A DNA stretch of 64,000 nucleotides from Acidobacteriota bacterium (GTDB taxonomy: Bacteria > Acidobacteriota > Aminicenantia > JBFLYD01). How positions within the stretch are numbered: the stretch's first letter is position 1; the number at the start of each line of letters is the position of its first letter. Below are positions 1-64,000 of this stretch, piece by piece. The notes beneath the pieces are model-generated. The model was not told where the DNA came from, searched no databases, and worked only from the letters and a program-made list of their open reading frames with translations. The stretch spans positions 1-64,000 of the forward strand of contig JBFLYD010000037.1 of assembly GCA_040756905.1 (NCBI GenBank), in the 5' to 3' direction. A program made the position numbers and the translations under genes.

Positions 1-127
1 GAGGAAAAGAAAGTCATCCTTGACTCAATCCAGCCACTCTGAGGTATAATGAAAATTCAGCGTCACTTCGCTCCGACAGGTGGCCACTTTCAATCAGAAT
101 CAGTGGCCAGATTCATCGGAATATGCA
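1..127 (+). mobile_element. Right end of an IS21-like insertion sequence (partial)
   Basis: The segment has the layout I recognise from IS21-family ends: a run ending in a GGAATATGCA-like terminus, preceded by TGGCCACT (81-88) and its inverted copy AGTGGCCA (102-109). Reading from base 1, an open frame runs 13 codons to a TGA at 40-42 and could be the tail of the element's last gene, but it is too short to identify. The inferred outer boundary is the CA at 126-127. There the neighbouring DUF362 frame switches from family-like residues to four unrelated ones and a stop. No transposase is visible because the window begins inside the element. The family assignment rests on pattern memory and needs a search. 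Confidence 0.5.
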
Positions 128-913
128 GCCATAGTTAATTTTTTTAGCCGCCTCTAAAATGAATAACTCTTCATCTTTTAAACCAATAAAATGAGAAACT
201 ACCTTATCTATTGAAACTGCATCTTCGCCCCCAAAAAGCAGCCCTATTTTTCGCGCATTTCCATTTGCCGGACCGTCTCCATCCATTCCTACTATTCCGT
301 CAACAATAGTAAAAACAGGTTTTGTAGCTCTATAGACATCTAACAAAACCGACGCGAAAAAATTATTATTTGTACCAGCTCTAAGATGCCATTCAGTTTT
401 TCTCTTTCCTGGTACAACTCCAAACATATTTTTTACTCCAAGAGTCAGGACCATTTGAGTGTGAGTTTTCAGCTTTGCCAGATTAATTATCTTATCGACT
501 TCAATAGCTTCTTTAGCAATTTCCAGCTTCTTGAATTCCCCTTCCTTGTTATCTACTTCAACTGCCCTGATAAATTCTTTTATAGGAATGCCGAACTTAT
601 CTGCAACTTTTTTTATCCCAGCTTTCTGGGCTACCACCATCAAATTTCCAATAGAAGGGCTGTCTCCAATAAATGGTATCCCTCCTTCCTTCACAATCTT
701 CTCCAGAATTATATCCACTATTATCGGGTGTGTGGTAACTGCTTCTTCCGGTGGATGGGCAGAGAGTAAATTTGGTTTTATTAATACTTTATCCCCTCTT
801 TTTATTATTTGAGACAAATCTTCAAATTCAGAAAATATTTTATCAATGGACTTTCTCACTTCATCATACTTATAGTTTTCACATTTTTCTATAACTACTT
901 TGCTTTTTTCCAT
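113..913 (-). CDS. DUF362 domain protein, C-terminally truncated by the adjacent IS end
   Basis: This 266-residue product resembles the N-terminal part of DUF362 proteins, a family of uncharacterised, often Fe-S-associated proteins. Recognisable blocks are the KPNLLS segment near residue 47, the TTHP segment near 60, the KLKTHTQM segment near 148 and the GVKNMFG stretch that follows it. Full-length members usually continue with more DUF362 sequence and often a ferredoxin-like end with cysteine clusters. This one stops just after the AAKK-INYG segment. The last residues (CIFR) and the stop codon are encoded inside the IS-like end at 113-127, so the gene is probably disrupted. It is the last gene of a minus-strand series after rmlD. 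Whether the shortened product is functional cannot be told. Confidence 0.75.
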   Translation of the reverse strand: MEKSKVVIEKCENYKYDEVRKSIDKIFSEFEDLSQIIKRGDKVLIKPNLLSAHPPEEAVTTHPIIVDIILEKIVKEGGIPFIGDSPSIGNLMVVAQKAGIKKVADKFGIPIKEFIRAVEVDNKEGEFKKLEIAKEAIEVDKIINLAKLKTHTQMVLTLGVKNMFGVVPGKRKTEWHLRAGTNNNFFASVLLDVYRATKPVFTIVDGIVGMDGDGPANGNARKIGLLFGGEDAVSIDKVVSHFIGLKDEELFILEAAKKINYGCIFR

Positions 914-971
914 AGTTTTTAGCTTTTATTTTTTGTATTGTTTGCCTTCAGACAACAGTCTAAATCTTTTG

Positions 972-1829
972 TTAAATGTATCTTTTTTCTTTCAAGTAAG
1001 ATTCGAGTGCTTCTCTCCAGTGAGAAAAGCCTTCAATGTCTGTATTTTTTAGATTCTTATTTTCAAGAACAGAATATTTTGGCCTTTTAGCCTTTGCACC
1101 ATACTCTTCTGATGTTACTGGAGCTAAATAAACTTTCATTTTTATTAGATTAAAAATCTCTTCTGCGAATTCATACCAGGAACAGTATCCCTCGTTTGTC
1201 ATATGAAAGACCCCATATAAATCGGTATTAATCAATTTAAGGATTTTTATTGCAAGTTCCCTTGCATTTGTCGGCGTTAAAACCTGGTCTCTTACAACCC
1301 TTATTTTTCTTCCTTCTTTTGCAAATTTCACCATAAATTCAACAAAATTTCCTCCTTTTTCAATTGAACCAGAGACACCATACAATCCCGATGTTCTAAT
1401 TAGAAAATACTTTCTACCGATATTTTTTAAAAATATTTCACCGACTAATTTCGAAGTTCCGTAGACATTGAGAGGGTTGGGATTATCCTCCTCTATATAT
1501 GGGGATCTTTTTTCTCCATCAAAAACATAATCTGTGCTGAAATGAACAAGGGTGAAATCCAATTCATTTGAAATCATTGCCAGGTTGCGAACACTGATGG
1601 AATTAACAAAGAATGATTTTTCCGGAAAATCCTCACATTCATCAACTCTGTGAAAGGCTGCTGTATTTATTACTGCATCAGGCCTTAAGGATTTAAAATA
1701 CTCTCTTACTTCTTCAAATTTAGTTACATCAAATTTTGGATAGTATAGTGGAATTATCTCATAGGATTTATTTTCTCTAATTATTTCAGACCCTAACTGT
1801 CCATCTGCTCCAATAAGAGCAACTTTCAT
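972..1829 (-). CDS. rmlD: dTDP-4-dehydrorhamnose reductase (RmlD/RfbD family)
   Basis: This 285-residue short-chain reductase is of the RmlD type, which makes dTDP-L-rhamnose from the 4-keto sugar with NAD(P)H in the cytoplasm. The sequence begins with the nucleotide-binding GADGQLG motif (residues 7-13). It also has the STDYVFDG segment (98-105) and the catalytic Y-x-x-x-K (Tyr123, Lys127), all as in the family, and the length is typical. The other rml genes are not in the window, so the assignment rests on this gene alone. A methionine adenosyltransferase regulatory (MAT2B)-like role is a less likely reading of the same fold. A 105-base gap carrying a partial repeat separates it from the upstream GDSL gene. 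Confidence 0.85.
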   Translation of the reverse strand: MKVALIGADGQLGSEIIRENKSYEIIPLYYPKFDVTKFEEVREYFKSLRPDAVINTAAFHRVDECEDFPEKSFFVNSISVRNLAMISNELDFTLVHFSTDYVFDGEKRSPYIEEDNPNPLNVYGTSKLVGEIFLKNIGRKYFLIRTSGLYGVSGSIEKGGNFVEFMVKFAKEGRKIRVVRDQVLTPTNARELAIKILKLINTDLYGVFHMTNEGYCSWYEFAEEIFNLIKMKVYLAPVTSEEYGAKAKRPKYSVLENKNLKNTDIEGFSHWREALESYLKEKRYI

Positions 1830-1849
1830 CTTTTATAAACAAATTTTCC

Positions 1850-1868
1850 AGTGTGTTGTCTCCACACT
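1850..1868. repeat. Small inverted repeat AGTGTG-N7-CACACT
   Basis: AGTGTG at 1850-1855 pairs with CACACT at 1863-1868 across a 7-base loop, in the gap between rmlD and the GDSL gene. The hexamer matches the ends of the 146-bp repeat at 11211-11356, so this is probably a decayed copy of that repeat's terminus. No thymine run follows on either strand that would make a convincing terminator. Confidence 0.5.
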
Positions 1869-1899
1869 TATCTTCTTAAAGTATATATTCTCTATCACC

Positions 1900-1934
1900 G
1901 CACACTGAAGGGATAGGGAGAAGGAACTTCCCCA
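1900..1934 (+). repeat. Diverged partial copy of the 11.2-11.5 kb intergenic repeat
   Basis: The 35 bases from GCACACTGAAGGG to CTTCCCCA align with the left part of the two repeats at 11211 and 11395, differing at a handful of positions and a one-base gap. The inner palindrome is only partly kept (GGGAGAAG, then CTTCCCC). The element touches the stop codon of the GDSL gene at 1935, so on the minus strand it would form a hairpin directly after that gene. Confidence 0.6.
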
Positions 1935-3221
1935 CTAATCTCTATCCTTTAGTTTATCTTTTATGTCTCCTCCAAGCATTAATTTTTTGAAATCTTCTCC
2001 AAGAAATATACTGTATGTTTGAGTTTTTGCTTTTCTTCCTTTTACGATGAAATTATACAGATTTACAAGAGGAATATTATATTCATAATGTTCATTTATA
2101 ATTTTTATCAACTCATTTGCAAGAATGCCATAGCCAAGGGAGGATGGGTGTACTGCATCCAGGCTAAAAAGACCACCTGTAAGGAAGTCTGTTGTCAGTT
2201 TAACTCCTCCAACATAAAAGCCTTCAGATCCAATTTTTTTGAGAAAAGCATTTATGTCGAACACAGGAAAGTCGTTCTGCTTTGAGATGGAAGAAATAAT
2301 CTCATTAATTTTATTCGCTCTATCTCGAATGGCTGATATTTCATCTTTATCTAAAACAACCCCATCTGGAAGGGGTATTCCAGTACCACCTAACTCCTTG
2401 GGGATACCGATTTTATTTGCTATGTACGCAGCACCATAGAGAGTAACATAATCTCCAGGGGAGAGAGGGCCTTTAGGTCCTATTAAATAAATGTATTTTC
2501 CATCTGGTGTTAAAACTGGCTTTCCAGTAGTCGGGTTTACAACATAAATTGGCACTGTTGTTACAAAGGGGATTGAAGTCACATCAGGAACATTTGCAGT
2601 TATCAATTTTGCGGTAGTGTAACTTTTTAACGCATTGACAATTGCTTGAAAGTATTGCTGAAAAGTAGATACAGGTGTTAATGTTATTCCCTCGATCACT
2701 CTTCCCGACATAACTGCTTTAAGGACATCATTATTTCCTATCCATAAGGTTATAAGGTTCGGTTTTAAAAAAATTGCCTGTTGCAGTTGGGTTCCAAGTC
2801 CTCTCAGAATTAAATCATGGGCGCCACCAAAATCAGTTACCCTGTATAAAAGGTCATAAGCACTCGCTCCAGGAACGCCAATGTTGTTGTAAGGTCTTGG
2901 AAGTGTAAGGTTTATGGGTTTTCCCAATCCTGGTTTGGGAAGTATTACAATTTGTGGAAATATTGAAATGAGTTGGAGGGTGGGTGGGATTCCCGGCTGT
3001 GATACTAAAGGTTGTTGAAAATCCGGTATTCCAATCTGCTTGGCTAATAAAGCAGGAAAACTTTCGATTTGAAAATCCACAACAAGACCGCCATCTTGAA
3101 AGCCAGCTGTGAGACTGTCTCCTAAAGCCACATAATTTCTCAGTTCGGTTTTATAATCTCTTGGAAATAAGGGGAGAAATAAAATAAAAAAGAGTATTAA
3201 TTTAGAGATGATTCTTTTCAT
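1935..3221 (-). CDS. Secreted SGNH/GDSL-family lipase or esterase
   Basis: This 428-residue protein has an N-terminal hydrophobic signal segment (about residues 5-20). Its mature part carries the SGNH hydrolase blocks: GDSLTAG with nucleophile Ser36, a VPGAS glycine block near 116-120, GNND near 162-165, and a C-terminal D-x-V-H-P block supplying the Asp/His pair. Family members hydrolyse esters of lipids or sugars; the substrate cannot be told here. A proline- and glycine-rich stretch (about 67-110) and another between blocks III and V make it longer than minimal GDSL enzymes. It follows the FadL-type porin gene by 17 bases with a GGAGGA ribosome site, so the two are probably co-transcribed and may act on the same hydrophobic substrates. 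Confidence 0.85.
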   Translation of the reverse strand: MKRIISKLILFFILFLPLFPRDYKTELRNYVALGDSLTAGFQDGGLVVDFQIESFPALLAKQIGIPDFQQPLVSQPGIPPTLQLISIFPQIVILPKPGLGKPINLTLPRPYNNIGVPGASAYDLLYRVTDFGGAHDLILRGLGTQLQQAIFLKPNLITLWIGNNDVLKAVMSGRVIEGITLTPVSTFQQYFQAIVNALKSYTTAKLITANVPDVTSIPFVTTVPIYVVNPTTGKPVLTPDGKYIYLIGPKGPLSPGDYVTLYGAAYIANKIGIPKELGGTGIPLPDGVVLDKDEISAIRDRANKINEIISSISKQNDFPVFDINAFLKKIGSEGFYVGGVKLTTDFLTGGLFSLDAVHPSSLGYGILANELIKIINEHYEYNIPLVNLYNFIVKGRKAKTQTYSIFLGEDFKKLMLGGDIKDKLKDRD

Positions 3222-3238
3222 TTTTCCTCCTCGGATGA

Positions 3239-4534
3239 TTAAAATTTATACCCTATGCTTATGCCAAATAAATTTGCATAGGACTTATAATCACCTTCAT
3301 ATCCATCACTATTTCTTCCTTCTGTTGACCTTTTCTCAAATAAAAGGTATATGTATGAAAAATCAGCCCAAACATTTTTGCCAATGTTATAGCTGAAGCC
3401 TAATGCAAAGCCATGCCTGTCTGAATCAGGCAACTGAGTGGATACCGACTCTGGTAAAGATGGGGAGGGATCAAAAACATATCCACATCTTAATGAGGTT
3501 TTTTCTCCTATTTTTCTTTCAGCTCCCAATCTTAAGTGAAAAACATCTACATAGTATTTTTTACTATCTGAGTTTAATTCGGGATATTTAGGAAATTCAA
3601 TAAAAAGTCTGTCATATGTGCTCCATTCAGTCCAGTTTAAGTCTAATTCGAAAACCCAGTTCTCGATAAAATTTGATGCAAAACCCAGAGATACAATTGT
3701 GGGAAAAGTAATAGATGTTTTAACAGAAGTTTTTCCAAATGGCAATTTCGCGGCAATTAAGCTATCAAGGATTGGATTTCCAGTAGATTTCTGTATAAAT
3801 TCAGCATCTCCTTCAAAATCCACTTTTACTTTGTGTCTGTAAGAAAATCCTATGTTTATCCTATCAGATGGCCTGTACAGCGCTCCAAACGAAAATCCCA
3901 CTCCATAATTTGTAAGACCGGAACTCAATTTTACATGGGCAATGTCTATCACGGAAAAGGTAAATGGGTTGAAAAAAGGGATGTTTTTTTCAAAAGTTAT
4001 ACCTGAAGTTCTCACATCAAGGCCAATTCCCAGGGCAAATTTATCAGAGAATTTGTATGAGACAACTGGTGATAGTGCCAGATGTTTCAGATCAACATAT
4101 TGGGAAATGTATCTACCTGTAAAATTATCAGGGTTGTCCCACTTTGTAGCAAGGCCAAAGGGAGAAAATAGTCCGAGGCCTATTCTTAATTTTTCTCCGA
4201 TGGGCATTACAAAATGAAAGCCTGGTGGGTAAAAGAGCTGTGAAGCCATTTTTTCTGTAACTCCATACCCAGGGAAAGGGTTTGCTCCGTAGAAGGTTGT
4301 TTTAGGAATTATAAAGGTAGCACCAAGATAAAGTTGATAACCATCGAGAAATGCAATTCCAGCTGGATTGTAAAAAATTGCTGAAGCATCGTTTGCCTGA
4401 GCTGTAAATGCTCCAGCAAACCCATTTGCTCTTGTTCCATGTTCAAAAAGCATAAAACCTGAGCCGAAAGAAAAGAGCTTGAACAGAAAAAACCCTGTTA
4501 AAAGAAAAAAAAGAACCTTTTTTAATCTTTTCAT
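3239..4534 (-). CDS. OmpP1/FadL/TodX-family outer-membrane transport protein
   Basis: The 431-residue protein starts with a Lys/Arg-rich hydrophobic signal peptide. It has the family's mature N-terminus (GFMLFEHGTRANGFAGAF-like, with NDASAIFYNPAG at about 48-59) and alternating amphipathic beta-strand sequence ending in an aromatic residue (YKF). FadL/TodX proteins are 14-stranded barrels that let long-chain fatty acids or aromatic hydrocarbons cross the outer membrane. The family call is firm, the cargo is not. The benzoyl-CoA reductase genes elsewhere in the window make aromatic uptake conceivable, but the two loci are about 45 kb apart. A promoter-like sequence lies just upstream and a TAGGAGGAG ribosome site precedes the ATG. 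Confidence 0.88.
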   Translation of the reverse strand: MKRLKKVLFFLLTGFFLFKLFSFGSGFMLFEHGTRANGFAGAFTAQANDASAIFYNPAGIAFLDGYQLYLGATFIIPKTTFYGANPFPGYGVTEKMASQLFYPPGFHFVMPIGEKLRIGLGLFSPFGLATKWDNPDNFTGRYISQYVDLKHLALSPVVSYKFSDKFALGIGLDVRTSGITFEKNIPFFNPFTFSVIDIAHVKLSSGLTNYGVGFSFGALYRPSDRINIGFSYRHKVKVDFEGDAEFIQKSTGNPILDSLIAAKLPFGKTSVKTSITFPTIVSLGFASNFIENWVFELDLNWTEWSTYDRLFIEFPKYPELNSDSKKYYVDVFHLRLGAERKIGEKTSLRCGYVFDPSPSLPESVSTQLPDSDRHGFALGFSYNIGKNVWADFSYIYLLFEKRSTEGRNSDGYEGDYKSYANLFGISIGYKF

Positions 4535-4557
4535 CTTCTCCTCCTAAAATTTCAATA

Positions 4558-4587
4558 ATTATTATTAAACTTTAATTGAAATGTCAA
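4558..4587 (-). promoter_or_regulatory. Sigma70-type promoter for the porin-GDSL genes
   Basis: On the minus strand TTGACA (4582-4587) is followed after 18 bases by AATAAT (4558-4563), which matches the -10 consensus at five of six positions. It sits between the end of era and the porin start and overlaps the era stop codon. No experiment supports it. Confidence 0.5.
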
Positions 4588-5471
4588 ATTTTTTGAGATT
4601 CTAAGAGACTTAAAACCTGAACCGAGTCTCTCCAGTTTTTTTTCACTTCAACCTCTAATTTCAGAAATATTTTTTTATTGTATATTGATTCAAGTTCAAG
4701 TCTGGAAGCTGTTCCTATTTTTTTTAAAAAAATTCCACCTTTTCCGATCAATATAGACTTCTGAGATTCTTTCTCCACGAATATCCCAGCTTCTATAAAG
4801 ATAATTTTTTCTTCCTTATGAAGATTTTTTACATAAACTGCTACTACATAGGGTATCTCATCCTCAACATTTTCCAGTATCTTTTCTCTTATTATTTCAG
4901 ATATGAAAAATTTCTCATTCTGGTCTTGCACTACAATTTTTTCCTTCCCCTTTAATTTATCCAGAGTATACTTCTTTATCATATCAATCAATACATCAAC
5001 ATTTTCTCTCTTGAGAGCAGAGATTGGAATTATCTCTTGAAAATCAGCTTTATCCTTATAAAAATCTATTATTCTTAAAATTTCCGATTTTCTTATTAAA
5101 TCAATTTTGTTAAGCAGAAGGAATTTTGGTACTGATATGGAATTTAATAATTGAATAGAAAATTCATATCCCTTCCCATATTTTTCACTTACATCAACCA
5201 TTAAACAGATAATATCACTTGTTTTAATCGATGAGTATACAAGCTCCATCATTTTCTCGTTCATTTTATGAAGTGGTTTATGGATTCCAGGATTATCCAG
5301 GAAAATTAATTTTCCCCATTGATATTCCTTGATAGCTGTTATTTGATCCCTTGTAGTTTGAGGCTTGTCAGAGACTATTGCCATCTTTTTTCCTATGATA
5401 TTATTTAAAAGAGTTGATTTTCCAACATTTGGCCTTCCTATTATAGTTATAATAGCGCTTATTCTGTTCAT
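4584..5471 (-). CDS. era: GTPase Era
   Basis: Era is an essential GTPase that binds the 3' end of 16S rRNA during assembly of the small ribosomal subunit. The 295-residue sequence has G1 GRPNVGKS (12-19), G3 DNPG (59-62), G4 NKID in the 120s and an SAL segment for G5. A C-terminal KH domain follows with the GKGG loop (GxxG) near residue 245. Length is standard. It is the last gene of the phoH-pgpH-ybeY-corC-era cluster, and its ATG overlaps the preceding stop codon by four bases (ATGA), which suggests translational coupling. Confidence 0.97.
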
Positions 5472-6676
5472 TTTTTAAAAATTCTTATTCTGCCAATTCT
5501 ACCTTTTTTTATTTCTACTATTTGAATTCTTATACCTTCGATCTCTACAATTTCATCCTTTCTTGGCATTCTTCCTAAATAGTAAATTATCATCCCTCCC
5601 AGAGATGTGTAATTCTCACCTTTAAAATCAACTTTTAAAATATTCTCTATCTTGTCAAGGTTTACATCTCCCTTTATAAGATAACTTTTACCTTCATCTA
5701 TTATTTTCTGTTCATCTTCATCATGTTCATCTTTTATCTCTCCAAATATCCTTCCATATACATCGTTCTCAGTAACAAGGCCAGAGATTCCACCAAATTC
5801 ATCTATTACCATTGCAATCTTTTGTTTTTTCTGTTTAAATTCTTCAAGAAGAGATAATATATTCATAGTTTCTGGAACAAAAATTACAGGCTTTATCAAC
5901 GAACCAATACTTTTTTGCAATTTACTTTCGTTAATATATTTTAGTATATCTTTTGCCAGAATTAACCCAATCACATGGTCAAGATTTCCTTTGAACACTG
6001 GGATTTTTGTATGCCTCTCTTTTATGATTACTTTTATGACTTCATCAATTGTAGAACTTCTCTCAATGCAACTTATCTCATTTCTTGGAGTCATTACATC
6101 CTTAACAAACAGGTTATTCATTTCAAGCATTATCTCAATAAATTGTTTATTTTTGCCATCGATCAGTCCTTCCCTTTCGCCAAATTGGATATAAATATCC
6201 GCTTCATTATTTCCATATCTTTGTTGATTATTATAAAATTTAAATCTTTTTTGAATAAAGATAAAAGGGTAAAGAAAAAAGTAGGGAAATTTTACTAAAA
6301 AATTAAACATCCAGAAATGTTTATTTATATCTATTTTTAATATTAAATAAGGAATTAATTCATACATCAATAGATAGAAAGAAACCAGAAGGAGGAGTGT
6401 TGCAAAAATAGATAAATTTTTTAGTAACATAAGATAAGCAATAATAAACAAATTAATCAAAATTAGTTTGTTAAACACCAATATAAAAGAAAGAAGATGT
6501 TTAACATTGCCAATTAAATGTGGTGAGATTACTTTATTCTTTGCTTTATAGCGCTTAATTATTGAGATCTCATTGTTATGAATGAGAACACTTTGGGATA
6601 ACCTGAAGAGCAAAAACAAAAAAAATAGAAAAACAAAAATAAATGAAATTTCTGTAGATATGGAGCTTGAAGTCAT
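5468..6676 (-). CDS. CorC/HlyC/TlyC-type CBS-domain membrane protein
   Basis: The 402-residue protein has three or four hydrophobic segments in the first 150 residues, in place of a CNNM/DUF21 domain. A tandem CBS pair follows (around [10 protein letters not shown] and the [15 protein letters not shown] blocks, then VPETM to [14 protein letters not shown]). The end is a CorC_HlyC C-terminal domain (GDVNLDKI to GRIRI). Relatives are linked to magnesium or cobalt efflux and to ribosome-associated clusters; the exact function is not settled. The membrane part is very Phe/Leu-rich and lacks an obvious DUF21 signature, so this family member looks divergent. It lies between ybeY and era, its usual place. 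Confidence 0.8.
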
Positions 6677-6681
6677 AGATA

Positions 6682-7098
6682 TCAGCTCAAGGAATCAACA
6701 AGGTCGTTCTGAATTTTAATCATCCTCTTGGATTTATTTCGATGATCCATTCCAATAAGGTGCAAAATACCATGAACTATAAGAATTTTTAATTCTTTTT
6801 CTAATCCGTGTTTCTTCTTTAGTGTTGAGTAAAAGGCATAAGGAACTGAAATATAAATTTCACCCAAGTATGTGTTTCCATCGGGTAAAATTTCGTTCAA
6901 TTTAAAACTTATAACATCTGTAGTTCTATTCCTTTTTAAATAATCTTTGTTCAATTTTTTTATCTCAATATTATTCGTAAATATTATATTTATTATTTTA
7001 TTTTTTAAATTCAGTTTTTTTTCTAATAATTCACCAAATTTCCTTATTTCTCCTGAGTCAAGCCAGTATTTTTTTTGGAAATTATTAACATTTAACAT
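6682..7098 (-). CDS. ybeY: Endoribonuclease YbeY
   Basis: YbeY is a zinc-dependent RNase used in 16S rRNA 3' maturation and ribosome quality control. The 138-residue sequence carries the signature H-x-x-x-H-x-x-x-x-x-H with His109, His113 and His119 as the metal ligands. The preceding block (NRTTDVISF, then YLGEIYIS) is also typical. It is about 15 residues shorter than the average member, mostly at the C-terminus. It sits between pgpH and the CBS-domain gene, a neighbourhood that recurs in many bacteria and supports the call. Confidence 0.95.
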   Translation of the reverse strand: MLNVNNFQKKYWLDSGEIRKFGELLEKKLNLKNKIINIIFTNNIEIKKLNKDYLKRNRTTDVISFKLNEILPDGNTYLGEIYISVPYAFYSTLKKKHGLEKELKILIVHGILHLIGMDHRNKSKRMIKIQNDLVDSLS

Positions 7099-7122
7099 TA
7101 TATATTCTTATTTTTTCATAAG

Positions 7123-9417
7123 TTATTTTTTATTTTTTGTTTCTTTTAGATGAAACTTGAAATCTGGATATTGAATTCTTTGATGATACAGATTTACAAG
7201 GGAATTATAGAAAGAACTTGCTATTTGATTAAGTTCCTTTAATGTAATTTCACATTCCTCAAGCTGCCCGTCTTCTATAATTTTATTAAAAATTTCATTA
7301 ATTATATTTTCAATTATTTCTGGAGTTGGATTTTTAAGGCTCTTTGATGCAGCCTCTACTGAATCAGCTAACATCAAAATGACACTTTCCTTTGTTGCTG
7401 GTTTTGGTCCGGGATATCGAAAATTATTCTCCAGGACTTTTAAATCATCTGTATTTTGAGATTCTTTAGCTTTATGGAAAAAATATCTGACCAGAGAGGT
7501 TCCATGATGTTGTTTAATCATTTCTCTTAATTTTGGCATTATTCTCAGTTTTTTTAGTATTTCATCCCCTTTTTCCACATGACCGACTATAACTGAGACA
7601 CTTTTTTCAGGAGATATTTTTTCATGAATGTTAAACACATTTAGTTGATTTTCAATAAATAATTCAGGCATTTCTATTTTTCCTACATCATGGTATAAAG
7701 CTACTGTTTTTAATAAAAGGGGATTAAGATTTATTGACTTTGCTGCTTGCTCAGATAAAGAAGCAACCATCAGAGAATGGTGATATGTTCCAGGAGCTTG
7801 AATAGCCAATCTCCTGAAAATTGGAAGATCAGAGTCGCTTAATTCAAGAAGCTTAATCTCTGAAATTATTCCAAACGCTCCTTCCATTAATGGCAACAAA
7901 AAAGAAGCAAAGATTGAGACAAAAGTTACATTGAATAAACATATAGTTATTTCAGATAGTAATTTTTGGTTAAAATAGAAACTTCCTTCTATAATGTGGA
8001 GAATAATTATCAATAATATATTAATCGGAAGAATTAAAATAAAACATGTTTTTATAACCGAAGATCTTCTTCTTCTACCATAGTGTTCAATTCCCAATAA
8101 AGCTGCAAAAGATGAAAGAAATGAAAAGATAACAATCCAGAAATCTGCCTTGAGTAAAATACCTGCGAATATACTTAGAAACAAAGAGAAAATAAAACCC
8201 ATGAAAAAATTTGAAAGGAAGGCTGTAACTATAGTTCCTAAAGAATAGGGAAAAGCATATTTAAATGCATCAGAGTATCTCAGAAAAAATATCTCATATC
8301 TCCCTTCAAGAACTAAAGATATGGAGAGGAAAAACTTTAATAAGACTAAATTTACAAAAAACTGAGTCATAAAGAACAAAATAGCATTTATTTTCGTAAG
8401 GCTTGGGAATTCAGCTAAACTCAAAGCTCTAATCATAATTCCAGTGAATAAAAATATTAATAAAAAATTTCCGCTGAAATTATAAAACCAGTTAGAAGTA
8501 TTCTCTATTTTTTCATTTATTGAATTTATAAAATTTATAGATTCCTCTTTTACTTCGTCCCCTTTTCTTATCAATATCTTACCTTTTTTTATACTTAATA
8601 AAACTGAGCTCACCTCACTCATAGCCTTTTCCTTTTTATACAGAGTGGCTAAAGAATTATAACTTAAATTTGGATACAAAAAAGAGTTAACCATTTCACT
8701 AATACTACTTTTTTCTTCAGAGCTCAGTCCCATGGAAAGAATTTTTCGATTGATGGTATTTTTTGCTTCTAAAATATCATAAGTATCATCTAATTTTAAA
8801 GTTTTCTCCTTTCCATCTGATTCAATTATAATAAATTCATTATTTTTTATATCATTGGATATTTTATTCAATAAGATTCCTTTTGAATATAGTTCTTCCA
8901 ACATATTTAATAAAAGTGATTCTATATTTTCATTGAAATTATTTTTGATAAGAAAGGTTATCGATTCTTTTGGAATATCAAAATTATAAATAGAAATACA
9001 TTTTTGTTTTATCTCTTCCAGCATTTGATTTTTATTTAACTTTTCTTTCTTATTTAACTCTTCTCTGCACCTTAGAAAAAGTTCATTTACATTTTTCTTT
9101 AGATTTGCAAAGACATTTTTATCAAGATTATACACAGGAGGAACTGAATTATATGCCTCCCTTTTTTTATTTTCTGTGGAAATTCTGTCTTCGATAGTAA
9201 TATCAACAGGGCATACTACATCAAATTCTGCTATCTCTCCTTTCTTCAGTACAGGAAGAGCCGTCGTTCTTTTTGGAATTATTGTAAAAGTTAAGAAGAA
9301 GGAAATTAAAGAAATAAATAATATAATTTTCAAATAAAAAAGAAACTTAGATTTAGTTTTTTTTTCTTTGAGTTTATTTGGATAATTAAGAATTTCCTCT
9401 TTTTTGATTTTTATCAT
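7123..9417 (-). CDS. 7TM-HD phosphohydrolase, PgpH-like c-di-AMP phosphodiesterase
   Basis: This 764-residue membrane protein has one N-terminal transmembrane helix (about 27-48), a long extracytoplasmic 7TMR-HDED domain, then about seven hydrophobic helices (roughly 310-510). A cytoplasmic HD domain follows, with an HHSLMVASL segment, an HDVGK metal motif, and further His-containing blocks (GHVEKGDEI, KQHHGTS). PgpH homologues hydrolyse cyclic di-AMP. The second messenger is not proven here, but the architecture is the same and the length fits. Its ATG overlaps the phoH stop (ATGA), and ybeY follows after 24 bases. Confidence 0.9.
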   Translation of the reverse strand: MIKIKKEEILNYPNKLKEKKTKSKFLFYLKIILFISLISFFLTFTIIPKRTTALPVLKKGEIAEFDVVCPVDITIEDRISTENKKREAYNSVPPVYNLDKNVFANLKKNVNELFLRCREELNKKEKLNKNQMLEEIKQKCISIYNFDIPKESITFLIKNNFNENIESLLLNMLEELYSKGILLNKISNDIKNNEFIIIESDGKEKTLKLDDTYDILEAKNTINRKILSMGLSSEEKSSISEMVNSFLYPNLSYNSLATLYKKEKAMSEVSSVLLSIKKGKILIRKGDEVKEESINFINSINEKIENTSNWFYNFSGNFLLIFLFTGIMIRALSLAEFPSLTKINAILFFMTQFFVNLVLLKFFLSISLVLEGRYEIFFLRYSDAFKYAFPYSLGTIVTAFLSNFFMGFIFSLFLSIFAGILLKADFWIVIFSFLSSFAALLGIEHYGRRRRSSVIKTCFILILPINILLIIILHIIEGSFYFNQKLLSEITICLFNVTFVSIFASFLLPLMEGAFGIISEIKLLELSDSDLPIFRRLAIQAPGTYHHSLMVASLSEQAAKSINLNPLLLKTVALYHDVGKIEMPELFIENQLNVFNIHEKISPEKSVSVIVGHVEKGDEILKKLRIMPKLREMIKQHHGTSLVRYFFHKAKESQNTDDLKVLENNFRYPGPKPATKESVILMLADSVEAASKSLKNPTPEIIENIINEIFNKIIEDGQLEECEITLKELNQIASSFYNSLVNLYHQRIQYPDFKFHLKETKNKK

Positions 9418-10364
9418 TTTCTTTTTTTACCGTCTTTTTCATAAGATTTGATTATTTCAAGAATCAGAGGGTGTCTTACAACATCCTTTTCGTTAAAGTA
9501 GATAAACGCTATTCCTTTGATGGAAGATAAAAGTCTTATAGCATCGAGCATTCCTGAAGATTTTGGATTCGGAATGTCTATCTGAGTTATATCCCCGGTT
9601 ATTACTGCTTTTGAATTAAACCCTATTCTCGTGAGGAACATTTTCATCTGTTCTGGTGTAGTATTCTGGGCCTCATCGAGAATTATAAAAGAATCATTGA
9701 GAGTTCTTCCTCTCATATATGCTAAGGGTGCTATTTCAATTATTCCCTTGTCAATCAGGTTGTTTGCCTTCTCAGCATGAGTCAAATCAAATAAAGCATC
9801 ATAAAGAGGTCTCAGATAGGGGTTTACTTTTTGATATATATCTCCGGGCAAAAAACCGAGTTTTTCTCCTGCTTCAACAGCGGGCCTGGTGAGAATAATT
9901 CTCTCGACTTCTTTATTATTCAGTGAAGATAAAGCTGAAGCCATGGCTAAATACGTCTTTCCTGTTCCAGCCGGTCCTATTGCAAAAACTATGCCATATT
10001 TCTTTATTGCTTCTATATATCTTCTTTGATTTAAGCTTTTTGGGGAGACAAATTTTCTTATCGAAGGTAATAAATTCTCACCTGAGAAATAATCTCTAAG
10101 TTGATTGGATTTATCTTCTTCGAATAGATCAAGTGCTATTTGTAAATCTTCTGCAGTTAATCTATAACCTCTATTAATAAGGGAAAATATTTGATTGAAA
10201 TAGTGATTTGCAAACTTTATTTTTTCCTCGTCTCCATCGATAAATATTTTATCTCCTCTTAACGATAGTTTTATTCCCAGCCTTTCTTGGAGTTTTTTTA
10301 AATTTTTATCAAGCGTTCCAGTAAATAACCTTGTTACCTCAGGGGGTACTGTTAATTCTACCAT
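9414..10364 (-). CDS. PhoH-like ATPase (PhoH/YbeZ)
   Basis: The 316-residue protein has an N-terminal KH-like segment and a PhoH ATPase core. The core shows Walker A GPAGTGKT (130-137), Walker B IILDEAQN, and the TGDITQID segment typical of YbeZ. YbeZ partners YbeY in rRNA processing in several bacteria, consistent with ybeY two genes downstream. It is the first gene of the cluster that ends with era. Upstream on the minus strand, TTGACA (10415-10420) and TATAAT lie only 8 bases apart, so they cannot be the -35 and -10 of one promoter; the true start point is unclear. Confidence 0.93.
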   Translation of the reverse strand: MVELTVPPEVTRLFTGTLDKNLKKLQERLGIKLSLRGDKIFIDGDEEKIKFANHYFNQIFSLINRGYRLTAEDLQIALDLFEEDKSNQLRDYFSGENLLPSIRKFVSPKSLNQRRYIEAIKKYGIVFAIGPAGTGKTYLAMASALSSLNNKEVERIILTRPAVEAGEKLGFLPGDIYQKVNPYLRPLYDALFDLTHAEKANNLIDKGIIEIAPLAYMRGRTLNDSFIILDEAQNTTPEQMKMFLTRIGFNSKAVITGDITQIDIPNPKSSGMLDAIRLLSSIKGIAFIYFNEKDVVRHPLILEIIKSYEKDGKKRK

Positions 10365-10454
10365 TAAGTGAAATATTTTCCTCTTTTATTTAACTACCAT
10401 ATTATACTCATACATGTCAATAAACGTATAGAAAGTTTTTTGTTAAATCCGTTG

Positions 10455-10483
10455 TTGAAAAAATATCCCCTAAAAGATAAAAT
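10455..10483 (+). promoter_or_regulatory. Possible promoter for tsaB, placing the start point at the GTG codon
   Basis: TTGAAA (10455-10460), 17 bases, then TAAAAT (10478-10483) make a reasonable sigma70 pair. Transcription would begin about 7 bases later, at or next to the GTG start of tsaB at 10490, which would give a leaderless mRNA. No good ribosome site precedes the GTG, in keeping with that idea, but the evidence is sequence only. Confidence 0.35.
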
Positions 10484-10489
10484 TCTCTT

Positions 10490-11212
10490 GTGATTACGCT
10501 TTCGTTGGACACCTCAACAAAGTCGGGCTCTATATCAATTCTTAGAGATGAAAACATTACGGTCGAATTGAACTTTTGCTTGGATATCGCCCATTCAGAG
10601 ATAGTGTTAAACATGGTTGATTTATTACTGAAAAATATCAGAATTTCATTAAAAGATTTGGATGGATATTCAGTTTGTATCGGACCCGGTTCATTTACCG
10701 GGATCAGAACCGGATTAAGCGTTATTAAAGCCCTTGCTTATGCCTCCAACAAAAAGATTGCCCCGGTTACATCATTGGATGCTCTCACATATAAATTAAT
10801 CGATCAGAAAAATAATTTGATCTGCCCGATCATTGACGCAAGAAAAGGTGAGCTTTATGGATGCTTGATGAATTTTAATAACAATTTGCCAGAAGAAATA
10901 ATTCCTAAAAATGCATACATGCCTGATTCATTTTTGAGTATGCTTCCCCTGAATGTAACTATTTCATTCATTGGAAATGGAGCTGAGATATGGAGAGATA
11001 AGATAAAAAGTATATTTGGAAAGAACGCTCATTTTCCTCCAAGAAGTAACTTTATTTCTAATGAGATAGGTATTATCGGCCATAGAATTCTTTCTGGAGG
11101 AAATGGAATTAAATCATTTGAATTAAAGCCATTTTATATCAGAGCATCGGATGCAGAGCTTTCTAGTGTGCAGTCCCATGAATATCTTTACAAACAAAGA
11201 AATTCTCCTTAA
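10490..11212 (+). CDS. tsaB: tRNA N6-threonylcarbamoyladenosine biosynthesis protein TsaB
   Basis: TsaB is the non-catalytic partner of TsaD in making t6A37 on ANN-decoding tRNAs. The 240-residue sequence starts with the ASKHA-type LSLDTST block and contains the diagnostic GPGSFTGIRTG segment near residues 65-75. Length is normal. The start is a GTG, chosen because it directly precedes the conserved ITLSLDTS strand; upstream there is no in-frame ATG or clear Shine-Dalgarno. The rimI gene follows in the same direction, as in many genomes, but here two repeats intervene. The gene diverges from phoH. Confidence 0.92.
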   Translation: MITLSLDTSTKSGSISILRDENITVELNFCLDIAHSEIVLNMVDLLLKNIRISLKDLDGYSVCIGPGSFTGIRTGLSVIKALAYASNKKIAPVTSLDALTYKLIDQKNNLICPIIDARKGELYGCLMNFNNNLPEEIIPKNAYMPDSFLSMLPLNVTISFIGNGAEIWRDKIKSIFGKNAHFPPRSNFISNEIGIIGHRILSGGNGIKSFELKPFYIRASDAELSSVQSHEYLYKQRNSP

Positions 11213-11356
11213 GCACACTGAAGGGGTATGGGGAAGATATCTTCCCCAGCCTGGGGAGCGAAGCGTCTAAGGGGGGCTTGCCCCCATAGGGAAAGTGTCA
11301 TGTCACAGAAGAGTATAACAAAGAGATATTTAAGTGACACGACACTAAGTGTGCTT
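11211..11356 (+). repeat. Palindrome-rich intergenic repeat, copy A (146 bp)
   Basis: The element begins AAGCACACT and ends AGTGTGCTT, a perfect 9-base terminal inverted repeat. Inside are a 20-base perfect palindrome (11229-11248, TGGGG-AAGATATCTT-CCCCA), a GGGGGC-TT-GCCCCC hairpin around 11272-11285, and an inverted pair AGTGTCATGTCAC / GTGACACGACACT with one mismatch, the second arm at 11334-11346. It carries no credible gene. Together with copy B it fills the 330-base space between tsaB and rimI. Size, ends and hairpins resemble a MITE or REP-like element. Confidence 0.75.
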
Positions 11357-11394
11357 TGCCATATGACTTTTCAAAGAAAAAATTATTTATATCA

Positions 11395-11535
11395 AAGCAC
11401 ACTGAAGGGGTATGGGGAAGATATCTTCCCCATGTCTGGGGGGTGCTCAGCGAAGCGTCTAAGGGGGGCTTGCCCCCATAGGGAAAGTGTCATGTCACAA
11501 TAGTATAACGAAAGGTATTTAAGTGACATGACACT
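11395..11535 (+). repeat. Palindrome-rich intergenic repeat, copy B (141 bp)
   Basis: This is a direct repeat of copy A with small insertions (for example ATGTCT in place of GCC after the palindrome). The palindrome here is 22 bases (11412-11433), the G-run/C-run hairpin is unchanged, and the 13-base inverted pair AGTGTCATGTCAC / GTGACATGACACT is perfect, with its second arm at 11523-11535. The right terminal AGTGTGCTT of copy A is missing. Copy B runs up to the start of rimI, and the longest rimI reading frame would begin inside it. Confidence 0.75.
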
Positions 11536-11542
11536 AGGATAT

Positions 11543-11989
11543 ATGGAAGAATTAAAAATTAGAAGAATGAGAGAAGAAGACCTGAATAAAGTGTTAGAAA
11601 TCGAAAATTTATCCTTTTCTAATCCATGGTCAAGAAATGCTTTTCTGTTTGAACTTGTTAACCGCGGAATTTCATATCCGATCATAATCGAGAAAGAAGA
11701 CAAAATAATTGGATATTCAATAATGTGGATAATTGGAGAAGAATCTCACATCACAAATATAGCCATTCATCCACACTACAGAAAAATGGGGATCGGAAAA
11801 TTCATCTTAGAAAAATTGATTACAATCTCCAAAAAAAGGAAAGCAAAATATATTTCCCTTGAGGTGAGAAAATCAAATAAAAATGCTGTTATGCTTTATG
11901 AAAAAATGGAGTTTAAACTAATTGGAATAAGAAAGAACTATTATACAAATCCTCTGGAAGATGCTTTAATCTACTTAAAGCAGATTTAA
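11543..11989 (+). CDS. rimI: Ribosomal-protein-alanine N-acetyltransferase RimI-like GNAT
   Basis: This GNAT enzyme of 148 residues has the acetyl-CoA pyrophosphate loop (YRKMGIGKF, about 91-99) and the RimI-type block NKNAVMLYEKMEF that follows. RimI acetylates the N-terminal alanine of S18; other targets are possible in the family. A longer frame begins at 11528, but its first five codons lie in repeat B. The ATG at 11543 has AGGA just upstream and starts the usual LKIRRM strand, so I prefer it. Pairing with tsaB is a common arrangement and supports RimI over a general GNAT. Confidence 0.85.
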   Translation: MEELKIRRMREEDLNKVLEIENLSFSNPWSRNAFLFELVNRGISYPIIIEKEDKIIGYSIMWIIGEESHITNIAIHPHYRKMGIGKFILEKLITISKKRKAKYISLEVRKSNKNAVMLYEKMEFKLIGIRKNYYTNPLEDALIYLKQI

Positions 11990-12032
11990 ATTTTTTATCC
12001 CATCCTCTTCTTTTATAATTGAAATGTCTTGG

Positions 12033-12437
12033 TTATTTAGATTTACCTTTTTTCTTTACCTTTTTTTCTTTTTTCTTAAATTCGTAATCAACGAGTTCTA
12101 AAATTGCCATTGACGCTCCATCGCCCTTTCTTTCTCCCAATTTAATTATCCTTGTGTATCCCCCTGGTCTCTCTATGAATCTTGGACCTATTTCATCAAA
12201 GAGTTTTTTTAAAGCTTCTTTTTTACATACATATTTTAAAGCAGTTCTTCTTGCGTGAAGGGTGTTCTTCTTTCCTAAAGTTATTGCTTTTTCTATGAAT
12301 GGCCTTGCTGTTTTAGCCTTTGTAAGGGTTGTTACAATTCTTTCCTTTTCGAATAAAGAAGTGGTTAAATTTCTCAATAGAGAAATACGATGTTCAGTTT
12401 TTCTTCCTATCTTTTTATGCGTTACTGAAAGTCTCAT
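12033..12437 (-). CDS. rplQ: 50S ribosomal protein L17
   Basis: L17 lies near the polypeptide exit of the large subunit. The 134-residue sequence opens with a conserved RK-x-x-HR-x-x-LLRNL-type block (residues 9-28 here begin KKIGRKTEHR) and has the GPRFIERPGGYTRI segment near 84-97. The tail is lysine-rich. It is the last gene of the alpha operon, its ATG overlapping the rpoA stop by four bases. It converges with rimI; no clear terminator was seen in the 43 bases after it. Confidence 0.97.
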   Translation of the reverse strand: MRLSVTHKKIGRKTEHRISLLRNLTTSLFEKERIVTTLTKAKTARPFIEKAITLGKKNTLHARRTALKYVCKKEALKKLFDEIGPRFIERPGGYTRIIKLGERKGDGASMAILELVDYEFKKKEKKVKKKGKSK

Positions 12438-13468
12438 TCTTCCTCTTCTCTATTTTCATCTTTTTTCTCTTTAATCTTTTGCTCAACTATTTCCTTTAAT
12501 TTGGGATGAAAAGTCAATCCCAATCCTAACCCCTGACTTTCAAGGGCTTCTTTTATCTCATTTAAAGATTTTCTTCCAAAATTTTTTGTTTCAAGTAAAG
12601 TTTTTTCATCCTTTTGAACCAGCTCATAGATTGTTTTTATTTTTGCAGTTCTAAGACAATTGTTCGATCTTGGTGAAAGATCGAGTTCTTCAATGTCTTT
12701 TGGAAGTGTATCAATATATTCCATATAAGGAATCTCTTCTTTTCTTTGAGCCTCATGAACTATCTCTAATTTGTCAGGAAATCTTAAAAATATTGCCATA
12801 TGATCTCTCATTATTTTTGCAGCTTTTGATAATGCATCATAAGGTTTAATCGCACCATTTGTCCATATTTCCAATATTAATTTATCATAATCAGCTCTCC
12901 CTCCTATTCTTGCAGGCTCAACTTTAAAGTTTACTTTTTTTACTGGGGAATGAACAGAATCTATAGGTATAAATCCGATTGCAAGATCTTCATCGTAATT
13001 CCTTTCAGCTGGAACATACCCTATTGAATTTTTTACTTTCATTTCTATTTTTAATCTTACGTTATCTTCTAATGTAGCAATATGAATATTCTTGTCTAAA
13101 ATTTCTACATCAGGATTAGGTAAAATGTCTCCAGAAGTAACTTCCTTTTCTCCTTTAGCATCTATATAAATAAATTTAGGCTCAGCAGAGTGCAAAACCA
13201 GCGGGATTTTTTTAATATTTAAAATAATTTCTGTAACATCTTCCAAAACTCCATTGATCGAAGAAAACTCATGAAACACTCCCTCAATTCTAATGGCTGT
13301 AATAGCTGCTCCCTCGATGGAAGATAACAGAATTCTTCTTAGAGCATTTCCAACTGTTATCCCATATCCTCTCTCGAATGGTTGAGCATAAAAAATACCA
13401 TAAGCATGTGTTAATTTATCATAATCAGCCTCTAATTTTCTCGGTCTTTGAAATTCTATCAAATTCAT
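12434..13468 (-). CDS. rpoA: DNA-directed RNA polymerase alpha subunit
   Basis: The 344-residue alpha subunit has the N-terminal dimerisation domain (YGITVGNALRRILLSSIEG near 35-53). The C-terminal domain shows the helix-hairpin-helix blocks (ELDLSPRSNNCL near 260, NFGRKSLNEI near 295). Alpha nucleates polymerase assembly and its C-terminal domain contacts UP elements and activators. The protein is slightly longer than the E. coli one because of an acidic/lysine-rich tail. Gene order rpsM-rpsK-rpsD-rpoA-rplQ is the standard alpha operon. Confidence 0.98.
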   Translation of the reverse strand: MNLIEFQRPRKLEADYDKLTHAYGIFYAQPFERGYGITVGNALRRILLSSIEGAAITAIRIEGVFHEFSSINGVLEDVTEIILNIKKIPLVLHSAEPKFIYIDAKGEKEVTSGDILPNPDVEILDKNIHIATLEDNVRLKIEMKVKNSIGYVPAERNYDEDLAIGFIPIDSVHSPVKKVNFKVEPARIGGRADYDKLILEIWTNGAIKPYDALSKAAKIMRDHMAIFLRFPDKLEIVHEAQRKEEIPYMEYIDTLPKDIEELDLSPRSNNCLRTAKIKTIYELVQKDEKTLLETKNFGRKSLNEIKEALESQGLGLGLTFHPKLKEIVEQKIKEKKDENREEEE

Positions 13469-13480
13469 AAATTCCTCCTT

Positions 13481-14113
13481 TTATCTTGAATAGAGCTCGA
13501 CTACTAAATGCTCCTCAACAGGTAAAGATACATCCTCTCTTTTGGGTAAATGAATGATTTTACCCCTTAAGTTTTCAAAATCAGCTTCAAGCCATGATGG
13601 AATGTTAACAGTTTCCTTATTACTTTTTATCATGTTTATTAAAATCTCACTTTTAAAAATTTTATTTTTAAAGGAAATTACATCGCCTTCTTTAGTTAAA
13701 TATGAAGGTATATCAACTTTAACGTCGTTAACTTTTATGTATCCATGGGATATAAGCTGTCTTGCATGAGCTCTAGAAAGTGAAAATCCCAATCTGTATA
13801 AAACATTATCAAGTCTTCGTTCCAGTAAACTCAGAAGGTTTTCTCCAGTAATTCCTTTCATTTTATCCGATTTTTTAAAATAAAGTTTAAATTGTTTTTC
13901 TAACAAACCATAATATCTTTTTACTTTTTGTTTTTCTCTTAGCTGAATACTGAATCCAGCAATTTTAGCTCTGCTTGATTTTCCATGCTCTCCAGGAGAA
14001 TATGGTCTCTTTTCTAAAGGGCACTTTTCAGAGATACATTTTTTACCCTTTAAAAATAGCTTGACTCTTTCAGTTCTACATAATTTACAATCGGGTTTTA
14101 AAAGTCTTCCCAC
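13481..14113 (-). CDS. rpsD: 30S ribosomal protein S4 (zinc-binding form)
   Basis: S4 is a primary 16S rRNA binder and, in some bacteria, represses its own operon. The 210-residue sequence starts MGR and has an intact N-terminal zinc knuckle (Cys9, Cys12, Cys26, Cys31). The S4 RNA-binding domain (LDNVLYRLGFSLSRAHARQLISHGYI, about 94-119) is clear. Many bacteria have lost these cysteines; their retention fits the zinc-bearing forms of S14, L24, L33 and L36 in this window. Confidence 0.98.
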   Translation of the reverse strand: MGRLLKPDCKLCRTERVKLFLKGKKCISEKCPLEKRPYSPGEHGKSSRAKIAGFSIQLREKQKVKRYYGLLEKQFKLYFKKSDKMKGITGENLLSLLERRLDNVLYRLGFSLSRAHARQLISHGYIKVNDVKVDIPSYLTKEGDVISFKNKIFKSEILINMIKSNKETVNIPSWLEADFENLRGKIIHLPKREDVSLPVEEHLVVELYSR

Positions 14114-14136
14114 TTAAATTCCTCCTTTTTTGAATT

Positions 14137-14535
14137 TCATACTCTTCTCCTTCTCGGCGGCCTACACCCATTATGAGGTATAGGAGTGACATCTCTAATT
14201 GATCTTATAAAAATCCCAGCGGCTTGGAGAGTTCTTATGGCTGATTCTCTTCCAGCTCCAGGGCCTTTTATTTTTACATCTACATGTCTTATGCCTAATT
14301 CTTTTGCTTCCTGTGCAACTTTTTGAGCGGCAAGCTGGGCTGCAAAAGGTGTTCCTTTTCGAGCTCCCTTAAAACCCGCTGTGCCAGAAGAAGCCCAACA
14401 TATGGTATTTCCTTTTTGATCAGCGATAGTAATGATTGTATTATTAAATGTTGCTAATATATGAGCAATTCCATATGCTACATGTTTCTTTTCCTTTTTT
14501 CTTATTACTCTTGTTTTTCCTTTTCTTTCTACCAT
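14137..14535 (-). CDS. rpsK: 30S ribosomal protein S11
   Basis: S11 forms part of the platform of the small subunit near the mRNA exit. The 132-residue sequence contains [14 protein letters not shown] near 24-37, the [21 protein letters not shown] block, and the C-terminal [18 protein letters not shown] end that is nearly universal. It lies between rpsM and rpsD in the alpha operon with short gaps. Confidence 0.98.
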
Positions 14536-14556
14536 TTACTTAATCTCCTTGCATAA

Positions 14557-14937
14557 TTATTTGGGAGACGACTTTTTCTTTTTTATTAATGCTCCTCTTG
14601 GACCCTTGCGGGTTCTTGCATTTGATCTTGTTCTCTGGCCTCTTACTGGCATCCTTCTTTTATGCCTTAATCCTCTATAACATCCAATTTCTTCAAGTCT
14701 CTTGATGTTTATGCTAATCTCTTTCTTTAGGTCTCCCTCAACTTTCTCTTCCTTTTCGATTATTCTTCTGATTCGGTTAATTTCTTCTTCTGTTAAGTCT
14801 TTTACTTTTTTATCTCTATCTACATTAGCTTTGTTCAGTATTTTATTCGATTTGGATCTTCCGATGCCAAAAATGTATGTCAATCCAATTTCAATTCTTT
14901 TATTTGATGGTAATTCAATTCCAGCGATTCTTGCCAA
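14557..14937 (-). CDS. rpsM: 30S ribosomal protein S13
   Basis: S13 contacts the P-site tRNA and bridges the subunits. The 126-residue protein begins [14 protein letters not shown] and has the helix-two-turn-helix block ([10 protein letters not shown]) and the C-terminal [18 protein letters not shown] segment, all standard. An AAGGAGGTAA ribosome site precedes the ATG and overlaps the stop codon of rpmJ, which suggests coupled translation. Confidence 0.98.
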
Positions 14938-14948
14938 TCTTTACCTCC

Positions 14949-15062
14949 TTATCCCTGTCTCTGCTTATGTTTTGGATTTTCACAGATAACTCTCACGATT
15001 CCTTTTCTCTTAACTATCTTGCATTTATTACATATTTTCTTTACTGATGCTCTCACTTTCAC
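14949..15062 (-). CDS. rpmJ: 50S ribosomal protein L36 (zinc-binding form)
   Basis: The 37-residue protein, read from a GTG start at 15060-15062, begins [15 protein letters not shown] and ends PKHKQRQG. The C-x-x-C...C-x4-H zinc site is intact (Cys11, Cys14, Cys27, His32). L36 stabilises 23S rRNA near the base of the L7/L12 stalk. It lies between infA and rpsM, its usual position. The stop codon at 14949-14951 is embedded in the rpsM ribosome site. Confidence 0.95.
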
Positions 15063-15088
15063 TATTAAATCTTCTCCCTTTAGAGAAC

Positions 15089-15307
15089 TTATTTAAATCT
15101 GTAAACAATTCTTCCTCTTGAAAGATCATAAGGAGATAATTCAACAAGTATCTTATCTCCAGGAAGAATTCTTATAAAATTCTTTCTCATTTTTCCCGAA
15201 ATATGAGCTATTACCTGATGTTTATTCTCAAGTTCTACTCTAAACATACTATTCGGCAGTGTTTCAATCACCACTCCTACAACTTCAATAGCTTCTTCTT
15301 TTGGCAT
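15089..15307 (-). CDS. infA: Translation initiation factor IF-1
   Basis: IF-1 is a single OB-fold protein of 72 residues that blocks the A site during initiation. The sequence has the expected [31 protein letters not shown] core and a [11 protein letters not shown] end. It follows map by 7 bases and precedes rpmJ, the usual spc/alpha operon junction. Confidence 0.98.
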
Positions 15308-15314
15308 TTTTTAC

Positions 15315-16097
15315 CTAATTTTTTGAGGAGTTAAAGAGACTAAGGATTTCTGGTCCGTCAGAAAAGACTGCTACAGTATGTTCAAAGTGAGCTGCGAAGC
15401 TTCGGTCTTTTGTAACAGCAGTCCAGCTATCCTCAAGTATTTCCACCTCATAAGAGCCCATTGAAACCATTGGTTCTATTGCAAAAGTCATTCCCTCTTT
15501 TATTCTAATTCCTTGACCTGGCTGCCCAAAATTTGGGATCTGTGGCTCCTCATGCAATGAGGATCCTATTCCATGCCCTACAAAATCTCTTATTACAGAG
15601 AATCCGTTTGATTCCACATAACTTTGAATTGTATAGGAAATATCAGATATCCTATTCCCTACTCTAACTTCTTCTATTGCAAGAAAAAGTGCATTTTCCG
15701 TTACCCTAATCAGTCTTTCTGCTTCATCTGAAATTTTTCCCACAGGAACTGTAATTGCCGCATCTCCATAATATCCATCTACTCTTACTCCAAGATCTAT
15801 TGAAATGATTTGACCTTCCTTTAAAATTCTCTTAACCGGCATACCATGAACGATTTCTTCATTTATAGAAGTGCATATTGTATAAGGATACTCTTTCTTA
15901 GCAAACTTAGATGGTTTATAACCTTTAAAAGCAGGTATTCCACCCATTTTCCTTATCATCTCCTCAGCAACCTTATCGAGCAGCTCTACAGAAACTCCGG
16001 GTTTTATCATATTTTTGAGTTCATTCAAAACAATGGAAACTGTTTTGTTTGCTTTTTTCATTTTCTCAATTTCATCTCTTGACTTACAGATTATCAT
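15315..16097 (-). CDS. map: Methionine aminopeptidase, type I
   Basis: The enzyme removes the initiator methionine from nascent proteins. The 260-residue type Ia sequence has all five metal ligands: Asp101, Asp112, His175, Glu208 and Glu239, plus the substrate-contacting His84. There is no N-terminal zinc-finger extension. The start at 16097 overlaps the end of adk by 14 bases. Linkage to adk, infA and secY is typical. Confidence 0.97.
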   Translation of the reverse strand: MIICKSRDEIEKMKKANKTVSIVLNELKNMIKPGVSVELLDKVAEEMIRKMGGIPAFKGYKPSKFAKKEYPYTICTSINEEIVHGMPVKRILKEGQIISIDLGVRVDGYYGDAAITVPVGKISDEAERLIRVTENALFLAIEEVRVGNRISDISYTIQSYVESNGFSVIRDFVGHGIGSSLHEEPQIPNFGQPGQGIRIKEGMTFAIEPMVSMGSYEVEILEDSWTAVTKDRSFAAHFEHTVAVFSDGPEILSLFNSSKN

Positions 16098-16737
16098 GGG
16101 TCAGATTTTTTATTTTACTACAAATTTCACTAAAAATCATCTCTATTTCTCTATTTCCATCCACATTCCATAATTTTTTCTTATAGGAAAAATATTCTTG
16201 CATTCTCAAATTATTTTCTTCCCATATTTCATATCTTTTCCTTATAACTTCTTCTTTGTCATCTTCTCTCTGGATTAAATAATTTCCACATTCATCACAT
16301 TTATTGTTTTTGATTGGAGGATTTGTTATTAAATTATAGGTGACTCCGCAATTAGGGCAAACCCTTCGAGAAGATAATCGTTTTATCAATTTCTCTCTAT
16401 CAATAATGAGATTTATTACGATTTCAGGATCTTTGTAGGGAATTGAATTCAATGATAATGCCTGGTTCATATTTCTTGGAAATCCATCCAAAATATATCC
16501 TTCAACACATTCATTATTTTCAACTCTATTTTTTACAAGTTCAATTATAAGTTCATCATCCACGAGTTCACCTCTTTCCATTTTTTCCTTTGCTTTTAAT
16601 CCCAATGGTGTTTTTTTATTAACTTCTTCTCTTAATATATCTCCCACAGAAAATTTTGGAATTTTATATTCTTTTGCAAGAAGTTCAGCTTGAGTTCCTT
16701 TTCCCGATCCAGGTGGACCCAAAAAAATAATTCTCAA
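16084..16737 (-). CDS. adk: Adenylate kinase (zinc-type LID)
   Basis: Adenylate kinase interconverts ATP plus AMP and two ADP. The 217-residue protein has the P-loop GPPGSGKGT (7-15), the DGFPRN block (84-89), and a long LID with a four-cysteine zinc site (Cys127, Cys130, Cys147, Cys150), as in Gram-positive and many anaerobic bacteria. The start codon overlaps the secY stop by four bases. Confidence 0.97.
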   Translation of the reverse strand: MRIIFLGPPGSGKGTQAELLAKEYKIPKFSVGDILREEVNKKTPLGLKAKEKMERGELVDDELIIELVKNRVENNECVEGYILDGFPRNMNQALSLNSIPYKDPEIVINLIIDREKLIKRLSSRRVCPNCGVTYNLITNPPIKNNKCDECGNYLIQREDDKEEVIRKRYEIWEENNLRMQEYFSYKKKLWNVDGNREIEMIFSEICSKIKNLTHDNL

Positions 16738-18116
16738 CCTCTCCTCCCTCTTATTCTTGTCTTACCAAGGAATCCATCATAATGTCTCATAACGAGCTGT
16801 GCCTCGATCTGCTGGAGCGTATCCATTGCGACTCCAACAACTATAAGAATTGAAGTTCCTCCAAAATAGAATTCAATATTTAAGCCTTGAGTAAACCATT
16901 TTGGAAAGTTTGCCTCTAAAAAGTCACCTATGCCTGGAATTGTGCCAACTTTGAAACCCGTCATTAAAAATTCAGGAAGGATGGCAACTGCAGCGAGATA
17001 GAGGGCACCGACAAGTGTTATTCTTGACAAGATTCCATCGATGTAGTCCGCTGTGAGTTTGCCTGGTCTTATCCCCGGGATAAAACCTCCGTATTTTCGA
17101 ATATTATCAGCCACGTCCATCGGATTAAATATTATTGAAACATAGAAATAAGTAAAAAAGATAATTGATGCAATGTATAAAAGATTGTAAAGGGGCATTC
17201 CCCATCCTAATTGTCTGGCAATTGATTGAGTTATTGGATTTTTAATAAATCCTGCAACCGTGGCAGGAAATGTAATTATTGATGAAGCAAAGATTATCGG
17301 AATTACACCTCCAGTATTCACCCTCAAAGGAAGATGGGTACTCTGTCCTCCCATTACTTTTCTTCCCACTATTCTCCTTGCATACTGAATCGGAATTCTT
17401 CTCTGAGCTCTTTCTACAAGTACAATTATCGCAATTACGGATATCATCAAGATCAGCAGAAATATAAAAGTTAGAGGAGACATATTTCCTATTCTTAGAC
17501 TACCTACTACACTTTCTACGCCTGTTGGAAATCCAACCACTATTCCAGCAAATATTATTAATGAAATTCCATTTCCAATTCCTCTTTCAGAAATCTGCTC
17601 TCCAAGCCACATGATAAATATAGTTCCAGCAGTCAGAGTTAATACAGTCATTAGAACAAATTTAAATCCAGGATCTGGCACAATGGGAACTCTTGTTGGT
17701 GAGGTCATTCTTTCCAATCCTAAGGCAATTCCTGTTGACTGGATTATTGAAATTAATACTGTTCCATATCTTGTATACTGAGTGATTTTCTTTCTTCCTA
17801 ATTCGCCTTCCTTTGATAGCCTTTCTAAATAAGGCCATACCACTGTTAATAATTGCAAAATAATTGATGCACTTATGTATGGCATTATTCCTAATGCGAA
17901 TATGGTCATTCTTGACATATTCCTTCCGGAAAAGAGGTCTACAAATCCTAAAAATGTTCCTTTTGCTTGCTCAAAAAATTCAAGAAGGGCTTCTGAATTT
18001 ATTCCAGGATTTGGAATCTGGGCTCCTATCCTGTAGACCGCAAGCATCGCAAGAGTAAAAAATACTCTTTTCCTCAAATCAGGTATGGAAAGTATATTCC
18101 TAATAGCTTTTATCAA
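16734..18116 (-). CDS. secY: Protein translocase subunit SecY
   Basis: SecY forms the ten-helix channel of the Sec translocon in the inner membrane. The 460-residue sequence starts with the expected IPDLRKRVFFTLAMLAVYRIGAQIPNPGI region. It contains a plug-region segment and the conserved cytoplasmic loop ending in the GGVIPIIFASS block, with an RPGK block in the next cytoplasmic loop. It lies between rplO and adk, its standard place in the spc operon. Confidence 0.98.
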   Translation of the reverse strand: MIKAIRNILSIPDLRKRVFFTLAMLAVYRIGAQIPNPGINSEALLEFFEQAKGTFLGFVDLFSGRNMSRMTIFALGIMPYISASIILQLLTVVWPYLERLSKEGELGRKKITQYTRYGTVLISIIQSTGIALGLERMTSPTRVPIVPDPGFKFVLMTVLTLTAGTIFIMWLGEQISERGIGNGISLIIFAGIVVGFPTGVESVVGSLRIGNMSPLTFIFLLILMISVIAIIVLVERAQRRIPIQYARRIVGRKVMGGQSTHLPLRVNTGGVIPIIFASSIITFPATVAGFIKNPITQSIARQLGWGMPLYNLLYIASIIFFTYFYVSIIFNPMDVADNIRKYGGFIPGIRPGKLTADYIDGILSRITLVGALYLAAVAILPEFLMTGFKVGTIPGIGDFLEANFPKWFTQGLNIEFYFGGTSILIVVGVAMDTLQQIEAQLVMRHYDGFLGKTRIRGRRG

Positions 18117-18125
18117 CTTTTCACC

Positions 18126-18563
18126 TTAAATTATTATTGCTTTTCCTCCTGCCTTTTTTATTTTTTTTAAGGCATTTTTGCTAAAATTATTTGCATAAAC
18201 AGTTATCTTTCTCTTTATTTCACCATCTCCCAATATTTTTATCAGAACATCTGGTTTTTTTATAACTCCTTTTTCGTACAAAATTTTGTGGTTTATCTCC
18301 TGTAGGCCTAATTTAGATAATCTATCCAAATTAATTATCTGCCATTCTTTCTTAAATATATTTGTAAAGCCCCTTTTTGGAATTCTTCTATGAAGAGGCA
18401 TCTGACCACCTTCAAATCTTCTTTTCCTTGAATATCCAGCTATTGACTTTTGGCCCTTTGTTCCCCTTCCGGAAGTTCTGCCATGTCCTGAACCCGGGCC
18501 TCTACCCACTCTTTTTCTTTTCTTGATAGAATGGTTTTCTGGTTTGAGAAAAGCTAAATCCAT
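18126..18563 (-). CDS. rplO: 50S ribosomal protein L15
   Basis: L15 is a late-assembly large-subunit protein. The 145-residue sequence carries the glycine/arginine-rich extension (RVGRGPGSGHGRTSGRGTKGQ near 18-38), the FEGGQMPLHRRIPKRGF block, and a globular end finishing GGKAIII. The order rpmD-rplO-secY is standard. Confidence 0.97.
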   Translation of the reverse strand: MDLAFLKPENHSIKKRKRVGRGPGSGHGRTSGRGTKGQKSIAGYSRKRRFEGGQMPLHRRIPKRGFTNIFKKEWQIINLDRLSKLGLQEINHKILYEKGVIKKPDVLIKILGDGEIKRKITVYANNFSKNALKKIKKAGGKAIII

Positions 18564-18565
18564 AT

Positions 18566-18748
18566 TTATTCCTCCTTAATCTCCAATAAATGAGAAACTT
18601 TCTTAATCATACCTCTTATTGAAGGAGTATCTTCTCTCATAACCTCGTCATTAATTTTTCTTAGGCCCAGTCCTTTAAGCACCCTTCTTTGCCTTTCTGA
18701 ATATCCAATGAAGCTTTTGATAAGCTTTATTTTTAATTTTTTTTTCAT
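18566..18748 (-). CDS. rpmD: 50S ribosomal protein L30
   Basis: This 60-residue L30 has the [28 protein letters not shown] core of the bacterial protein. It binds 23S rRNA domain II. The gene fits between rpsE and rplO with gaps of two bases on either side, so translation is probably coupled through the run. Confidence 0.96.
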
Positions 18749-18750
18749 AC

Positions 18751-19251
18751 TTACCCGAGACTTTCCTTTATATCTTTTCCTCTTGCTTTTGCAACAGCCT
18801 GAGCATCTTTTAAATTTCTGAGAGCTTTTGTAGTAGCATGAGCTACAGTAAAAGGATTTTTGCTCCTGATTGCTTTTGTAAGGATATCCTTGACCCCTGC
18901 GAGTTGCAGAATTGTTCTAATGGCTCCCCCTGCTATTACACCAGTTCCCTTTGAAGCAGGTCTTAAAATCACTTTTCCAGCTCCGAATTCTCCAATAACC
19001 ATGTGCGGGATTGTATTTTCCACGAGGGGGATTTCAATCAAGCTCTTTTTTGCATTTTCTATTGCTTTTTTTATCGCTATGGGCACTTCTCTTGCTTTGC
19101 CTTTTCCGATCCCTATATGTCCCTGCCCATCACCCACTGCCACAAGGGCAGAAAAGCTTAAATTTTTACCACCCTTGACAACCTTAGAAACTCTTCTTAT
19201 CGAGATTACCTGGTCTTTTAAATTTTCATCATGAATTTCTATTTCTTCCAC
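18751..19251 (-). CDS. rpsE: 30S ribosomal protein S5
   Basis: S5 lies at the mRNA entrance and influences decoding accuracy. The 166-residue protein has the double-stranded-RNA-binding block ([23 protein letters not shown] near 15-37), the [14 protein letters not shown] segment, and the [22 protein letters not shown] block. Length and order (rplR-rpsE-rpmD) are standard. Confidence 0.98.
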
Positions 19252-19262
19252 ATTGCCTCCTT

Positions 19263-19637
19263 TTAAAATTCTAACCCTTTTTCCCTTGCACCTTCAGCAA
19301 TAGCTTTTATTCTTCCATGGTATGGATATCCTCTTCTATCAAAAAGAACTTTTTTTATATTTTTTTTTAGAAGTCTTTCGCCTATCAATTCACCCAATTT
19401 TTTTGCAATTTCTATATTTTTAAAGCTTTGGTATTTTTTCCTGAATTGCTTTTCTAATGTAGAGGCTGAGGTTAAAACATTACCATCTAAATCATTTATT
19501 GCTTGAATGTATAAATATTTATTACTCTTAAATACAACCAACCTCAGTCTATCTTGACTTTTAGGAATGCTCTTTTTTATACGTTTTATTCTCTTCTCTC
19601 TTAACCTCTTTTTTTCTTTGCATTTATCTTTAATCAT
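19263..19637 (-). CDS. rplR: 50S ribosomal protein L18
   Basis: L18 binds 5S rRNA in the central protuberance. The 124-residue sequence has the [20 protein letters not shown] block near residues 30-50 and the [26 protein letters not shown] end. Its position between rplF and rpsE is standard. Confidence 0.98.
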
Positions 19638-19641
19638 AAAA

Positions 19642-20193
19642 TTACCTCGCAGCTGCTTTCCTTTCTTTCTTCTTTAGTTTTTCACCCACATATCTTATTC
19701 CTTTCAATTTATAAGGATCTGGTTTCCTAAACCCTCTTATGATTGCTGAAACCTGGCCTACTTTTTCTTTATTGATTCCCTCGACTGTTATAATGAATTT
19801 TCTTTCAATGTTTTGAGATACTGATACATTGATTCCTTCGGGAATGGAATATTCAATTGGTTTCGAAAAACCCAGGAATAACAACAATTTCTTTCCTTCG
19901 ATCTGGGCCTTATATCCAACTCCTTCAATTTCAAGTTGTTTTTTGAAACTATTCACCACTCCAGTTATTGCATTTCTGAGAAGACTCCACATTGTTCCAT
20001 GATTTGCTTTTATCTGTTTCTGTTCTCCTTCTCTATTTATGAATACTTTTGAATTTTCTATTTTGACTTGAATTCCCTTAAGAATTTTTAAATTTATCTT
20101 TCCTTTCGGACCTTCTACTAAAACCTCTCCGTTGGATATTATTACATTTACTTTTTCTGGAATTTCAATTGGTTTTCTTCCAAGTCTTGACAT
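19642..20193 (-). CDS. rplF: 50S ribosomal protein L6
   Basis: L6 supports the sarcin-ricin loop region. The 183-residue sequence has both L6 repeats; the second includes the QNIERKFIITVEGINKEKVGQ block and ends in the conserved RKPDPYKLKGIRYVGE segment. It begins MSRLGRKPIEIPE, the usual start, and follows rpsH after nine bases. Confidence 0.98.
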   Translation of the reverse strand: MSRLGRKPIEIPEKVNVIISNGEVLVEGPKGKINLKILKGIQVKIENSKVFINREGEQKQIKANHGTMWSLLRNAITGVVNSFKKQLEIEGVGYKAQIEGKKLLLFLGFSKPIEYSIPEGINVSVSQNIERKFIITVEGINKEKVGQVSAIIRGFRKPDPYKLKGIRYVGEKLKKKERKAAAR

Positions 20194-20202
20194 TTTATTT
20201 TC

Positions 20203-20601
20203 TCACCAAATATAACAGATTATCTCTCCTCCGATTCCCTTTTCTCTGCATTTTTTATCAGTTAAAATCCCTTCAGAGGTGGAAATTATCGCAATGCCTA
20301 TGCCGTCGAGTACTCTTGGAATTTTATCATTTGAACAATATATCCTACAGCCGGGTTTTGATACTCTTTTCAGTCCATTTATGACATTCTCTTTTTTATT
20401 CAACCACTTCAGATAAATCCTTAACATTTCCTGTTTTTTATCTTCTTCAACTTTAAAATTATCAATATAACCCTCTTCTTTAAGAATTTTCGCTATCTCT
20501 ATCTTTATATGGGAGGAAGGAATTTCGACTTCTTTTTTATATACAAGAATTGCATTTCTTATTCTCGTCAGCATGTCCGCAATCGGATCTGATAAACTCA
20601 T
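20203..20601 (-). CDS. rpsH: 30S ribosomal protein S8
   Basis: S8 binds the central domain of 16S rRNA and in E. coli also represses the spc operon through its mRNA. The 132-residue protein begins [17 protein letters not shown] and ends with the [31 protein letters not shown] block. No S8-binding RNA element was looked for in detail upstream of rplE. Confidence 0.98.
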
Positions 20602-20610
20602 CTTTCCTCC

Positions 20611-20799
20611 TTACCAGGATGCTTTCATAACACCAGGAATTTCACCCTTGAGCGCCAGCTCTCTTAAACACAATCTGCACATTTCAAATTTTCTTATATA
20701 ACCTCTTGGTCTCCCACATATCCTACATCTATTTCTTATTCGGGTAGTAAATTTTAATCTTTCTTTTTTATTTTTTGCAAGAGACGCTATTCTTGCCAT
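20611..20799 (-). CDS. rpsN: 30S ribosomal protein S14, type Z (zinc-binding)
   Basis: At 62 residues this is the short, zinc-binding S14 (type Z), with Cys25, Cys28, Cys41 and Cys44 as ligands in CRICG and CRLCL pairs, and the [15 protein letters not shown] end. It sits between rplE and rpsH. The short zinc form rather than the roughly 100-residue form is typical of Gram-positives and many deep-branching phyla. Confidence 0.97.
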
Positions 20800-20810
20800 T
20801 TTTTTCTCTC

Positions 20811-21353
20811 CTATTCTGAAAAAGGCATACCTAAATACTTAAGAAGAGAATATGCCTCTTTATTGGTGTCTGCATTAGTATCAAAAGTTACAGTCATACC
20901 TCTGGTTTTGTCAACTTTTGTGTAATCAATCTCAGGAAAGATCAACTGATCTTTAATACCGATTGAATAATTCCCTCTTCCATCAAAAGATTTTTGGGAT
21001 ACACCTTTAAAATCTCTCACTCGAGGAAGACACGCATTAACAAATCTATCAAAGAATTCGTACATCTTTTCGCCACGCAAAGTTACCATACAGGCTATTG
21101 CCTGACCCTTTCTTAGTTTAAATGCTGAAATTGATTTTTTTGCTCTTTTTATTACCGGCCTCTGTCCTGTGATCAAACTGATGTCTCTAACAGCATTGTC
21201 CAGAGCCTTAATGTTTTGAGTAGCTTCTCCAACACCAACATTTATTACAATTTTCTCCAGTTTTGGAACTTGCATGATGTTCTTATAGTTAAAATCTTTC
21301 ATCATTTGTGGAATTACTTCTTCTTTATATTTAATACTCAATCTGCTCTTCAC
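20811..21353 (-). CDS. rplE: 50S ribosomal protein L5
   Basis: L5 binds 5S rRNA and touches the P-site tRNA. The 180-residue sequence has the [11 protein letters not shown] block (34-44), the [21 protein letters not shown] block, and the [18 protein letters not shown] block near the C-terminus. Length and order (rplX-rplE-rpsN) are standard. Confidence 0.98.
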
Positions 21354-21362
21354 AATATATCC

Positions 21363-21677
21363 TTAATCAAAATTCGAACCACATTTTTTACAAACCCTTA
21401 TTTTTGTATTTTTATCGATAATTTTTATGCCAATTCTTACTCCTTGTTCACAGTTGGAACAATATATCATAACATCTGATGCACTAATCGATGCTTCTTT
21501 TTCTACTATTCCTCCCTGAATGTTCTTGGATGGGTTTGGTCTGATATATTCTTTTAACAGTCTAATTCTTTCCACGATTACTCTATTTTTATCAGTAAGG
21601 ACCTTAAGGACTTTTCCTTTTTTACCTTTATCCTTCCCTTTTATTACGACAACATAATCACTCTTTCTTATCTTCAA
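21363..21677 (-). CDS. rplX: 50S ribosomal protein L24 (with C-terminal zinc knuckle)
   Basis: L24 is an assembly-initiating large-subunit protein. The 104-residue sequence has the KOW block (VVVIKGKDKGKKGKVLKVL, 9-27). Its end carries two CxxC pairs (Cys73, Cys76, Cys96, Cys99) that would hold zinc, as in many non-proteobacterial L24 proteins. Confidence 0.97.
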   Translation of the reverse strand: MKIRKSDYVVVIKGKDKGKKGKVLKVLTDKNRVIVERIRLLKEYIRPNPSKNIQGGIVEKEASISASDVMIYCSNCEQGVRIGIKIIDKNTKIRVCKKCGSNFD

Positions 21678-21688
21678 TATAGTTCTCC

Positions 21689-22057
21689 TTATAAAACCTC
21701 AGGAGATAAGGAAATGATTTTCATAAATTTTTTTTCTCTTAATTCTCTTGCAACAGGGCCAAACACTCTAGTTCCAACAGGTTCACCTGTTTTATCGATA
21801 ACAACTGCAGCATTATCATCAAACCTTATGTACGAACCATCTTTTCTTCTCAATTCTTTTTTAGTTCTTACAATTACTGCCTTTACAATGCTTCCTTTCT
21901 TTATTTTACTGTCTGGCTCTGCTTCTTTTACCGAAGCAGAAACTATATCGCCGATCGCTGCCAATCTTCCTGTTCCACCTCCTACGGGATGAATACACAT
22001 AATTCTTTTAACTCCTGAATTATCAGCTACGTTTAAAATTGTTCGCATCTGAATCAT
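21689..22057 (-). CDS. rplN: 50S ribosomal protein L14
   Basis: L14 forms an intersubunit bridge with 16S rRNA. The 122-residue protein starts [15 protein letters not shown] and has the [26 protein letters not shown] block and the [14 protein letters not shown] end block. The start codon overlaps the last base of the rpsQ stop codon, so the two are translated in tight sequence. Confidence 0.98.
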
Positions 22058-22329
22058 TACTGGATTCCTTCTTTTAATCCCTTATTTTTTTCCAATATTT
22101 CTACCACTCTCCATCTTTTTCTCCTGCTCAGAGGTCTGCTTTCAACTAATCTTATTTTATCTCCAATATTACATTGATTTAACTCATCGTGAGCCATAAA
22201 CTTAGATCTTCTGTTTATAATTTTTTTATAAAGAGGGTGGCTATATGGTTTCTCAACCAATACTACTACGCTTTTATCTCCACTTCTTGAAATAACTGTT
22301 CCAACTTTTATCTGTTTCTTTCTCTTCAT
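22057..22329 (-). CDS. rpsQ: 30S ribosomal protein S17
   Basis: S17 is an OB-fold primary binder of 16S rRNA. The 90-residue sequence has the [27 protein letters not shown] block and the [21 protein letters not shown] segment. The ATG overlaps the rpmC stop by four bases. The C-terminus is a few residues longer than average. Confidence 0.97.
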
Positions 22330-22529
22330 TTTTGATCGATTCCCTTCTCTCTTTCATTTAGAATTGTCAAAATTCTCGCGATGGTTCTTTTAATTTCTCT
22401 AATTTTCATTGGATTCTCAAGCTGTCCAATCGTTTTTTGAACACGTAATTTAAACAACTGGTCTTTTAACTCTTTATATTTATTAATAAGTTCTTCGCTG
22501 GAAAATTCTCTTAAGTCATTGACTCTCAT
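22326..22529 (-). CDS. rpmC: 50S ribosomal protein L29
   Basis: L29 is a small coiled protein near the exit tunnel and part of the docking site for trigger factor and SRP. The 67-residue sequence has the LREFSSEELINKYKELKDQLFKLR helix and the REIKRTIARILTILNERE helix. It follows rplP by three bases and overlaps rpsQ. Confidence 0.97.
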   Translation of the reverse strand: MRVNDLREFSSEELINKYKELKDQLFKLRVQKTIGQLENPMKIREIKRTIARILTILNEREKGIDQK

Positions 22530-22532
22530 TTT

Positions 22533-22946
22533 TTATTTTCCAATTTCACATCTCGAGATAAACCTTGTTTTTATTGGTAGTTTATGGGAGGCAAGCCTGA
22601 GAGCTTCCTTTGCAACCTCTTCAGAAACACCTTCCATCTCATATATTATTTTCCCTGGTCTTACTACATCAACCCACATCTCAATATCTCCTTTCCCTTT
22701 TCCCATTCTTGTTTCGGTTGGCTTTTTCGTAACTGATTTCCATGGGAAAACTCTTATCCAGAGCTTTCCTCCTTTCTTGATAAACCTTGTTATAGCAATT
22801 CTTCCAGCCTCTATCTGCCGAGCAGTCAGCCAGCATGGTTCTAAAGCCTGAAGTCCATACTCACCAAAAGAAAGGGCATTTCCTTGGGATGCTCTACCCT
22901 TCCTTCTCCCTCTTTGGATTTTTCTGTATTTTACTTTTTTCGGCAT
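22533..22946 (-). CDS. rplP: 50S ribosomal protein L16
   Basis: L16 helps shape the A-site region of the peptidyl transferase centre. The product from the ATG at 22946 is 137 residues starting [17 protein letters not shown], the usual L16 start. Another ATG two codons earlier (22952) is possible. The [29 protein letters not shown] block and the [19 protein letters not shown] block are typical. Confidence 0.97.
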
Positions 22947-22962
22947 TAACATTTTTATTTCT

Positions 22963-23637
22963 CTATTCTTTCAACTCTTCCTCTATCTGCGGAGTTTTTA
23001 CAATCTTTTCTTTATCAACATCTCCCTTGTAGATCCATATTTTTATTCCTATCTGTCCATATGTGGTAAAAGCTTCACAAAAACCATAATCAATGTCTGC
23101 TTTAAGTGTTTGAAGTGGTAATCTCCCAATCAGATACCATTCAGAACGGGCAATTTCTGCCCCTCCAATCCTCCCTGAACACATAACTTTTATTCCTTTT
23201 GCTCCTTCACGAAGAGCAGAATCAACTGCTTTTTTCATTACTCTTCTGTATGCCACTCTTTTCTCGAGCTGAAGAGCAATCCCTTCAGCTACTAATTTTG
23301 ATACCAATTCTGGCTTGTTAATTTCATGAATATCTATAGAAACTTCTTTTCCAGTGTATTTTTCCAACTCTTCTTTTATTTTCTCTCTTTCTTTACCTCC
23401 TCTTCCTATTATTATTCCTGGTCTTGCTGTATAAATTATAATTCTTATTAAATTTTCTATTCTTTCAATTTCTACTGCAGTAATCTGGGCATGAGAATAT
23501 CTCTTCATTATTCCCTTTTTAATGTATAAGTCTTCATGGACATTTCTTGCGTAATCCTTTCCCTTTGAAAACCATTTTGAACTCCAACTTTTATTAAAAC
23601 CTATTCGGAAACCAAATGGATGTGCTTTCTGTCCCAA
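22963..23637 (-). CDS. rpsC: 30S ribosomal protein S3
   Basis: S3 lines the mRNA entry channel and has helicase-related roles. The 224-residue protein has the [13 protein letters not shown] start, a KH domain with the GRGGKE loop (GxxG), and a C-terminal domain with the [20 protein letters not shown] block. It ends with an acidic/lysine-rich tail. Order rplV-rpsC-rplP is standard. Confidence 0.98.
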
Positions 23638-23648
23638 ACTTTCCTCCT

Positions 23649-24005
23649 CTATGTCCTTTCATTGAGATGGATGCAAATATGACTGAATCTTCTTAATATT
23701 CTGTAAGCTCTTCCCATTGGAGCTGGTCTGATTCTCTTAAGACTTGGCCCATCATTAACATAGCATTTTTGTATATAAAGATTGTCCACATTAACTGAAG
23801 GAAATTTATTCTGGGCATTTGCAATTGCAGACTTGAGAACCTTTTCTATCATTTTAGAAGCTTTTCTCTTTTTCGAAAAAGATAATATAGTCAATGCTTC
23901 TCCTACATTTTTTCCTCTAATCTCATCTATGACAAGTCTACATTTTTGAGCTGATATTCTGTGAAATCTACCTATCGCAAATGAAATTGATTTATTCTCT
24001 GCCAT
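23649..24005 (-). CDS. rplV: 50S ribosomal protein L22
   Basis: L22 has a beta hairpin reaching into the exit tunnel, near where macrolides act. The 118-residue sequence has the RISAQKCRLVIDEIRGKNVGEALTIL block and the hairpin region KRIRPAPMGRAYRILRRFSHI near the C-terminus, with no unusual insertion in the hairpin. Order rpsS-rplV-rpsC is standard. Confidence 0.97.
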   Translation of the reverse strand: MAENKSISFAIGRFHRISAQKCRLVIDEIRGKNVGEALTILSFSKKRKASKMIEKVLKSAIANAQNKFPSVNVDNLYIQKCYVNDGPSLKRIRPAPMGRAYRILRRFSHICIHLNERT

Positions 24006-24020
24006 TTTTCAATTAATCTC

Positions 24021-24308
24021 CTATCCTTTTAATTTAGCTGCCTTTTCACTTTTTGAGGTATGACCTTTAAAAGTTCGGGTAGGAGAAAATTCTCCCAATT
24101 TATGACCCACCATATTTTCGGTTATATATACTGGAATGAACTTCTTTCCATTATAAACAGCTAAAGTCAACCCAACCATCTCTGGAATGATGGTGGAATC
24201 CCTGGACCAGGTTTTGATTATTTCTTTCTTTTTTTGGGTCTTAATCTTCATCATCTTTTCAAGGAGTTTCTTATCGATAAATACTCCTTTTTTGGTTGAC
24301 CTTCCCAT
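24021..24308 (-). CDS. rpsS: 30S ribosomal protein S19
   Basis: S19 sits in the head of the small subunit and binds 16S rRNA together with S13. The 95-residue sequence has the block around [16 protein letters not shown] and the [16 protein letters not shown] block. Both are near-universal, and the length is standard. It follows rplB in the S10 operon. Confidence 0.98.
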
Positions 24309-24330
24309 TTTAAGTGCTCCCCTATTTCAT

Positions 24331-25149
24331 TTATCTTCTTATTATGAATTTCTTCGTTCTTTTGTTTCTACGAGTCTTATATCCCTTTGTCGGTTTACCC
24401 CATGGCGTAACAGGATTTCTTCCTCCCTTGGTTCTTCCTTCTCCTCCTCCATGAGGATGGTCCACAGGGTTCATAGCTGTTCCTCTTACATGAGGTCTCC
24501 TTCCAAACCATCTTTTTCTTCCCGCCTTTCCTATTGATATGTTCTCATGGTCTAAGTTTCCCACCTGGCCTACAGTTGCTTTACAATCAATATGAATCTT
24601 CCTCATTTCGTTGGAGGGCAATTTCAATTGGGCATAATTTCCTTCTTTTGCCAAAATTTGTGCTCCAGCGCCAGCGCTTCTTCCAATCTGACCACCCTTT
24701 CCAGGTCTTAATTCAATGTTATGTATTATAGTTCCTACAGGTATATATCTTAAAGGCAAACAATTTCCTGGCAAAATATCGGTTTCTTTTTCAGAGGCAA
24801 TAACTGTTGAACCTATCTTTAATCCTTCTGGACATAACATATACCTTCTTTCTCCATCTAAATATTTTATCAGTGCAATTCTTGATGATCTGTTTGGATC
24901 ATATTCAATCGATTCCACAATTCCAGGGACATCAATCTTATCTCTTTTGAAATCGATAGTTCTGTATGCTCTTTTATGACCACCACCTCTGAACCTGATT
25001 GTAATTCTTCCTTTATTATTCCTCCCCCCTGACTTCTTTAGTGGTTTAACCAGAGCTTTATAGGGTTCATCTTTAGTGATTTCTTCAAAGATAAATCCTG
25101 TTCTTCCTCTTAACCCCGGAGTTGCTGGATTATAAACTTTTATCCCCAT
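24331..25149 (-). CDS. rplB: 50S ribosomal protein L2
   Basis: L2 is a core protein needed for subunit association and peptidyl transfer. The 272-residue sequence has the [20 protein letters not shown] block and the SAGAGAQI segment. The C-terminal block [19 protein letters not shown] contains the conserved histidine near the peptidyl transferase centre. It ends with a lysine/arginine tail. Order rplW-rplB-rpsS is standard. Confidence 0.98.
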
Positions 25150-25175
25150 TTTTTATATCCTTATGATCATTGAAT

Positions 25176-25472
25176 TTATACACCTTCAACAAATTCAACC
25201 ATTTTTTCTCCCTCTTTCAACTTTACATACGCTTTTTTCCAATCAGGTCTTTTCCCTGAATATCTTCCCCATCTTTTAATTTTTCCTAATACATTTTCTA
25301 TTCTTACATTTTCCACCCTTACCCTGAACAAATCTTCTACTGCTCTTTTTATTTCTATTTTATTGGCATCTCCATTAACTTTAAAACATAGAACCCTATT
25401 TTTTTCCTTTAACAATGTTGATTTCTCAGAGATTATAGGTCTAATTATTATCTCAGTTGGATCTTTTTTCAT
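25176..25472 (-). CDS. rplW: 50S ribosomal protein L23
   Basis: L23 lies at the tunnel exit and docks trigger factor and SRP. The 98-residue protein has the IIRPIISEKSTLL start, the EIKRAVEDLFRVRVENVRI segment, and the GRYSGKRPDWKKAYVKLKEGE end. Its ATG overlaps the rplD stop by four bases. Confidence 0.97.
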   Translation of the reverse strand: MKKDPTEIIIRPIISEKSTLLKEKNRVLCFKVNGDANKIEIKRAVEDLFRVRVENVRIENVLGKIKRWGRYSGKRPDWKKAYVKLKEGEKMVEFVEGV

Positions 25473-26086
25473 TGATAAACTCCTATTAATCTATTCAAAG
25501 CCCTTTCTGAAATCACAATCCATTCGTATCTGAGAATATCAAAAAGATTAATATTATTTGTATAAATTGCCTTAAAATCAGGAAGGTTTCTCATAGCAAG
25601 GATTAAATTCTTATTATCTTTTTCATCTACAAACAGTCCATTCTCTATTTTTAATTTTTTGATTGTCTCTAAGGCCTCTTTTGTTTTAGGTGATTTCAAT
25701 TCAAGATTTTCGATTATCAATAACTTATTATTCTGTTTTTTATCGGATAGAACGGATTTTATTGCATTTCTTCTTGCCTTTTTTGGAAGCCAGTAACTAT
25801 AATCTCTTGGCTTTGGACCAAACACTGTTCCTCCCTTTCTCCACAATGGAGATCGAATACTTCCAACCCTCGCTCTTCCTGTTTTTTTCTGCCTCCATGG
25901 CTTTTTTCCGCTTCCCGAAACTTCTCCTCTTGTTTTGGTACAAGCAGTGCCACGTCTTTTTCTTGAAAGATAACTCCTTATTTCTTCCCACACTAAATGT
26001 TCTTTTCTCGGATAAGAAAAGAAGGTATCTGGCAGATTTATTTCTTTTATTTTCTTATATTCTAAATTTATAACAGGCAATTTCAT
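25469..26086 (-). CDS. rplD: 50S ribosomal protein L4
   Basis: L4 reaches into the exit tunnel and, in E. coli, attenuates transcription of its own S10 operon. The 205-residue sequence has the tunnel loop (RGEVSGSGKKPWRQKKTGRARVGSIRSPLWRKGG, about 53-86) and the C-terminal block RYEWIVISERALNRL. I saw no S10-leader-like structure upstream of rpsJ, where the intergenic space is only 45 bases. Confidence 0.97.
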   Translation of the reverse strand: MKLPVINLEYKKIKEINLPDTFFSYPRKEHLVWEEIRSYLSRKRRGTACTKTRGEVSGSGKKPWRQKKTGRARVGSIRSPLWRKGGTVFGPKPRDYSYWLPKKARRNAIKSVLSDKKQNNKLLIIENLELKSPKTKEALETIKKLKIENGLFVDEKDNKNLILAMRNLPDFKAIYTNNINLFDILRYEWIVISERALNRLIGVYQ

Positions 26087-26094
26087 ATTTTTTT

Positions 26095-26736
26095 TTATTC
26101 CTTCATAAACGATGCTTTTTTAATCAGACATATACTTCCTTTTGATCCTGACACTGCTCCTTTAATAACTAAAATATCATTTTCTACATCTATTTTAATA
26201 ATTTTTAAATTTTTGACCGTAACTCTGTGGTGGCCCATTCTTCCTGGCATTCTCTGTCCTTTAAATACTCTTGAAGGAAAAGAGGACGCTCCTATTGAGC
26301 CTGGCCTTCTGTGGAACATAGAACCATGAGATGCAGGGCCTCCTTTGAAATGCCATCTTTTTACGACTCCAGCAAATCCCTTTCCTTTACTCACCCCAGT
26401 TACATTCACTCTTTCCTCATTTTCAAAAATATCAACTAAAATTTTATCTCCGATCTGGGGCTCTCTCTCATCTTTGGCATACCGAAATTCTCTCAGAACT
26501 TTCGAAGGTGGACCATTTGCTTTCGTAAAATGACCCAGAATTGGCTTTATAATTTTCTTTGGGGGCTTCTCTTCGACCAAACTCAATTGAACCGCATTGT
26601 ACCCATCTTTTTGAGTGTATTTTTTTTGCACGACTACACATGGACCTGCTTTTAATATAGTAACTGGAAGTGCTTCTCCCTTCTCGTTCCATAGCTGGGT
26701 CATTCCAATTTTTTTTCCTATCAATCCTTCTATCAT
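26095..26736 (-). CDS. rplC: 50S ribosomal protein L3
   Basis: L3 is one of the first proteins to bind 23S rRNA. The 213-residue sequence has the IGKKIGMTQLWNEKG start, the GVSKGKGFAGVVKRWHFKGGPASHGSMFHRRPGSIG block, and the MPGRMGHHRVTVKNL block. It is followed by rplD after eight bases. Confidence 0.98.
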   Translation of the reverse strand: MIEGLIGKKIGMTQLWNEKGEALPVTILKAGPCVVVQKKYTQKDGYNAVQLSLVEEKPPKKIIKPILGHFTKANGPPSKVLREFRYAKDEREPQIGDKILVDIFENEERVNVTGVSKGKGFAGVVKRWHFKGGPASHGSMFHRRPGSIGASSFPSRVFKGQRMPGRMGHHRVTVKNLKIIKIDVENDILVIKGAVSGSKGSICLIKKASFMKE

Positions 26737-26771
26737 TTTAATTTTCTTTTACCAATTGAGATAAAAACATA

Positions 26772-27077
26772 CTATTCTGATTTAACATCCACATGTATTC
26801 CTGCAGGTAATTCCAAATTTCTTAACTCATCTATAGTCTTTTCATTATATTCATTTATATAAATTAATCTTTTATGAGTTCTTATTTCAAAATGTTCTCT
26901 TGATTTTTTATCCACATGGGGAGAACGAAGAACACAAAATCTTTCTATTTTTGTGGGTAAAGGAATAGGGCCTGAGACTTTAGCACCTGTCCTTCTTGCT
27001 TTAACAGCAATTTCTCCAGCTGATTTGTCAAGCACTCTGTAATCGAAAGCCATTAATTTAATCTTTATTTTCTGCAT
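26772..27077 (-). CDS. rpsJ: 30S ribosomal protein S10
   Basis: S10 binds the head of the small subunit and also acts with NusB in antitermination. The 101-residue sequence has the [12 protein letters not shown] start, the [40 protein letters not shown] block, and an [10 protein letters not shown] end. It follows tuf1 by 45 bases, so the str and S10 operons run together here. Confidence 0.98.
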
Positions 27078-27122
27078 TTAAATCTCCCCTTGTGCCGTAT
27101 CATTTTTCATTCTTAATATTCC

Positions 27123-28322
27123 TCACTCAACGATATCTGTAACAGAACCTGCTCCTACAGTTTTTCCTCCTTCCCTTATGGCAAACCTCAACCCTTTCTC
27201 CATTGCTATTGGTGTTATGAGTTCTATCTCCAAATTTACATTATCTCCTGGCATTACCATCTCTACTCCAGAAGGGAGTTTAACTGTTCCTGTGACATCT
27301 GTGGTTCTGAAGTAGAACTGGGGTCTGTAGCCTGTGAAGAAAGGAGTGTGTCTTCCTCCTTCTTCTTTCTTTAAGACATAGACTTCTGCTTTAAATTTTG
27401 TATGGGGAGTTATAGAACCTGGTTTTGCAAGTACCATACCTCTCATGACCTCTGTTTTCTCTGTGCCTCGGAGGAGCACCCCTATGTTATCTCCTGCTAT
27501 TCCCTCATCGAGTATTTTTCTGAACATCTCAACTCCTGTGACAACTCTTCTGAGCGTGGGTCTTATTCCCACTATCTCCACCTCTTCTCCAAGTTTTATT
27601 CTTCCTCTCTCCACCCTTCCTGTAACCACAGTACCTCTTCCTGAGATTGAGAATATATCCTCTATGGGCATGAGAAATGGCATATCTATGAGTCTCTCAG
27701 GTATGGGGATGTATCTATCAACCACATCCATCAACTCAAGGATACTTCTGTTTTCAGGTTTTGAAGGGTCTCCATCACTTTCCATAGCCTTAAGGGCTGA
27801 GCCTCTCACAACAGGAATTTCATCTCCTGGAAATCCATATTTTTTTAGAAGCTCTCTCACCTCAAGTTCCACAAGATCTAATATCTCAGGGTCATCCACC
27901 ATGTCTACCTTGTTGAGGTAGACCACTATGTAAGGAACATTCACCTGGCGAGCTAAAAGTATGTGCTCACGGGTCTGTGGCATTGGACCATCTGCAGCTG
28001 ATACAACCAGTATTGCCCCATCCATCTGAGCTGCTCCTGTGATCATGTTCTTTATGTAATCTGCATGGCCAGGACAGTCTATGTGGGCATAATGACGATT
28101 TTGGGTCTCATACTCCACATGGGCTATCTGTATTGTTATGCCTCTTTCTTTTTCCTCAGGTGCATTATCGATTGACCAGAAATCTCTGTAGACTATCTTT
28201 GGGTTTAACTTGTTTAAAACCTTTGTTATGGCTGATGTAAGGGTGGTTTTTCCATGGTCTACATGGCCTATCGTTCCTATGTTTAGATGGGGTTTTAATC
28301 TCTCAAATTTTTCCTTTGCCAT
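27123..28322 (-). CDS. tuf: Elongation factor Tu, copy 1 (str operon)
   Basis: EF-Tu brings aminoacyl-tRNA to the ribosome as a GTP complex. The 399-residue protein has the P-loop GHVDHGKT (19-26), the DCPGH switch II block, the NKVD base-recognition motif, and both beta-barrel domains ending [10 protein letters not shown]. It is nearly identical to the copy at 42953-44152. The only differing residue is the penultimate one (Val here, Ile there). It follows fusA in the str operon. Confidence 0.98.
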
Positions 28323-28333
28323 TTATTTTCCTC

Positions 28334-30430
28334 CTATAAATTTCTCAAAATAACTCCTTCAGACTTCCTTAAAATCTGATCTTTAATAACATCAGGAATT
28401 TCTATATATTTCCAAAACTCCATTGAAAAGTTCCCTCTTCCCTGCGTGAGAGTTCTCAAGATTGTAGCATATCCGAACATTTCAGACAGGGGAACCAATG
28501 CAGTTATTTCTCTGAAGTTGCCTTTCATATCCATTCCTTCAACCCTGCCCCTTCGTGAATTCAAGTCTGCCACTATCTCCCCTATATATTCTTCAGGAAA
28601 AATTATCTCTAATTTCATCATTGGCTCCAGAATTATGGGATTTGCTCTTTGGAAAGCATCTTTGAATGCTAAAGAACCCGCAATTTTGAAGGCTATATCA
28701 GATGAATCAACCTCATGATAAGTACCATCAATTAAAATAGCTCTTACATCGGTAATGGGATATCCGGCCAAAATTCCTATATCTAAAGTTTCTCTTATGC
28801 CTGTTTGAATTGATGGTATAAATTCACTGGGAATGGTTCCACCTTTTATTTGATTTGCGAATTCAAATCCTTTTCCTCTTTCTAAAGGCTCAATAATTAA
28901 TTTTACATGACCATATTGACCTCTTCCACCAGTCTGTCTTATATATTTTCCTTCACCGGATGAACTAATTGTAATTGTTTCTTTAAAAGCTACTTGAGGC
29001 TTTCCGAGATTGGTTGCAACATTAAATTCTCGATGCATCCGATCTATTATTACTTCTAAATGTAATTCTCCCATTCCTGATATAAGAGTCTGCCCTGTAT
29101 TTGGATCTTTATAGACTTTTAATGTGGGATCTTCTTGGGATAGCTTTTGTAAGGCATTTGCTAATCTTTCATGATCTTCCTTTGTTTTCGGCTCAACTGA
29201 GATTGAGATAACTGGTTCTGGAAATTTTATTGATTCAAGCACAATTGGAGCTGATACATCACAGAGTGTATCACCTGTAGAGACATTTTTTAAACCTACT
29301 GTTGCAGCTATATCCCCTGCGTATACTTCTTTGATTTCCTCTCTTTTATTAGCATGCATTTTCAAAATCCTTGAGATCCTCTCACTTTTTTGTTTTACTG
29401 AATTGTATACATAGGAACTGGATGATAAATGTCCAGAATACACTCTAAAGAAAGCAAGGTGTCCCACATATGGGTCTGTCATTATCTTGAATATCAAAGC
29501 TGCGAACTTCTCATCGTCGGATGTAATTCTTTCTTCTATTTTTCCTGTATTCAGGTTAATCCCTCTCACGGCAGGAATATCCAAAGGAGAAGGAAGATAA
29601 TCAACTACTGCATCGAGTAAAGGCTGGACTCCTTTATTTTTAAATGAAGCACCACCTACGACAGGTAATAACTTCAAATTTATGGTTAACCTTCTTATAG
29701 CTTCTTTAATGCTCTGGGTTTCAATTTCTCTTCCAGAAAGAAACTTTTCAAGAATTGAATCATCTTTTTCAGCCAATTTCTCTATCAGATCTTCTCGGTA
29801 TTTTTTTGCAATTTCTTTATATCCATCAGGTATATCTTTTACATTATATTTTGCGCCTAACAGATCACTATCATATATAAATGCTTTCATGCTAATTAAA
29901 TCAATAACTCCTTGAAATTTCTCCTCTTCGCCTATAGGAATATTTATAATTATAGGATTAGCTCCAAGTTTATTTTTTATCTCCTTGATAATCCTAAAAA
30001 AATTTGCACCTATTCTGTCCAATTTATTAATGTATGCTATTCTGGGAATTTTATATTTGTTAGCCTGAACCCAAACAGTCTCCGATTGAGGTTCCACTCC
30101 ACCTACACCACAGAATATTATTATTGCTCCATCCAATACCCTTAGAGATCTTTCCACCTCTGCAGTAAAATCTACATGCCCTGGAGTATCGATAATGTTT
30201 ATTCTATAGTCTTTCCAGAAACAGGTTGTAGCAGCTGAAGTTATTGTGATTCCCCTCTCCTGTTCCTGTTTCATCCAGTCCATAACTGCCGTTCCCTCAT
30301 CAACTTCTCCCATTTTGTAAGTTATTCCCGTATAGTAAAGAATTCTCTCAGTGGTTGTGGTTTTTCCTGCATCTATATGAGCCATTATTCCTATGTTTCT
30401 TATTTTTTCTAATAGTACTATTCTTGGCAA
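28334..30430 (-). CDS. fusA: Elongation factor G
   Basis: EF-G is the GTPase that drives translocation. The 698-residue protein has G1 [10 protein letters not shown]2/switch I with [14 protein letters not shown]3 DTPGH, and G4 NKLD, then the domain II-V blocks (for example [19 protein letters not shown]). Some residues differ from the common form: [11 protein letters not shown] instead of the usual VHDGAATMDWM, and KLDRIGANF. This recalls the subfamily of EF-G described in planctomycetes, spirochaetes and deltaproteobacteria. It lies in the standard str order rpsL-rpsG-fusA-tuf, so it is presumably the housekeeping EF-G. Confidence 0.96.
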
Positions 30431-30445
30431 CCTATTACTCCTTTT

Positions 30446-30916
30446 TTACCACCTGTAATGGGCAAATGCTCTGTTGCTTTCAGCTATTTTATGAGTATCC
30501 TCTTTTTTCTTAATAGCTCCACCTCTATATTGTGAAGCATCAATAATTTCAGATGCGATTTTTTCCTCCATAGATTTTCCTGCCCTCTCTCTTGCAAATT
30601 TAACTATCCACCTTATGGCCAGAGAGTTTCCTCTTCCAAGAGGCACATCAACAGGAACCTGATATGTAGCTCCACCAACCCTTCTTGATTTTGTTTCTAA
30701 CAGGGGCCTGGTATTTTCAATAGCTTTATTCAATATTTTTAGGGGATCTTCTTTAGTTTTTTCTTTTATTATTTTTAAAGCATTGTAAACTATATTCTGA
30801 GAAATCGACTTTTTCCCTTTTTTCATAACCACGTTAATAACCTTTGTCATCTGATGAGAATTATAATAAGGGTCAGGAGCTATTTTTATCTTTTTGACTT
30901 TTCCTCTTCTTGGCAC
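30446..30916 (-). CDS. rpsG: 30S ribosomal protein S7
   Basis: S7 initiates assembly of the small-subunit head. The 156-residue sequence has the MPRRGKV start, the NTRPLLETKSRRVGGATYQVPVDV block, the AIRWIVKFARERAGKSM block, and the THKIAESNRAFAHYRW end. Order rpsL-rpsG-fusA is standard. Confidence 0.98.
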   Translation of the reverse strand: MPRRGKVKKIKIAPDPYYNSHQMTKVINVVMKKGKKSISQNIVYNALKIIKEKTKEDPLKILNKAIENTRPLLETKSRRVGGATYQVPVDVPLGRGNSLAIRWIVKFARERAGKSMEEKIASEIIDASQYRGGAIKKKEDTHKIAESNRAFAHYRW

Positions 30917-30931
30917 TAAATACCCTTCCTT

Positions 30932-31324
30932 CTATTCCTCAGATATAACCTTCTTCTTCGGTTTCTTTGTTCCATATTTAGATCTTCCCTTCATTCTCTC
31001 CTGAACCCCCTGAGTATCCAATGCTCCTCTTATAATGTGGTATCTTACACCTGGAAGATCCTTTACTCTTCCTCCTCTTATAAGAACCTGCGAATGCTCT
31101 TGAAGTGTATGTCCAATACCAGGAATATATGCAGTTACTTCAATTCCATTTGTAAGTCTTACTCGTGCAACTTTCCTTATGGCTGAATTTGGCTTTTTCG
31201 GTGTTGTTGTAAAAACCCGAACACAGACTCCTTTTTTTTGCGGTGATCTGTCAAGAGCAGGAGATTTACTCTTTGATACCACTTTTTTCCTTCTTTTTTT
31301 TATAAGTTGATTAACAGTTGGCAA
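30932..31324 (-). CDS. rpsL: 30S ribosomal protein S12
   Basis: S12 monitors codon-anticodon pairing. The 130-residue sequence has the [14 protein letters not shown] start, the [19 protein letters not shown] block with the wild-type PKKPNSA motif (the classical streptomycin-resistance lysine is present), and the [13 protein letters not shown] block. An AAGGAGG ribosome site precedes it, and a promoter plus a hairpin with a U-run lie upstream (31343-31418). Confidence 0.98.
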
Positions 31325-31342
31325 TAAAATCCTCCTTTTATT

Positions 31343-31383
31343 AAAAAAAACGCTTTTTAAGAAGAGAGAAACTCCTCTAAAGC
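31343..31383 (-). terminator. Hairpin plus U8 run between rpoC and rpsL
   Basis: On the minus strand GCTTT-AGAGGAG is followed by a five-base loop and CTCTTCT-TAA-AAAGC, giving a 7-bp stem (one G-U) on a 5-bp base with a small bulge, and then eight T residues. This is a good Rho-independent terminator for transcripts arriving from rpoC. A sigma70-type promoter directly upstream (31390-31418) should start RNA at about 31383-31384, the first base of the hairpin, so RNAs from that promoter may form it only partly. See findings. Confidence 0.65.
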
Positions 31384-31389
31384 TTTAAA

Positions 31390-31418
31390 AGTATATCAAA
31401 AAAAAATCTTAATGTCAA
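31390..31418 (-). promoter_or_regulatory. Promoter of the str/S10 superoperon
   Basis: TTGACA (31413-31418 on the minus strand), a spacer of exactly 17 bases with a T9 run, and TATACT (31390-31395) form a near-consensus sigma70 promoter in the 117-base space between rpoC and rpsL. It would drive rpsL-rpsG-fusA-tuf and probably everything through rplQ. Confidence 0.75.
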
Positions 31419-31441
31419 GCAAAGGCTTGTAAAATATAATA

Positions 31442-34400
31442 TTATTGAATTTCACTTCTTTCTGTTATAGATACCTCTTTCTCACCCTCTATTTCTTCAT
31501 GCATAACTTCTACAGCTCTATAGTAATGATATCCTGTTCCTGCTGGAATTAATCTTCCCATTATTACATTCTCTTTTAAACCTTTAAGAAAATCTATTCT
31601 TCCACTTATTGATGCATCGGTGAGAACACGAGTTGTTTCCTGAAAAGAAGCTGCAGAAATAAAGCTTTCATTACTTAGTGCAGCTTTTGAAATTCCAAGC
31701 AAAATAGGTCTTGCTTTTGCAGGTTTCCCTCCCTTAGCAATTACTTTCTCGTTTTCTTCCTGAAACTTAAACCTATCCACTCTTTCATCAACGATAAAAT
31801 TTGTATCGCCAACATCCTCTACAATAACCCATCTCATCATTTGTCGAATTATTATTTCAATATGCTTGTCATTAATAGTAACTCCTTGGAGTCTATAAAC
31901 TTCTTGTATTTCTTTCAATAGATAATCTGCTAAAGCTTTTTCACCCAAAATTCTAAGAATATCATGGGGATTTATTGCTCCTTCATTCAGTGGATCCCCT
32001 GCTTTAACTTTTTCATCCTCTTGAACCCTTAGATGTGCTCCTTTTGGAATTGCATACTCTTTTTCAGTTTGATTTTCATTTATTATCTTTATTTTTCTTG
32101 AACCCCTAGATATACCCAGTATTTTAACTCTTCCATCTATCTCAGTTACAACTGCTAATGGCATTTTTTTGGGGTCAGGTACTCTTGCTTCGAATAAATC
32201 AACTGCTCTCGGCAATCCACCTGTGATATCCTTGGTCTTTGCTGTCTTTCTCGGAATTTTTACCAGAATATCACCGGCAAAAACCTGACTTTTATCCTTA
32301 ACATTAAGCCTTGCTCCAACAGGAATATGGTATTTCTTAAGGACTTTCCCACTTCCATCTCTTATCCATAATTGGGGCTGCTTTTTTTCATCTTTCCATT
32401 CAATGATGACCTGAGTTATTAATCCAGTAAGCTCATCTTTTTCCTCCTCAACAGTGATGTCTGGATCGATATCTCTATATTCAACAGTTCCATTTACTTC
32501 AGAGATAATTAAAGATGTATAAGGATCCCATTCAACAAATGTCTGATTTTTCTTTATTTTTTCTCCGTTGTTAACCTTAAGTTTTGCCCCATAAACAATT
32601 TGGTAATGTTCTTTTTCTTTTCCCTTCTCATCAACTATAGCCACATAACCATTCCTGTTTGTAATAACTAAGTCATTTCCTTTGTTTTTCACAGTAGAAA
32701 GATTAATAAATTTAACTGTTCCATCATTTTTTGCCATTAATCTTGATTGTTCTCCGATTTTACTCGCAACTCCTCCTATATGAAATGTACGCATTGTAAG
32801 CTGAGTTCCAGGTTCACCGATTGATTGGGCTGCGATTATTCCTACAGCTTCACCCAATTCAACCAATTTACCTGTAGCCATATTTCTTCCATAGCATAAC
32901 TGACAGACCCCTCTTTTCGATTCACATGTTAAAACTGACCTTATCTTAACTCTTTCGATTCCCAAGTTTATAATCTCATTCGCTATCTCTTCTGTTATCT
33001 CCTCATTTGCATTTACGATAAGTTTTCCAGTGTCTGGCTCAACTATCGTTTCCAATGATGTTCTTCCAATAATTCTATCTTCAAAAGGTTCTATTATTTC
33101 TCCATTCTCAACAATTGCAGAAACAAACAACCCATCGATTGTTCCACAATCATATTCAGAAACTATTACATCATGGGAGACATCGACTAATTTTCTCGTT
33201 AGATATCCAGAATTTGCGGTTTTCAGTGCAGTATCCGCTAATCCTTTTCTGGCACCATGGGTGGATATGAAATACTGAAGAACTGATAAGCCTTCTCTTA
33301 AGTTTGAAGTAATTGGAGTCTCTATAATTTCTCCGGATGGTTTTGCCATCAGTCCTCTAATCCCTGATAATTGTTGAATCTGCTGTTTTGAGCCCCTTGC
33401 TCCGGAGTCTGCCATTATAAATAGAGAATTAAGAGAATTTCCTTCCCAGCTTTCTTTTTCGATTCGAGAGAACATAACGTTTCCAATTTTATTTGTAACA
33501 GACTCCCATATTCCCACTACTTTATTGTATCTTTCACCAGAGGAAAGAGAACCCTCGAGGTATTGTTTTTCTACTTGATTTACCTCTTCTTGTGCTTGCT
33601 TTATCAATTGATCCTTTTCCTCAGGAATAACCATATCTTCAATTCCAATCGAAAAGCCTGCTTTTGTTGCATAATAAAATCCTAATTCTTTAAGGTCATC
33701 GAGCATTTTAAGAGTTGGTTCTAATCCTTTCATCAGGTATGTATAATAAACTAGATTCTGAATGCCTTTTTTCTTTAGCAAACCATTAATAAATGGAAGT
33801 CCAGAAGGAATATAGCTATTTAAAATTATTCTTCCAACAGTTGTGTTTATAAGATCTCCAGTGTATTCCTTCACAGGGCAGTTAATAATGTCCTGATTAT
33901 CATAATATGTTGATAGATCCATCAGGGGTTGTTGAATATCTACTTTAATAGATGCATGTAATGATATCTCCCCTATTTCATATGTATACAATGCCTCTTC
34001 TTTTGAAGCAAAAATCTTTCCCTCACCTTTTTGATTCATTTTTTCTAAAGTTAGATAATAGCAACCAAGAATCATATCCTGGGTTGGTACTGCTAAAGGC
34101 TTTCCATGGGCAGGGGACAAAATATTGTGAGAAGATAACATTAATACTGATGCTTCAATTTGAGCCTCTGCTGACAAAGGAATATGGACAGCCATTTGAT
34201 CTCCATCAAAATCAGCATTGAATGCTGTGCAAACCAATGGATGAATTTTAATAGCTCTCCCATCAATCAATACAGGTTCAAATGCCTGAATTCCCAGTCG
34301 ATGTAAGGTTGGTGCTCTATTTAATAAAACAGGATGTTCTTTCACGATTTCTTCTAAATGCTCCCATACTTCAGGAGGCTCCTGTTCTACCCATAATTTA

Positions 34401-35587
34401 GCTTCTTTAGTTGACGATACTACCCCTTCTCTAACAAGACGGTTGTAGAGAAATGGCTTGAAAAGCTCTATTGCCATTTTCTTTGGGAGTCCGCATTGAT
34501 GCAGTTTAAGTTCAGGTCCAACAACTATGACAGATCTCCCTGAATAATCTACTCTTTTTCCCAATAAATTATGTCTGAATCTTCCTTGTTTACCTTTTAA
34601 ATATTCACTAAGAGATTTTAGAGGTCTTCCATTTGACCCAAGATGAGCTCTTGCTCTTCTTCCATTGTCAAATAAAGCATCTACTGCTTCCTGAAGCATT
34701 CTCTTTTCATTTCTTATTATTAACTCAGGAGCTCTTGTTTCGAGCAACCTTTTTAATCTATTGTTTCTGTTTATCACTCTTCTATAAAGGTCATTCAAAT
34801 CCGAGGTAGCAAATCTTCCTCCATCCAGACGCACTAAAGGCCTTAGATCAGGCGGAAGAACAGGCAATACTTGCAAAATCATATACTCTGGCTTGTTACC
34901 AGATTTTTTAAATGCTTCCATTATTTCCAATCTTTTTGCTAATTTGTGTTTTTTCTGGGAGGAAAGCTCTTTTTTCATAGCTTCTCGAAGTTTCTTGGAT
35001 TCTAATTCAACATCAATCCTTTTCAATATTTCTAATAAAGCTTCTGCTCCCATCATTGCCTTAAATGCATTCCCATATTTTACTTTCGCTTCTTTATATT
35101 CTTCTTCGGAAAGAATTTGATTTTTCTTTAAAGGTGTATCTCCCTTATCAATTACTATGTAAGATTCAAAATATACAATTTTTTCTATGTCTTTACTTGG
35201 AATATTTAAGATCAATCCTACCCTGCTTGGCAACCCTTTAAAAAACCAGATATGAGCAATAGGAGATGCAAGTTCAATATGGCCCATCCTTTCTCTTCTT
35301 ACCTTTGCAGTAGTAACCTCCACCCCGCATTTTTCGCAAATAACTCCTTTATATTTAGGCCTTTTGTATTTTCCACATATACATTCATAATCATTCACAG
35401 GGCCAAATATCTTTGCGCAGAATAAGCCATCTTTCTCAGGCTTGAAAGTTCTATAATTAATTGTCTCTGGTTTACTTACTTCTCCATGAGACCAGTTTCT
35501 TATTTGCTCAGGAGAAGCAAGTCCTATTTTTATCTGATCAAAGTCCATTATAGACATTGATTTATATTCTAATTTTCCAAATCTCAC
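31442..35587 (-). CDS. rpoC: DNA-directed RNA polymerase beta' subunit
   Basis: The 1381-residue beta' subunit carries the active-site [12 protein letters not shown] motif that chelates catalytic magnesium. It has the N-terminal zinc site ([23 protein letters not shown], about 69-91), the second zinc site ([13 protein letters not shown]), and the bridge-helix/trigger-loop region ([19 protein letters not shown]). Length is close to the E. coli protein. It follows rpoB after 20 bases. Confidence 0.99.
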
Positions 35588-35607
35588 TCTAGACCTCCTT
35601 AATTGAA

Positions 35608-38600
35608 TTATTTAATTTGAACTCCCCAGAATTCCTTTTCTTTCTTTTTTGCTGAAATCAATTCAACATTTACAGCAAGACTCTGAAGTTCTTTAATAAG
35701 AACATTTACAGATTCAGGGAGTCCAGGAGAAAACTCAAGATCTCCTTTTACTATTGCATCATATATATTCCATCTTCCACTGATATCATCAGATTTAACT
35801 GTGAGCATTTCCTGAAGGGTATATGCTGCTCCGTAAGCTTCTAACGCCCAAACTTCCATTTCTCCGAATCTCTGTCCTCCAAATTGAGCTTTTCCTCCCA
35901 AGGGTTGTTGGGTTATTAGCGAGTAAGGACCTGTCGATCTTGCATGAATTTTGTCTTCAACAAGATGGTATAACTTCATCATATATATATAACCTACAGT
36001 TATTTCCTGATCAAAAAGCTCTCCTGTTAGTCCATCTGTAACTCTGGATTTTCCATTACTCGGTAAAGAAGCTTTCTGTAAATAGTTTTTTATTTCATGT
36101 TCCGCTGCGCCTTCAAAAACTGGAGAGGAAAACCACAGACCCAAGGCTTTAGCTGCCCATCCTAAATGTGTTTCAAGAATTTGTCCCACATTCATCCTTG
36201 AAGGAACACCCAGAGGATTTAAAACAACTTCAATAGGAGTTCCATCTGGTAAAAAGGGCATATCTTCTTCAGGGACTATCTTGGCAATAACTCCCTTGTT
36301 TCCATGACGTCCGGCCATCTTATCTCCCTCAGAAAGCTTTCTTTTTACCGCAATATAGACTTTTATAATTTTGATAACGCCTGGGGGAAGCTCATCCCCC
36401 TTTTTTAATTGATCAATTTTCTCTTCCCAAGTTAATTTAATAGAGTCAATCTGGCGGTTAAATTTTGTTTCAATTTCGTTTATTTTCTTTTCCTTCTCTG
36501 GTCCCTCGATTTTTAACTTTTTCCAATGAATAAAGTCTACACTATTCAATAATTCATCATTTATTATTGAACCTTTCCTAAATGACTTCTTTCCGATCTG
36601 TACATCTTTTGCAAGTTTTTCTTTATTTAATAGTTCTTTTATCTGCTTAGCTTTTTCAATCTGCAAAATTTTTATCTCGTCATTTAAATTTCTTTTCATC
36701 CTGTTAATTTCTTCTTCTTCTATAATTTTTGTTCTTCCATCTTTGTCAATCCCTCTTCTTGAGAATATTTTCACATCAACAACAGTACCTTCTACTCCAG
36801 GAGGACAATATAAAGATTCATCTTTTACATCTAAGGCTTTTTCTCCAAAAATAGCCTTTAAAAGCTTTTCCTCTGGTGATAGCTGTGTTTCTCCCTTTGG
36901 AGCGACTTTTCCCACTAATATATCTCCTGGTCTAACATAGGCTCCTATTCGAACAATTCCAAACTCATCCAGATTTCTCAATATCTTTTCTTTTACATTT
37001 GGAATATCCCTCGTTATCTCCTCAGGACCCAACTTTGTATCTCTTGCTTCGATAGTCTGTTCAATTATATGAATAGAGGTGTAACAATCCTCTTTTACTA
37101 ATTTTTCGCTTATAACTATTGCATCTTCAAAATTGTATCCTCTCCAAGGTATAAATGCCACAAGGACATTTCTTCCAAGAGCCAGCTCTCCTTTATCTGT
37201 ACATGCGCCATCTGCTAATATCTGGCCTTCCTCAACCTTTTCTCCCTTTTTGACTAATGGCCTTTGATTAATCAATGTATTTTGGTTTGATCTCTTGAAC
37301 TTGGTTAAAATATATAGATCTGTTCCTATATCATTGGGATTTGCTCCATCTTTTTCGAATACCTTTACGATTATTCTTTGAGAATCTACATTCTCAACAA
37401 TTCCACTTCTTCTACAAATAATAACAGACCCAGAATTTTTTGCTACCTCATACTCTATTCCTGTCCCCACTAATGGAGCCTCTGGTTTAACGAGGGGAAC
37501 AGCCTGTCTCTGCATATTGGAGCCCATTAATGCCCTGTTTGCATCGTCATGCTCTAAGAAAGGAATTAATGAAGCAGCAACGGAGACTACCTGTTTGGGA
37601 GAAAGATCTATGAAATTTACCTGATTTCTGTGTACCAGTTTAAAATTTCCACCCTGCCGGGCAATAACATATTCATTAGTAAAATTTCCTTTTTCATCAA
37701 CAGGAGCATTTGCCTGGGCAATAATATATCCTTCCTCTTCCCATGCCGTAAGATAAAACACATAAGGTTCGGAAATAAACATCTTCTTTCTTCTTAATTT
37801 GAGCTCTTCCTCTTCTCTTAACAGTTCAGATTCCTCGAGTATATCACCAACTTTAAATCTTGAATTGCCAGGAGAAAGAATTTTGAAATGATTCAATACT
37901 TTTCCATTCTCCACTTTTTTATATGGCGTCTCAATAAATCCGAATTCATTTACTCTTCCATAAATACTCAGGGAAGAAATTAATCCGATACTCGGACCTT
38001 CGGGGGTCTCAATAGGGCAGATTCTACCATAATGAGTAGGATGGACATCTCTAACTTCAAATCCAGCTCTTTCTCTACTCAGTCCTTGAGGTCCCATTGC
38101 CGATAATCTTCTTTTATGGGTGATTTCGGAAAGGGGATTTGTCTGATCCAGAAATTGAGATAATTCCCCTGTTCCAAAGAACTCCTTTAATGCTGCAATT
38201 ACTGGCTTTGAATTTATCAGGTCATAGGGCATGGCAGTGGACAATTCAGATGTCATTGTCATTCTCTCTTTTACAACTTTTTCCATTCTTAAGAGGCCGA
38301 TTCTAAATGCATTTTCAACCAATTCTCCCACAGATCTTATTCTTCTGTTTCCCAAATGGTCTATATCGTCAACGGTCCCCATTCCTTTTTTCAGTTTCAA
38401 TAGATAAGTTGCTATACTAATCCAATCTGAGGGTGAAAGAATTCTATTATCCAAGGGAGTTCCAACGCTCAATTTTATGTTGAACTTCAATTTTCCGATT
38501 CTTGAAATGTCATATTTTTGTGGATTAAAAAAGGTATTATTGAATAAAGTTCTTGCATTTTCTAAATTATGAGGTTCTGAGGGTCTTAATTTTTTAAAGA

Positions 38601-39864
38601 TCTCTATCAATGCTTCTTCATGACTCTTTTTTCTATCCTTTTTCAATGTTTCACTAATAACAGGCCCCACATCATCTTCTTCAGAGAAAAATACTTCAAA
38701 AGGAATTCCTTTTTCTAATAAACTATCTAAAAGAGATTCTTCAATTTGCTGATTTACATCTATTATTCCTTCTATTTTTTTAGCACTAAAAGCTGAAAAA
38801 AGTTCTTCTCTTTCGATGGGAACTTCTTTTATACCTGACTTCATTAAATTTTGGATTATCAATTTTGTTAACTTCTTCTTAGAGTTGATTATTACTTTTT
38901 TTGTGGAAGGGTCGATTATATCTTTAGAAACTGTTTTGCCGCTTAAATTTTCATTAAGTTCCCAGTAAAAGAATTCATTTTTCCCAACAATTTTAAATAT
39001 TTTGTAAAAAGCTTTTATTATTTCTTCATCAGTTCCATATCCCAATGCTCTGAAAAATATCGTTGCAGGAAACTTTTTTCTTTTATCCATTTTTATGTAA
39101 AGGATATTCTTTGAATCATATTCAAGAACAATCCATGCCCCTCGAGCTGGTATAATTTTTGCAATGTAATAACCCTTCGACTCTCCAGGCAAGAAAAATA
39201 CACCTGGAGACCTCTGAAGCTGGCTCACTATCACTCTTTCAGTGCCATTTATTATAAAAGTTCCATATTCTGCCATATAAGGAATCTCACCAAAATACAC
39301 TTCCTGTTCTTTTATATCTTTTAACCTCTTTGTGTCTGAATGGGGGTCTCTTTCCCACTGGATTAATCTGAGAACAACTTTCAATGGAATAGAATATGTA
39401 TATCCCTTATCTTTGCACTCCTGGGGAGAATATTTAATTTTTAATTTAATATTGTCACCACAATAGTCACATGTTGGAATTTCTACTTCGCTAATTGAAT
39501 TACATACAGGGCAGATTACGTCCTTTATTGATTCATTTCTTGGCAATAAGAGAGTGCCACACTTTTTACATTTTGGTCTTGCATTTTCAACTCCCTTGAG
39601 CTTTCCGCATAAGCATTCCCAATTCCCAAGAGAATAACTCACAAATTCAAGAGAGGCGTTTTCTCTGAAATCCATAATTGGAAATACACTTTTAAATGCT
39701 GCCTGGATTCCTACCTCATCTTTTTCTTCTGGTAATAGTTCCATCTGCAAGAATTTTTTAAATGAATTTTTTTGAACCTCTATCAAATCGGGTATGGGAA
39801 TAGTAGTTTTTATTTTTGAAAAATCTATTCTTTCCAAGTACTTATTGTTTTTTGAAACTTTCAT
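35608..39864 (-). CDS. rpoB: DNA-directed RNA polymerase beta subunit with N-terminal Cys-rich insertion
   Basis: The 1418-residue beta subunit has the rifampicin-pocket block ([20 protein letters not shown]) with the residues of the sensitive form (Asp, His and Ser in their usual places) and the [17 protein letters not shown] block after it. The ending ([19 protein letters not shown], then [10 protein letters not shown]) is standard. Between SYSLG (76-80) and the YSPQEC segment (145-150) there is an extra stretch of about 63 residues with four cysteine pairs (84/86, 99/102, 118/121, 132/135), like two zinc ribbons. It is absent from the E. coli protein, where the flanking blocks nearly join. 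Confidence 0.98.
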
Positions 39865-39906
39865 TTCTTACCTCTTTTTTTAAATTTTTAAAATTCTATA
39901 AAAATT

Positions 39907-40290
39907 TTATTTAATTTCAATCTCAGCACCTGCAGCTTCAAATTTAGATTTTATTGAATGGGCCTCTTCTTTTGAGATACCTTCTTTTATTGGCTTCGGT
40001 GCACTTTCGACTAATTCTTTTGCTTCTTTCAATCCTAAATTTGTAACCTCTCTTAAAACTTTAATTACATTTAATTTATTTGTTCCAACGCTCTTCAATA
40101 CAACTGAAAATTCTGTCTTTTCTTCCTCTTTTTTTGCTTCTCCCTGAGGAGTAACCTGTTGAGCCATTACAGGAGCTGCTGCCACTGGAGATATCCCATA
40201 TCTCTTTTCAAATTCCTTGATATAGTCAGCCAGTTCAATAACTGTAAGCTTATCAAGGTGTTCGAAAAATTGTTCTTTTGTAATTTTCAT
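39907..40290 (-). CDS. rplL: 50S ribosomal protein L7/L12
   Basis: L7/L12 forms the flexible stalk that recruits translation GTPases. The 127-residue protein has an N-terminal dimerisation helix region (TVIELADYIKEFEKRYGISPVAA), an alanine/proline/glutamate-rich hinge, and the C-terminal domain (FSVVLKSVGTNKLNVIKVLREVTNLGLKEAKELVE). The next gene upstream is rplJ, whose stop codon abuts this start. Confidence 0.97.
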   Translation of the reverse strand: MKITKEQFFEHLDKLTVIELADYIKEFEKRYGISPVAAAPVMAQQVTPQGEAKKEEEKTEFSVVLKSVGTNKLNVIKVLREVTNLGLKEAKELVESAPKPIKEGISKEEAHSIKSKFEAAGAEIEIK

Positions 40291-40818
40291 CTATTCCTCC
40301 GTTTTTGTTTTATTTAAAAGTGCTTTTATTTGGTTCCCAAATATGCTTAAAGGTGAAGATAAGTTTTGCAAGAAAGTATTTAATGGATAAATTATATATG
40401 AAAAAAGCTGTGCTTTTAATAAATTCCTTGGCGGGAGATTTGAAATTGCGTCTACTTCCTCTGAATTGAAAAATTTTCCTTCAATTAAGGCACCTTTGAT
40501 TTTTAAATTTTTGTTATCTTTTTTGAAATCTATCAATAGCTTAGCGGGCGAGACTTCATCCTCATAAGAAAAAATAAGGCCTGTTGTCTCTCTTAATACA
40601 TTGGTATCAATTATATCATCATAATAATTTTTAAGGGCGATTTTGGTTAATCTATTCCTTACTATTTTTAACTCAGATGAGTTTTCTTTGAATTTTCTCC
40701 TCATTCCACTCATTTTTTTGACTGATAATCCTTTAAAATCAATAAAGAAAACACTTTTTGATGCTGAAAATTTTTCCTTAATTTTATTAACCACAATTTC
40801 TTTTTGAGCTCTATTCAT
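40291..40818 (-). CDS. rplJ: 50S ribosomal protein L10
   Basis: L10 anchors L12 dimers to the ribosome stalk. The 175-residue sequence has the FIDFKGLSVKKMSGMRRKFKENSSELKIVRNRLTKIAL block, and its C-terminal helix would bind L12. In many bacteria an L10-L12 mRNA leader regulates this gene; here only 11 bases separate it from rplA, so that structure would have to lie inside rplA. Confidence 0.95.
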   Translation of the reverse strand: MNRAQKEIVVNKIKEKFSASKSVFFIDFKGLSVKKMSGMRRKFKENSSELKIVRNRLTKIALKNYYDDIIDTNVLRETTGLIFSYEDEVSPAKLLIDFKKDNKNLKIKGALIEGKFFNSEEVDAISNLPPRNLLKAQLFSYIIYPLNTFLQNLSSPLSIFGNQIKALLNKTKTEE

Positions 40819-40829
40819 TCATAAACTCC

Positions 40830-41516
40830 CTATTTTATCCCCACTGACTGGAAGGATATCTCAATTGATGGACTCATCGTTGTTGAGACATGAACGGATT
40901 TTATGTATTTACCCTTAGCAGTAGGTGGTTTTGCCTTCAATACTGATTCAATAAAAGCTCTCGTATTCTCTACAAGTTTATCCTCTGAAAAGGAAATTTT
41001 ACCAATCATAGCATTTATAATGCCTGTTTTATCCATTTTGAACTCAATTTTTCCTGATTTAATTTCAGAAACTGCTTTGCCAACCTCAAATGTTACAGTA
41101 CCTGATTTTGGATTTGGCATAAGACCTCGTGGCCCCAATATTTTGCCCAATTTTCCCATACTTTTCATCATATCAGGTGTGGCAATCACAGAATCAAATT
41201 CTATCCATCCCCCTGAGATTTTTTCTATTATTTCTTCTCCTCCAACAATATCTGCTCCTGCATTCTCTGCTTCTTTAACTTTTTCTCCTGAAGCTATTAC
41301 CAAAACTTTTTTTTCTTTGCCTGTGCCGTGAGGAAGAACAACAGTGCTTCTTACTATTTGATCAGGTTTCTTTGGATCTACTCCAAGTCTTATTGATATA
41401 TCAAATGATTCGTTAAATTTAGGTCTTTTGATCTTCTTAAGAAGAGAAATTGCTTCTTCTAATGGATATGGTTTCTTTTCAATAAAATTAAAAGCTTCTA
41501 AATATTTTTTACTCAT
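40830..41516 (-). CDS. rplA: 50S ribosomal protein L1
   Basis: L1 forms the mobile stalk next to the E site and in E. coli represses rplKA translation. The 228-residue sequence has the [31 protein letters not shown] block, the [26 protein letters not shown] block, and a TMSPSIEI end. The start overlaps the rplK end by eight bases. Confidence 0.98.
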
Positions 41517-41940
41517 TTGTGATCTCCAATCCCATACTTTTTGCTGAGCCTTTTATAATTTCAACAGCTTTTTCTAAAGAATAGCAATTTAAATCTGTAA
41601 GTTTTACTTTAGCAATATCAATCAGTTGCTTTTCACTTATTTTACCAACTTTATTTCTCCTGGGATCTCCTGAACCTTTTGCAATTGAAGCGGCTTTTTT
41701 CAATAAATAGGATGTTGAAGGAGCTTTCACCTCAAATGAAAATGTTTTATCTGTATAAATTGTAATTACTACAGGGAGTATCATTCCCTTTTCCATCTTT
41801 GCAGTAATCTCATTGAATTTTTTTACAAATTCCATGGTGTTAACTTGATGGGGCCCAAGAGCTGGTCCTACAGGAGGCTGAGGCGTTGCCTCTCCTGCTG
41901 GCAATTGCAATTTTACGATAGCCTTTATTGTTTTTGCCAT
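41509..41940 (-). CDS. rplK: 50S ribosomal protein L11
   Basis: L11 binds the GTPase-associated region of 23S rRNA and is needed for stringent-response sensing. The 143-residue sequence has the [34 protein letters not shown] block and the C-terminal RNA-binding domain ([29 protein letters not shown], then [10 protein letters not shown]). Order nusG-rplK-rplA is standard. Confidence 0.98.
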
Positions 41941-41949
41941 TTTAATCTC

Positions 41950-42477
41950 CTATAATTTTTCTACCTGAAGAAGTTCAAGTTCAACAGGTGTGGCTCTTCC
42001 GAATATTGTTACTACTACTTTTAAGATATTCTTCTCTGGATTTACTTCTTCAACAATTCCATTAAAATTTGAAAAAGGGCCATCAATAATTCTTACAGCT
42101 TCTCCTTTTTCAAAACTGTGTTTTGGCTTTGGCTTCTCTGAGGTCTCCTCCATCTGTTTTACTATTTTTCTAACCTCTTCTTCTTCTAACGGGGTTGGCT
42201 TTTGTCCTGTTCCCACAAAACCTGTGACACGAGGAGTACCTCTAACTAAGTGCCATGTTTTGTCATCCATTTCCATCTGGATAATAATGTAGCCCGGATA
42301 AGATTTTTTAGGCGTAACAACCTTTTTCCCACCTTTGATCTCTACAACATTTTCTACTGGAATTATTATTTCTCCAAATTTCTCTTGGACATCGAGTTTT
42401 TTTACCTTCTCTTTTAAAGTTTCTGCAACAAATTTTTCAAACCCGGAATAGGTATGAACAATATACCAGTTCATCAT
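41950..42477 (-). CDS. nusG: Transcription termination/antitermination factor NusG
   Basis: NusG binds RNA polymerase and couples it to ribosomes or Rho. The product has the NGN domain beginning NWYIVHTYSGFEKFVAETLKEK and a C-terminal KOW domain (FEKGEAVRIIDGPFSNFNGIVEEVNPEKN). The longest frame starts at 42486, overlapping the secE stop, but AGGA abuts that ATG. The ATG codons at 42477 and 42474 are better spaced from the same AGGA, so I place the start there, giving about 175 residues. Confidence 0.95.
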   Translation of the reverse strand: MMNWYIVHTYSGFEKFVAETLKEKVKKLDVQEKFGEIIIPVENVVEIKGGKKVVTPKKSYPGYIIIQMEMDDKTWHLVRGTPRVTGFVGTGQKPTPLEEEEVRKIVKQMEETSEKPKPKHSFEKGEAVRIIDGPFSNFNGIVEEVNPEKNILKVVVTIFGRATPVELELLQVEKL

Positions 42478-42482
42478 ATGTT

Positions 42483-42695
42483 TCATCCTAAAATTGTCTT
42501 AATTTTTGCAACTATAACAGAAAAAATAACATCAAAAAAGAATAAGAAAAATCCAAAGAAGATTACAGCAATTACTACCACTATTGTTGTTCCTACTATT
42601 TCTTTCTTGTTTGGCCATGTTACTTTTTTCAATTCACCTTTTACTTCCATTAAAAAATTCTTCAATTTTTTGAATATATTCTTTTTTTCTTCCAT
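42483..42695 (-). CDS. secE: Preprotein translocase subunit SecE
   Basis: SecE clamps the SecY channel. The 70-residue product from the ATG at 42695 has the conserved cytoplasmic block (EVKGELKKVTWPNKKEI, about 17-33) and one C-terminal transmembrane helix. An ATG 45 bases farther upstream lies inside the tRNA-Trp gene and is rejected as the start. The tRNA-Trp-secE-nusG order is common in bacteria. Confidence 0.95.
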   Translation of the reverse strand: MEEKKNIFKKLKNFLMEVKGELKKVTWPNKKEIVGTTIVVVIAVIFFGFFLFFFDVIFSVIVAKIKTILG

Positions 42696-42710
42696 AACCT
42701 TTTTATTTAT

Positions 42711-42786
42711 TGGCAGGCCAGAGAGGACTCGAACCCCCAACCACCGGTTTTGGAGACCGGCGCTCTACCAATTGAGCTACTGGCCT
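42711..42786 (-). tRNA. tRNA-Trp (anticodon CCA)
   Basis: The minus strand folds as AGGCCAG acceptor, anticodon loop CTCCAAA with CCA at its centre, T-loop GTTCGAGTC, and CTGGCCT closing the acceptor. A discriminator G and an encoded CCA end follow. It lies between rpmG and secE, the usual position for this tRNA. Confidence 0.97.
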
Positions 42787-42797
42787 GTACACAAATG

Positions 42798-42947
42798 TTA
42801 TTTGATCTCCTTATGAATTGTATGAGCTCGACAAAATTTACAATATTTTTTTAGTTCTAATTTTTCAGTATGCTTTTTTTTGTTTTTTGTAGTTGAATAA
42901 TTTCTTCTTTTACATTGGGAACATTGTAATGTAATTACTTCTCTCAT
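42798..42947 (-). CDS. rpmG: 50S ribosomal protein L33 (zinc-binding form)
   Basis: The 49-residue protein, read from the ATG at 42945-42947, starts [20 protein letters not shown] and has two CxxC pairs (Cys9/Cys12 and Cys36/Cys39) that bind zinc. L33 is near the E site. It falls in the space between tuf2 and tRNA-Trp, its usual position, and its start lies six bases after the tuf2 stop codon. Confidence 0.95.
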
Positions 42948-42952
42948 CTCTC

Positions 42953-44152
42953 TCACTCAATGATATCTGTAACAGAACCTGCTCCTACAGTTTTTCCTCC
43001 TTCCCTTATGGCAAACCTCAACCCTTTCTCCATTGCTATTGGTGTTATGAGTTCTATCTCCAAATTTACATTATCTCCTGGCATTACCATCTCTACTCCA
43101 GAAGGGAGTTTAACTGTTCCTGTGACATCTGTGGTTCTGAAGTAGAACTGGGGTCTGTAGCCTGTGAAGAAAGGAGTGTGTCTTCCTCCTTCTTCTTTCT
43201 TTAAGACATAGACTTCTGCTTTAAATTTTGTATGGGGAGTTATAGAACCTGGTTTTGCAAGTACCATACCTCTCATGACCTCTGTTTTCTCTGTGCCTCG
43301 GAGGAGCACCCCTATGTTATCTCCTGCTATTCCCTCATCGAGTATTTTTCTGAACATCTCAACTCCTGTGACAACTCTTCTGAGCGTGGGTCTTATTCCC
43401 ACTATCTCCACCTCTTCTCCAAGTTTTATTCTTCCTCTCTCCACCCTTCCTGTAACCACAGTACCTCTTCCTGAGATTGAGAATATATCCTCTATGGGCA
43501 TGAGAAATGGCATATCTATGAGTCTCTCAGGTATGGGGATGTATCTATCAACCACATCCATCAACTCAAGGATACTTCTGTTTTCAGGTTTTGAAGGGTC
43601 TCCATCACTTTCCATAGCCTTAAGGGCTGAGCCTCTCACAACAGGAATTTCATCTCCTGGAAATCCATATTTTTTTAGAAGCTCTCTCACCTCAAGTTCC
43701 ACAAGATCTAATATCTCAGGGTCATCCACCATGTCTACCTTGTTGAGGTAGACCACTATGTAAGGAACATTCACCTGGCGAGCTAAAAGTATGTGCTCAC
43801 GGGTCTGTGGCATTGGACCATCTGCAGCTGATACAACCAGTATTGCCCCATCCATCTGAGCTGCTCCTGTGATCATGTTCTTTATGTAATCTGCATGGCC
43901 AGGACAGTCTATGTGGGCATAATGACGATTTTGGGTCTCATACTCCACATGGGCTATCTGTATTGTTATGCCTCTTTCTTTTTCCTCAGGTGCATTATCG
44001 ATTGACCAGAAATCTCTGTAGACTATCTTTGGGTTTAACTTGTTTAAAACCTTTGTTATGGCTGATGTAAGGGTGGTTTTTCCATGGTCTACATGGCCTA
44101 TCGTTCCTATGTTTAGATGGGGTTTTAATCTCTCAAATTTTTCCTTTGCCAT
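42953..44152 (-). CDS. tuf: Elongation factor Tu, copy 2 (tRNA-tuf-rpoB side)
   Basis: This is the second complete EF-Tu gene, 399 residues, with the same [13 protein letters not shown] and NKVD motifs as copy 1. Comparing the two by eye, I see one difference within the coding part: the penultimate codon (ATT/Ile here, GTT/Val in copy 1). About 15 bases upstream of the ATG, including the ribosome site, are also shared. Upstream are four tRNA genes in the same order as around E. coli tufB; downstream is rpmG. Confidence 0.98.
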
Positions 44153-44178
44153 TTATTTTCCTCCCTTTTCTTTAATAA

Positions 44179-44251
<73 letters not shown>

Positions 44252-44391
44252 AAAAATTAGTGTCATGTCACCTATCGGAACTGTTACCCCGACTGCCTGA
44301 AGGGATTCTCCCTTCAGGCTACCCTGTCGCGGGTTCTGATATCTCATATCAGCTTTAATTTCTTCTGTCATAATAATACTTTACTGAGAAA
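44252..44391 (-). other. 140-base spacer in the tRNA operon with two perfect hairpins and a repeat-end 13-mer
   Basis: Between tRNA-Gly and tRNA-Thr(GGT) lies a much larger space than between the other tRNAs. It contains AGTGTCATGTCAC (44259-44271), identical to the 13-base arm of the repeats at 11.2-11.5 kb. It also holds a 10-bp perfect stem with a 3-base loop (44294-44316, CCTGAAGGGA-TTC-TCCCTTCAGG) and a 7-bp perfect stem with a 3-base loop (44335-44351, CTGATAT-CTC-ATATCAG). No gene is visible. It may be an inserted repeat or a processing signal. Confidence 0.7.
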
Positions 44392-44467
<76 letters not shown>

Positions 44468-44472
44468 TCACA

Positions 44473-44555
44473 TGGGCAGGGAAGGATTCGAACCTCCGAA
44501 GCCTTTCGGCAGCGGGTTTACAGCCCGCCCCAATTGTCCACTCTGGCACCTGCCC
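44473..44555 (-). tRNA. tRNA-Tyr (anticodon GTA)
   Basis: The 83-base gene has a GGGCAGG acceptor paired with CCTGCCC, anticodon loop CTGTAAA (GTA), and a long class II variable arm (CTGCCGAAAGGCTTCGG region), as expected for bacterial tRNA-Tyr. Discriminator A, no encoded CCA. Confidence 0.95.
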
Positions 44556-44590
44556 AAGAAATTTAATAATTCGAAAAAATCCATTAAACA

Positions 44591-44665
44591 TGGAGCTGGC
44601 GATAGGAGTCGAACCTACAACCCGCTGATTACAAATCAGCTGCTCTTCCATTGAGCTACGCCAGC
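44591..44665 (-). tRNA. tRNA-Thr (anticodon TGT)
   Basis: A GCTGGCG acceptor pairs with CGCCAGC, the anticodon loop TTTGTAA reads TGT, the T-loop is GTTCGACTC, and discriminator T plus CCA is encoded. It is the first tRNA of the operon, downstream of the promoter at 44737-44765. Confidence 0.96.
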
Positions 44666-44736
44666 AAAAGTTATGCATTTAAGAATAAACTTCTCTTTTC
44701 AAGGTGAAATAAAAATTAAATTTAATATAAAAATAT

Positions 44737-44765
44737 AATATAAATAAAAATTTGAATTTTGTCAA
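44737..44765 (-). promoter_or_regulatory. Promoter of the tRNA-tuf2-rpmG-nusG-rpoBC operon
   Basis: TTGACA (44760-44765), a 17-base AT-only-like spacer, and TATATT (44737-44742) on the minus strand form a near-consensus sigma70 promoter about 70 bases upstream of tRNA-Thr(TGT). The surroundings are very AT-rich, and an A/T-tract region further upstream could act as an UP element. Confidence 0.75.
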
Positions 44766-44854
44766 TTGGCACTTATTGTAATTTCCTGGACATACCTTTT
44801 TCATTCTATAAAAATATTTCTTTTATTTCAAATTTTTTTTAAAATTATAGTGGA

Positions 44855-45805
44855 ATGAGATTTTATCCATTGGATTTATCAATTATCATAGTAAACTTTA
44901 ATCGTAAGGATTTTCTTGATATATGCCTTAATTCCTTGTTTAATTCTATCAATAGTCTTCCTTATTCTTATGAAGTAATTGTTGTTGACAATAACTCCAC
45001 TGATGGAAGTGTTGAATTAATTGAGAATAAATATAAGAAAATTGTGCTTATTAAAAATAGAGATAATTTAGGTTTTGGAAAGGCAAATAACATTGGAATA
45101 AAGCACAGTAGAGGAAATTTTATCCTCTTTCTTAACAACGACACTTATGTATATCCAGGTTCTATAGAAACCTTAATTAAAAAAATGCACGAATATAAAA
45201 ATGTTGGAGCTGCTGGATGTCTTATTTTAAATGAAGACTTAAGTCTTCAGTTGTCGTTTGGAAAAATGATCGACTTTAGCAATGAGTTCTTTCAAAAATA
45301 TCTTGCCAATTATTACTATCGACTCAAATGGGGCAGAGCTCCTAAAAAAGGAATAAATATATATACTGATTGGATTTCTGGAGCATGCCTCATAACAAGA
45401 GCTGATATTCTTGAAGAGATTAAATATTTTGATGAAAATTTTTTTATGTATACTGAAGAGGTTGACCTTTGTAAAAGGATAAAAGATAAAGGCTGGAAAA
45501 TTTTATACACAACAGATACTCAAATTCTACATTATAGAGGGAAATCCACCCAGTTGATTAATAAAAAAACTGTCTTAGAATACAGGAAAAGCCAGCTTTA
45601 TTTCTATGCAAAACATTATGGAGAAGAAAAAGTCAAATATCTGAAAATGTATTTGTTCTTCAAATTCTCATTTATTTTAGTTTTAATCAATTTAATTAAT
45701 ACTTTTACAAAAAAGGACAGCTCTTATTATCGTGAAAAAATTGACACGTACAGAAGATTATTGAAATTTATCAAAAATTTTAAATATTCTGACTATCATA
45801 TATAA
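44855..45805 (+). CDS. Family 2 glycosyltransferase (WbbL-like)
   Basis: The 316-residue protein has a GT-A fold with the SIIIVNFNR nucleotide-binding start (9-17), VVDNNSTDGS, the DNLGFGKANNIGI block, a metal-binding LNNDT (DXD-like) motif near residue 93, and EEVDLCKRIKDKGW further on. It resembles rhamnosyltransferases of the WbbL type that build O-antigen or cell-surface polysaccharide. Donor and acceptor cannot be told. The hydrophobic stretch near residues 266-282 could associate with the membrane. It converges with galE and overlaps its end by 10 bases. Confidence 0.85.
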   Translation: MRFYPLDLSIIIVNFNRKDFLDICLNSLFNSINSLPYSYEVIVVDNNSTDGSVELIENKYKKIVLIKNRDNLGFGKANNIGIKHSRGNFILFLNNDTYVYPGSIETLIKKMHEYKNVGAAGCLILNEDLSLQLSFGKMIDFSNEFFQKYLANYYYRLKWGRAPKKGINIYTDWISGACLITRADILEEIKYFDENFFMYTEEVDLCKRIKDKGWKILYTTDTQILHYRGKSTQLINKKTVLEYRKSQLYFYAKHYGEEKVKYLKMYLFFKFSFILVLINLINTFTKKDSSYYREKIDTYRRLLKFIKNFKYSDYHI

Positions 45806-46770
45806 TGTTTTCTTATCCACTCCCATGCAGTCTGAATAATTGTTTCAATATCTGAATTCCTTGGCTTCCAGCCCAACATTTCAGTAATTTTTTTATTAGA
45901 GGCTATGAGGGTATGAGGATCTCCCCTCCTTCTCGATTTTATTTCAACCTCTATCTTCTTCCCAGTAATTCTTTCAGCACAATTAATAATTTCTCTATTT
46001 GAATACCCTATACCTGTTCCAAGGTTCAAAATATGATAGTCATCATTGCTGAATAATTTTTCTAAAGCTAAAACATGAGCATTACTTAAGTCTGTTACAT
46101 GAATATAATCCCTGATGGCTGTCCCATCTTTTGTTGGAAAGTCATCTCCAAAAAGTTCAAATTTTTTATTTTTTCCTATTATCGATAACAATATATTTGG
46201 AATGAGATGTGTTTCTGGGTCATGAAGCTCACCCAATTCTCCATCGAGATCAGCACCAGCTGCATTAAAATATCTCAAAGAAATAAAGCTAACGTTGTAA
46301 TTTATAAAATATCTATAAAGTATCTTTTCTATTACATATTTTGTCTCTCCGTAAGGGTTGATCGGGTTTATTGGATGGTTTTCATCTATAGGTAGATACT
46401 GGGGCTCTCCGTAGACTCCAGCACTTGAAGAAAAAATAATTTTCTTAACCCCATGTTTTTTCATTGCATCTAAAAGATTTAAAGCATTTAAAATATTTTC
46501 CCTGTAGTATCTTTCTGGAAATTTATATGACTCCTCCACAATACTTAACGAAGCAAAATGTATTACTCCGTCTATTCTGTTTTCCTCGAAAGCCCTGTTC
46601 AGGGAATTAATTTCCTGCAGGTCTCCTAAATAAAAATTATTAGATTTAATTAATTCTTTTTTCCCGGTTGAAAGATTATCAAAAATAATAACATTGAATC
46701 CTTTTTTGATTAATTCTTTTACTGTATGGGAACCTATATATCCAGCTCCACCTGTTACTAATATGTTCAT
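45796..46770 (-). CDS. galE: UDP-glucose 4-epimerase GalE
   Basis: The enzyme interconverts UDP-glucose and UDP-galactose with tightly bound NAD. The 324-residue sequence has GGAGYIGSH (7-15), a SAGVYG segment, and the Y-x-x-x-K pair in NPYGETK. The active-site serine region FSSSAGVYG also matches. It begins one base after the cca stop codon, so cca and galE probably form a two-gene operon. Specificity for UDP-GlcNAc/GalNAc cannot be excluded. Confidence 0.93.
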   Translation of the reverse strand: MNILVTGGAGYIGSHTVKELIKKGFNVIIFDNLSTGKKELIKSNNFYLGDLQEINSLNRAFEENRIDGVIHFASLSIVEESYKFPERYYRENILNALNLLDAMKKHGVKKIIFSSSAGVYGEPQYLPIDENHPINPINPYGETKYVIEKILYRYFINYNVSFISLRYFNAAGADLDGELGELHDPETHLIPNILLSIIGKNKKFELFGDDFPTKDGTAIRDYIHVTDLSNAHVLALEKLFSNDDYHILNLGTGIGYSNREIINCAERITGKKIEVEIKSRRRGDPHTLIASNKKITEMLGWKPRNSDIETIIQTAWEWIRKHYI

Positions 46771-46771
46771 G

Positions 46772-48241
46772 TTATATTATCTCTTTTCCAAAAAGTTTCA
46801 TGCAAACCTCAGGAGCTTTTTCTATTCCTTCATCTTTTGTAAAAAATGCACCGTCAAGTTGCATTTCCCATAATTCTTTTAAAATCTTGCCGAGATTAGG
46901 CCCAGGAGAAAATCCTAAATTTAACAAATCTCTCCCCCTTACCAGAGGCTTTATGGATTCTTTGGTCACGTTGAAATCTTCAAGTTTTTTAAAAAGCCAC
47001 TTTGCCTGCTTGTCAAGACCTCTTAATAATTTATTTTCCCTCCCTTTTCTATCAGCTAAATCAAGGTATATCAAAAGAGATAGATCACCTTTCATATCCT
47101 TCATTAATCTATTAAAAGCTTTCTTTGATATAGAACCTCTGTTTTGCCAGAGGTCAGTCGTTCTGTGGTGGTATTTTACCAGTAATAGAATTTTTTCTTT
47201 CAGGTCATATCCATCCAATGAAAAGATTTTTAACTGATTTAAAATATTTTTCGTAATTTCAGTTCCAACGTAATCATGTCTTTTATTGGTAAGAACAAGC
47301 CTTCTTTTTTTCCATTCCCATTGAGAGGTATGTGGTTTTGCTATATCATGAAATAAAGCCCCGAGTAAAAGAGCAAGGGAAACAGGTCTTTCAAGCTTAA
47401 AAATTTCAGTAATACGTTTTGCCTGATTTAATGTAATCAATGTATGGTGCCATACAGTATGATTTCCATGTCTATCTTTTTCTGGGTGAAATATGGAATC
47501 TTGAATTGTATATGTCATCGGAAGAATTGGAGGAAATAGCTGATCAATCACCCCCAATTTCAAATATTCTTCCATTCCTATTGAGGGCTTTTTTGAGTTA
47601 AGTAATAATTTGAAAAGTTCTTCAGAAATCCTTTCACTACTCAATCCTTTAAGCTTTATCTTCTTTGAAATTTCATAAATTTCATTTGAAACTTTATAAT
47701 TTAAAACAGATGCAAACCGAGCTACTCTAAGAACTCTCAATGGATCTTCGAGAAAATGAGATGGGTCGGTCATTCTGATTGTTTTCTTCTTTATATCATC
47801 TCTCCCATTAAACGGATCGATTAATTTACCATCGATCAACCTTAAAGCCATACTATTGCATTTTATATCTCTCCTCTGAAGGTCCTTCTCGATAGGAAGA
47901 TACGGATCGGCTTTTATGATAAAATCTTTATGAGAAGAAGAATCACTACCTACCGATAAATCAATTCTTGGAAGAGACACATCAATGGTTCTTCCTTTTT
48001 GAGTAAATTTAATCACTCCAAAACTTTTTCCGACAAGGTCTATATGACCGAATGACTTTAATTTCTCTATGATTTCTTCTACAGGATAATTGGTTATTAA
48101 TATATCAACATCGGTGGAGGGATTCCCCCTTACAAGATCTCTTACATATCCTCCCACAGCGAAACTATTTTCTTTAAATAAAGAAATAAATAAATCTTTT
48201 TCTGGAAAATCAAATTTCTTAAAATACATTGTCATAAACAA
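46772..48241 (-). CDS. cca: CCA tRNA nucleotidyltransferase / poly(A) polymerase family protein with HD domain
   Basis: The 489-residue class II nucleotidyltransferase has the GGYVRD signature (30-35), catalytic Asp44 and Asp46 in STDVDI, and the RRD block (QRRDIKCNSMALRL). The neck region (EDPLRVLRVARFASVLNY) is followed by an HD domain (LLGALFHDIAKPHT, then KYHHRT). The length and HD domain fit a CCA-adding enzyme. At least two tRNA genes in this window lack an encoded CCA, so the activity is needed. Poly(A) polymerase is the main alternative. The start may be the ATG at 48241 or one four codons later. Confidence 0.88.
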   Translation of the reverse strand: MFMTMYFKKFDFPEKDLFISLFKENSFAVGGYVRDLVRGNPSTDVDILITNYPVEEIIEKLKSFGHIDLVGKSFGVIKFTQKGRTIDVSLPRIDLSVGSDSSSHKDFIIKADPYLPIEKDLQRRDIKCNSMALRLIDGKLIDPFNGRDDIKKKTIRMTDPSHFLEDPLRVLRVARFASVLNYKVSNEIYEISKKIKLKGLSSERISEELFKLLLNSKKPSIGMEEYLKLGVIDQLFPPILPMTYTIQDSIFHPEKDRHGNHTVWHHTLITLNQAKRITEIFKLERPVSLALLLGALFHDIAKPHTSQWEWKKRRLVLTNKRHDYVGTEITKNILNQLKIFSLDGYDLKEKILLLVKYHHRTTDLWQNRGSISKKAFNRLMKDMKGDLSLLIYLDLADRKGRENKLLRGLDKQAKWLFKKLEDFNVTKESIKPLVRGRDLLNLGFSPGPNLGKILKELWEMQLDGAFFTKDEGIEKAPEVCMKLFGKEII

Positions 48242-48297
48242 ATTTTAACACAAATTGAATTATTTATTAAAAACTATAAGAAAATCGTATGTGTCCT

Positions 48298-49227
48298 TTA
48301 AATTTTATTACCACAGATGAGACAGAACTTAGAATCAAGGGGAATATACTTTGTCCCACATTTTTTACACTCAGCTAAATATGGGCCAAACGGAAATTGA
48401 GGGTCCATCCCTTTTGCAAAAGAATTTCTCAAACCTTTGTAATTTCTTTCTCTTTTTTCTTTGAAAGCCCATAATCCTTCAGAAGGCTCAACTGATCCAA
48501 TATGTAAAGAGAACCATTCTTTCGCATGTTCCCATGTAAGGTCCCACACAAGGTCTCTCCAGAAATTAATGTGAACCTTGAAATAATGAAGACTGCTTGG
48601 CGAAAGGTTCATCATGTCCGTTATATATTTTTTAACAGTTTCGTCAAGTTTATCTAAAGGTACAACCTCGTTAACCACTCCCAGTTCACAAGCCTGCTTA
48701 GCTGAAATTTCCCGGGACAACATAACAATTTCTGCAGCTTTTTTAATTCCCATGTGGAGGGGCAACCACTGAGAAAGCCCTCCTATTGAAGTCATCCCAA
48801 CTCTTGGACCTGGGGATAAGAATTTTACATTCTCTGAAGCAATGGCAAGGTCACATGCTGCTACAAATTCAAATCCGCCTCCTGCTGTTACTCCATTCAC
48901 TCTTGCAATTACCGGTTTCCCACAGTGTCTTATCATGTGAAACACTCTTCCGTAAACTTCCCCCCATTTCCAGAAATCAGATGGTTTTTTATTGTAAATT
49001 TCAGCGTATTCTTTTACGTTTCCACCGGTACAAAAAGCCCTTTCTCCCGCTCCAGTCAGGACTATAAATTGAATATTATCATCCCACATTGAATCTTCAA
49101 AATAATGAATCATCTCCCTTAAAGTTGAAAGAAGGTAGGAATTGAGCTCTTTTGGATTGTTAATCATAATCAATGAGGTATGATCATGCCAATTTTTATC
49201 ATATACTACAGTTTCTAAATTTTGCAT
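48298..49227 (-). CDS. 6-oxocyclohex-1-ene-1-carbonyl-CoA hydrolase-like crotonase with C-terminal zinc ribbon
   Basis: The 309-residue crotonase-fold protein has the oxyanion-hole segment FCTGGN (65-70) followed by KEYAE, and KPVIARVNG with AGGGFE (115-120). It also has a late block (EWFSLHIG, then GLWAFKEKRERNYKGLRNSFAKGM) that matches my memory of the Oah/BamA ring-opening hydrolase of the benzoyl-CoA pathway rather than a plain enoyl-CoA hydratase. It is about 65 residues shorter than the usual Oah before the tail. Four cysteines (287, 290, 302, 305) then form a zinc ribbon not usual in Oah. A dienoyl-CoA hydratase is the main alternative. It has its own promoter-like sequence at 49306-49333. 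Confidence 0.65.
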   Translation of the reverse strand: MQNLETVVYDKNWHDHTSLIMINNPKELNSYLLSTLREMIHYFEDSMWDDNIQFIVLTGAGERAFCTGGNVKEYAEIYNKKPSDFWKWGEVYGRVFHMIRHCGKPVIARVNGVTAGGGFEFVAACDLAIASENVKFLSPGPRVGMTSIGGLSQWLPLHMGIKKAAEIVMLSREISAKQACELGVVNEVVPLDKLDETVKKYITDMMNLSPSSLHYFKVHINFWRDLVWDLTWEHAKEWFSLHIGSVEPSEGLWAFKEKRERNYKGLRNSFAKGMDPQFPFGPYLAECKKCGTKYIPLDSKFCLICGNKI

Positions 49228-49305
49228 TTATATTTCCTCCTATTATTGATAATTTTATGTAATTCTTAATATTTCTCGCTTTTTTCAATTCAAACTGATT
49301 GCTTT

Positions 49306-49333
49306 AATATATCTATAACAAACCTTTTGTCAA
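49306..49333 (-). promoter_or_regulatory. Promoter-like sequence upstream of the crotonase gene
   Basis: TTGACA (49328-49333), 16 bases, TATATT (49306-49311) on the minus strand, in the 134-base space after the oxidoreductase gene. It would let the hydrolase gene be transcribed separately from the reductase operon, or boost its expression. Confidence 0.55.
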
Positions 49334-49361
49334 GAAAGTTCGGAATATCTAAATATTTTAG

Positions 49362-51872
49362 TTAAAATAAATTTTCCAATTCATCATTACCTTCTGGAAG
49401 TCTACCATGTTTTTGAAGGAATTGCTGAATTAGTTCACTCTCCCTCTTTGTATACATTGGATATTCTTCATACAAAAAATAACAGGCTTTTTTAAATTTT
49501 TCCATTTGGGCCTCAAGAGCTCTTTTCAGGTTGGGAGTGCCAGCAATCAGTAATATATTTTTTTTATCATCAAGAAGCTGATAAACGCCTTCTGTCTCCG
49601 GAACTTGAGAAATATTTTCGTAATTTAATGCTATCCATTTCTCTGGAGGCATCAATACGGGAGATAATTGAAATCTCAAGTCACATCTTAAACATCTCTT
49701 AGCTTCTTCGACTGCCATCTTTTCATTATACCCAAGTTCAATCAGTTCAAAGCTTCTTTTTCGTTTCTCCATTGGAATACTGGGCAACTGGATTCTTCTT
49801 TTAGTAGCGAAGCTAATTTCTGTTCCCAAAAAAGGATTGTATTTTTCCTCTTCTTTAAAAGCAATGTCGAACAGTTCTTTCCCATCTAAATATTTAGCAA
49901 TGGATAAAGCAGCTCTTCTTCCATAAGCTATAGCCTCAACTACAGAAGATGTTCCTTTTACAACATCCCCGCCAGCGAAAATTCCAGGAAAATCAGTTTC
50001 CAAGGTATCTGGATTGACCTTTATAGTTCCATGTTCAGTGATTTTTATGGAATTTATGCCGGATACAATTGAAAAATCTGAAATTTGACCTACAGCAATT
50101 ATTATCGTGTCTGTTTCAATTATTTTCGTAACTGATTGGTCGAAAGATGGATTAAATTTTCCTTTTTTGTCAAAAACTGAAGTGCAGCGAATAAGTTCAA
50201 TTCCCTTAACTTTCCCATTTCCTAAAATTTTCTTTGGCCCCCAGGAATTCTCGATCTTAATTCCCTCTTCAACTGCTTCTTCGATTTCCCATTGAAAAGC
50301 TGGCATTTCTTCTCTTGATTCAAGACAAATAATTTTTACTTCTTCGGCTCCCAAACGAACTGCAGATAGGGCTGCATCAACTGCCACATTCCCTCCTCCG
50401 ATTACAACAACATGTCTGCCGATACTGTTTCTCTTTCCTTTATTTATTTCTACTAAAAAATCGAGTCCCCAGAAAATACCTTCCTGATTTCTGTTTTCCA
50501 AATCCAATTTTTTACTTATGCCTGCCCCTATAGCTAAATATATCACTTCATATCCATTTTTTTTCAATTCAAATACATTTTTAATTCTTGTATTTGTCTC
50601 GAGTTCTATTCCGGTCTTTAGAATTTTATCAATATCACTCTTCAGGATTTCTTTTGGTAATCTGAAATCAGGAATAGCCCATCTCGCCATTCCTCCAGGC
50701 TCAGAAAAAGCTTCAAAAATATTCACTGAATACCCTGCCTTAGAAAGATAATAACTGGCTGTTAGTCCTGAAGGCCCTGACCCTACTACAGCAATTTTTT
50801 TGTTTCCAGCATGTCCATTTCTCTTTATTTTGTTTTCGGTTGTTCGAGACTCCGTTTCGGCAACAAACCTTTTAAGTTTGCATATGGAAATTGAATCATT
50901 CAAATTATTTCTTCTGCATTTGCTTTCACAGGGATGATGGCATACATATCCTAAAACACCAGGAAACGGAGCTTTTTCTTCTATAACTCGAAGAGCATCT
51001 TCAAATCTTCTTTCAGCAATATAGTTAACATATCGAGGAGCGTCCATCTCAACAGGACAGCTAAATTTACAGGGAACTAAATTCATTTCATCGGAAATTA
51101 TTACATCTTTATCCCCCAAAGCTCCAGTTGGACATACATCAACACATGACCCGCAAAATTTACATCCTGATTTTTCCAGTGTGTTTTCTATCAGTCCCAC
51201 CATTATTTTTTTGTCATTATAGACATAGCCAAGAGCTCCTACACCCCTGACATCTTTGCATATTCTTATGCACCTCAAACATCCAATACATAGATTAAAA
51301 TCAAAGGAAAAAAGGGGTTCATCTCTCAATACAGGATAATTTTTTGGAAGATATCGAGGAATATCTTCTCTAATTCCTATATATTCAGCTATTCTTCTCA
51401 ATTCACATCTATTAAATTTATAGCAACAGCGTTCATTTACAGGAACATCGCTCGAACACTCTGTTAAACTGCATCCATCTCTTTGAGCGCACGTAAGACA
51501 TGCATGGGGGTGATGAGATAAGATAGAACCAAGATTATTTTTTCTTATCCTATTGATTTCGTCTGTGTTTGTGTAAACAACCATTCCATCTGAAACGTAT
51601 AAATTTGATAAAGAAACATAACCTTCAACTCCTTTTAGTGTTCCAATGCATAATCCACAATTTTCATAAGCTTTTTTAGAATTGTCATTTTCAATACATT
51701 CTTCGCCCCGATAAACTCTGTCATTGGGTTTTAAATCTCCATGTGTGGTAAAATCAGGATGGAAACATAAGCAGGGGATGTATAAATTTGCTTCGTAAGC
51801 AGCCTGTAAAACTGTTATCCCTTCCCTTGTTTCAATTTCAATGTCATTTATCTTTATCGTTATTGATTTCAT
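49362..51872 (-). CDS. Large Fe-S flavoprotein NAD(P)H:ferredoxin-type oxidoreductase (NuoG-like N-terminus, GltD-like core)
   Basis: This 836-residue multidomain protein starts with a [2Fe-2S] domain (Cys34, 36, 72, 75) and a NuoG-type His/Cys3 segment (His around 120, Cys125, 128, 134). A two-[4Fe-4S] ferredoxin part follows (Cys195, 198, 201, 205 and 237, 240, 243, 247). The GltD-like core has FAD-binding GSGPSG (364-369) and an NAD(P)H-binding GGGNVAVDAALSAVRLGAEEV block. The last ~80 residues (VPETEGVYQLLDDKKNILLI onward) look like a degenerate GIY-YIG fold. Its place in the operon fits an electron donor for the reductase via the ferredoxin, as for the bzdV type gene of Azoarcus. Confidence 0.75.
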   Translation of the reverse strand: MKSITIKINDIEIETREGITVLQAAYEANLYIPCLCFHPDFTTHGDLKPNDRVYRGEECIENDNSKKAYENCGLCIGTLKGVEGYVSLSNLYVSDGMVVYTNTDEINRIRKNNLGSILSHHPHACLTCAQRDGCSLTECSSDVPVNERCCYKFNRCELRRIAEYIGIREDIPRYLPKNYPVLRDEPLFSFDFNLCIGCLRCIRICKDVRGVGALGYVYNDKKIMVGLIENTLEKSGCKFCGSCVDVCPTGALGDKDVIISDEMNLVPCKFSCPVEMDAPRYVNYIAERRFEDALRVIEEKAPFPGVLGYVCHHPCESKCRRNNLNDSISICKLKRFVAETESRTTENKIKRNGHAGNKKIAVVGSGPSGLTASYYLSKAGYSVNIFEAFSEPGGMARWAIPDFRLPKEILKSDIDKILKTGIELETNTRIKNVFELKKNGYEVIYLAIGAGISKKLDLENRNQEGIFWGLDFLVEINKGKRNSIGRHVVVIGGGNVAVDAALSAVRLGAEEVKIICLESREEMPAFQWEIEEAVEEGIKIENSWGPKKILGNGKVKGIELIRCTSVFDKKGKFNPSFDQSVTKIIETDTIIIAVGQISDFSIVSGINSIKITEHGTIKVNPDTLETDFPGIFAGGDVVKGTSSVVEAIAYGRRAALSIAKYLDGKELFDIAFKEEEKYNPFLGTEISFATKRRIQLPSIPMEKRKRSFELIELGYNEKMAVEEAKRCLRCDLRFQLSPVLMPPEKWIALNYENISQVPETEGVYQLLDDKKNILLIAGTPNLKRALEAQMEKFKKACYFLYEEYPMYTKRESELIQQFLQKHGRLPEGNDELENLF

Positions 51873-51914
51873 GATTTCCTGCTATTATTTTTAAATCTTC
51901 CATTTACATTAAAA

Positions 51915-52202
51915 TTACCAAGAATGGGAAATAGCTAAAGGTTTGCAAGCAGCTACACATGGAAGTTCTACCCTCCCCCTGACAGGTTTGCAGGGTGCAC
52001 ATGAATACTTAATCTTCTTTCTATGCTCTTCCCTGACTCTTGCAACAAATACTTCTCTAAATGGGTCATTCTCATCTTCTCCAACTTCTAACACATTGTA
52101 AGGACAAAATTTAACACAGTCTCCACATCCATCACACTTATCGTTGTCGATGGAAATAAAATATTCCCCAGAACCATCTTTATATCCGTAATTAGCTATC
52201 AT
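51915..52202 (-). CDS. Ferredoxin, two [4Fe-4S] clusters (electron donor of benzoyl-CoA reductase)
   Basis: The 95-residue protein has the first cluster motif CDGCGDCVKFCP (Cys23, 26, 29, 33). A second, unusual motif has Cys68, 71, 82 and 86 with a ten-residue stretch (KPVRGRVELP) between the second and third cysteines. It lies between the reductase subunits and the oxidoreductase gene, like the ferredoxin genes of known benzoyl-CoA reductase clusters, so electron delivery to the reductase is the likely role. Confidence 0.85.
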   Translation of the reverse strand: MIANYGYKDGSGEYFISIDNDKCDGCGDCVKFCPYNVLEVGEDENDPFREVFVARVREEHRKKIKYSCAPCKPVRGRVELPCVAACKPLAISHSW

Positions 52203-52219
52203 GTTTATAACTTAATTGT

Positions 52220-53104
52220 TTAAAAGTTTTTCACTTTCCCCTTTTTTTCTTTTTCATAAAGGGCTTTAGCAAAAAGAGCAGCTCCTAAAGCTCCTGCTAT
52301 TTGAGTATCATACGTAGGAGTAAGCGCTTTTATTCCTAATTCATTTTCAATCCTTTTAACTATTCCAATATTTTTAGCTATACCACCGGTTATGGCAAAG
52401 TCCTTTTCTATTCCAATTCTTTCAAGAAGTTCAACCACCCTGTGTGCCATAGCTAAACAATATGCTGCTATAACTTTCTCTTTTTGCCATCCTTCCCTCA
52501 ACAATCCTACTGCTTCTGATTTTGCAAATATTACGCAGGTGCTACTTACTGGCTCTGGTTCTTCATCTATATTAAATGACATTTCTCCTATATCCTCTAT
52601 AGGAATTGCAAGAAGGTCTGCAAAAACTTCCATTCCTCTCCCTGTTCCAGCAGCGCATTTATCATTCATAAGAAAATTTGTTACCTTTCCTTTTTCATCA
52701 CAACGAATAGCTTTACAATCTTGACCTCCCATGTCCAGAATTGTTCTCACTGAAGGACCATACATGAAGTTTGCTCCTCTTGCATGACAGGCAATCTCGG
52801 TTAAGGTTTTATGGGCAAAGGGAACATTTACCCTACCATATCCAGTTCCTATTATGTAATGTATATTTTCTAAATTTAATCCTGTGCCTTCCAAGGCCCA
52901 GTTCATCGCCTTTTGAGCACTATCCGGGCTGCTTGAACCAGTTCTCATATTGCTATAGCAGTAAATCCTTCCATCTGTCATCACAACTGCCTGAGTGCTT
53001 ACAGAACCAACATCCACCCCAGCAGAAATAACTTCTCCCTCTTTCCAGTTAATCTCTGAGGAGAGCCACTTTGATTCTGGCCACTTCCAGTATTCTTTTT
53101 CCAT
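52220..53104 (-). CDS. bzdQ: Benzoyl-CoA reductase subunit, bzd type (BzdQ/BcrD-like ASKHA ATPase)
   Basis: The 294-residue subunit belongs to the 2-hydroxyacyl-CoA dehydratase activator / BadF-BcrA ATPase superfamily. It has the phosphate-1 block GVDVGSVSTQAV (29-40), DMGGQDCKAI, the cluster-binding cysteines Cys150 (KCAAGTGRG) and Cys190 (STCVIFAKSE), and a terminal GALGAALFAKAL. In class I reductases two such subunits share one [4Fe-4S] cluster and couple ATP hydrolysis to electron transfer. The N-terminal extension before residue 25 (YWKWPESKW) is typical of the larger subunit. Assignment as Q rather than P rests on order and this extension. Confidence 0.8.
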   Translation of the reverse strand: MEKEYWKWPESKWLSSEINWKEGEVISAGVDVGSVSTQAVVMTDGRIYCYSNMRTGSSSPDSAQKAMNWALEGTGLNLENIHYIIGTGYGRVNVPFAHKTLTEIACHARGANFMYGPSVRTILDMGGQDCKAIRCDEKGKVTNFLMNDKCAAGTGRGMEVFADLLAIPIEDIGEMSFNIDEEPEPVSSTCVIFAKSEAVGLLREGWQKEKVIAAYCLAMAHRVVELLERIGIEKDFAITGGIAKNIGIVKRIENELGIKALTPTYDTQIAGALGAALFAKALYEKEKKGKVKNF

Positions 53105-53105
53105 T

Positions 53106-53903
53106 CTATTCTCCTCCTTCCTTGGAAGGACTCAATGCTCTTTCAGCTGCAATCAGAGCAGCTCCCAATGCACAGATAAATTCTGGGTTCTCTGGAATGA
53201 ACAATTCAACTTGTAAATCTCTTTTAAGAGAATGAACAAATCCAATGTTTTTCGCCACGCCTCCTGTCAATGCAACATCCTTTTCAATCCCTATCCTTCG
53301 AACCATCGATGCAATCCTGTCAGCAATTGCATCAAGAATTGATCGAGCTATGTCTTCTTTGGGTGTCTTTGAATGAATTAATGAAACAACTTCCGATTCA
53401 GCAAATACAGCACATTGAGCATTCATAGGAATTGGCTTCTGTGATTTAAGCGAAAGTTCTCCCATTTCTTCCAATTTTATTTCAAGGGCTCTTGCCATAG
53501 TTTCTGTAAAAATTCCAGCTCCTGCTGCACATTTCTCATTGATAGCAAAATCCAAAACCTTTCCTCTTTCGTCAAGTTTTATTGCTCTTCCTTCTTCTGC
53601 TCCAACATCAATTACAGTTCTTACAGAAGGATAATAAAATAAAATTCCTTTAGCATTTGCACCCACTTCTGTAATGGAACTATTAACAAAATAAGCTCCT
53701 TTTCTTCCGACGCCAGTCGATGTAATATGGGTTATATCTTCCCTTGAAATTCCTGTCTTTTTTAAAATATTTTCAAACGCCTCCTCTGCAGCATATTTCT
53801 GGTCAAATCCGCTAAGGACAGAGTATTTTGCCAAAATTTTATTACCTTCAATTAATAAAGCTTTTGTTTCTTTAGCACCGCAGTCAATGCCAACGGTTAC
53901 CAT
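53106..53903 (-). CDS. bzdP: Benzoyl-CoA reductase subunit, bzd type (BzdP/BcrA-like ASKHA ATPase)
   Basis: The second ATPase subunit, 265 residues, has GIDCGAKETKAL (5-16), DVGAEEGRAI, and cluster cysteines Cys125 (KCAAGAG) and Cys164 (QCAVFAESE). At this size it is the short, Azoarcus (bzd) type rather than the Thauera BcrA type of about 440 residues. A 2-hydroxyacyl-CoA dehydratase activator is the main alternative, but those are usually single homodimers, and here two different ATPases are encoded side by side. An AGGAGGAGG ribosome site precedes the ATG, and the stop codon abuts the next start. Confidence 0.8.
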   Translation of the reverse strand: MVTVGIDCGAKETKALLIEGNKILAKYSVLSGFDQKYAAEEAFENILKKTGISREDITHITSTGVGRKGAYFVNSSITEVGANAKGILFYYPSVRTVIDVGAEEGRAIKLDERGKVLDFAINEKCAAGAGIFTETMARALEIKLEEMGELSLKSQKPIPMNAQCAVFAESEVVSLIHSKTPKEDIARSILDAIADRIASMVRRIGIEKDVALTGGVAKNIGFVHSLKRDLQVELFIPENPEFICALGAALIAAERALSPSKEGGE

Positions 53904-53917
53904 AAAAATACCTCCTC

Positions 53918-55228
53918 CTATTCTAATCTCTCAAACCCCAATGTTTCCATAAAGGCATCGATTCGGGCAATTGTTCTTGTTTCATCAAATTCTCTTTCGT
54001 CTCCCATGTTTCCTTCAAAACTCATAACAGGAAAACCAGCTTTTATAAGAGCTATCCTATTCTCAGCTATTCCGAGACTTAAACCTTCACACCCTCTATT
54101 ATAATGAAGCATTATACCATTGAGTTTCCATTCTTTAGCGATTCTTATCATCATCTCACTTTTAAGATGGGGATAGTAAAAATGTTGCCATTCAGGCTTT
54201 TTCAATTCCCAATCAGCTAATGTACGAAGAGCTTGATCTCTGGTCTTTATTTCAATTCCGTTTTCCTGAGGTGTTCTACGAGGACCCCAGGTTCCATCCT
54301 CCTGTACATCCCACATTCCAATAAGGCCAAAAGTGTATAAAGACCCAACTGAAACACATCCATATTTTTCTAAATAACGAAATATTTTAAGAAAAGCCCA
54401 TGGTGGCTGTGTGTCAGTCATTACCCTGCATCTTTCATTTCCAACTGCAGCAATCCCTCTTTCAACCCTATCTTTTACCTCATCCCTTAGCTCTTGATAA
54501 AAATCAGCTACTACTTTACTGCTTTTCTGAAGAGTACCAAGAACATAAAGAGAGTACATTGTCTTTTCATCCAGAGGAGCAGGGATCATTTTGTTTAAAG
54601 CACATACCTCAGCCCACAAAGAGGTTGACCTGCAATGATTGTAGACTGCTTGGATAAGTTTTTCATCATCATATTTCCTTCTGGCTATTTTCTCCAGCCA
54701 TTCAATTCCATCATGCATTTGCATAACAACATAGTTCAATTTGTGCTCATTGATTTGCTCATAAGGCCCGACTGAAACATCAATGCAGAAAAAAGGGATT
54801 TCTTTTTTTTCTATATCTTTAACCACCTGATACCACTTTGCATGGCTACAACAAATATGGTCCTGCCAGATAAAATCAGGAGTTGGAAATTCTCCTCCAA
54901 ACACATATTTATTCAGCATCACAGAGCCCCAATAGTTTCTCATGTAAGAACATAAGTCTCTTGCATACCCTGCCCTTTCAACTGCTTCCTGGCATTCAAG
55001 GGCAAATTCTTTATTCCAGGCAACAGATGCTCCATATGGCTCGCTTGTTATGGGATAAACATCATCTCCCAATCCAGCAGGGATAGCATCGAATGACCAT
55101 GCTCCACCTGCCCACCTGATTCCACCTTTTTCATGGGCTTTGGCATAATTTTTATAATAATTTTCCCTTATTTCTTTAGCTTTTTGCCAGCATTTTAAAG
55201 GTTCAGTTTTATATTTAGCACTTCTCAT
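53918..55228 (-). CDS. bzdO: Benzoyl-CoA reductase subunit, bzd type (BzdO/BcrB-like catalytic subunit)
   Basis: The product from the ATG at 55228 is 436 residues, the expected size for a BzdO/BcrB-type subunit. It shows the FGD/HgdB-like features of the family, including the [22 protein letters not shown] segment, the [11 protein letters not shown] segment with adjacent cysteines, and the [11 protein letters not shown] block with a cluster-binding cysteine near the end. Benzoyl-CoA binds at the two catalytic subunits and is reduced to the diene. A longer frame starts at 55345, overlapping the previous gene, but GGAGG lies six bases upstream of 55228, so I prefer this start. Confidence 0.8.
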
Positions 55229-55310
55229 TTTAGCCTCCAAATGTTTAAACATATATTTGAATAAACTATCAAGCTTGCGTTTCTTTCCACAAAACTGTTT
55301 TTTGCCAACC

Positions 55311-56438
55311 TTAACTCCATAGATCTTCTTCCCGAAGAATCTCAAGGAAGGCTTCCACCCTTGTTTTGAACTGTCCCAAAGGAACTGTCACGTCAAATTC
55401 AAGAAAAAGAGATGGAATGTTATTTTCTTTTAAAGTCTTGGTAATTGCAGGGATATCGAGTTCATGGGGGTCGCAGAATTTTTGCTGGACTATGATTGCA
55501 CCCTGCACATCATATTCTTTTGCCAGATTTAATATATGAGGAACCCTTCGCCTTTCTGGCCAATCTTTACTTGGACAAGGAGGTCTATCGATGTATCTTG
55601 CAGCGATAGAAGCCAATCTATCCTCATCAGGAATTACCTCATTCCAGAAATATCTTGTGCCAGTACAGTGATCATCGATAACAAAAATAGCTCCCAATGA
55701 TTCTACCATTTTCATAAATTCAGTATCATCATCTTCACTTCCTAATATCATTAACCTCAGAAGATTACTGTTTTTTTCCTTTCTTTCATATATTTTATTT
55801 AAAGCCTCTTCGAGCATTCTGCTGTGCTCTCTTTTATCAGTTAATTGACTTGAAATTACTGCATACATTGCTTCCAATCCTGTCACACCTGGGTTTTTTT
55901 CTTTCCTTAATTCATAAAGTTTTCCCAGAAGTCTTCTGTTTTCGTTCATTATCTTTATCCCTTTATCCAAATCTTCATTCCTTAAGGTTTTCCCAGTCCA
56001 CTCCTCGATTGATTTTTTAAACAACTTAAGTTCTTCAGTTAAATAAGGATAAGCTCTTGCGCTCTGAACATGGTGGGGCATTGGAAGGTAATAACTGTAT
56101 TCAACAGGCACATGCATCTGCCAACTTGTAAAAGCCTGCCTAATATGCAGACAGGATTGGGCAATCGTTATTCCATCAAGATAATCATATCTTCCCTGTA
56201 ATCCTTGGGCTAAACAATCCCTGCAGAATGGGCAAAACATTCCAAATATATGAGGCTCTGTTAAATCCTGGGGCTCATGACTTCCTAAAATTCTTATTGG
56301 TAATATATCCGCTGCATATAGAATTTCCTCTGGCACATAAGTACAAAAATACCCTATTACTTTTCCCCCGGTTTTTCTTTTCCATTCCTTTGCATATTCA
56401 TGCCTGTTTTCTTGCCACTCTTTAAATTTTTCGAACAT
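55311..56438 (-). CDS. bzdN: Benzoyl-CoA reductase subunit, bzd type (BzdN/BcrC-like catalytic subunit)
   Basis: This 375-residue subunit of the 2-hydroxyacyl-CoA dehydratase superfamily has the [23 protein letters not shown] start (28-50), conserved cysteines in FCPFCRDC and in the QSCLHIR region, and the [15 protein letters not shown] block near 320. These fit the smaller catalytic subunit of class I benzoyl-CoA reductase. It begins 17 bases inside the end of the tetR gene, and GGAAGGAG precedes the ATG, so the regulator and the enzyme are in one operon. Confidence 0.8.
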
Positions 56439-57030
56439 TTTTGCTCCTTCCTATAAATCCGTTTAAGAATAATTCTTTTACATGTTCTACAAGTTCTTTC
56501 CCCTTTAAATCCTTATTTGGGTCATACCAGGTATAAAACCAGTTAAGCATTCCAAAAAGGCAGAGGGTCGATACTCTCAAATTTTTTTCCTTTATAGAAT
56601 ATTTTTCCTTAATCTGGTTTAGTATTTCTAAAACTATCTTAAAATATTCTTTTCTTTTCGATTCAACTTCCTTGTAATATTTCCCTGTGAGGGTTTCAAG
56701 CTCATGAGTGCAAACCTTTATTTCATTTAAATGGGTTAGAAAATAGGAAAGATGATTCTCTATAATTATGTATAATTTCTTTTCTCCATCTTCTACATCT
56801 TTTAATTTTTTCTTCAAATTGCTCAGCAATGAATCAAATGTCTGGTACTGAATTGCATAAAGAAGCTCATCCTTGGATTTAAAATAGTAGTAAAGAGTAG
56901 CTAAATTCAGGTTCAACTCCCTCGCAACCTTTCTTATAGTTGCATTCTCATACCCATCCCTTGCTATTATCTTTGCTGCAACTTTCAATATGTTTTCTGC
57001 TTTTTCAGGATAGCTAAAATCTCTTTTCAT
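56422..57030 (-). CDS. TetR-family regulator heading the benzoyl-CoA reductase operon
   Basis: The 202-residue protein has an N-terminal HTH (ATIRKVARELNLNLATLYYYFKSKDELL, about 30-57). Its helical C-terminal half ends GMLNWFYTWYDPNKDL, a pattern seen in TetR regulators that sense acyl-CoA esters (KstR2/PaaR-like). It is the first gene of the operon, and an AAACG-NN-CGTTT palindrome overlaps its predicted transcription start (57036-57047), so it very probably represses itself and the operon. A CoA thioester as the ligand is inference. Confidence 0.85.
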   Translation of the reverse strand: MKRDFSYPEKAENILKVAAKIIARDGYENATIRKVARELNLNLATLYYYFKSKDELLYAIQYQTFDSLLSNLKKKLKDVEDGEKKLYIIIENHLSYFLTHLNEIKVCTHELETLTGKYYKEVESKRKEYFKIVLEILNQIKEKYSIKEKNLRVSTLCLFGMLNWFYTWYDPNKDLKGKELVEHVKELFLNGFIGRSKNVRKI

Positions 57031-57035
57031 TAATC

Positions 57036-57047
57036 AAACGTTCGTTT
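57036..57047. promoter_or_regulatory. TetR-type operator palindrome AAACG-TT-CGTTT
   Basis: The two five-base arms are perfect inverted repeats separated by TT, starting six bases upstream of the tetR start codon. With the predicted start point near 57044 the site lies from about -3 to +9 of the transcript, a position where bound repressor would block polymerase. Confidence 0.65.
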
Positions 57048-57050
57048 AAT

Positions 57051-57079
57051 ATAGTATCTTTATTTTCTCTGCATGTCAA
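57051..57079 (-). promoter_or_regulatory. Promoter of the tetR-benzoyl-CoA reductase operon
   Basis: TTGACA (57074-57079), 17-base spacer, TACTAT (57051-57056) on the minus strand. It drives tetR and, through overlapping genes, the reductase subunits. Confidence 0.7.
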
Positions 57080-57140
57080 TAATTTTTTCAATTTTTTATA
57101 GAGCTTTAAAAGTCTTCTATGTTACATCTCAACCATTCAT

Positions 57141-57170
57141 TTGACATCTAAAAATATAACTGCTTAAATA
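57141..57170 (+). promoter_or_regulatory. Divergent promoter for the GAF-fragment ORF
   Basis: TTGACA (57141-57146), 18 bases, TAAATA (57165-57170); a 17-base spacing gives TTAAAT. A GAGG ribosome site precedes the ATG at 57190. It is back-to-back with the tetR promoter, about 60 bases apart. Confidence 0.5.
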
Positions 57171-57189
57171 GAAATTATCAGAGGCAAGG

Positions 57190-57585
57190 ATGAACCATCC
57201 ATCAAAATCTTTCATGGAAAAACTCCTCTCCTTACAGGAATCTGAAAATTTCTTAGACATTCTACTTTCTGATTACCTCAAAAGATTTATACTATTGGGA
57301 GAAGTCTCATTGGGTTCATTCTTTATCTTCAAAAAAGAAAAAAATGATTTCTCCCTCATATCCATGAATAAAATAGGAGAGTATGTGGAAAAAGAAGAAC
57401 TAATTAAAAGAGTGGAGGAAGGAAAAAAAGGAATAATCCCTCATGTTCTTCAAGCAATGAAACCATACATAACAAATGACTGTGAAAAAGACCCATTTCA
57501 TATACCATTTAGAAAAGAGAAAATACTTTCAGAGATGATAATCCCATTTGAAATAGATTCAGAAAGAATAGGAATTGTAGTATAG
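57190..57585 (+). CDS. Truncated GAF-domain-like protein
   Basis: The 131-residue product has a helical N-terminus (residues 5-32). A half-GAF-like segment follows, with SLGSFFIFKKE and a late block (RKEKILSEMIIPFEIDSERIGIVV) that resembles the strands before the GAF chromophore/ligand loop ending in IG-V. It stops just where a GAF domain normally continues, and no output domain follows in any frame I could see. It has a promoter and ribosome site, so a short protein may be made, but it looks like the front of a larger sensor. The assignment is weak. Confidence 0.5.
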   Translation: MNHPSKSFMEKLLSLQESENFLDILLSDYLKRFILLGEVSLGSFFIFKKEKNDFSLISMNKIGEYVEKEELIKRVEEGKKGIIPHVLQAMKPYITNDCEKDPFHIPFRKEKILSEMIIPFEIDSERIGIVV

Positions 57586-57613
57586 TCTCTCAAATCCCGA
57601 TGTTCTTTCGGGC

Positions 57614-58153
57614 TTGGAACGTGAACATTTTATAGTTCAAAAAAATGAAGCTGTGTGTAAGAGCGTTGAAGATAATATACTTTCAGCAGTTGAGGTTATA
57701 AATATTCTTAAAAATTGTGAGATAGAGAAGTTGTTAAAACCTCCAAAAGAAATAGAAAGACTTGTACCCAATTTATTGGGATGTGTGGCAACAACAAAAC
57801 TTTCTTTAATAGTTGGACCAAGGGGAGAAATATATAAATGCACAAAAACTATTGGGGATGAAAAAGAAATTTGCGGAACGATTTTTAATATAAATTATGA
57901 CCGTTCCAAGTTTAAAAAGTGGGTTGATGCAGATAGATTAAATATAGAACAATGCAGAAAATGCTCGATGGTGCCAATATGCAGTGGTAATAGTTGTCCT
58001 TATGATTTTCTTATAAATAATAAAAAAAATAAATGTTCTCAAAAAGAAAGATATGAACACTATTTAGAAATGTTGAGAATATTATATCAACAAAAAAGAT
58101 TTGATATAAAGGGTCATGACTCTAAAAAAAATAAAGAGAAAGGGGGTGAATAA
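57614..58153 (+). CDS. Free-standing SPASM domain, C-terminal part of a radical-SAM maturase
   Basis: The 179-residue reading has the full SPASM signature: Cys57-x13-Gly71-x4-Cys76, then Cys114-x2-Cys117-x5-Cys123-x4-Cys128 and Cys141. In radical-SAM peptide maturases this part holds two auxiliary [4Fe-4S] clusters and follows a TIM barrel with CxxxCxxC. Here the barrel is absent. The frame is open only from 57581, has no ATG start (TTG at 57614), and follows the GAF fragment in a different frame, so this is probably a truncated gene. Its stop codon is one base before the start of the 49-residue peptide. Confidence 0.65.
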   Translation: MEREHFIVQKNEAVCKSVEDNILSAVEVINILKNCEIEKLLKPPKEIERLVPNLLGCVATTKLSLIVGPRGEIYKCTKTIGDEKEICGTIFNINYDRSKFKKWVDADRLNIEQCRKCSMVPICSGNSCPYDFLINNKKNKCSQKERYEHYLEMLRILYQQKRFDIKGHDSKKNKEKGGE

Positions 58154-58154
58154 A

Positions 58155-58304
58155 ATGGACGAAATTAAATGGATTTACGATCCACTAAATGTAGAAGTGC
58201 TGGTCCCACCTGATTGCTGTACTTGTACTACTGAGGGCCCTGATATCGGTATACCTAACTGCGAATATCTAACAGACCATCTTGTAGTTGTGTATCCAAG
58301 TTAG
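58155..58304 (+). CDS. Candidate RiPP precursor peptide (49 residues, Cys-rich)
   Basis: From the ATG at 58155 the peptide has 49 residues, starting MDEIKWIYDP, with four cysteines at 21, 22, 24 and 36 (PPDCCTCTTEG and PNCEY) and a hydrophobic end HLVVVYPS. An excellent ribosome site (GGGGGTGA, six bases before the ATG) overlaps the end of the SPASM gene. A longer frame from 58116 is unlikely. The size, the SPASM neighbour and the cysteine-rich core suggest a ribosomally made, post-translationally modified peptide. No match to a named RiPP family is claimed. Confidence 0.55.
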   Translation: MDEIKWIYDPLNVEVLVPPDCCTCTTEGPDIGIPNCEYLTDHLVVVYPS

Positions 58305-58325
58305 TGAAAGATTAAAGGGGTAAAA

Positions 58326-58341
58326 AAGAGGGATCCCTCTT
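58326..58341. repeat. Perfect palindrome AAGAGGGATCCCTCTT after the peptide gene
   Basis: A 16-base perfect palindrome 21 bases after the peptide stop codon. On the plus strand it can form a stem of six pairs with a four-base loop but no U-run follows. It could limit readthrough into the propeller gene or stabilise the peptide mRNA. On the minus strand a T6 run follows, but no minus-strand gene arrives there. Confidence 0.5.
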
Positions 58342-58405
58342 AAAAGAAAAAGTTTATTTAGGGGTGTAAAAAAATTGTAATTTTGATATATTAATTAATA
58401 GTAAT

Positions 58406-59419
58406 ATGAAAAAAAATTTTTTATTAAATTTCTCTATCCTTATTCTTCTTGTTCTGGCGCTTGTAGCAGACAAAAATGAGACCGTAAGAATCAAAATTGT
58501 TGCGAGTATTGGTGTTGAGGAAATAAAAGCCAAAGGGGAAGATTCTTATCTTTTTTACACCATTAATTCGATTGACTGCGATAATGAAGGAAATATATAT
58601 GTGCTGGATAAAAAAGCTTCTTGCATTAAGATATTTAGCAAAAACGGAAAATTCTTAAGAAAGATCTTAAGAGAAGGTCAGGGACCCGAGGAGATTAGAA
58701 ACCCCTATAGATTAGCTATAAATAGATTCACTGGAAACATATTTGTTTTACAAGAACACGGCTTTCAAATGAAGGAATTTGATGTCTTTGGAAGATTTGT
58801 TAAGTCTTATGCACTTCCAGAACAATTTTTCCATTATTTTGAGTTTCTTGAGAAAGATAGAATTATTTACATAGCAAAAAAATGTTATGAAGAGAAAACA
58901 TGTAGTAAATTTAAGATATTAAATCTAAATACATTAAAAATTGAAAAAAAATTCGCTCCTATACAACAACCTTCAATTGTTTATGCTTATCAGAGGTTTA
59001 TAATCAAAGAGGGAATTCTCTGGACATGCCCAGATGACAAAATGGAATTAGTTGCCTACGATATGATAACAGGTAAAGAGGAAAAATCTATACTTATTAA
59101 AGAAAGCTATAGGGAATATAAAATAGTTAGGGGTCCGAATTGGTGGGCTGCCAGGCTTTTTAATTTTGCTCAGCCGCTATTAATTAATAGGAATATCTAT
59201 ATATTGCTTACAAAGCAGGATTTCCTTAGCATAGGTTCTCCCCCTGAACTGAAAAGTAAAAAGCTTACTCTGTACCGTCTGGAAAAAGACCGCTTGAAGA
59301 GAGCAAGAGGCCTTCCTGAAGGTGATTTTATGGACTTAGGAACAGTATGGCTAAATCACATAATTCTTTACTCATGGGACCCATATCCTCATATTAAGGT
59401 TTTGGAAATTAATGATTAA
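58406..59419 (+). CDS. Secreted six-bladed beta-propeller (NHL-like) protein
   Basis: The 337-residue protein has an N-terminal signal segment (about 2-22, ending LVLALVA, no lipobox cysteine) and repeated NHL/6-bladed-propeller motifs, for example INSIDCDNEGNIYVLDKKASCIKIFSKNGKFLRKI (50-84) with the typical D-x-x-G-N-I-Y-V-x-D pattern. Such proteins are abundant in some Bacteroidota and Aminicenantes-like genomes and are mostly of unknown function. It overlaps the next gene by eight bases, so the two are coupled. Confidence 0.75.
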   Translation: MKKNFLLNFSILILLVLALVADKNETVRIKIVASIGVEEIKAKGEDSYLFYTINSIDCDNEGNIYVLDKKASCIKIFSKNGKFLRKILREGQGPEEIRNPYRLAINRFTGNIFVLQEHGFQMKEFDVFGRFVKSYALPEQFFHYFEFLEKDRIIYIAKKCYEEKTCSKFKILNLNTLKIEKKFAPIQQPSIVYAYQRFIIKEGILWTCPDDKMELVAYDMITGKEEKSILIKESYREYKIVRGPNWWAARLFNFAQPLLINRNIYILLTKQDFLSIGSPPELKSKKLTLYRLEKDRLKRARGLPEGDFMDLGTVWLNHIILYSWDPYPHIKVLEIND

Positions 59420-60311
59420 ATGTCGTATTTTACTAAATAAACTGTTACCCATGGAATCCATTGTAAGATACCCAGAAAAATCACGAATTGAAGATATTCC
59501 CATCAATTATTGGATTAATTGTGTTCAATTAACAAACTACCTACACAAGCTAATTTTTCCGGTGAAGAATTCTCTTCAAATCAATCCAGAATATATTAAT
59601 ATTCTGAAAGATTTTGAGTTATTCAAACAATATGTATTACATTGTCATTCAATTATGTGTAAAGGATTGAATGGAACATCACTCTATTGGGGTATAGGGG
59701 GATCAAACATTAAAAATGGGTATTTAAGTAAGCTTCGAATGACAAATATTTTAGCTGAAGCACAAATTCCTGTAGAAGCATTTACATGTGTACAAAAAAT
59801 AGCAAAGTCATTCAGAGATCCAATAGAAAATGCCTTTACAACAAATCAATATTACGTAGCTTTTATGAGATTAGAAAATATATCCGAACCAGATCTTGAA
59901 AGAGAGGGAATTAAAGTTATTCGTATATATAATCATAAAATTAGTGTTCCCAAATCATCTGTCCCCATAGCTTTTATAAAAAATGGAATCATACCCGTAG
60001 CTTCCTTTATGATAGGAATTCCCTTCGAAGATATAAATGATGTAAAAGAAACTTTCTCTGTTATGAAAAAAATTAATACTTATTTTGTGCAGATACATAT
60101 ATGTAGTCCATTAATTGGGACTGATTTATGTAAGAAACCTGCTTTTTATGAAGTTACAATTGACTATAATAAACTCGAGAGTTGTTCAATAGATAATGAA
60201 CCAATTATGGAAACAAAGTATTTCACAAGAAATGAAATTTTTGACTTATATCTTGAGGGGTTAGGGATTGCTCAAGAAAAATTGGGAGAAATGTGGAAAT
60301 ATAATCGATAA
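59412..60311 (+). CDS. Partial radical-SAM-like protein without a CxxxCxxC motif
   Basis: The 299-residue protein's C-terminal half resembles the second half of a B12-type radical-SAM barrel: NGIIPVASFMIGIPFEDINDVKETFSVMKKI (about 189-219, a G-x-P-x-E/D-x-x-x-D-x-x-ET block), then VQIHICSPLIGTDL. The N-terminal half has cysteines but none in the CxxxCxxC spacing that binds the SAM cluster, and I cannot assign a fold to it. It could be a decayed maturase or a partner protein of the SPASM fragment. Its start overlaps the propeller gene. Confidence 0.5.
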   Translation: MIKCRILLNKLLPMESIVRYPEKSRIEDIPINYWINCVQLTNYLHKLIFPVKNSLQINPEYINILKDFELFKQYVLHCHSIMCKGLNGTSLYWGIGGSNIKNGYLSKLRMTNILAEAQIPVEAFTCVQKIAKSFRDPIENAFTTNQYYVAFMRLENISEPDLEREGIKVIRIYNHKISVPKSSVPIAFIKNGIIPVASFMIGIPFEDINDVKETFSVMKKINTYFVQIHICSPLIGTDLCKKPAFYEVTIDYNKLESCSIDNEPIMETKYFTRNEIFDLYLEGLGIAQEKLGEMWKYNR

Positions 60312-60481
60312 TATGAGAGATAAAATAAGAGAACAAAATTAGTTAATTCTGAAAAATAATGAAAATATTAATGCTAACTTCTCCTATTTCAGAGCATTAA
60401 GAAAAAATATTCCCTGAGCGAAAAATACATCTTAGGTGGATGTAGAGAGTGCCAGACTATTTGGCCATGAAAAACACCCAG

Positions 60482-60511
60482 TTGACATTTATTTTTTTCA
60501 AATATTAAAAT
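60482..60511 (+). promoter_or_regulatory. Promoter of the molybdoenzyme operon
   Basis: TTGACA (60482-60487), 18 bases, TAAAAT (60506-60511), followed by an AGGAGGAAT ribosome site before the ATG at 60538. The 226-base gap from 60312 otherwise shows only a weak inverted repeat ACATC-N7-GATGT around 60428-60444. Confidence 0.6.
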
Positions 60512-60537
60512 AAAAAATTCAAATCAGGAGGAATAAA

Positions 60538-63141
60538 ATGCATGACGAAGGTGTATGGATTTCAACATCCTGTGGACAGTGTTATTGTCAATGCGGTATA
60601 AGAGTTCATAAAGTTAATGGACTTATAACTAAAATAGAAGGAGACCCAAAAAGCCCTGCTGGCATGGGTCGCATATGCCCAAAAGGAGCACCTGGAGTAA
60701 TGCTTTTATATGACCCATACCGTGTAAATTATCCCCTTAAAAGAACCAACCCTGAAAAAGGTATCGGAGTTGACCCCAAATGGGAGAGAATCCCATGGGA
60801 TGAAGCTTTAGATATAATCACTCAGAAGTTAAAAGAGGTCTACGAAAAAGACCCAAGAGCAGTTTATTTCCAGGCAACAACAACACAAACAAGTGAAATT
60901 AGATTCGCTGTGATCGCATTCATGAGAGCTTTTGGATTCTCAAATTACTGGGTCTCTGGAGGTGGGCTTCATTGTGGAAACGGAGCTCATTTCATGAATG
61001 GAATAACCCATGCAGCATGGTCTATAATCCCTGACTTTCAGTATTCAGAACTGGTTTTATATTTTGGATGTTCTAAAGGCCATGGAGCTGGCCACGTTGC
61101 TGTACAGAATTCACAGCAGGTTGCCGATGCAAGAGCAAGGGGAATGAGAGCGATTGTCTTTGATCCTTTCATGAGTGCCCAGGCTTCAAAAGCTCATGAA
61201 TGGGTTCCAATCAGAGTTGGCACAGATGGAGCTTTAGCGCTGGGGATGGTAAACATACTATTGAATGAGCTCGGAATTTATGATGCTGAATATCTGAAGA
61301 GAAAAACCAATGCGGCATATCTAATAAAGCCTGATGGCTATTACATGAGAGACAAAGAAAGCGGAAAGCCCTTGATATGGGATTCAGAGTCTCAATCAGC
61401 TAAAACATTTGATGACCCATTAATTAAAGATTTTGCATTACTCGGAACTTATAAAATTGATGGAATAGAATGTCAACCAGCTTTTCAATTGTTAAAAGAA
61501 CATGTAAAAAAATATACACCAGAAAAAGTTTCAGAAATTACAACAATTCCAGTCTCCACTATAAGAAGAGTTACAAAAGAGTTTGGAGAAACTGCAAAAA
61601 TCGGAAGCACAATCAGAATCGATGGAAAAGAGCTCCCCTACCGTCCTGTTTCTGCCATATTCTTCAGAGGCTCCCAGGGCCATGTCAACTCTGGATGGAC
61701 ATGTCTTTCTATTGATTTGCTCAATCATGTGGTCGGAAGCTCTGAGGCTGTTGGAGGAGCTTTAGGATTAGGACCTCCTGTATGCCATGGTTATCCTGAT
61801 ACAGGTAAACCAGAAACCATTCCTTATGCTGATAAAGATGGCCTTATGGTTGTAAAAGGATGGGTATATGACCATAAACCATATCCTCTTCGAGAGCCAA
61901 AACCGCCAACAAGACTTGATTTACAAGATATGTTCCCCACATCTGTTTATAATGCCTTCACAATAATGTCAGATAACAATGAAGAGCTATGGGAGAAATT
62001 TAAAATATCATATCGCCCGGAAATATTGATAAACTTTGGTTCTAATTCAGTGATGACAATGGGAAATGCTCAGGTAGTAACAGAGAATTTCCTCAAAAAA
62101 TTCAAATTTATTTTTTCCTTTGATATTTATTTAACCGAATTCACTGATGCTGTTGCTGACATTGTTCTTCCCGATGCTTGTTTTCTTGAAAGATTAACTC
62201 CAGCGATTACATTTCCATCGATCTTCAGTCACCCTCAAGGATTGGGTGAATGGGGATGGCAGATAAGACAGCCTGTGATAGAGCCTCAATATGAGAGAAG
62301 AGACTTTTCAGAGGTTATGCTTGAAATTGCAAAAAGACTTGGAATTCAGGATAAATATTGCGAAGCTATCAACAAAATTATTCCAATTCGATACGGTGGT
62401 GAAATGTCAGAAGAATTTCGGTTAAAACCAGGAGAGGATTACTCATGGGAAGATATTTGCGATAGACTTTTAAAAGATAGATTTGGCCCATCAAAAGGTC
62501 TTGATTATTTCAAAAAAGAAGGTGTTTTAACATGGAAAAAGAAAGTTGAAGAAATTTACTGGAGATGGTTCCTTAATGTAAGAACACCAATTTATTTTGA
62601 ATTTTTCCCAGACGGAGGAAAAAAATCCCAGAAAATAGCTGAACAATTTGGGATGCCAGACCTCATTGACTGGTCTCGTTTTACAACTCTTCCTGACTGG
62701 TATCCATGTCCATCTCACACAGAAAAATCTCCAGAATATGACATGTATGCCTTTTACTGGAGAGCTGTCATGCATACAAATTCATTAACGATGCAAAACC
62801 CATGGCTTGATGAAGTAGCTTCCCAGGATCCCCATGCTTACACAATTCAAATTAACACTGAAACTGCTAAGAAAAAGAAAATAAAAGATGGAGACCTTGT
62901 CTGGTTGGAGAATACCAAGGGTTATAGAGTAAAAGGAAAAGTTAAGTTAACTGAAGGAATCCATCCTGAACATCTTGCAATCGCTGCTTGCGCTGGACAT
63001 TGGACGCCATATCAGCCTGCTGCAAAAGGGAAAGGTGTATTCTTCAATGACCTTATTGTTATGGATGTAGCCCATACAGACCCTCTAACATTGGGTCAGG
63101 ATATCTGTGTTAAAGTAAAAATATATAAGGATAAATCATGA
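60538..63141 (+). CDS. Molybdopterin (DMSO-reductase family) catalytic subunit, cytoplasmic-type
   Basis: The 867-residue protein has the [4Fe-4S] site Cys12-x2-Cys15-x3-Cys19-x27-Cys47, the typical start of the family. A GGGLHCGNGAH segment gives Cys146 as the likely molybdenum ligand, and a pterin-binding core and a C-terminal domain follow. There is no twin-arginine signal, so the active site is probably cytoplasmic. Sister genes encode a four-cluster Fe-S protein and an NrfD-like membrane subunit, the arrangement of the phenylacetyl-CoA:acceptor oxidoreductase (PadBCD) and related complexes. Substrate is not proven; polysulfide or thiosulfate reductases are alternatives, but these usually carry a Tat signal. 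Confidence 0.8.
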   Translation: MHDEGVWISTSCGQCYCQCGIRVHKVNGLITKIEGDPKSPAGMGRICPKGAPGVMLLYDPYRVNYPLKRTNPEKGIGVDPKWERIPWDEALDIITQKLKEVYEKDPRAVYFQATTTQTSEIRFAVIAFMRAFGFSNYWVSGGGLHCGNGAHFMNGITHAAWSIIPDFQYSELVLYFGCSKGHGAGHVAVQNSQQVADARARGMRAIVFDPFMSAQASKAHEWVPIRVGTDGALALGMVNILLNELGIYDAEYLKRKTNAAYLIKPDGYYMRDKESGKPLIWDSESQSAKTFDDPLIKDFALLGTYKIDGIECQPAFQLLKEHVKKYTPEKVSEITTIPVSTIRRVTKEFGETAKIGSTIRIDGKELPYRPVSAIFFRGSQGHVNSGWTCLSIDLLNHVVGSSEAVGGALGLGPPVCHGYPDTGKPETIPYADKDGLMVVKGWVYDHKPYPLREPKPPTRLDLQDMFPTSVYNAFTIMSDNNEELWEKFKISYRPEILINFGSNSVMTMGNAQVVTENFLKKFKFIFSFDIYLTEFTDAVADIVLPDACFLERLTPAITFPSIFSHPQGLGEWGWQIRQPVIEPQYERRDFSEVMLEIAKRLGIQDKYCEAINKIIPIRYGGEMSEEFRLKPGEDYSWEDICDRLLKDRFGPSKGLDYFKKEGVLTWKKKVEEIYWRWFLNVRTPIYFEFFPDGGKKSQKIAEQFGMPDLIDWSRFTTLPDWYPCPSHTEKSPEYDMYAFYWRAVMHTNSLTMQNPWLDEVASQDPHAYTIQINTETAKKKKIKDGDLVWLENTKGYRVKGKVKLTEGIHPEHLAIAACAGHWTPYQPAAKGKGVFFNDLIVMDVAHTDPLTLGQDICVKVKIYKDKS

Positions 63142-63782
63142 GATACGGATTTGTTATTGACCTTAAAAGATGTTATGGCTGTTATAGTTGCCAGGTGTCG
63201 TGTAAAGCAGAAAACCTTACGCCACCTGGAGTATTCTTGGCTCGCTGCTTAAAAGGAGAAACAGGCAAATATCCAACAGTTGTAAGGCAATCTCTTCCAG
63301 TGCTCTGCATGCAATGCAAAGACCCTGAATGTAAAAAGGTCTGCCCTACAAAAGCCACTACTGTTAGAGAAGATGGAATTGTAACAATCGATAAAAATTT
63401 ATGTATAGGATGTAAATATTGCATTGTAGCCTGCCCTTATGGAGCAAGGTACTTTGTTCCAAAATGGAAAAGTTATTTTCCAGATAAAGAACTCCCTAAT
63501 CCTCTAAAACGAGAAGAAAACCCTTTTGAAGCTTATAGCAGAAAAAGATGGATAGAAGAACATGGAGAGGGAACTGTTGCAAAATGCGATTTCTGTATTG
63601 AGAGAGTTGAAAAAGGATTAAATCCTGCCTGTGTTGATGCCTGCCCTGCCAAAGCGCGTTATTTTGGTAATTTAGAAGACCCTGAAACTGAGGTATCGAT
63701 ACTTATAAAAACAGAAAGAGGATTTCAATTAAATCCAGAGTTTGGCACAGACCCGGCAGTTTATTATTTACCACCGAGGTGA
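63138..63782 (+). CDS. Four-cluster [4Fe-4S] ferredoxin subunit (PsrB/PadC-like)
   Basis: The 214-residue subunit has four cysteine groups (Cys12, 15, 18, 22; 57, 60, 65, 69; 89, 92, 95, 99; 150, 153, 165, 169), sixteen in all, matching four [4Fe-4S] clusters. It passes electrons between the catalytic subunit and the membrane subunit. Its ATG overlaps the stop of the catalytic gene by four bases. It lacks a Tat signal of its own, again fitting a cytoplasmic complex. Confidence 0.9.
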   Translation: MRYGFVIDLKRCYGCYSCQVSCKAENLTPPGVFLARCLKGETGKYPTVVRQSLPVLCMQCKDPECKKVCPTKATTVREDGIVTIDKNLCIGCKYCIVACPYGARYFVPKWKSYFPDKELPNPLKREENPFEAYSRKRWIEEHGEGTVAKCDFCIERVEKGLNPACVDACPAKARYFGNLEDPETEVSILIKTERGFQLNPEFGTDPAVYYLPPR

Positions 63783-63785
63783 AAA

Positions 63786-64000
63786 ATGGAAATAAAATTA
63801 GAAGGTCAAACTGAATGGGGTTGGAAAATTGCTGCGTATCTCTTCCTCGCAGGAGTTGGGGCTGGAGCATACGCAGTTGGAATTTTTGCTAATTTCACAG
63901 GATGGACTTTAGCTTCAAAGATAGGTATATTTCTCGGCTTTCCATTACTCTTTATAGGAACTTTCTTCTTGATAGCTGACCTGGGTGTAAAGCCTCGGGC
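63786..64000 (+). CDS. NrfD/PsrC-like membrane subunit (start only, cut by window end)
   Basis: The reading from the ATG at 63786 gives 71 residues with the first transmembrane helix (WKIAAYLFLAGVGAGAYAVG, about 13-32) and part of the second, as in the NrfD family that reacts with the quinone pool. A GAGGTGA ribosome site overlaps the stop of the Fe-S gene. The remainder lies outside the window. Confidence 0.85.
   Translation, partial: MEIKLEGQTEWGWKIAAYLFLAGVGAGAYAVGIFANFTGWTLASKIGIFLGFPLLFIGTFFLIADLGVKPR

Follow-up and report, generated by a model that had tools for sequence, protein, structure and literature searches.

When a domain with a full set of SPASM cysteines is followed by a cysteine-rich peptide and a secreted propeller, and no radical-SAM barrel precedes it, the question arises whether a RiPP pathway has been broken at this place or is still served from elsewhere. 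The first-pass annotation, which proposed such a peptide-modification locus here, left both answers standing: a locus in decay, or a SPASM part working with a barrel encoded at another site. The window, that is, the whole 64-kb stretch of DNA that was analysed, is contig C37 of a genome of 2.56 Mb in 69 contigs, evidently a draft or a metagenome assembly, so that the break point described below rests on that assembly's contig. The coordinates, strands, cysteines and ribosome site reported earlier were all verified on the sequence, and the following features make up the locus.

57135..57585, plus strand: 5' region of a truncated transcription regulator, with its GAF-domain head at 57190-57585 (DNA identity to four copies in its own genome)
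57582..57617, no strand: putative deletion junction containing a short hairpin, CCCGA-TGTTCTT-TCGGG (present once in the genome)
57614..58153, plus strand: predicted SPASM-bearing C-terminal half of a radical-SAM peptide maturase that has lost its barrel (TIGR04085, 42 bits; match to the G014 maturase)
58140..58149, plus strand: candidate ribosome-binding site of the peptide, AAGGGGGTGA, five bases before the ATG (from sequence)
58155..58304, plus strand: predicted 49-aa precursor peptide (G014 homologue at the equivalent place, leader box, coding pattern)
58406..59419, plus strand: predicted secreted six-bladed beta-propeller (PF17170), conserved partner gene after the peptide (PF17170 E 1e-15; G014 match)
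59412..60311, plus strand: B12/radical-SAM-like ORF lacking CxxxCxxC (weak C-terminal match to TIGR04013)

The first of these, the regulator head, was overlooked previously and belongs to the history of the locus. The description of the region as an AT-rich island stands insofar as GC is lower (30-33% against about 35%), but the contrast is mild. In the surroundings, the downstream molybdopterin gene lacks a close match among 40 relatives. The sole match of an RNA-family search was a poxvirus element, discounted as chance given its sub-threshold score.

The maturase tail, its peptide and the propeller

The SPASM frame is open from 57581, has its first start codon, a TTG, at 57614 and its stop at 58151-58153, and presents cysteines in the order C-x13-G-x4-C ... 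CxxCx5Cx4C ... C, with all seven cysteines of the family retained. The match to the TIGR04085 SPASM domain passes the cut-off of 27 bits, and the complete cysteine pattern that had been noted is confirmed. The scores against the curated maturase equivalogs TIGR04463, TIGR04334 and NF052473 fall below cut-off (the best, 62 of 500 bits). It is likewise true that neither radical-SAM-like ORF carries CxxxCxxC; the barrel with this motif is absent from the window and present both in an intact relative and in sister loci.

The intact relative is Candidatus Aminicenantes A3_metabat2_scaf2bin.042 (JALVQI010000151.1; hereafter G014), to which two independent searches led. Among 148 relatives, the 49-mer found a single match above the rest (E 0.002), and the same place was the best outside match of the SPASM piece (E 5e-33). 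In G014, the end of a 449-aa maturase is overlapped by a 56-aa cysteine-rich peptide, behind which come a propeller and an ABC exporter. The order of maturase, cysteine peptide and propeller is shared with the window, and the SPASM ORF is 38-40% identical to residues 281-447 of the maturase. Since SPASM, peptide and propeller all share about 35-40% identity with an intact locus of this order, the SPASM ORF is, on the evidence of sequence, the torn C-terminal half of a cognate maturase and not a stand-alone partner. Unlike the window, G014 has the whole maturase (with CNFECIYC), a peptide without the CC pair, and the ABC exporter in place of the B12/radical-SAM-like ORF.

The peptide itself starts at the ATG at 58155, carries cysteines at positions 21, 22, 24 and 36, in its core, and has a leader box, KWIYDP (58167-58184), as well as a conserved tail, TDHLVVVYP; with the G014 peptide it has in common KWI(Y/F)(D/N)P and TD(H/Y)LVVV. 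It is the only short ORF in the entire window with a leader box and at least three cysteines. Identity to G014 by codon position 1/2/3 shows a coding pattern (51/69/44%) alongside the values of 57/66/41% for SPASM and 57/69/38% for the propeller, as expected for conserved frames. The peptide is, judged by these patterns, a genuine precursor and not a chance ORF, a short gene adjacent to the maturase piece with a conserved leader and a variable cysteine core, so that the earlier suggestion of a possible RiPP precursor is borne out. On the three points that had been set beforehand as able to refute it, homologous loci have the peptide at this place, its frame is conserved, and the SPASM piece appears torn from the cognate maturase. 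Among the genomes searched, G014 is the only other one with this exact peptide family.

The secreted six-bladed propeller was also correctly recognized, with its PF17170 match and signal-like N-terminus, and over 343 aa it shares 40% identity with its counterpart at the equivalent position in G014. The fourth gene of the supposed system fared less well. The ORF at 59412-60311 does resemble the C-terminal part of B12/radical-SAM proteins, albeit weakly (TIGR04013 at residues 188-242, with 30 bits where the cut-off is 251), but its counterpart is missing from G014 and unseen in the other sibling loci examined; no close relative was found in 60 genomes of the class, and the ORF probably lies outside the system.

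The regulator head and the break

The ORF at 57190-57585 (GAF_2, E 0.006) is the head of a regulator that recurs in its own genome. At the DNA level, it is 81-85% identical to four copies (C37:75972, C51:16382, C69:770 and C61:2037), with the similarity beginning at 57135-57141 and stopping at 57581 in all four, and its protein is 75-80% identical to the N-terminal GAF part of the regulators at C37:75972 and on C51 and C69; more partial copies exist. One of these copies runs on into a sigma-54 activator, and the others into C-termini that appear AraC-like. The first recognizable homology past 57581 is the maturase tail. Because the similarity to the four copies ends at this very position, it appears that a deletion joined the regulator's GAF head, which ends at 57581, with the tail of the maturase (from about 57614), and would have taken out the effector and DNA-binding domains of the former, the barrel of the latter and the promoter. 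Very probably, then, what remains at this locus is the 3' part of an Aminicenantia (Acidobacteriota) radical-SAM/SPASM RiPP cluster that was beheaded by deletion. Of the two answers offered by the first-pass annotation, decay is the one upheld, and the barrel supplied elsewhere is not, given that relatives keep barrel and SPASM in one chain and that the DNA break lies within two once-separate genes. The three surviving ORFs are free of stops and a good ribosome site is kept, which implies that the deletion is recent or that some function is left. The remnant is evidence that such clusters turn over through deletion at repeated regulator genes.

The junction has no further copy within 3 mismatches in the 2.56 Mb, so that its hairpin was ruled out as a repeat or the end of an insertion sequence; a likeness to sigma-54 activator sequence at position 5290 of locus L054 (on C54) is too short to count. 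Elsewhere in the genome, at the ends of contigs C37, C28, C22 and C69, one short sequence (GGGGTGCACTCC with its flanks) interrupts several copies of the GAF regulator, which looks like the work of mobile-element insertions.

Contig C54 holds a regulator that lacks the GAF domain, a -24/-12-like element (TGGCACGGTATTTGA) and a frameshifted maturase barrel half, which is the genome's own best barrel match, is 56-60% identical to G014 and ends near residue 244-247. Both this half and the SPASM half of the window branch with the G014 maturase. Judged by the identity of the barrel half, the SPASM half lies 17 percentage points (about 3.4 SD) further from G014 than expected, so that the two halves may derive from two paralogues. 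Another maturase barrel half (7091-7905 of locus L054, on C54) comes right after the first and ends in repeat-like sequence at the contig end.

Sister maturases and the fate of the pathway

The intact operon, as seen in G014, consists of a maturase with a leader-recognition region, a TIM barrel with CxxxCxxC and SPASM, the cysteine-rich precursor, the secreted propeller and the ABC exporter; upstream are the end of a sigma-54 activator and a -24/-12-like, putatively sigma-54 promoter element. Within the same G014 contig (407-851 and 5355-5797 of locus L029, on C151), a stretch of 445 bp with an activator tail and a sigma-54-like promoter element is duplicated at 97% identity. The two copies precede different maturase genes, and one of these genes is a fragment. 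In the proposed scheme, a GAF-containing activator would turn on the operon, the N-terminal region of the maturase would bind the leader box [W/Y/F][I/L]x[D/E/N]P, the barrel would generate the 5'-deoxyadenosyl radical, and the SPASM clusters would help to link sulphurs of core cysteines to neighbouring residues as thioethers. Among solved structures, the family profile best matches PDB 5wgg (E 5e-31), an entry that reads "Radical SAM domain protein" in the structure table and which we take to be CteB, the SCIFF ranthipeptide maturase; it shares the layout of barrel and SPASM, although the alignment omits the N-terminal part and the precursors described here are non-SCIFF-like by profile. CteB forms a thioether in the SCIFF peptide (PMC8326336). 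By analogy with CteB, the core cysteines are probably joined to neighbouring residues. The product would then be exported by the transporter, and the propeller, outside the cytoplasm, could bind it or protect the producer.

At the window locus, this pathway would be dead unless a sister maturase acts in trans. The genome has two intact sister loci, one on C61 (58-aa cysteine peptide, maturase, two M16-like peptidases, propeller and ABC gene) and one on C7 (maturase, 70-aa cysteine-rich peptide, TPR protein and ABC gene). Conceivably, the cassette of precursor and propeller still works, with the peptide modified by the C7 or C61 maturase and the SPASM stub reduced to operon leader DNA; peptide, ribosome site and propeller are all intact, the sister precursors bear related boxes (QFIIEP and IFLLEP), and loci with one maturase and several precursors are known in genomes G475 and G070. 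We nevertheless consider this unlikely, as the conserved tail TDHLVVV is absent from the sister precursors, which contain far more cysteine, the maturase pieces of G014 and the window form a branch of their own, separate from C7 and C61, and the sigma-54-like promoter element is lost.

An intact maturase in the chromosome, with the contig misjoined at 57582-57617, seems quite unlikely. A metagenome-assembled genome with repeated copies of a regulator invites such suspicion, all the more so when the missing regulator body and a barrel half both lie on C54, complementary to the gap in the window. The junction, however, lies in single-copy sequence with no shared repeat, neither contig contains some 80-90 bp on each side, the barrel on C54 has a frameshift of its own, and the identities of the two halves to G014 fit one gene poorly. 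That the SPASM ORF is a functional separate subunit, supplying a barrel from another site with clusters or peptide binding, is highly improbable: the frame is open with all SPASM cysteines and a barrel gene without SPASM exists on C54, but in those sister maturases with a leader-box peptide that were aligned, a single chain carries barrel and SPASM, the only start is the TTG, with no clear ribosome site, and that barrel is broken by its frameshift.

The leader box and its propeller partners in other genomes

Near the start of the cysteine peptides, the leader box takes the form M..[W/Y/F][I/L]x[D/E/N]P, which the KWIYDP of the window fits. Boxed cysteine peptides adjoin intact maturases in genomes G145, G076, G070, G064, G475 and G213, in Vagococcus fluvialis and in the sister loci on C7 and C61, and occur in other phyla too, often preceded by a perfect AGGAGG site. 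The rule was drawn up after the sequences had been seen. The control loci yielded one independent match to it in 243 kb. Twelve further loci contributed little to its support because their lower-scoring maturases lack the box. Together with the syntenic G014 locus, the box common to precursors beside intact maturases bears out the assignment of the window locus to the RiPPs. Maturases of the wider group occur in 9 of 142 genomes of the class, the lower-scoring ones without such peptides. When 84,980 species genomes were scanned with the window SPASM alone, zero relatives were confirmed, exact patterns being too specific; with the G014/C54 barrel, the scan returned only G014 and four distant maturases, and a viral scan gave one distant match.

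Among known systems, TIGR04463, TIGR04334 (Clo7bot), NF052473 (FlmE-OhkG) and NF038107 (CefB) show full-length homology to the intact relatives and likewise place a cysteine-rich peptide beside the maturase. The G014 maturase nonetheless stays below the cut-offs of all four (243/525, 223/600, 214/500 and 211/600 bits, respectively), and the precursors described here match no NCBIfam model. A member of the Gly-Gly radical-SAM RiPP system TIGR04149/TIGR04150, also with a propeller, sits some 4 kb away from the G014 counterpart of the window locus; its peptide matches TIGR04149 at 35 bits, whereas the 49-mer shows neither a Gly-Gly leader nor such a match. The precursors tested found no match among the Pfam and NCBIfam peptide models, and for this reason, they are overlooked by annotation pipelines; the shared leader box offers a simple means to find them. 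Among the papers that could be searched for FlmE, OhkG, Clo7bot and Aminicenantes RiPPs, none dealt with this group. The precursor group is an unmodelled variant of the radical-SAM/SPASM RiPPs with a recurrent propeller partner.

That partnership can be put in numbers. PF17170 propellers number 9-26 per genome, and one lies within 5 kb of 6 of the 8 top maturase loci (the window excluded), where 0.4 would be expected (P ~2e-7; with a propeller density five times higher, to allow for clustering, P 0.001). Maturase loci are, therefore, strongly enriched for secreted propellers within Aminicenantia. From the pairing and the secretion, we would guess that the propeller is a receptor, carrier or immunity protein, and its recurrence in an uncultured lineage yields a concrete, testable proposal for this role. 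In its boldest form, which strikes us as rather unlikely, leader-box peptides and secreted propellers constitute an undescribed Aminicenantia RiPP family in which every peptide is paired with a separate extracytoplasmic propeller that serves as its receptor or immunity protein, and in which decapitated loci such as the present one remain active with the help of a maturase from a sister locus.

Several loci extend the theme of peptides and propellers. In the genome of the window, locus L074 on C51 (7976-11778) contains a GAF regulator with an AraC-like tail beside a 79-aa secreted cysteine-rich peptide, a 198-aa protein and a propeller, and no radical-SAM gene, possibly an unmodified counterpart. 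In G070 (223-4633 of locus L092, on C12), a maturase is followed by peptides and two tandem peptide-propeller units, a layout that suggests one propeller per peptide, and in G475 (2530-4211 of locus L095, on C93), at least five, perhaps six, leader-box cysteine peptides stand in tandem after one maturase. The cultured Firmicute Vagococcus fluvialis bH819 (3085-4740 of locus L081) has an intact maturase with two cysteine peptides (MRWLSRP... and MNYINQP...), which makes this locus convenient for bench work.
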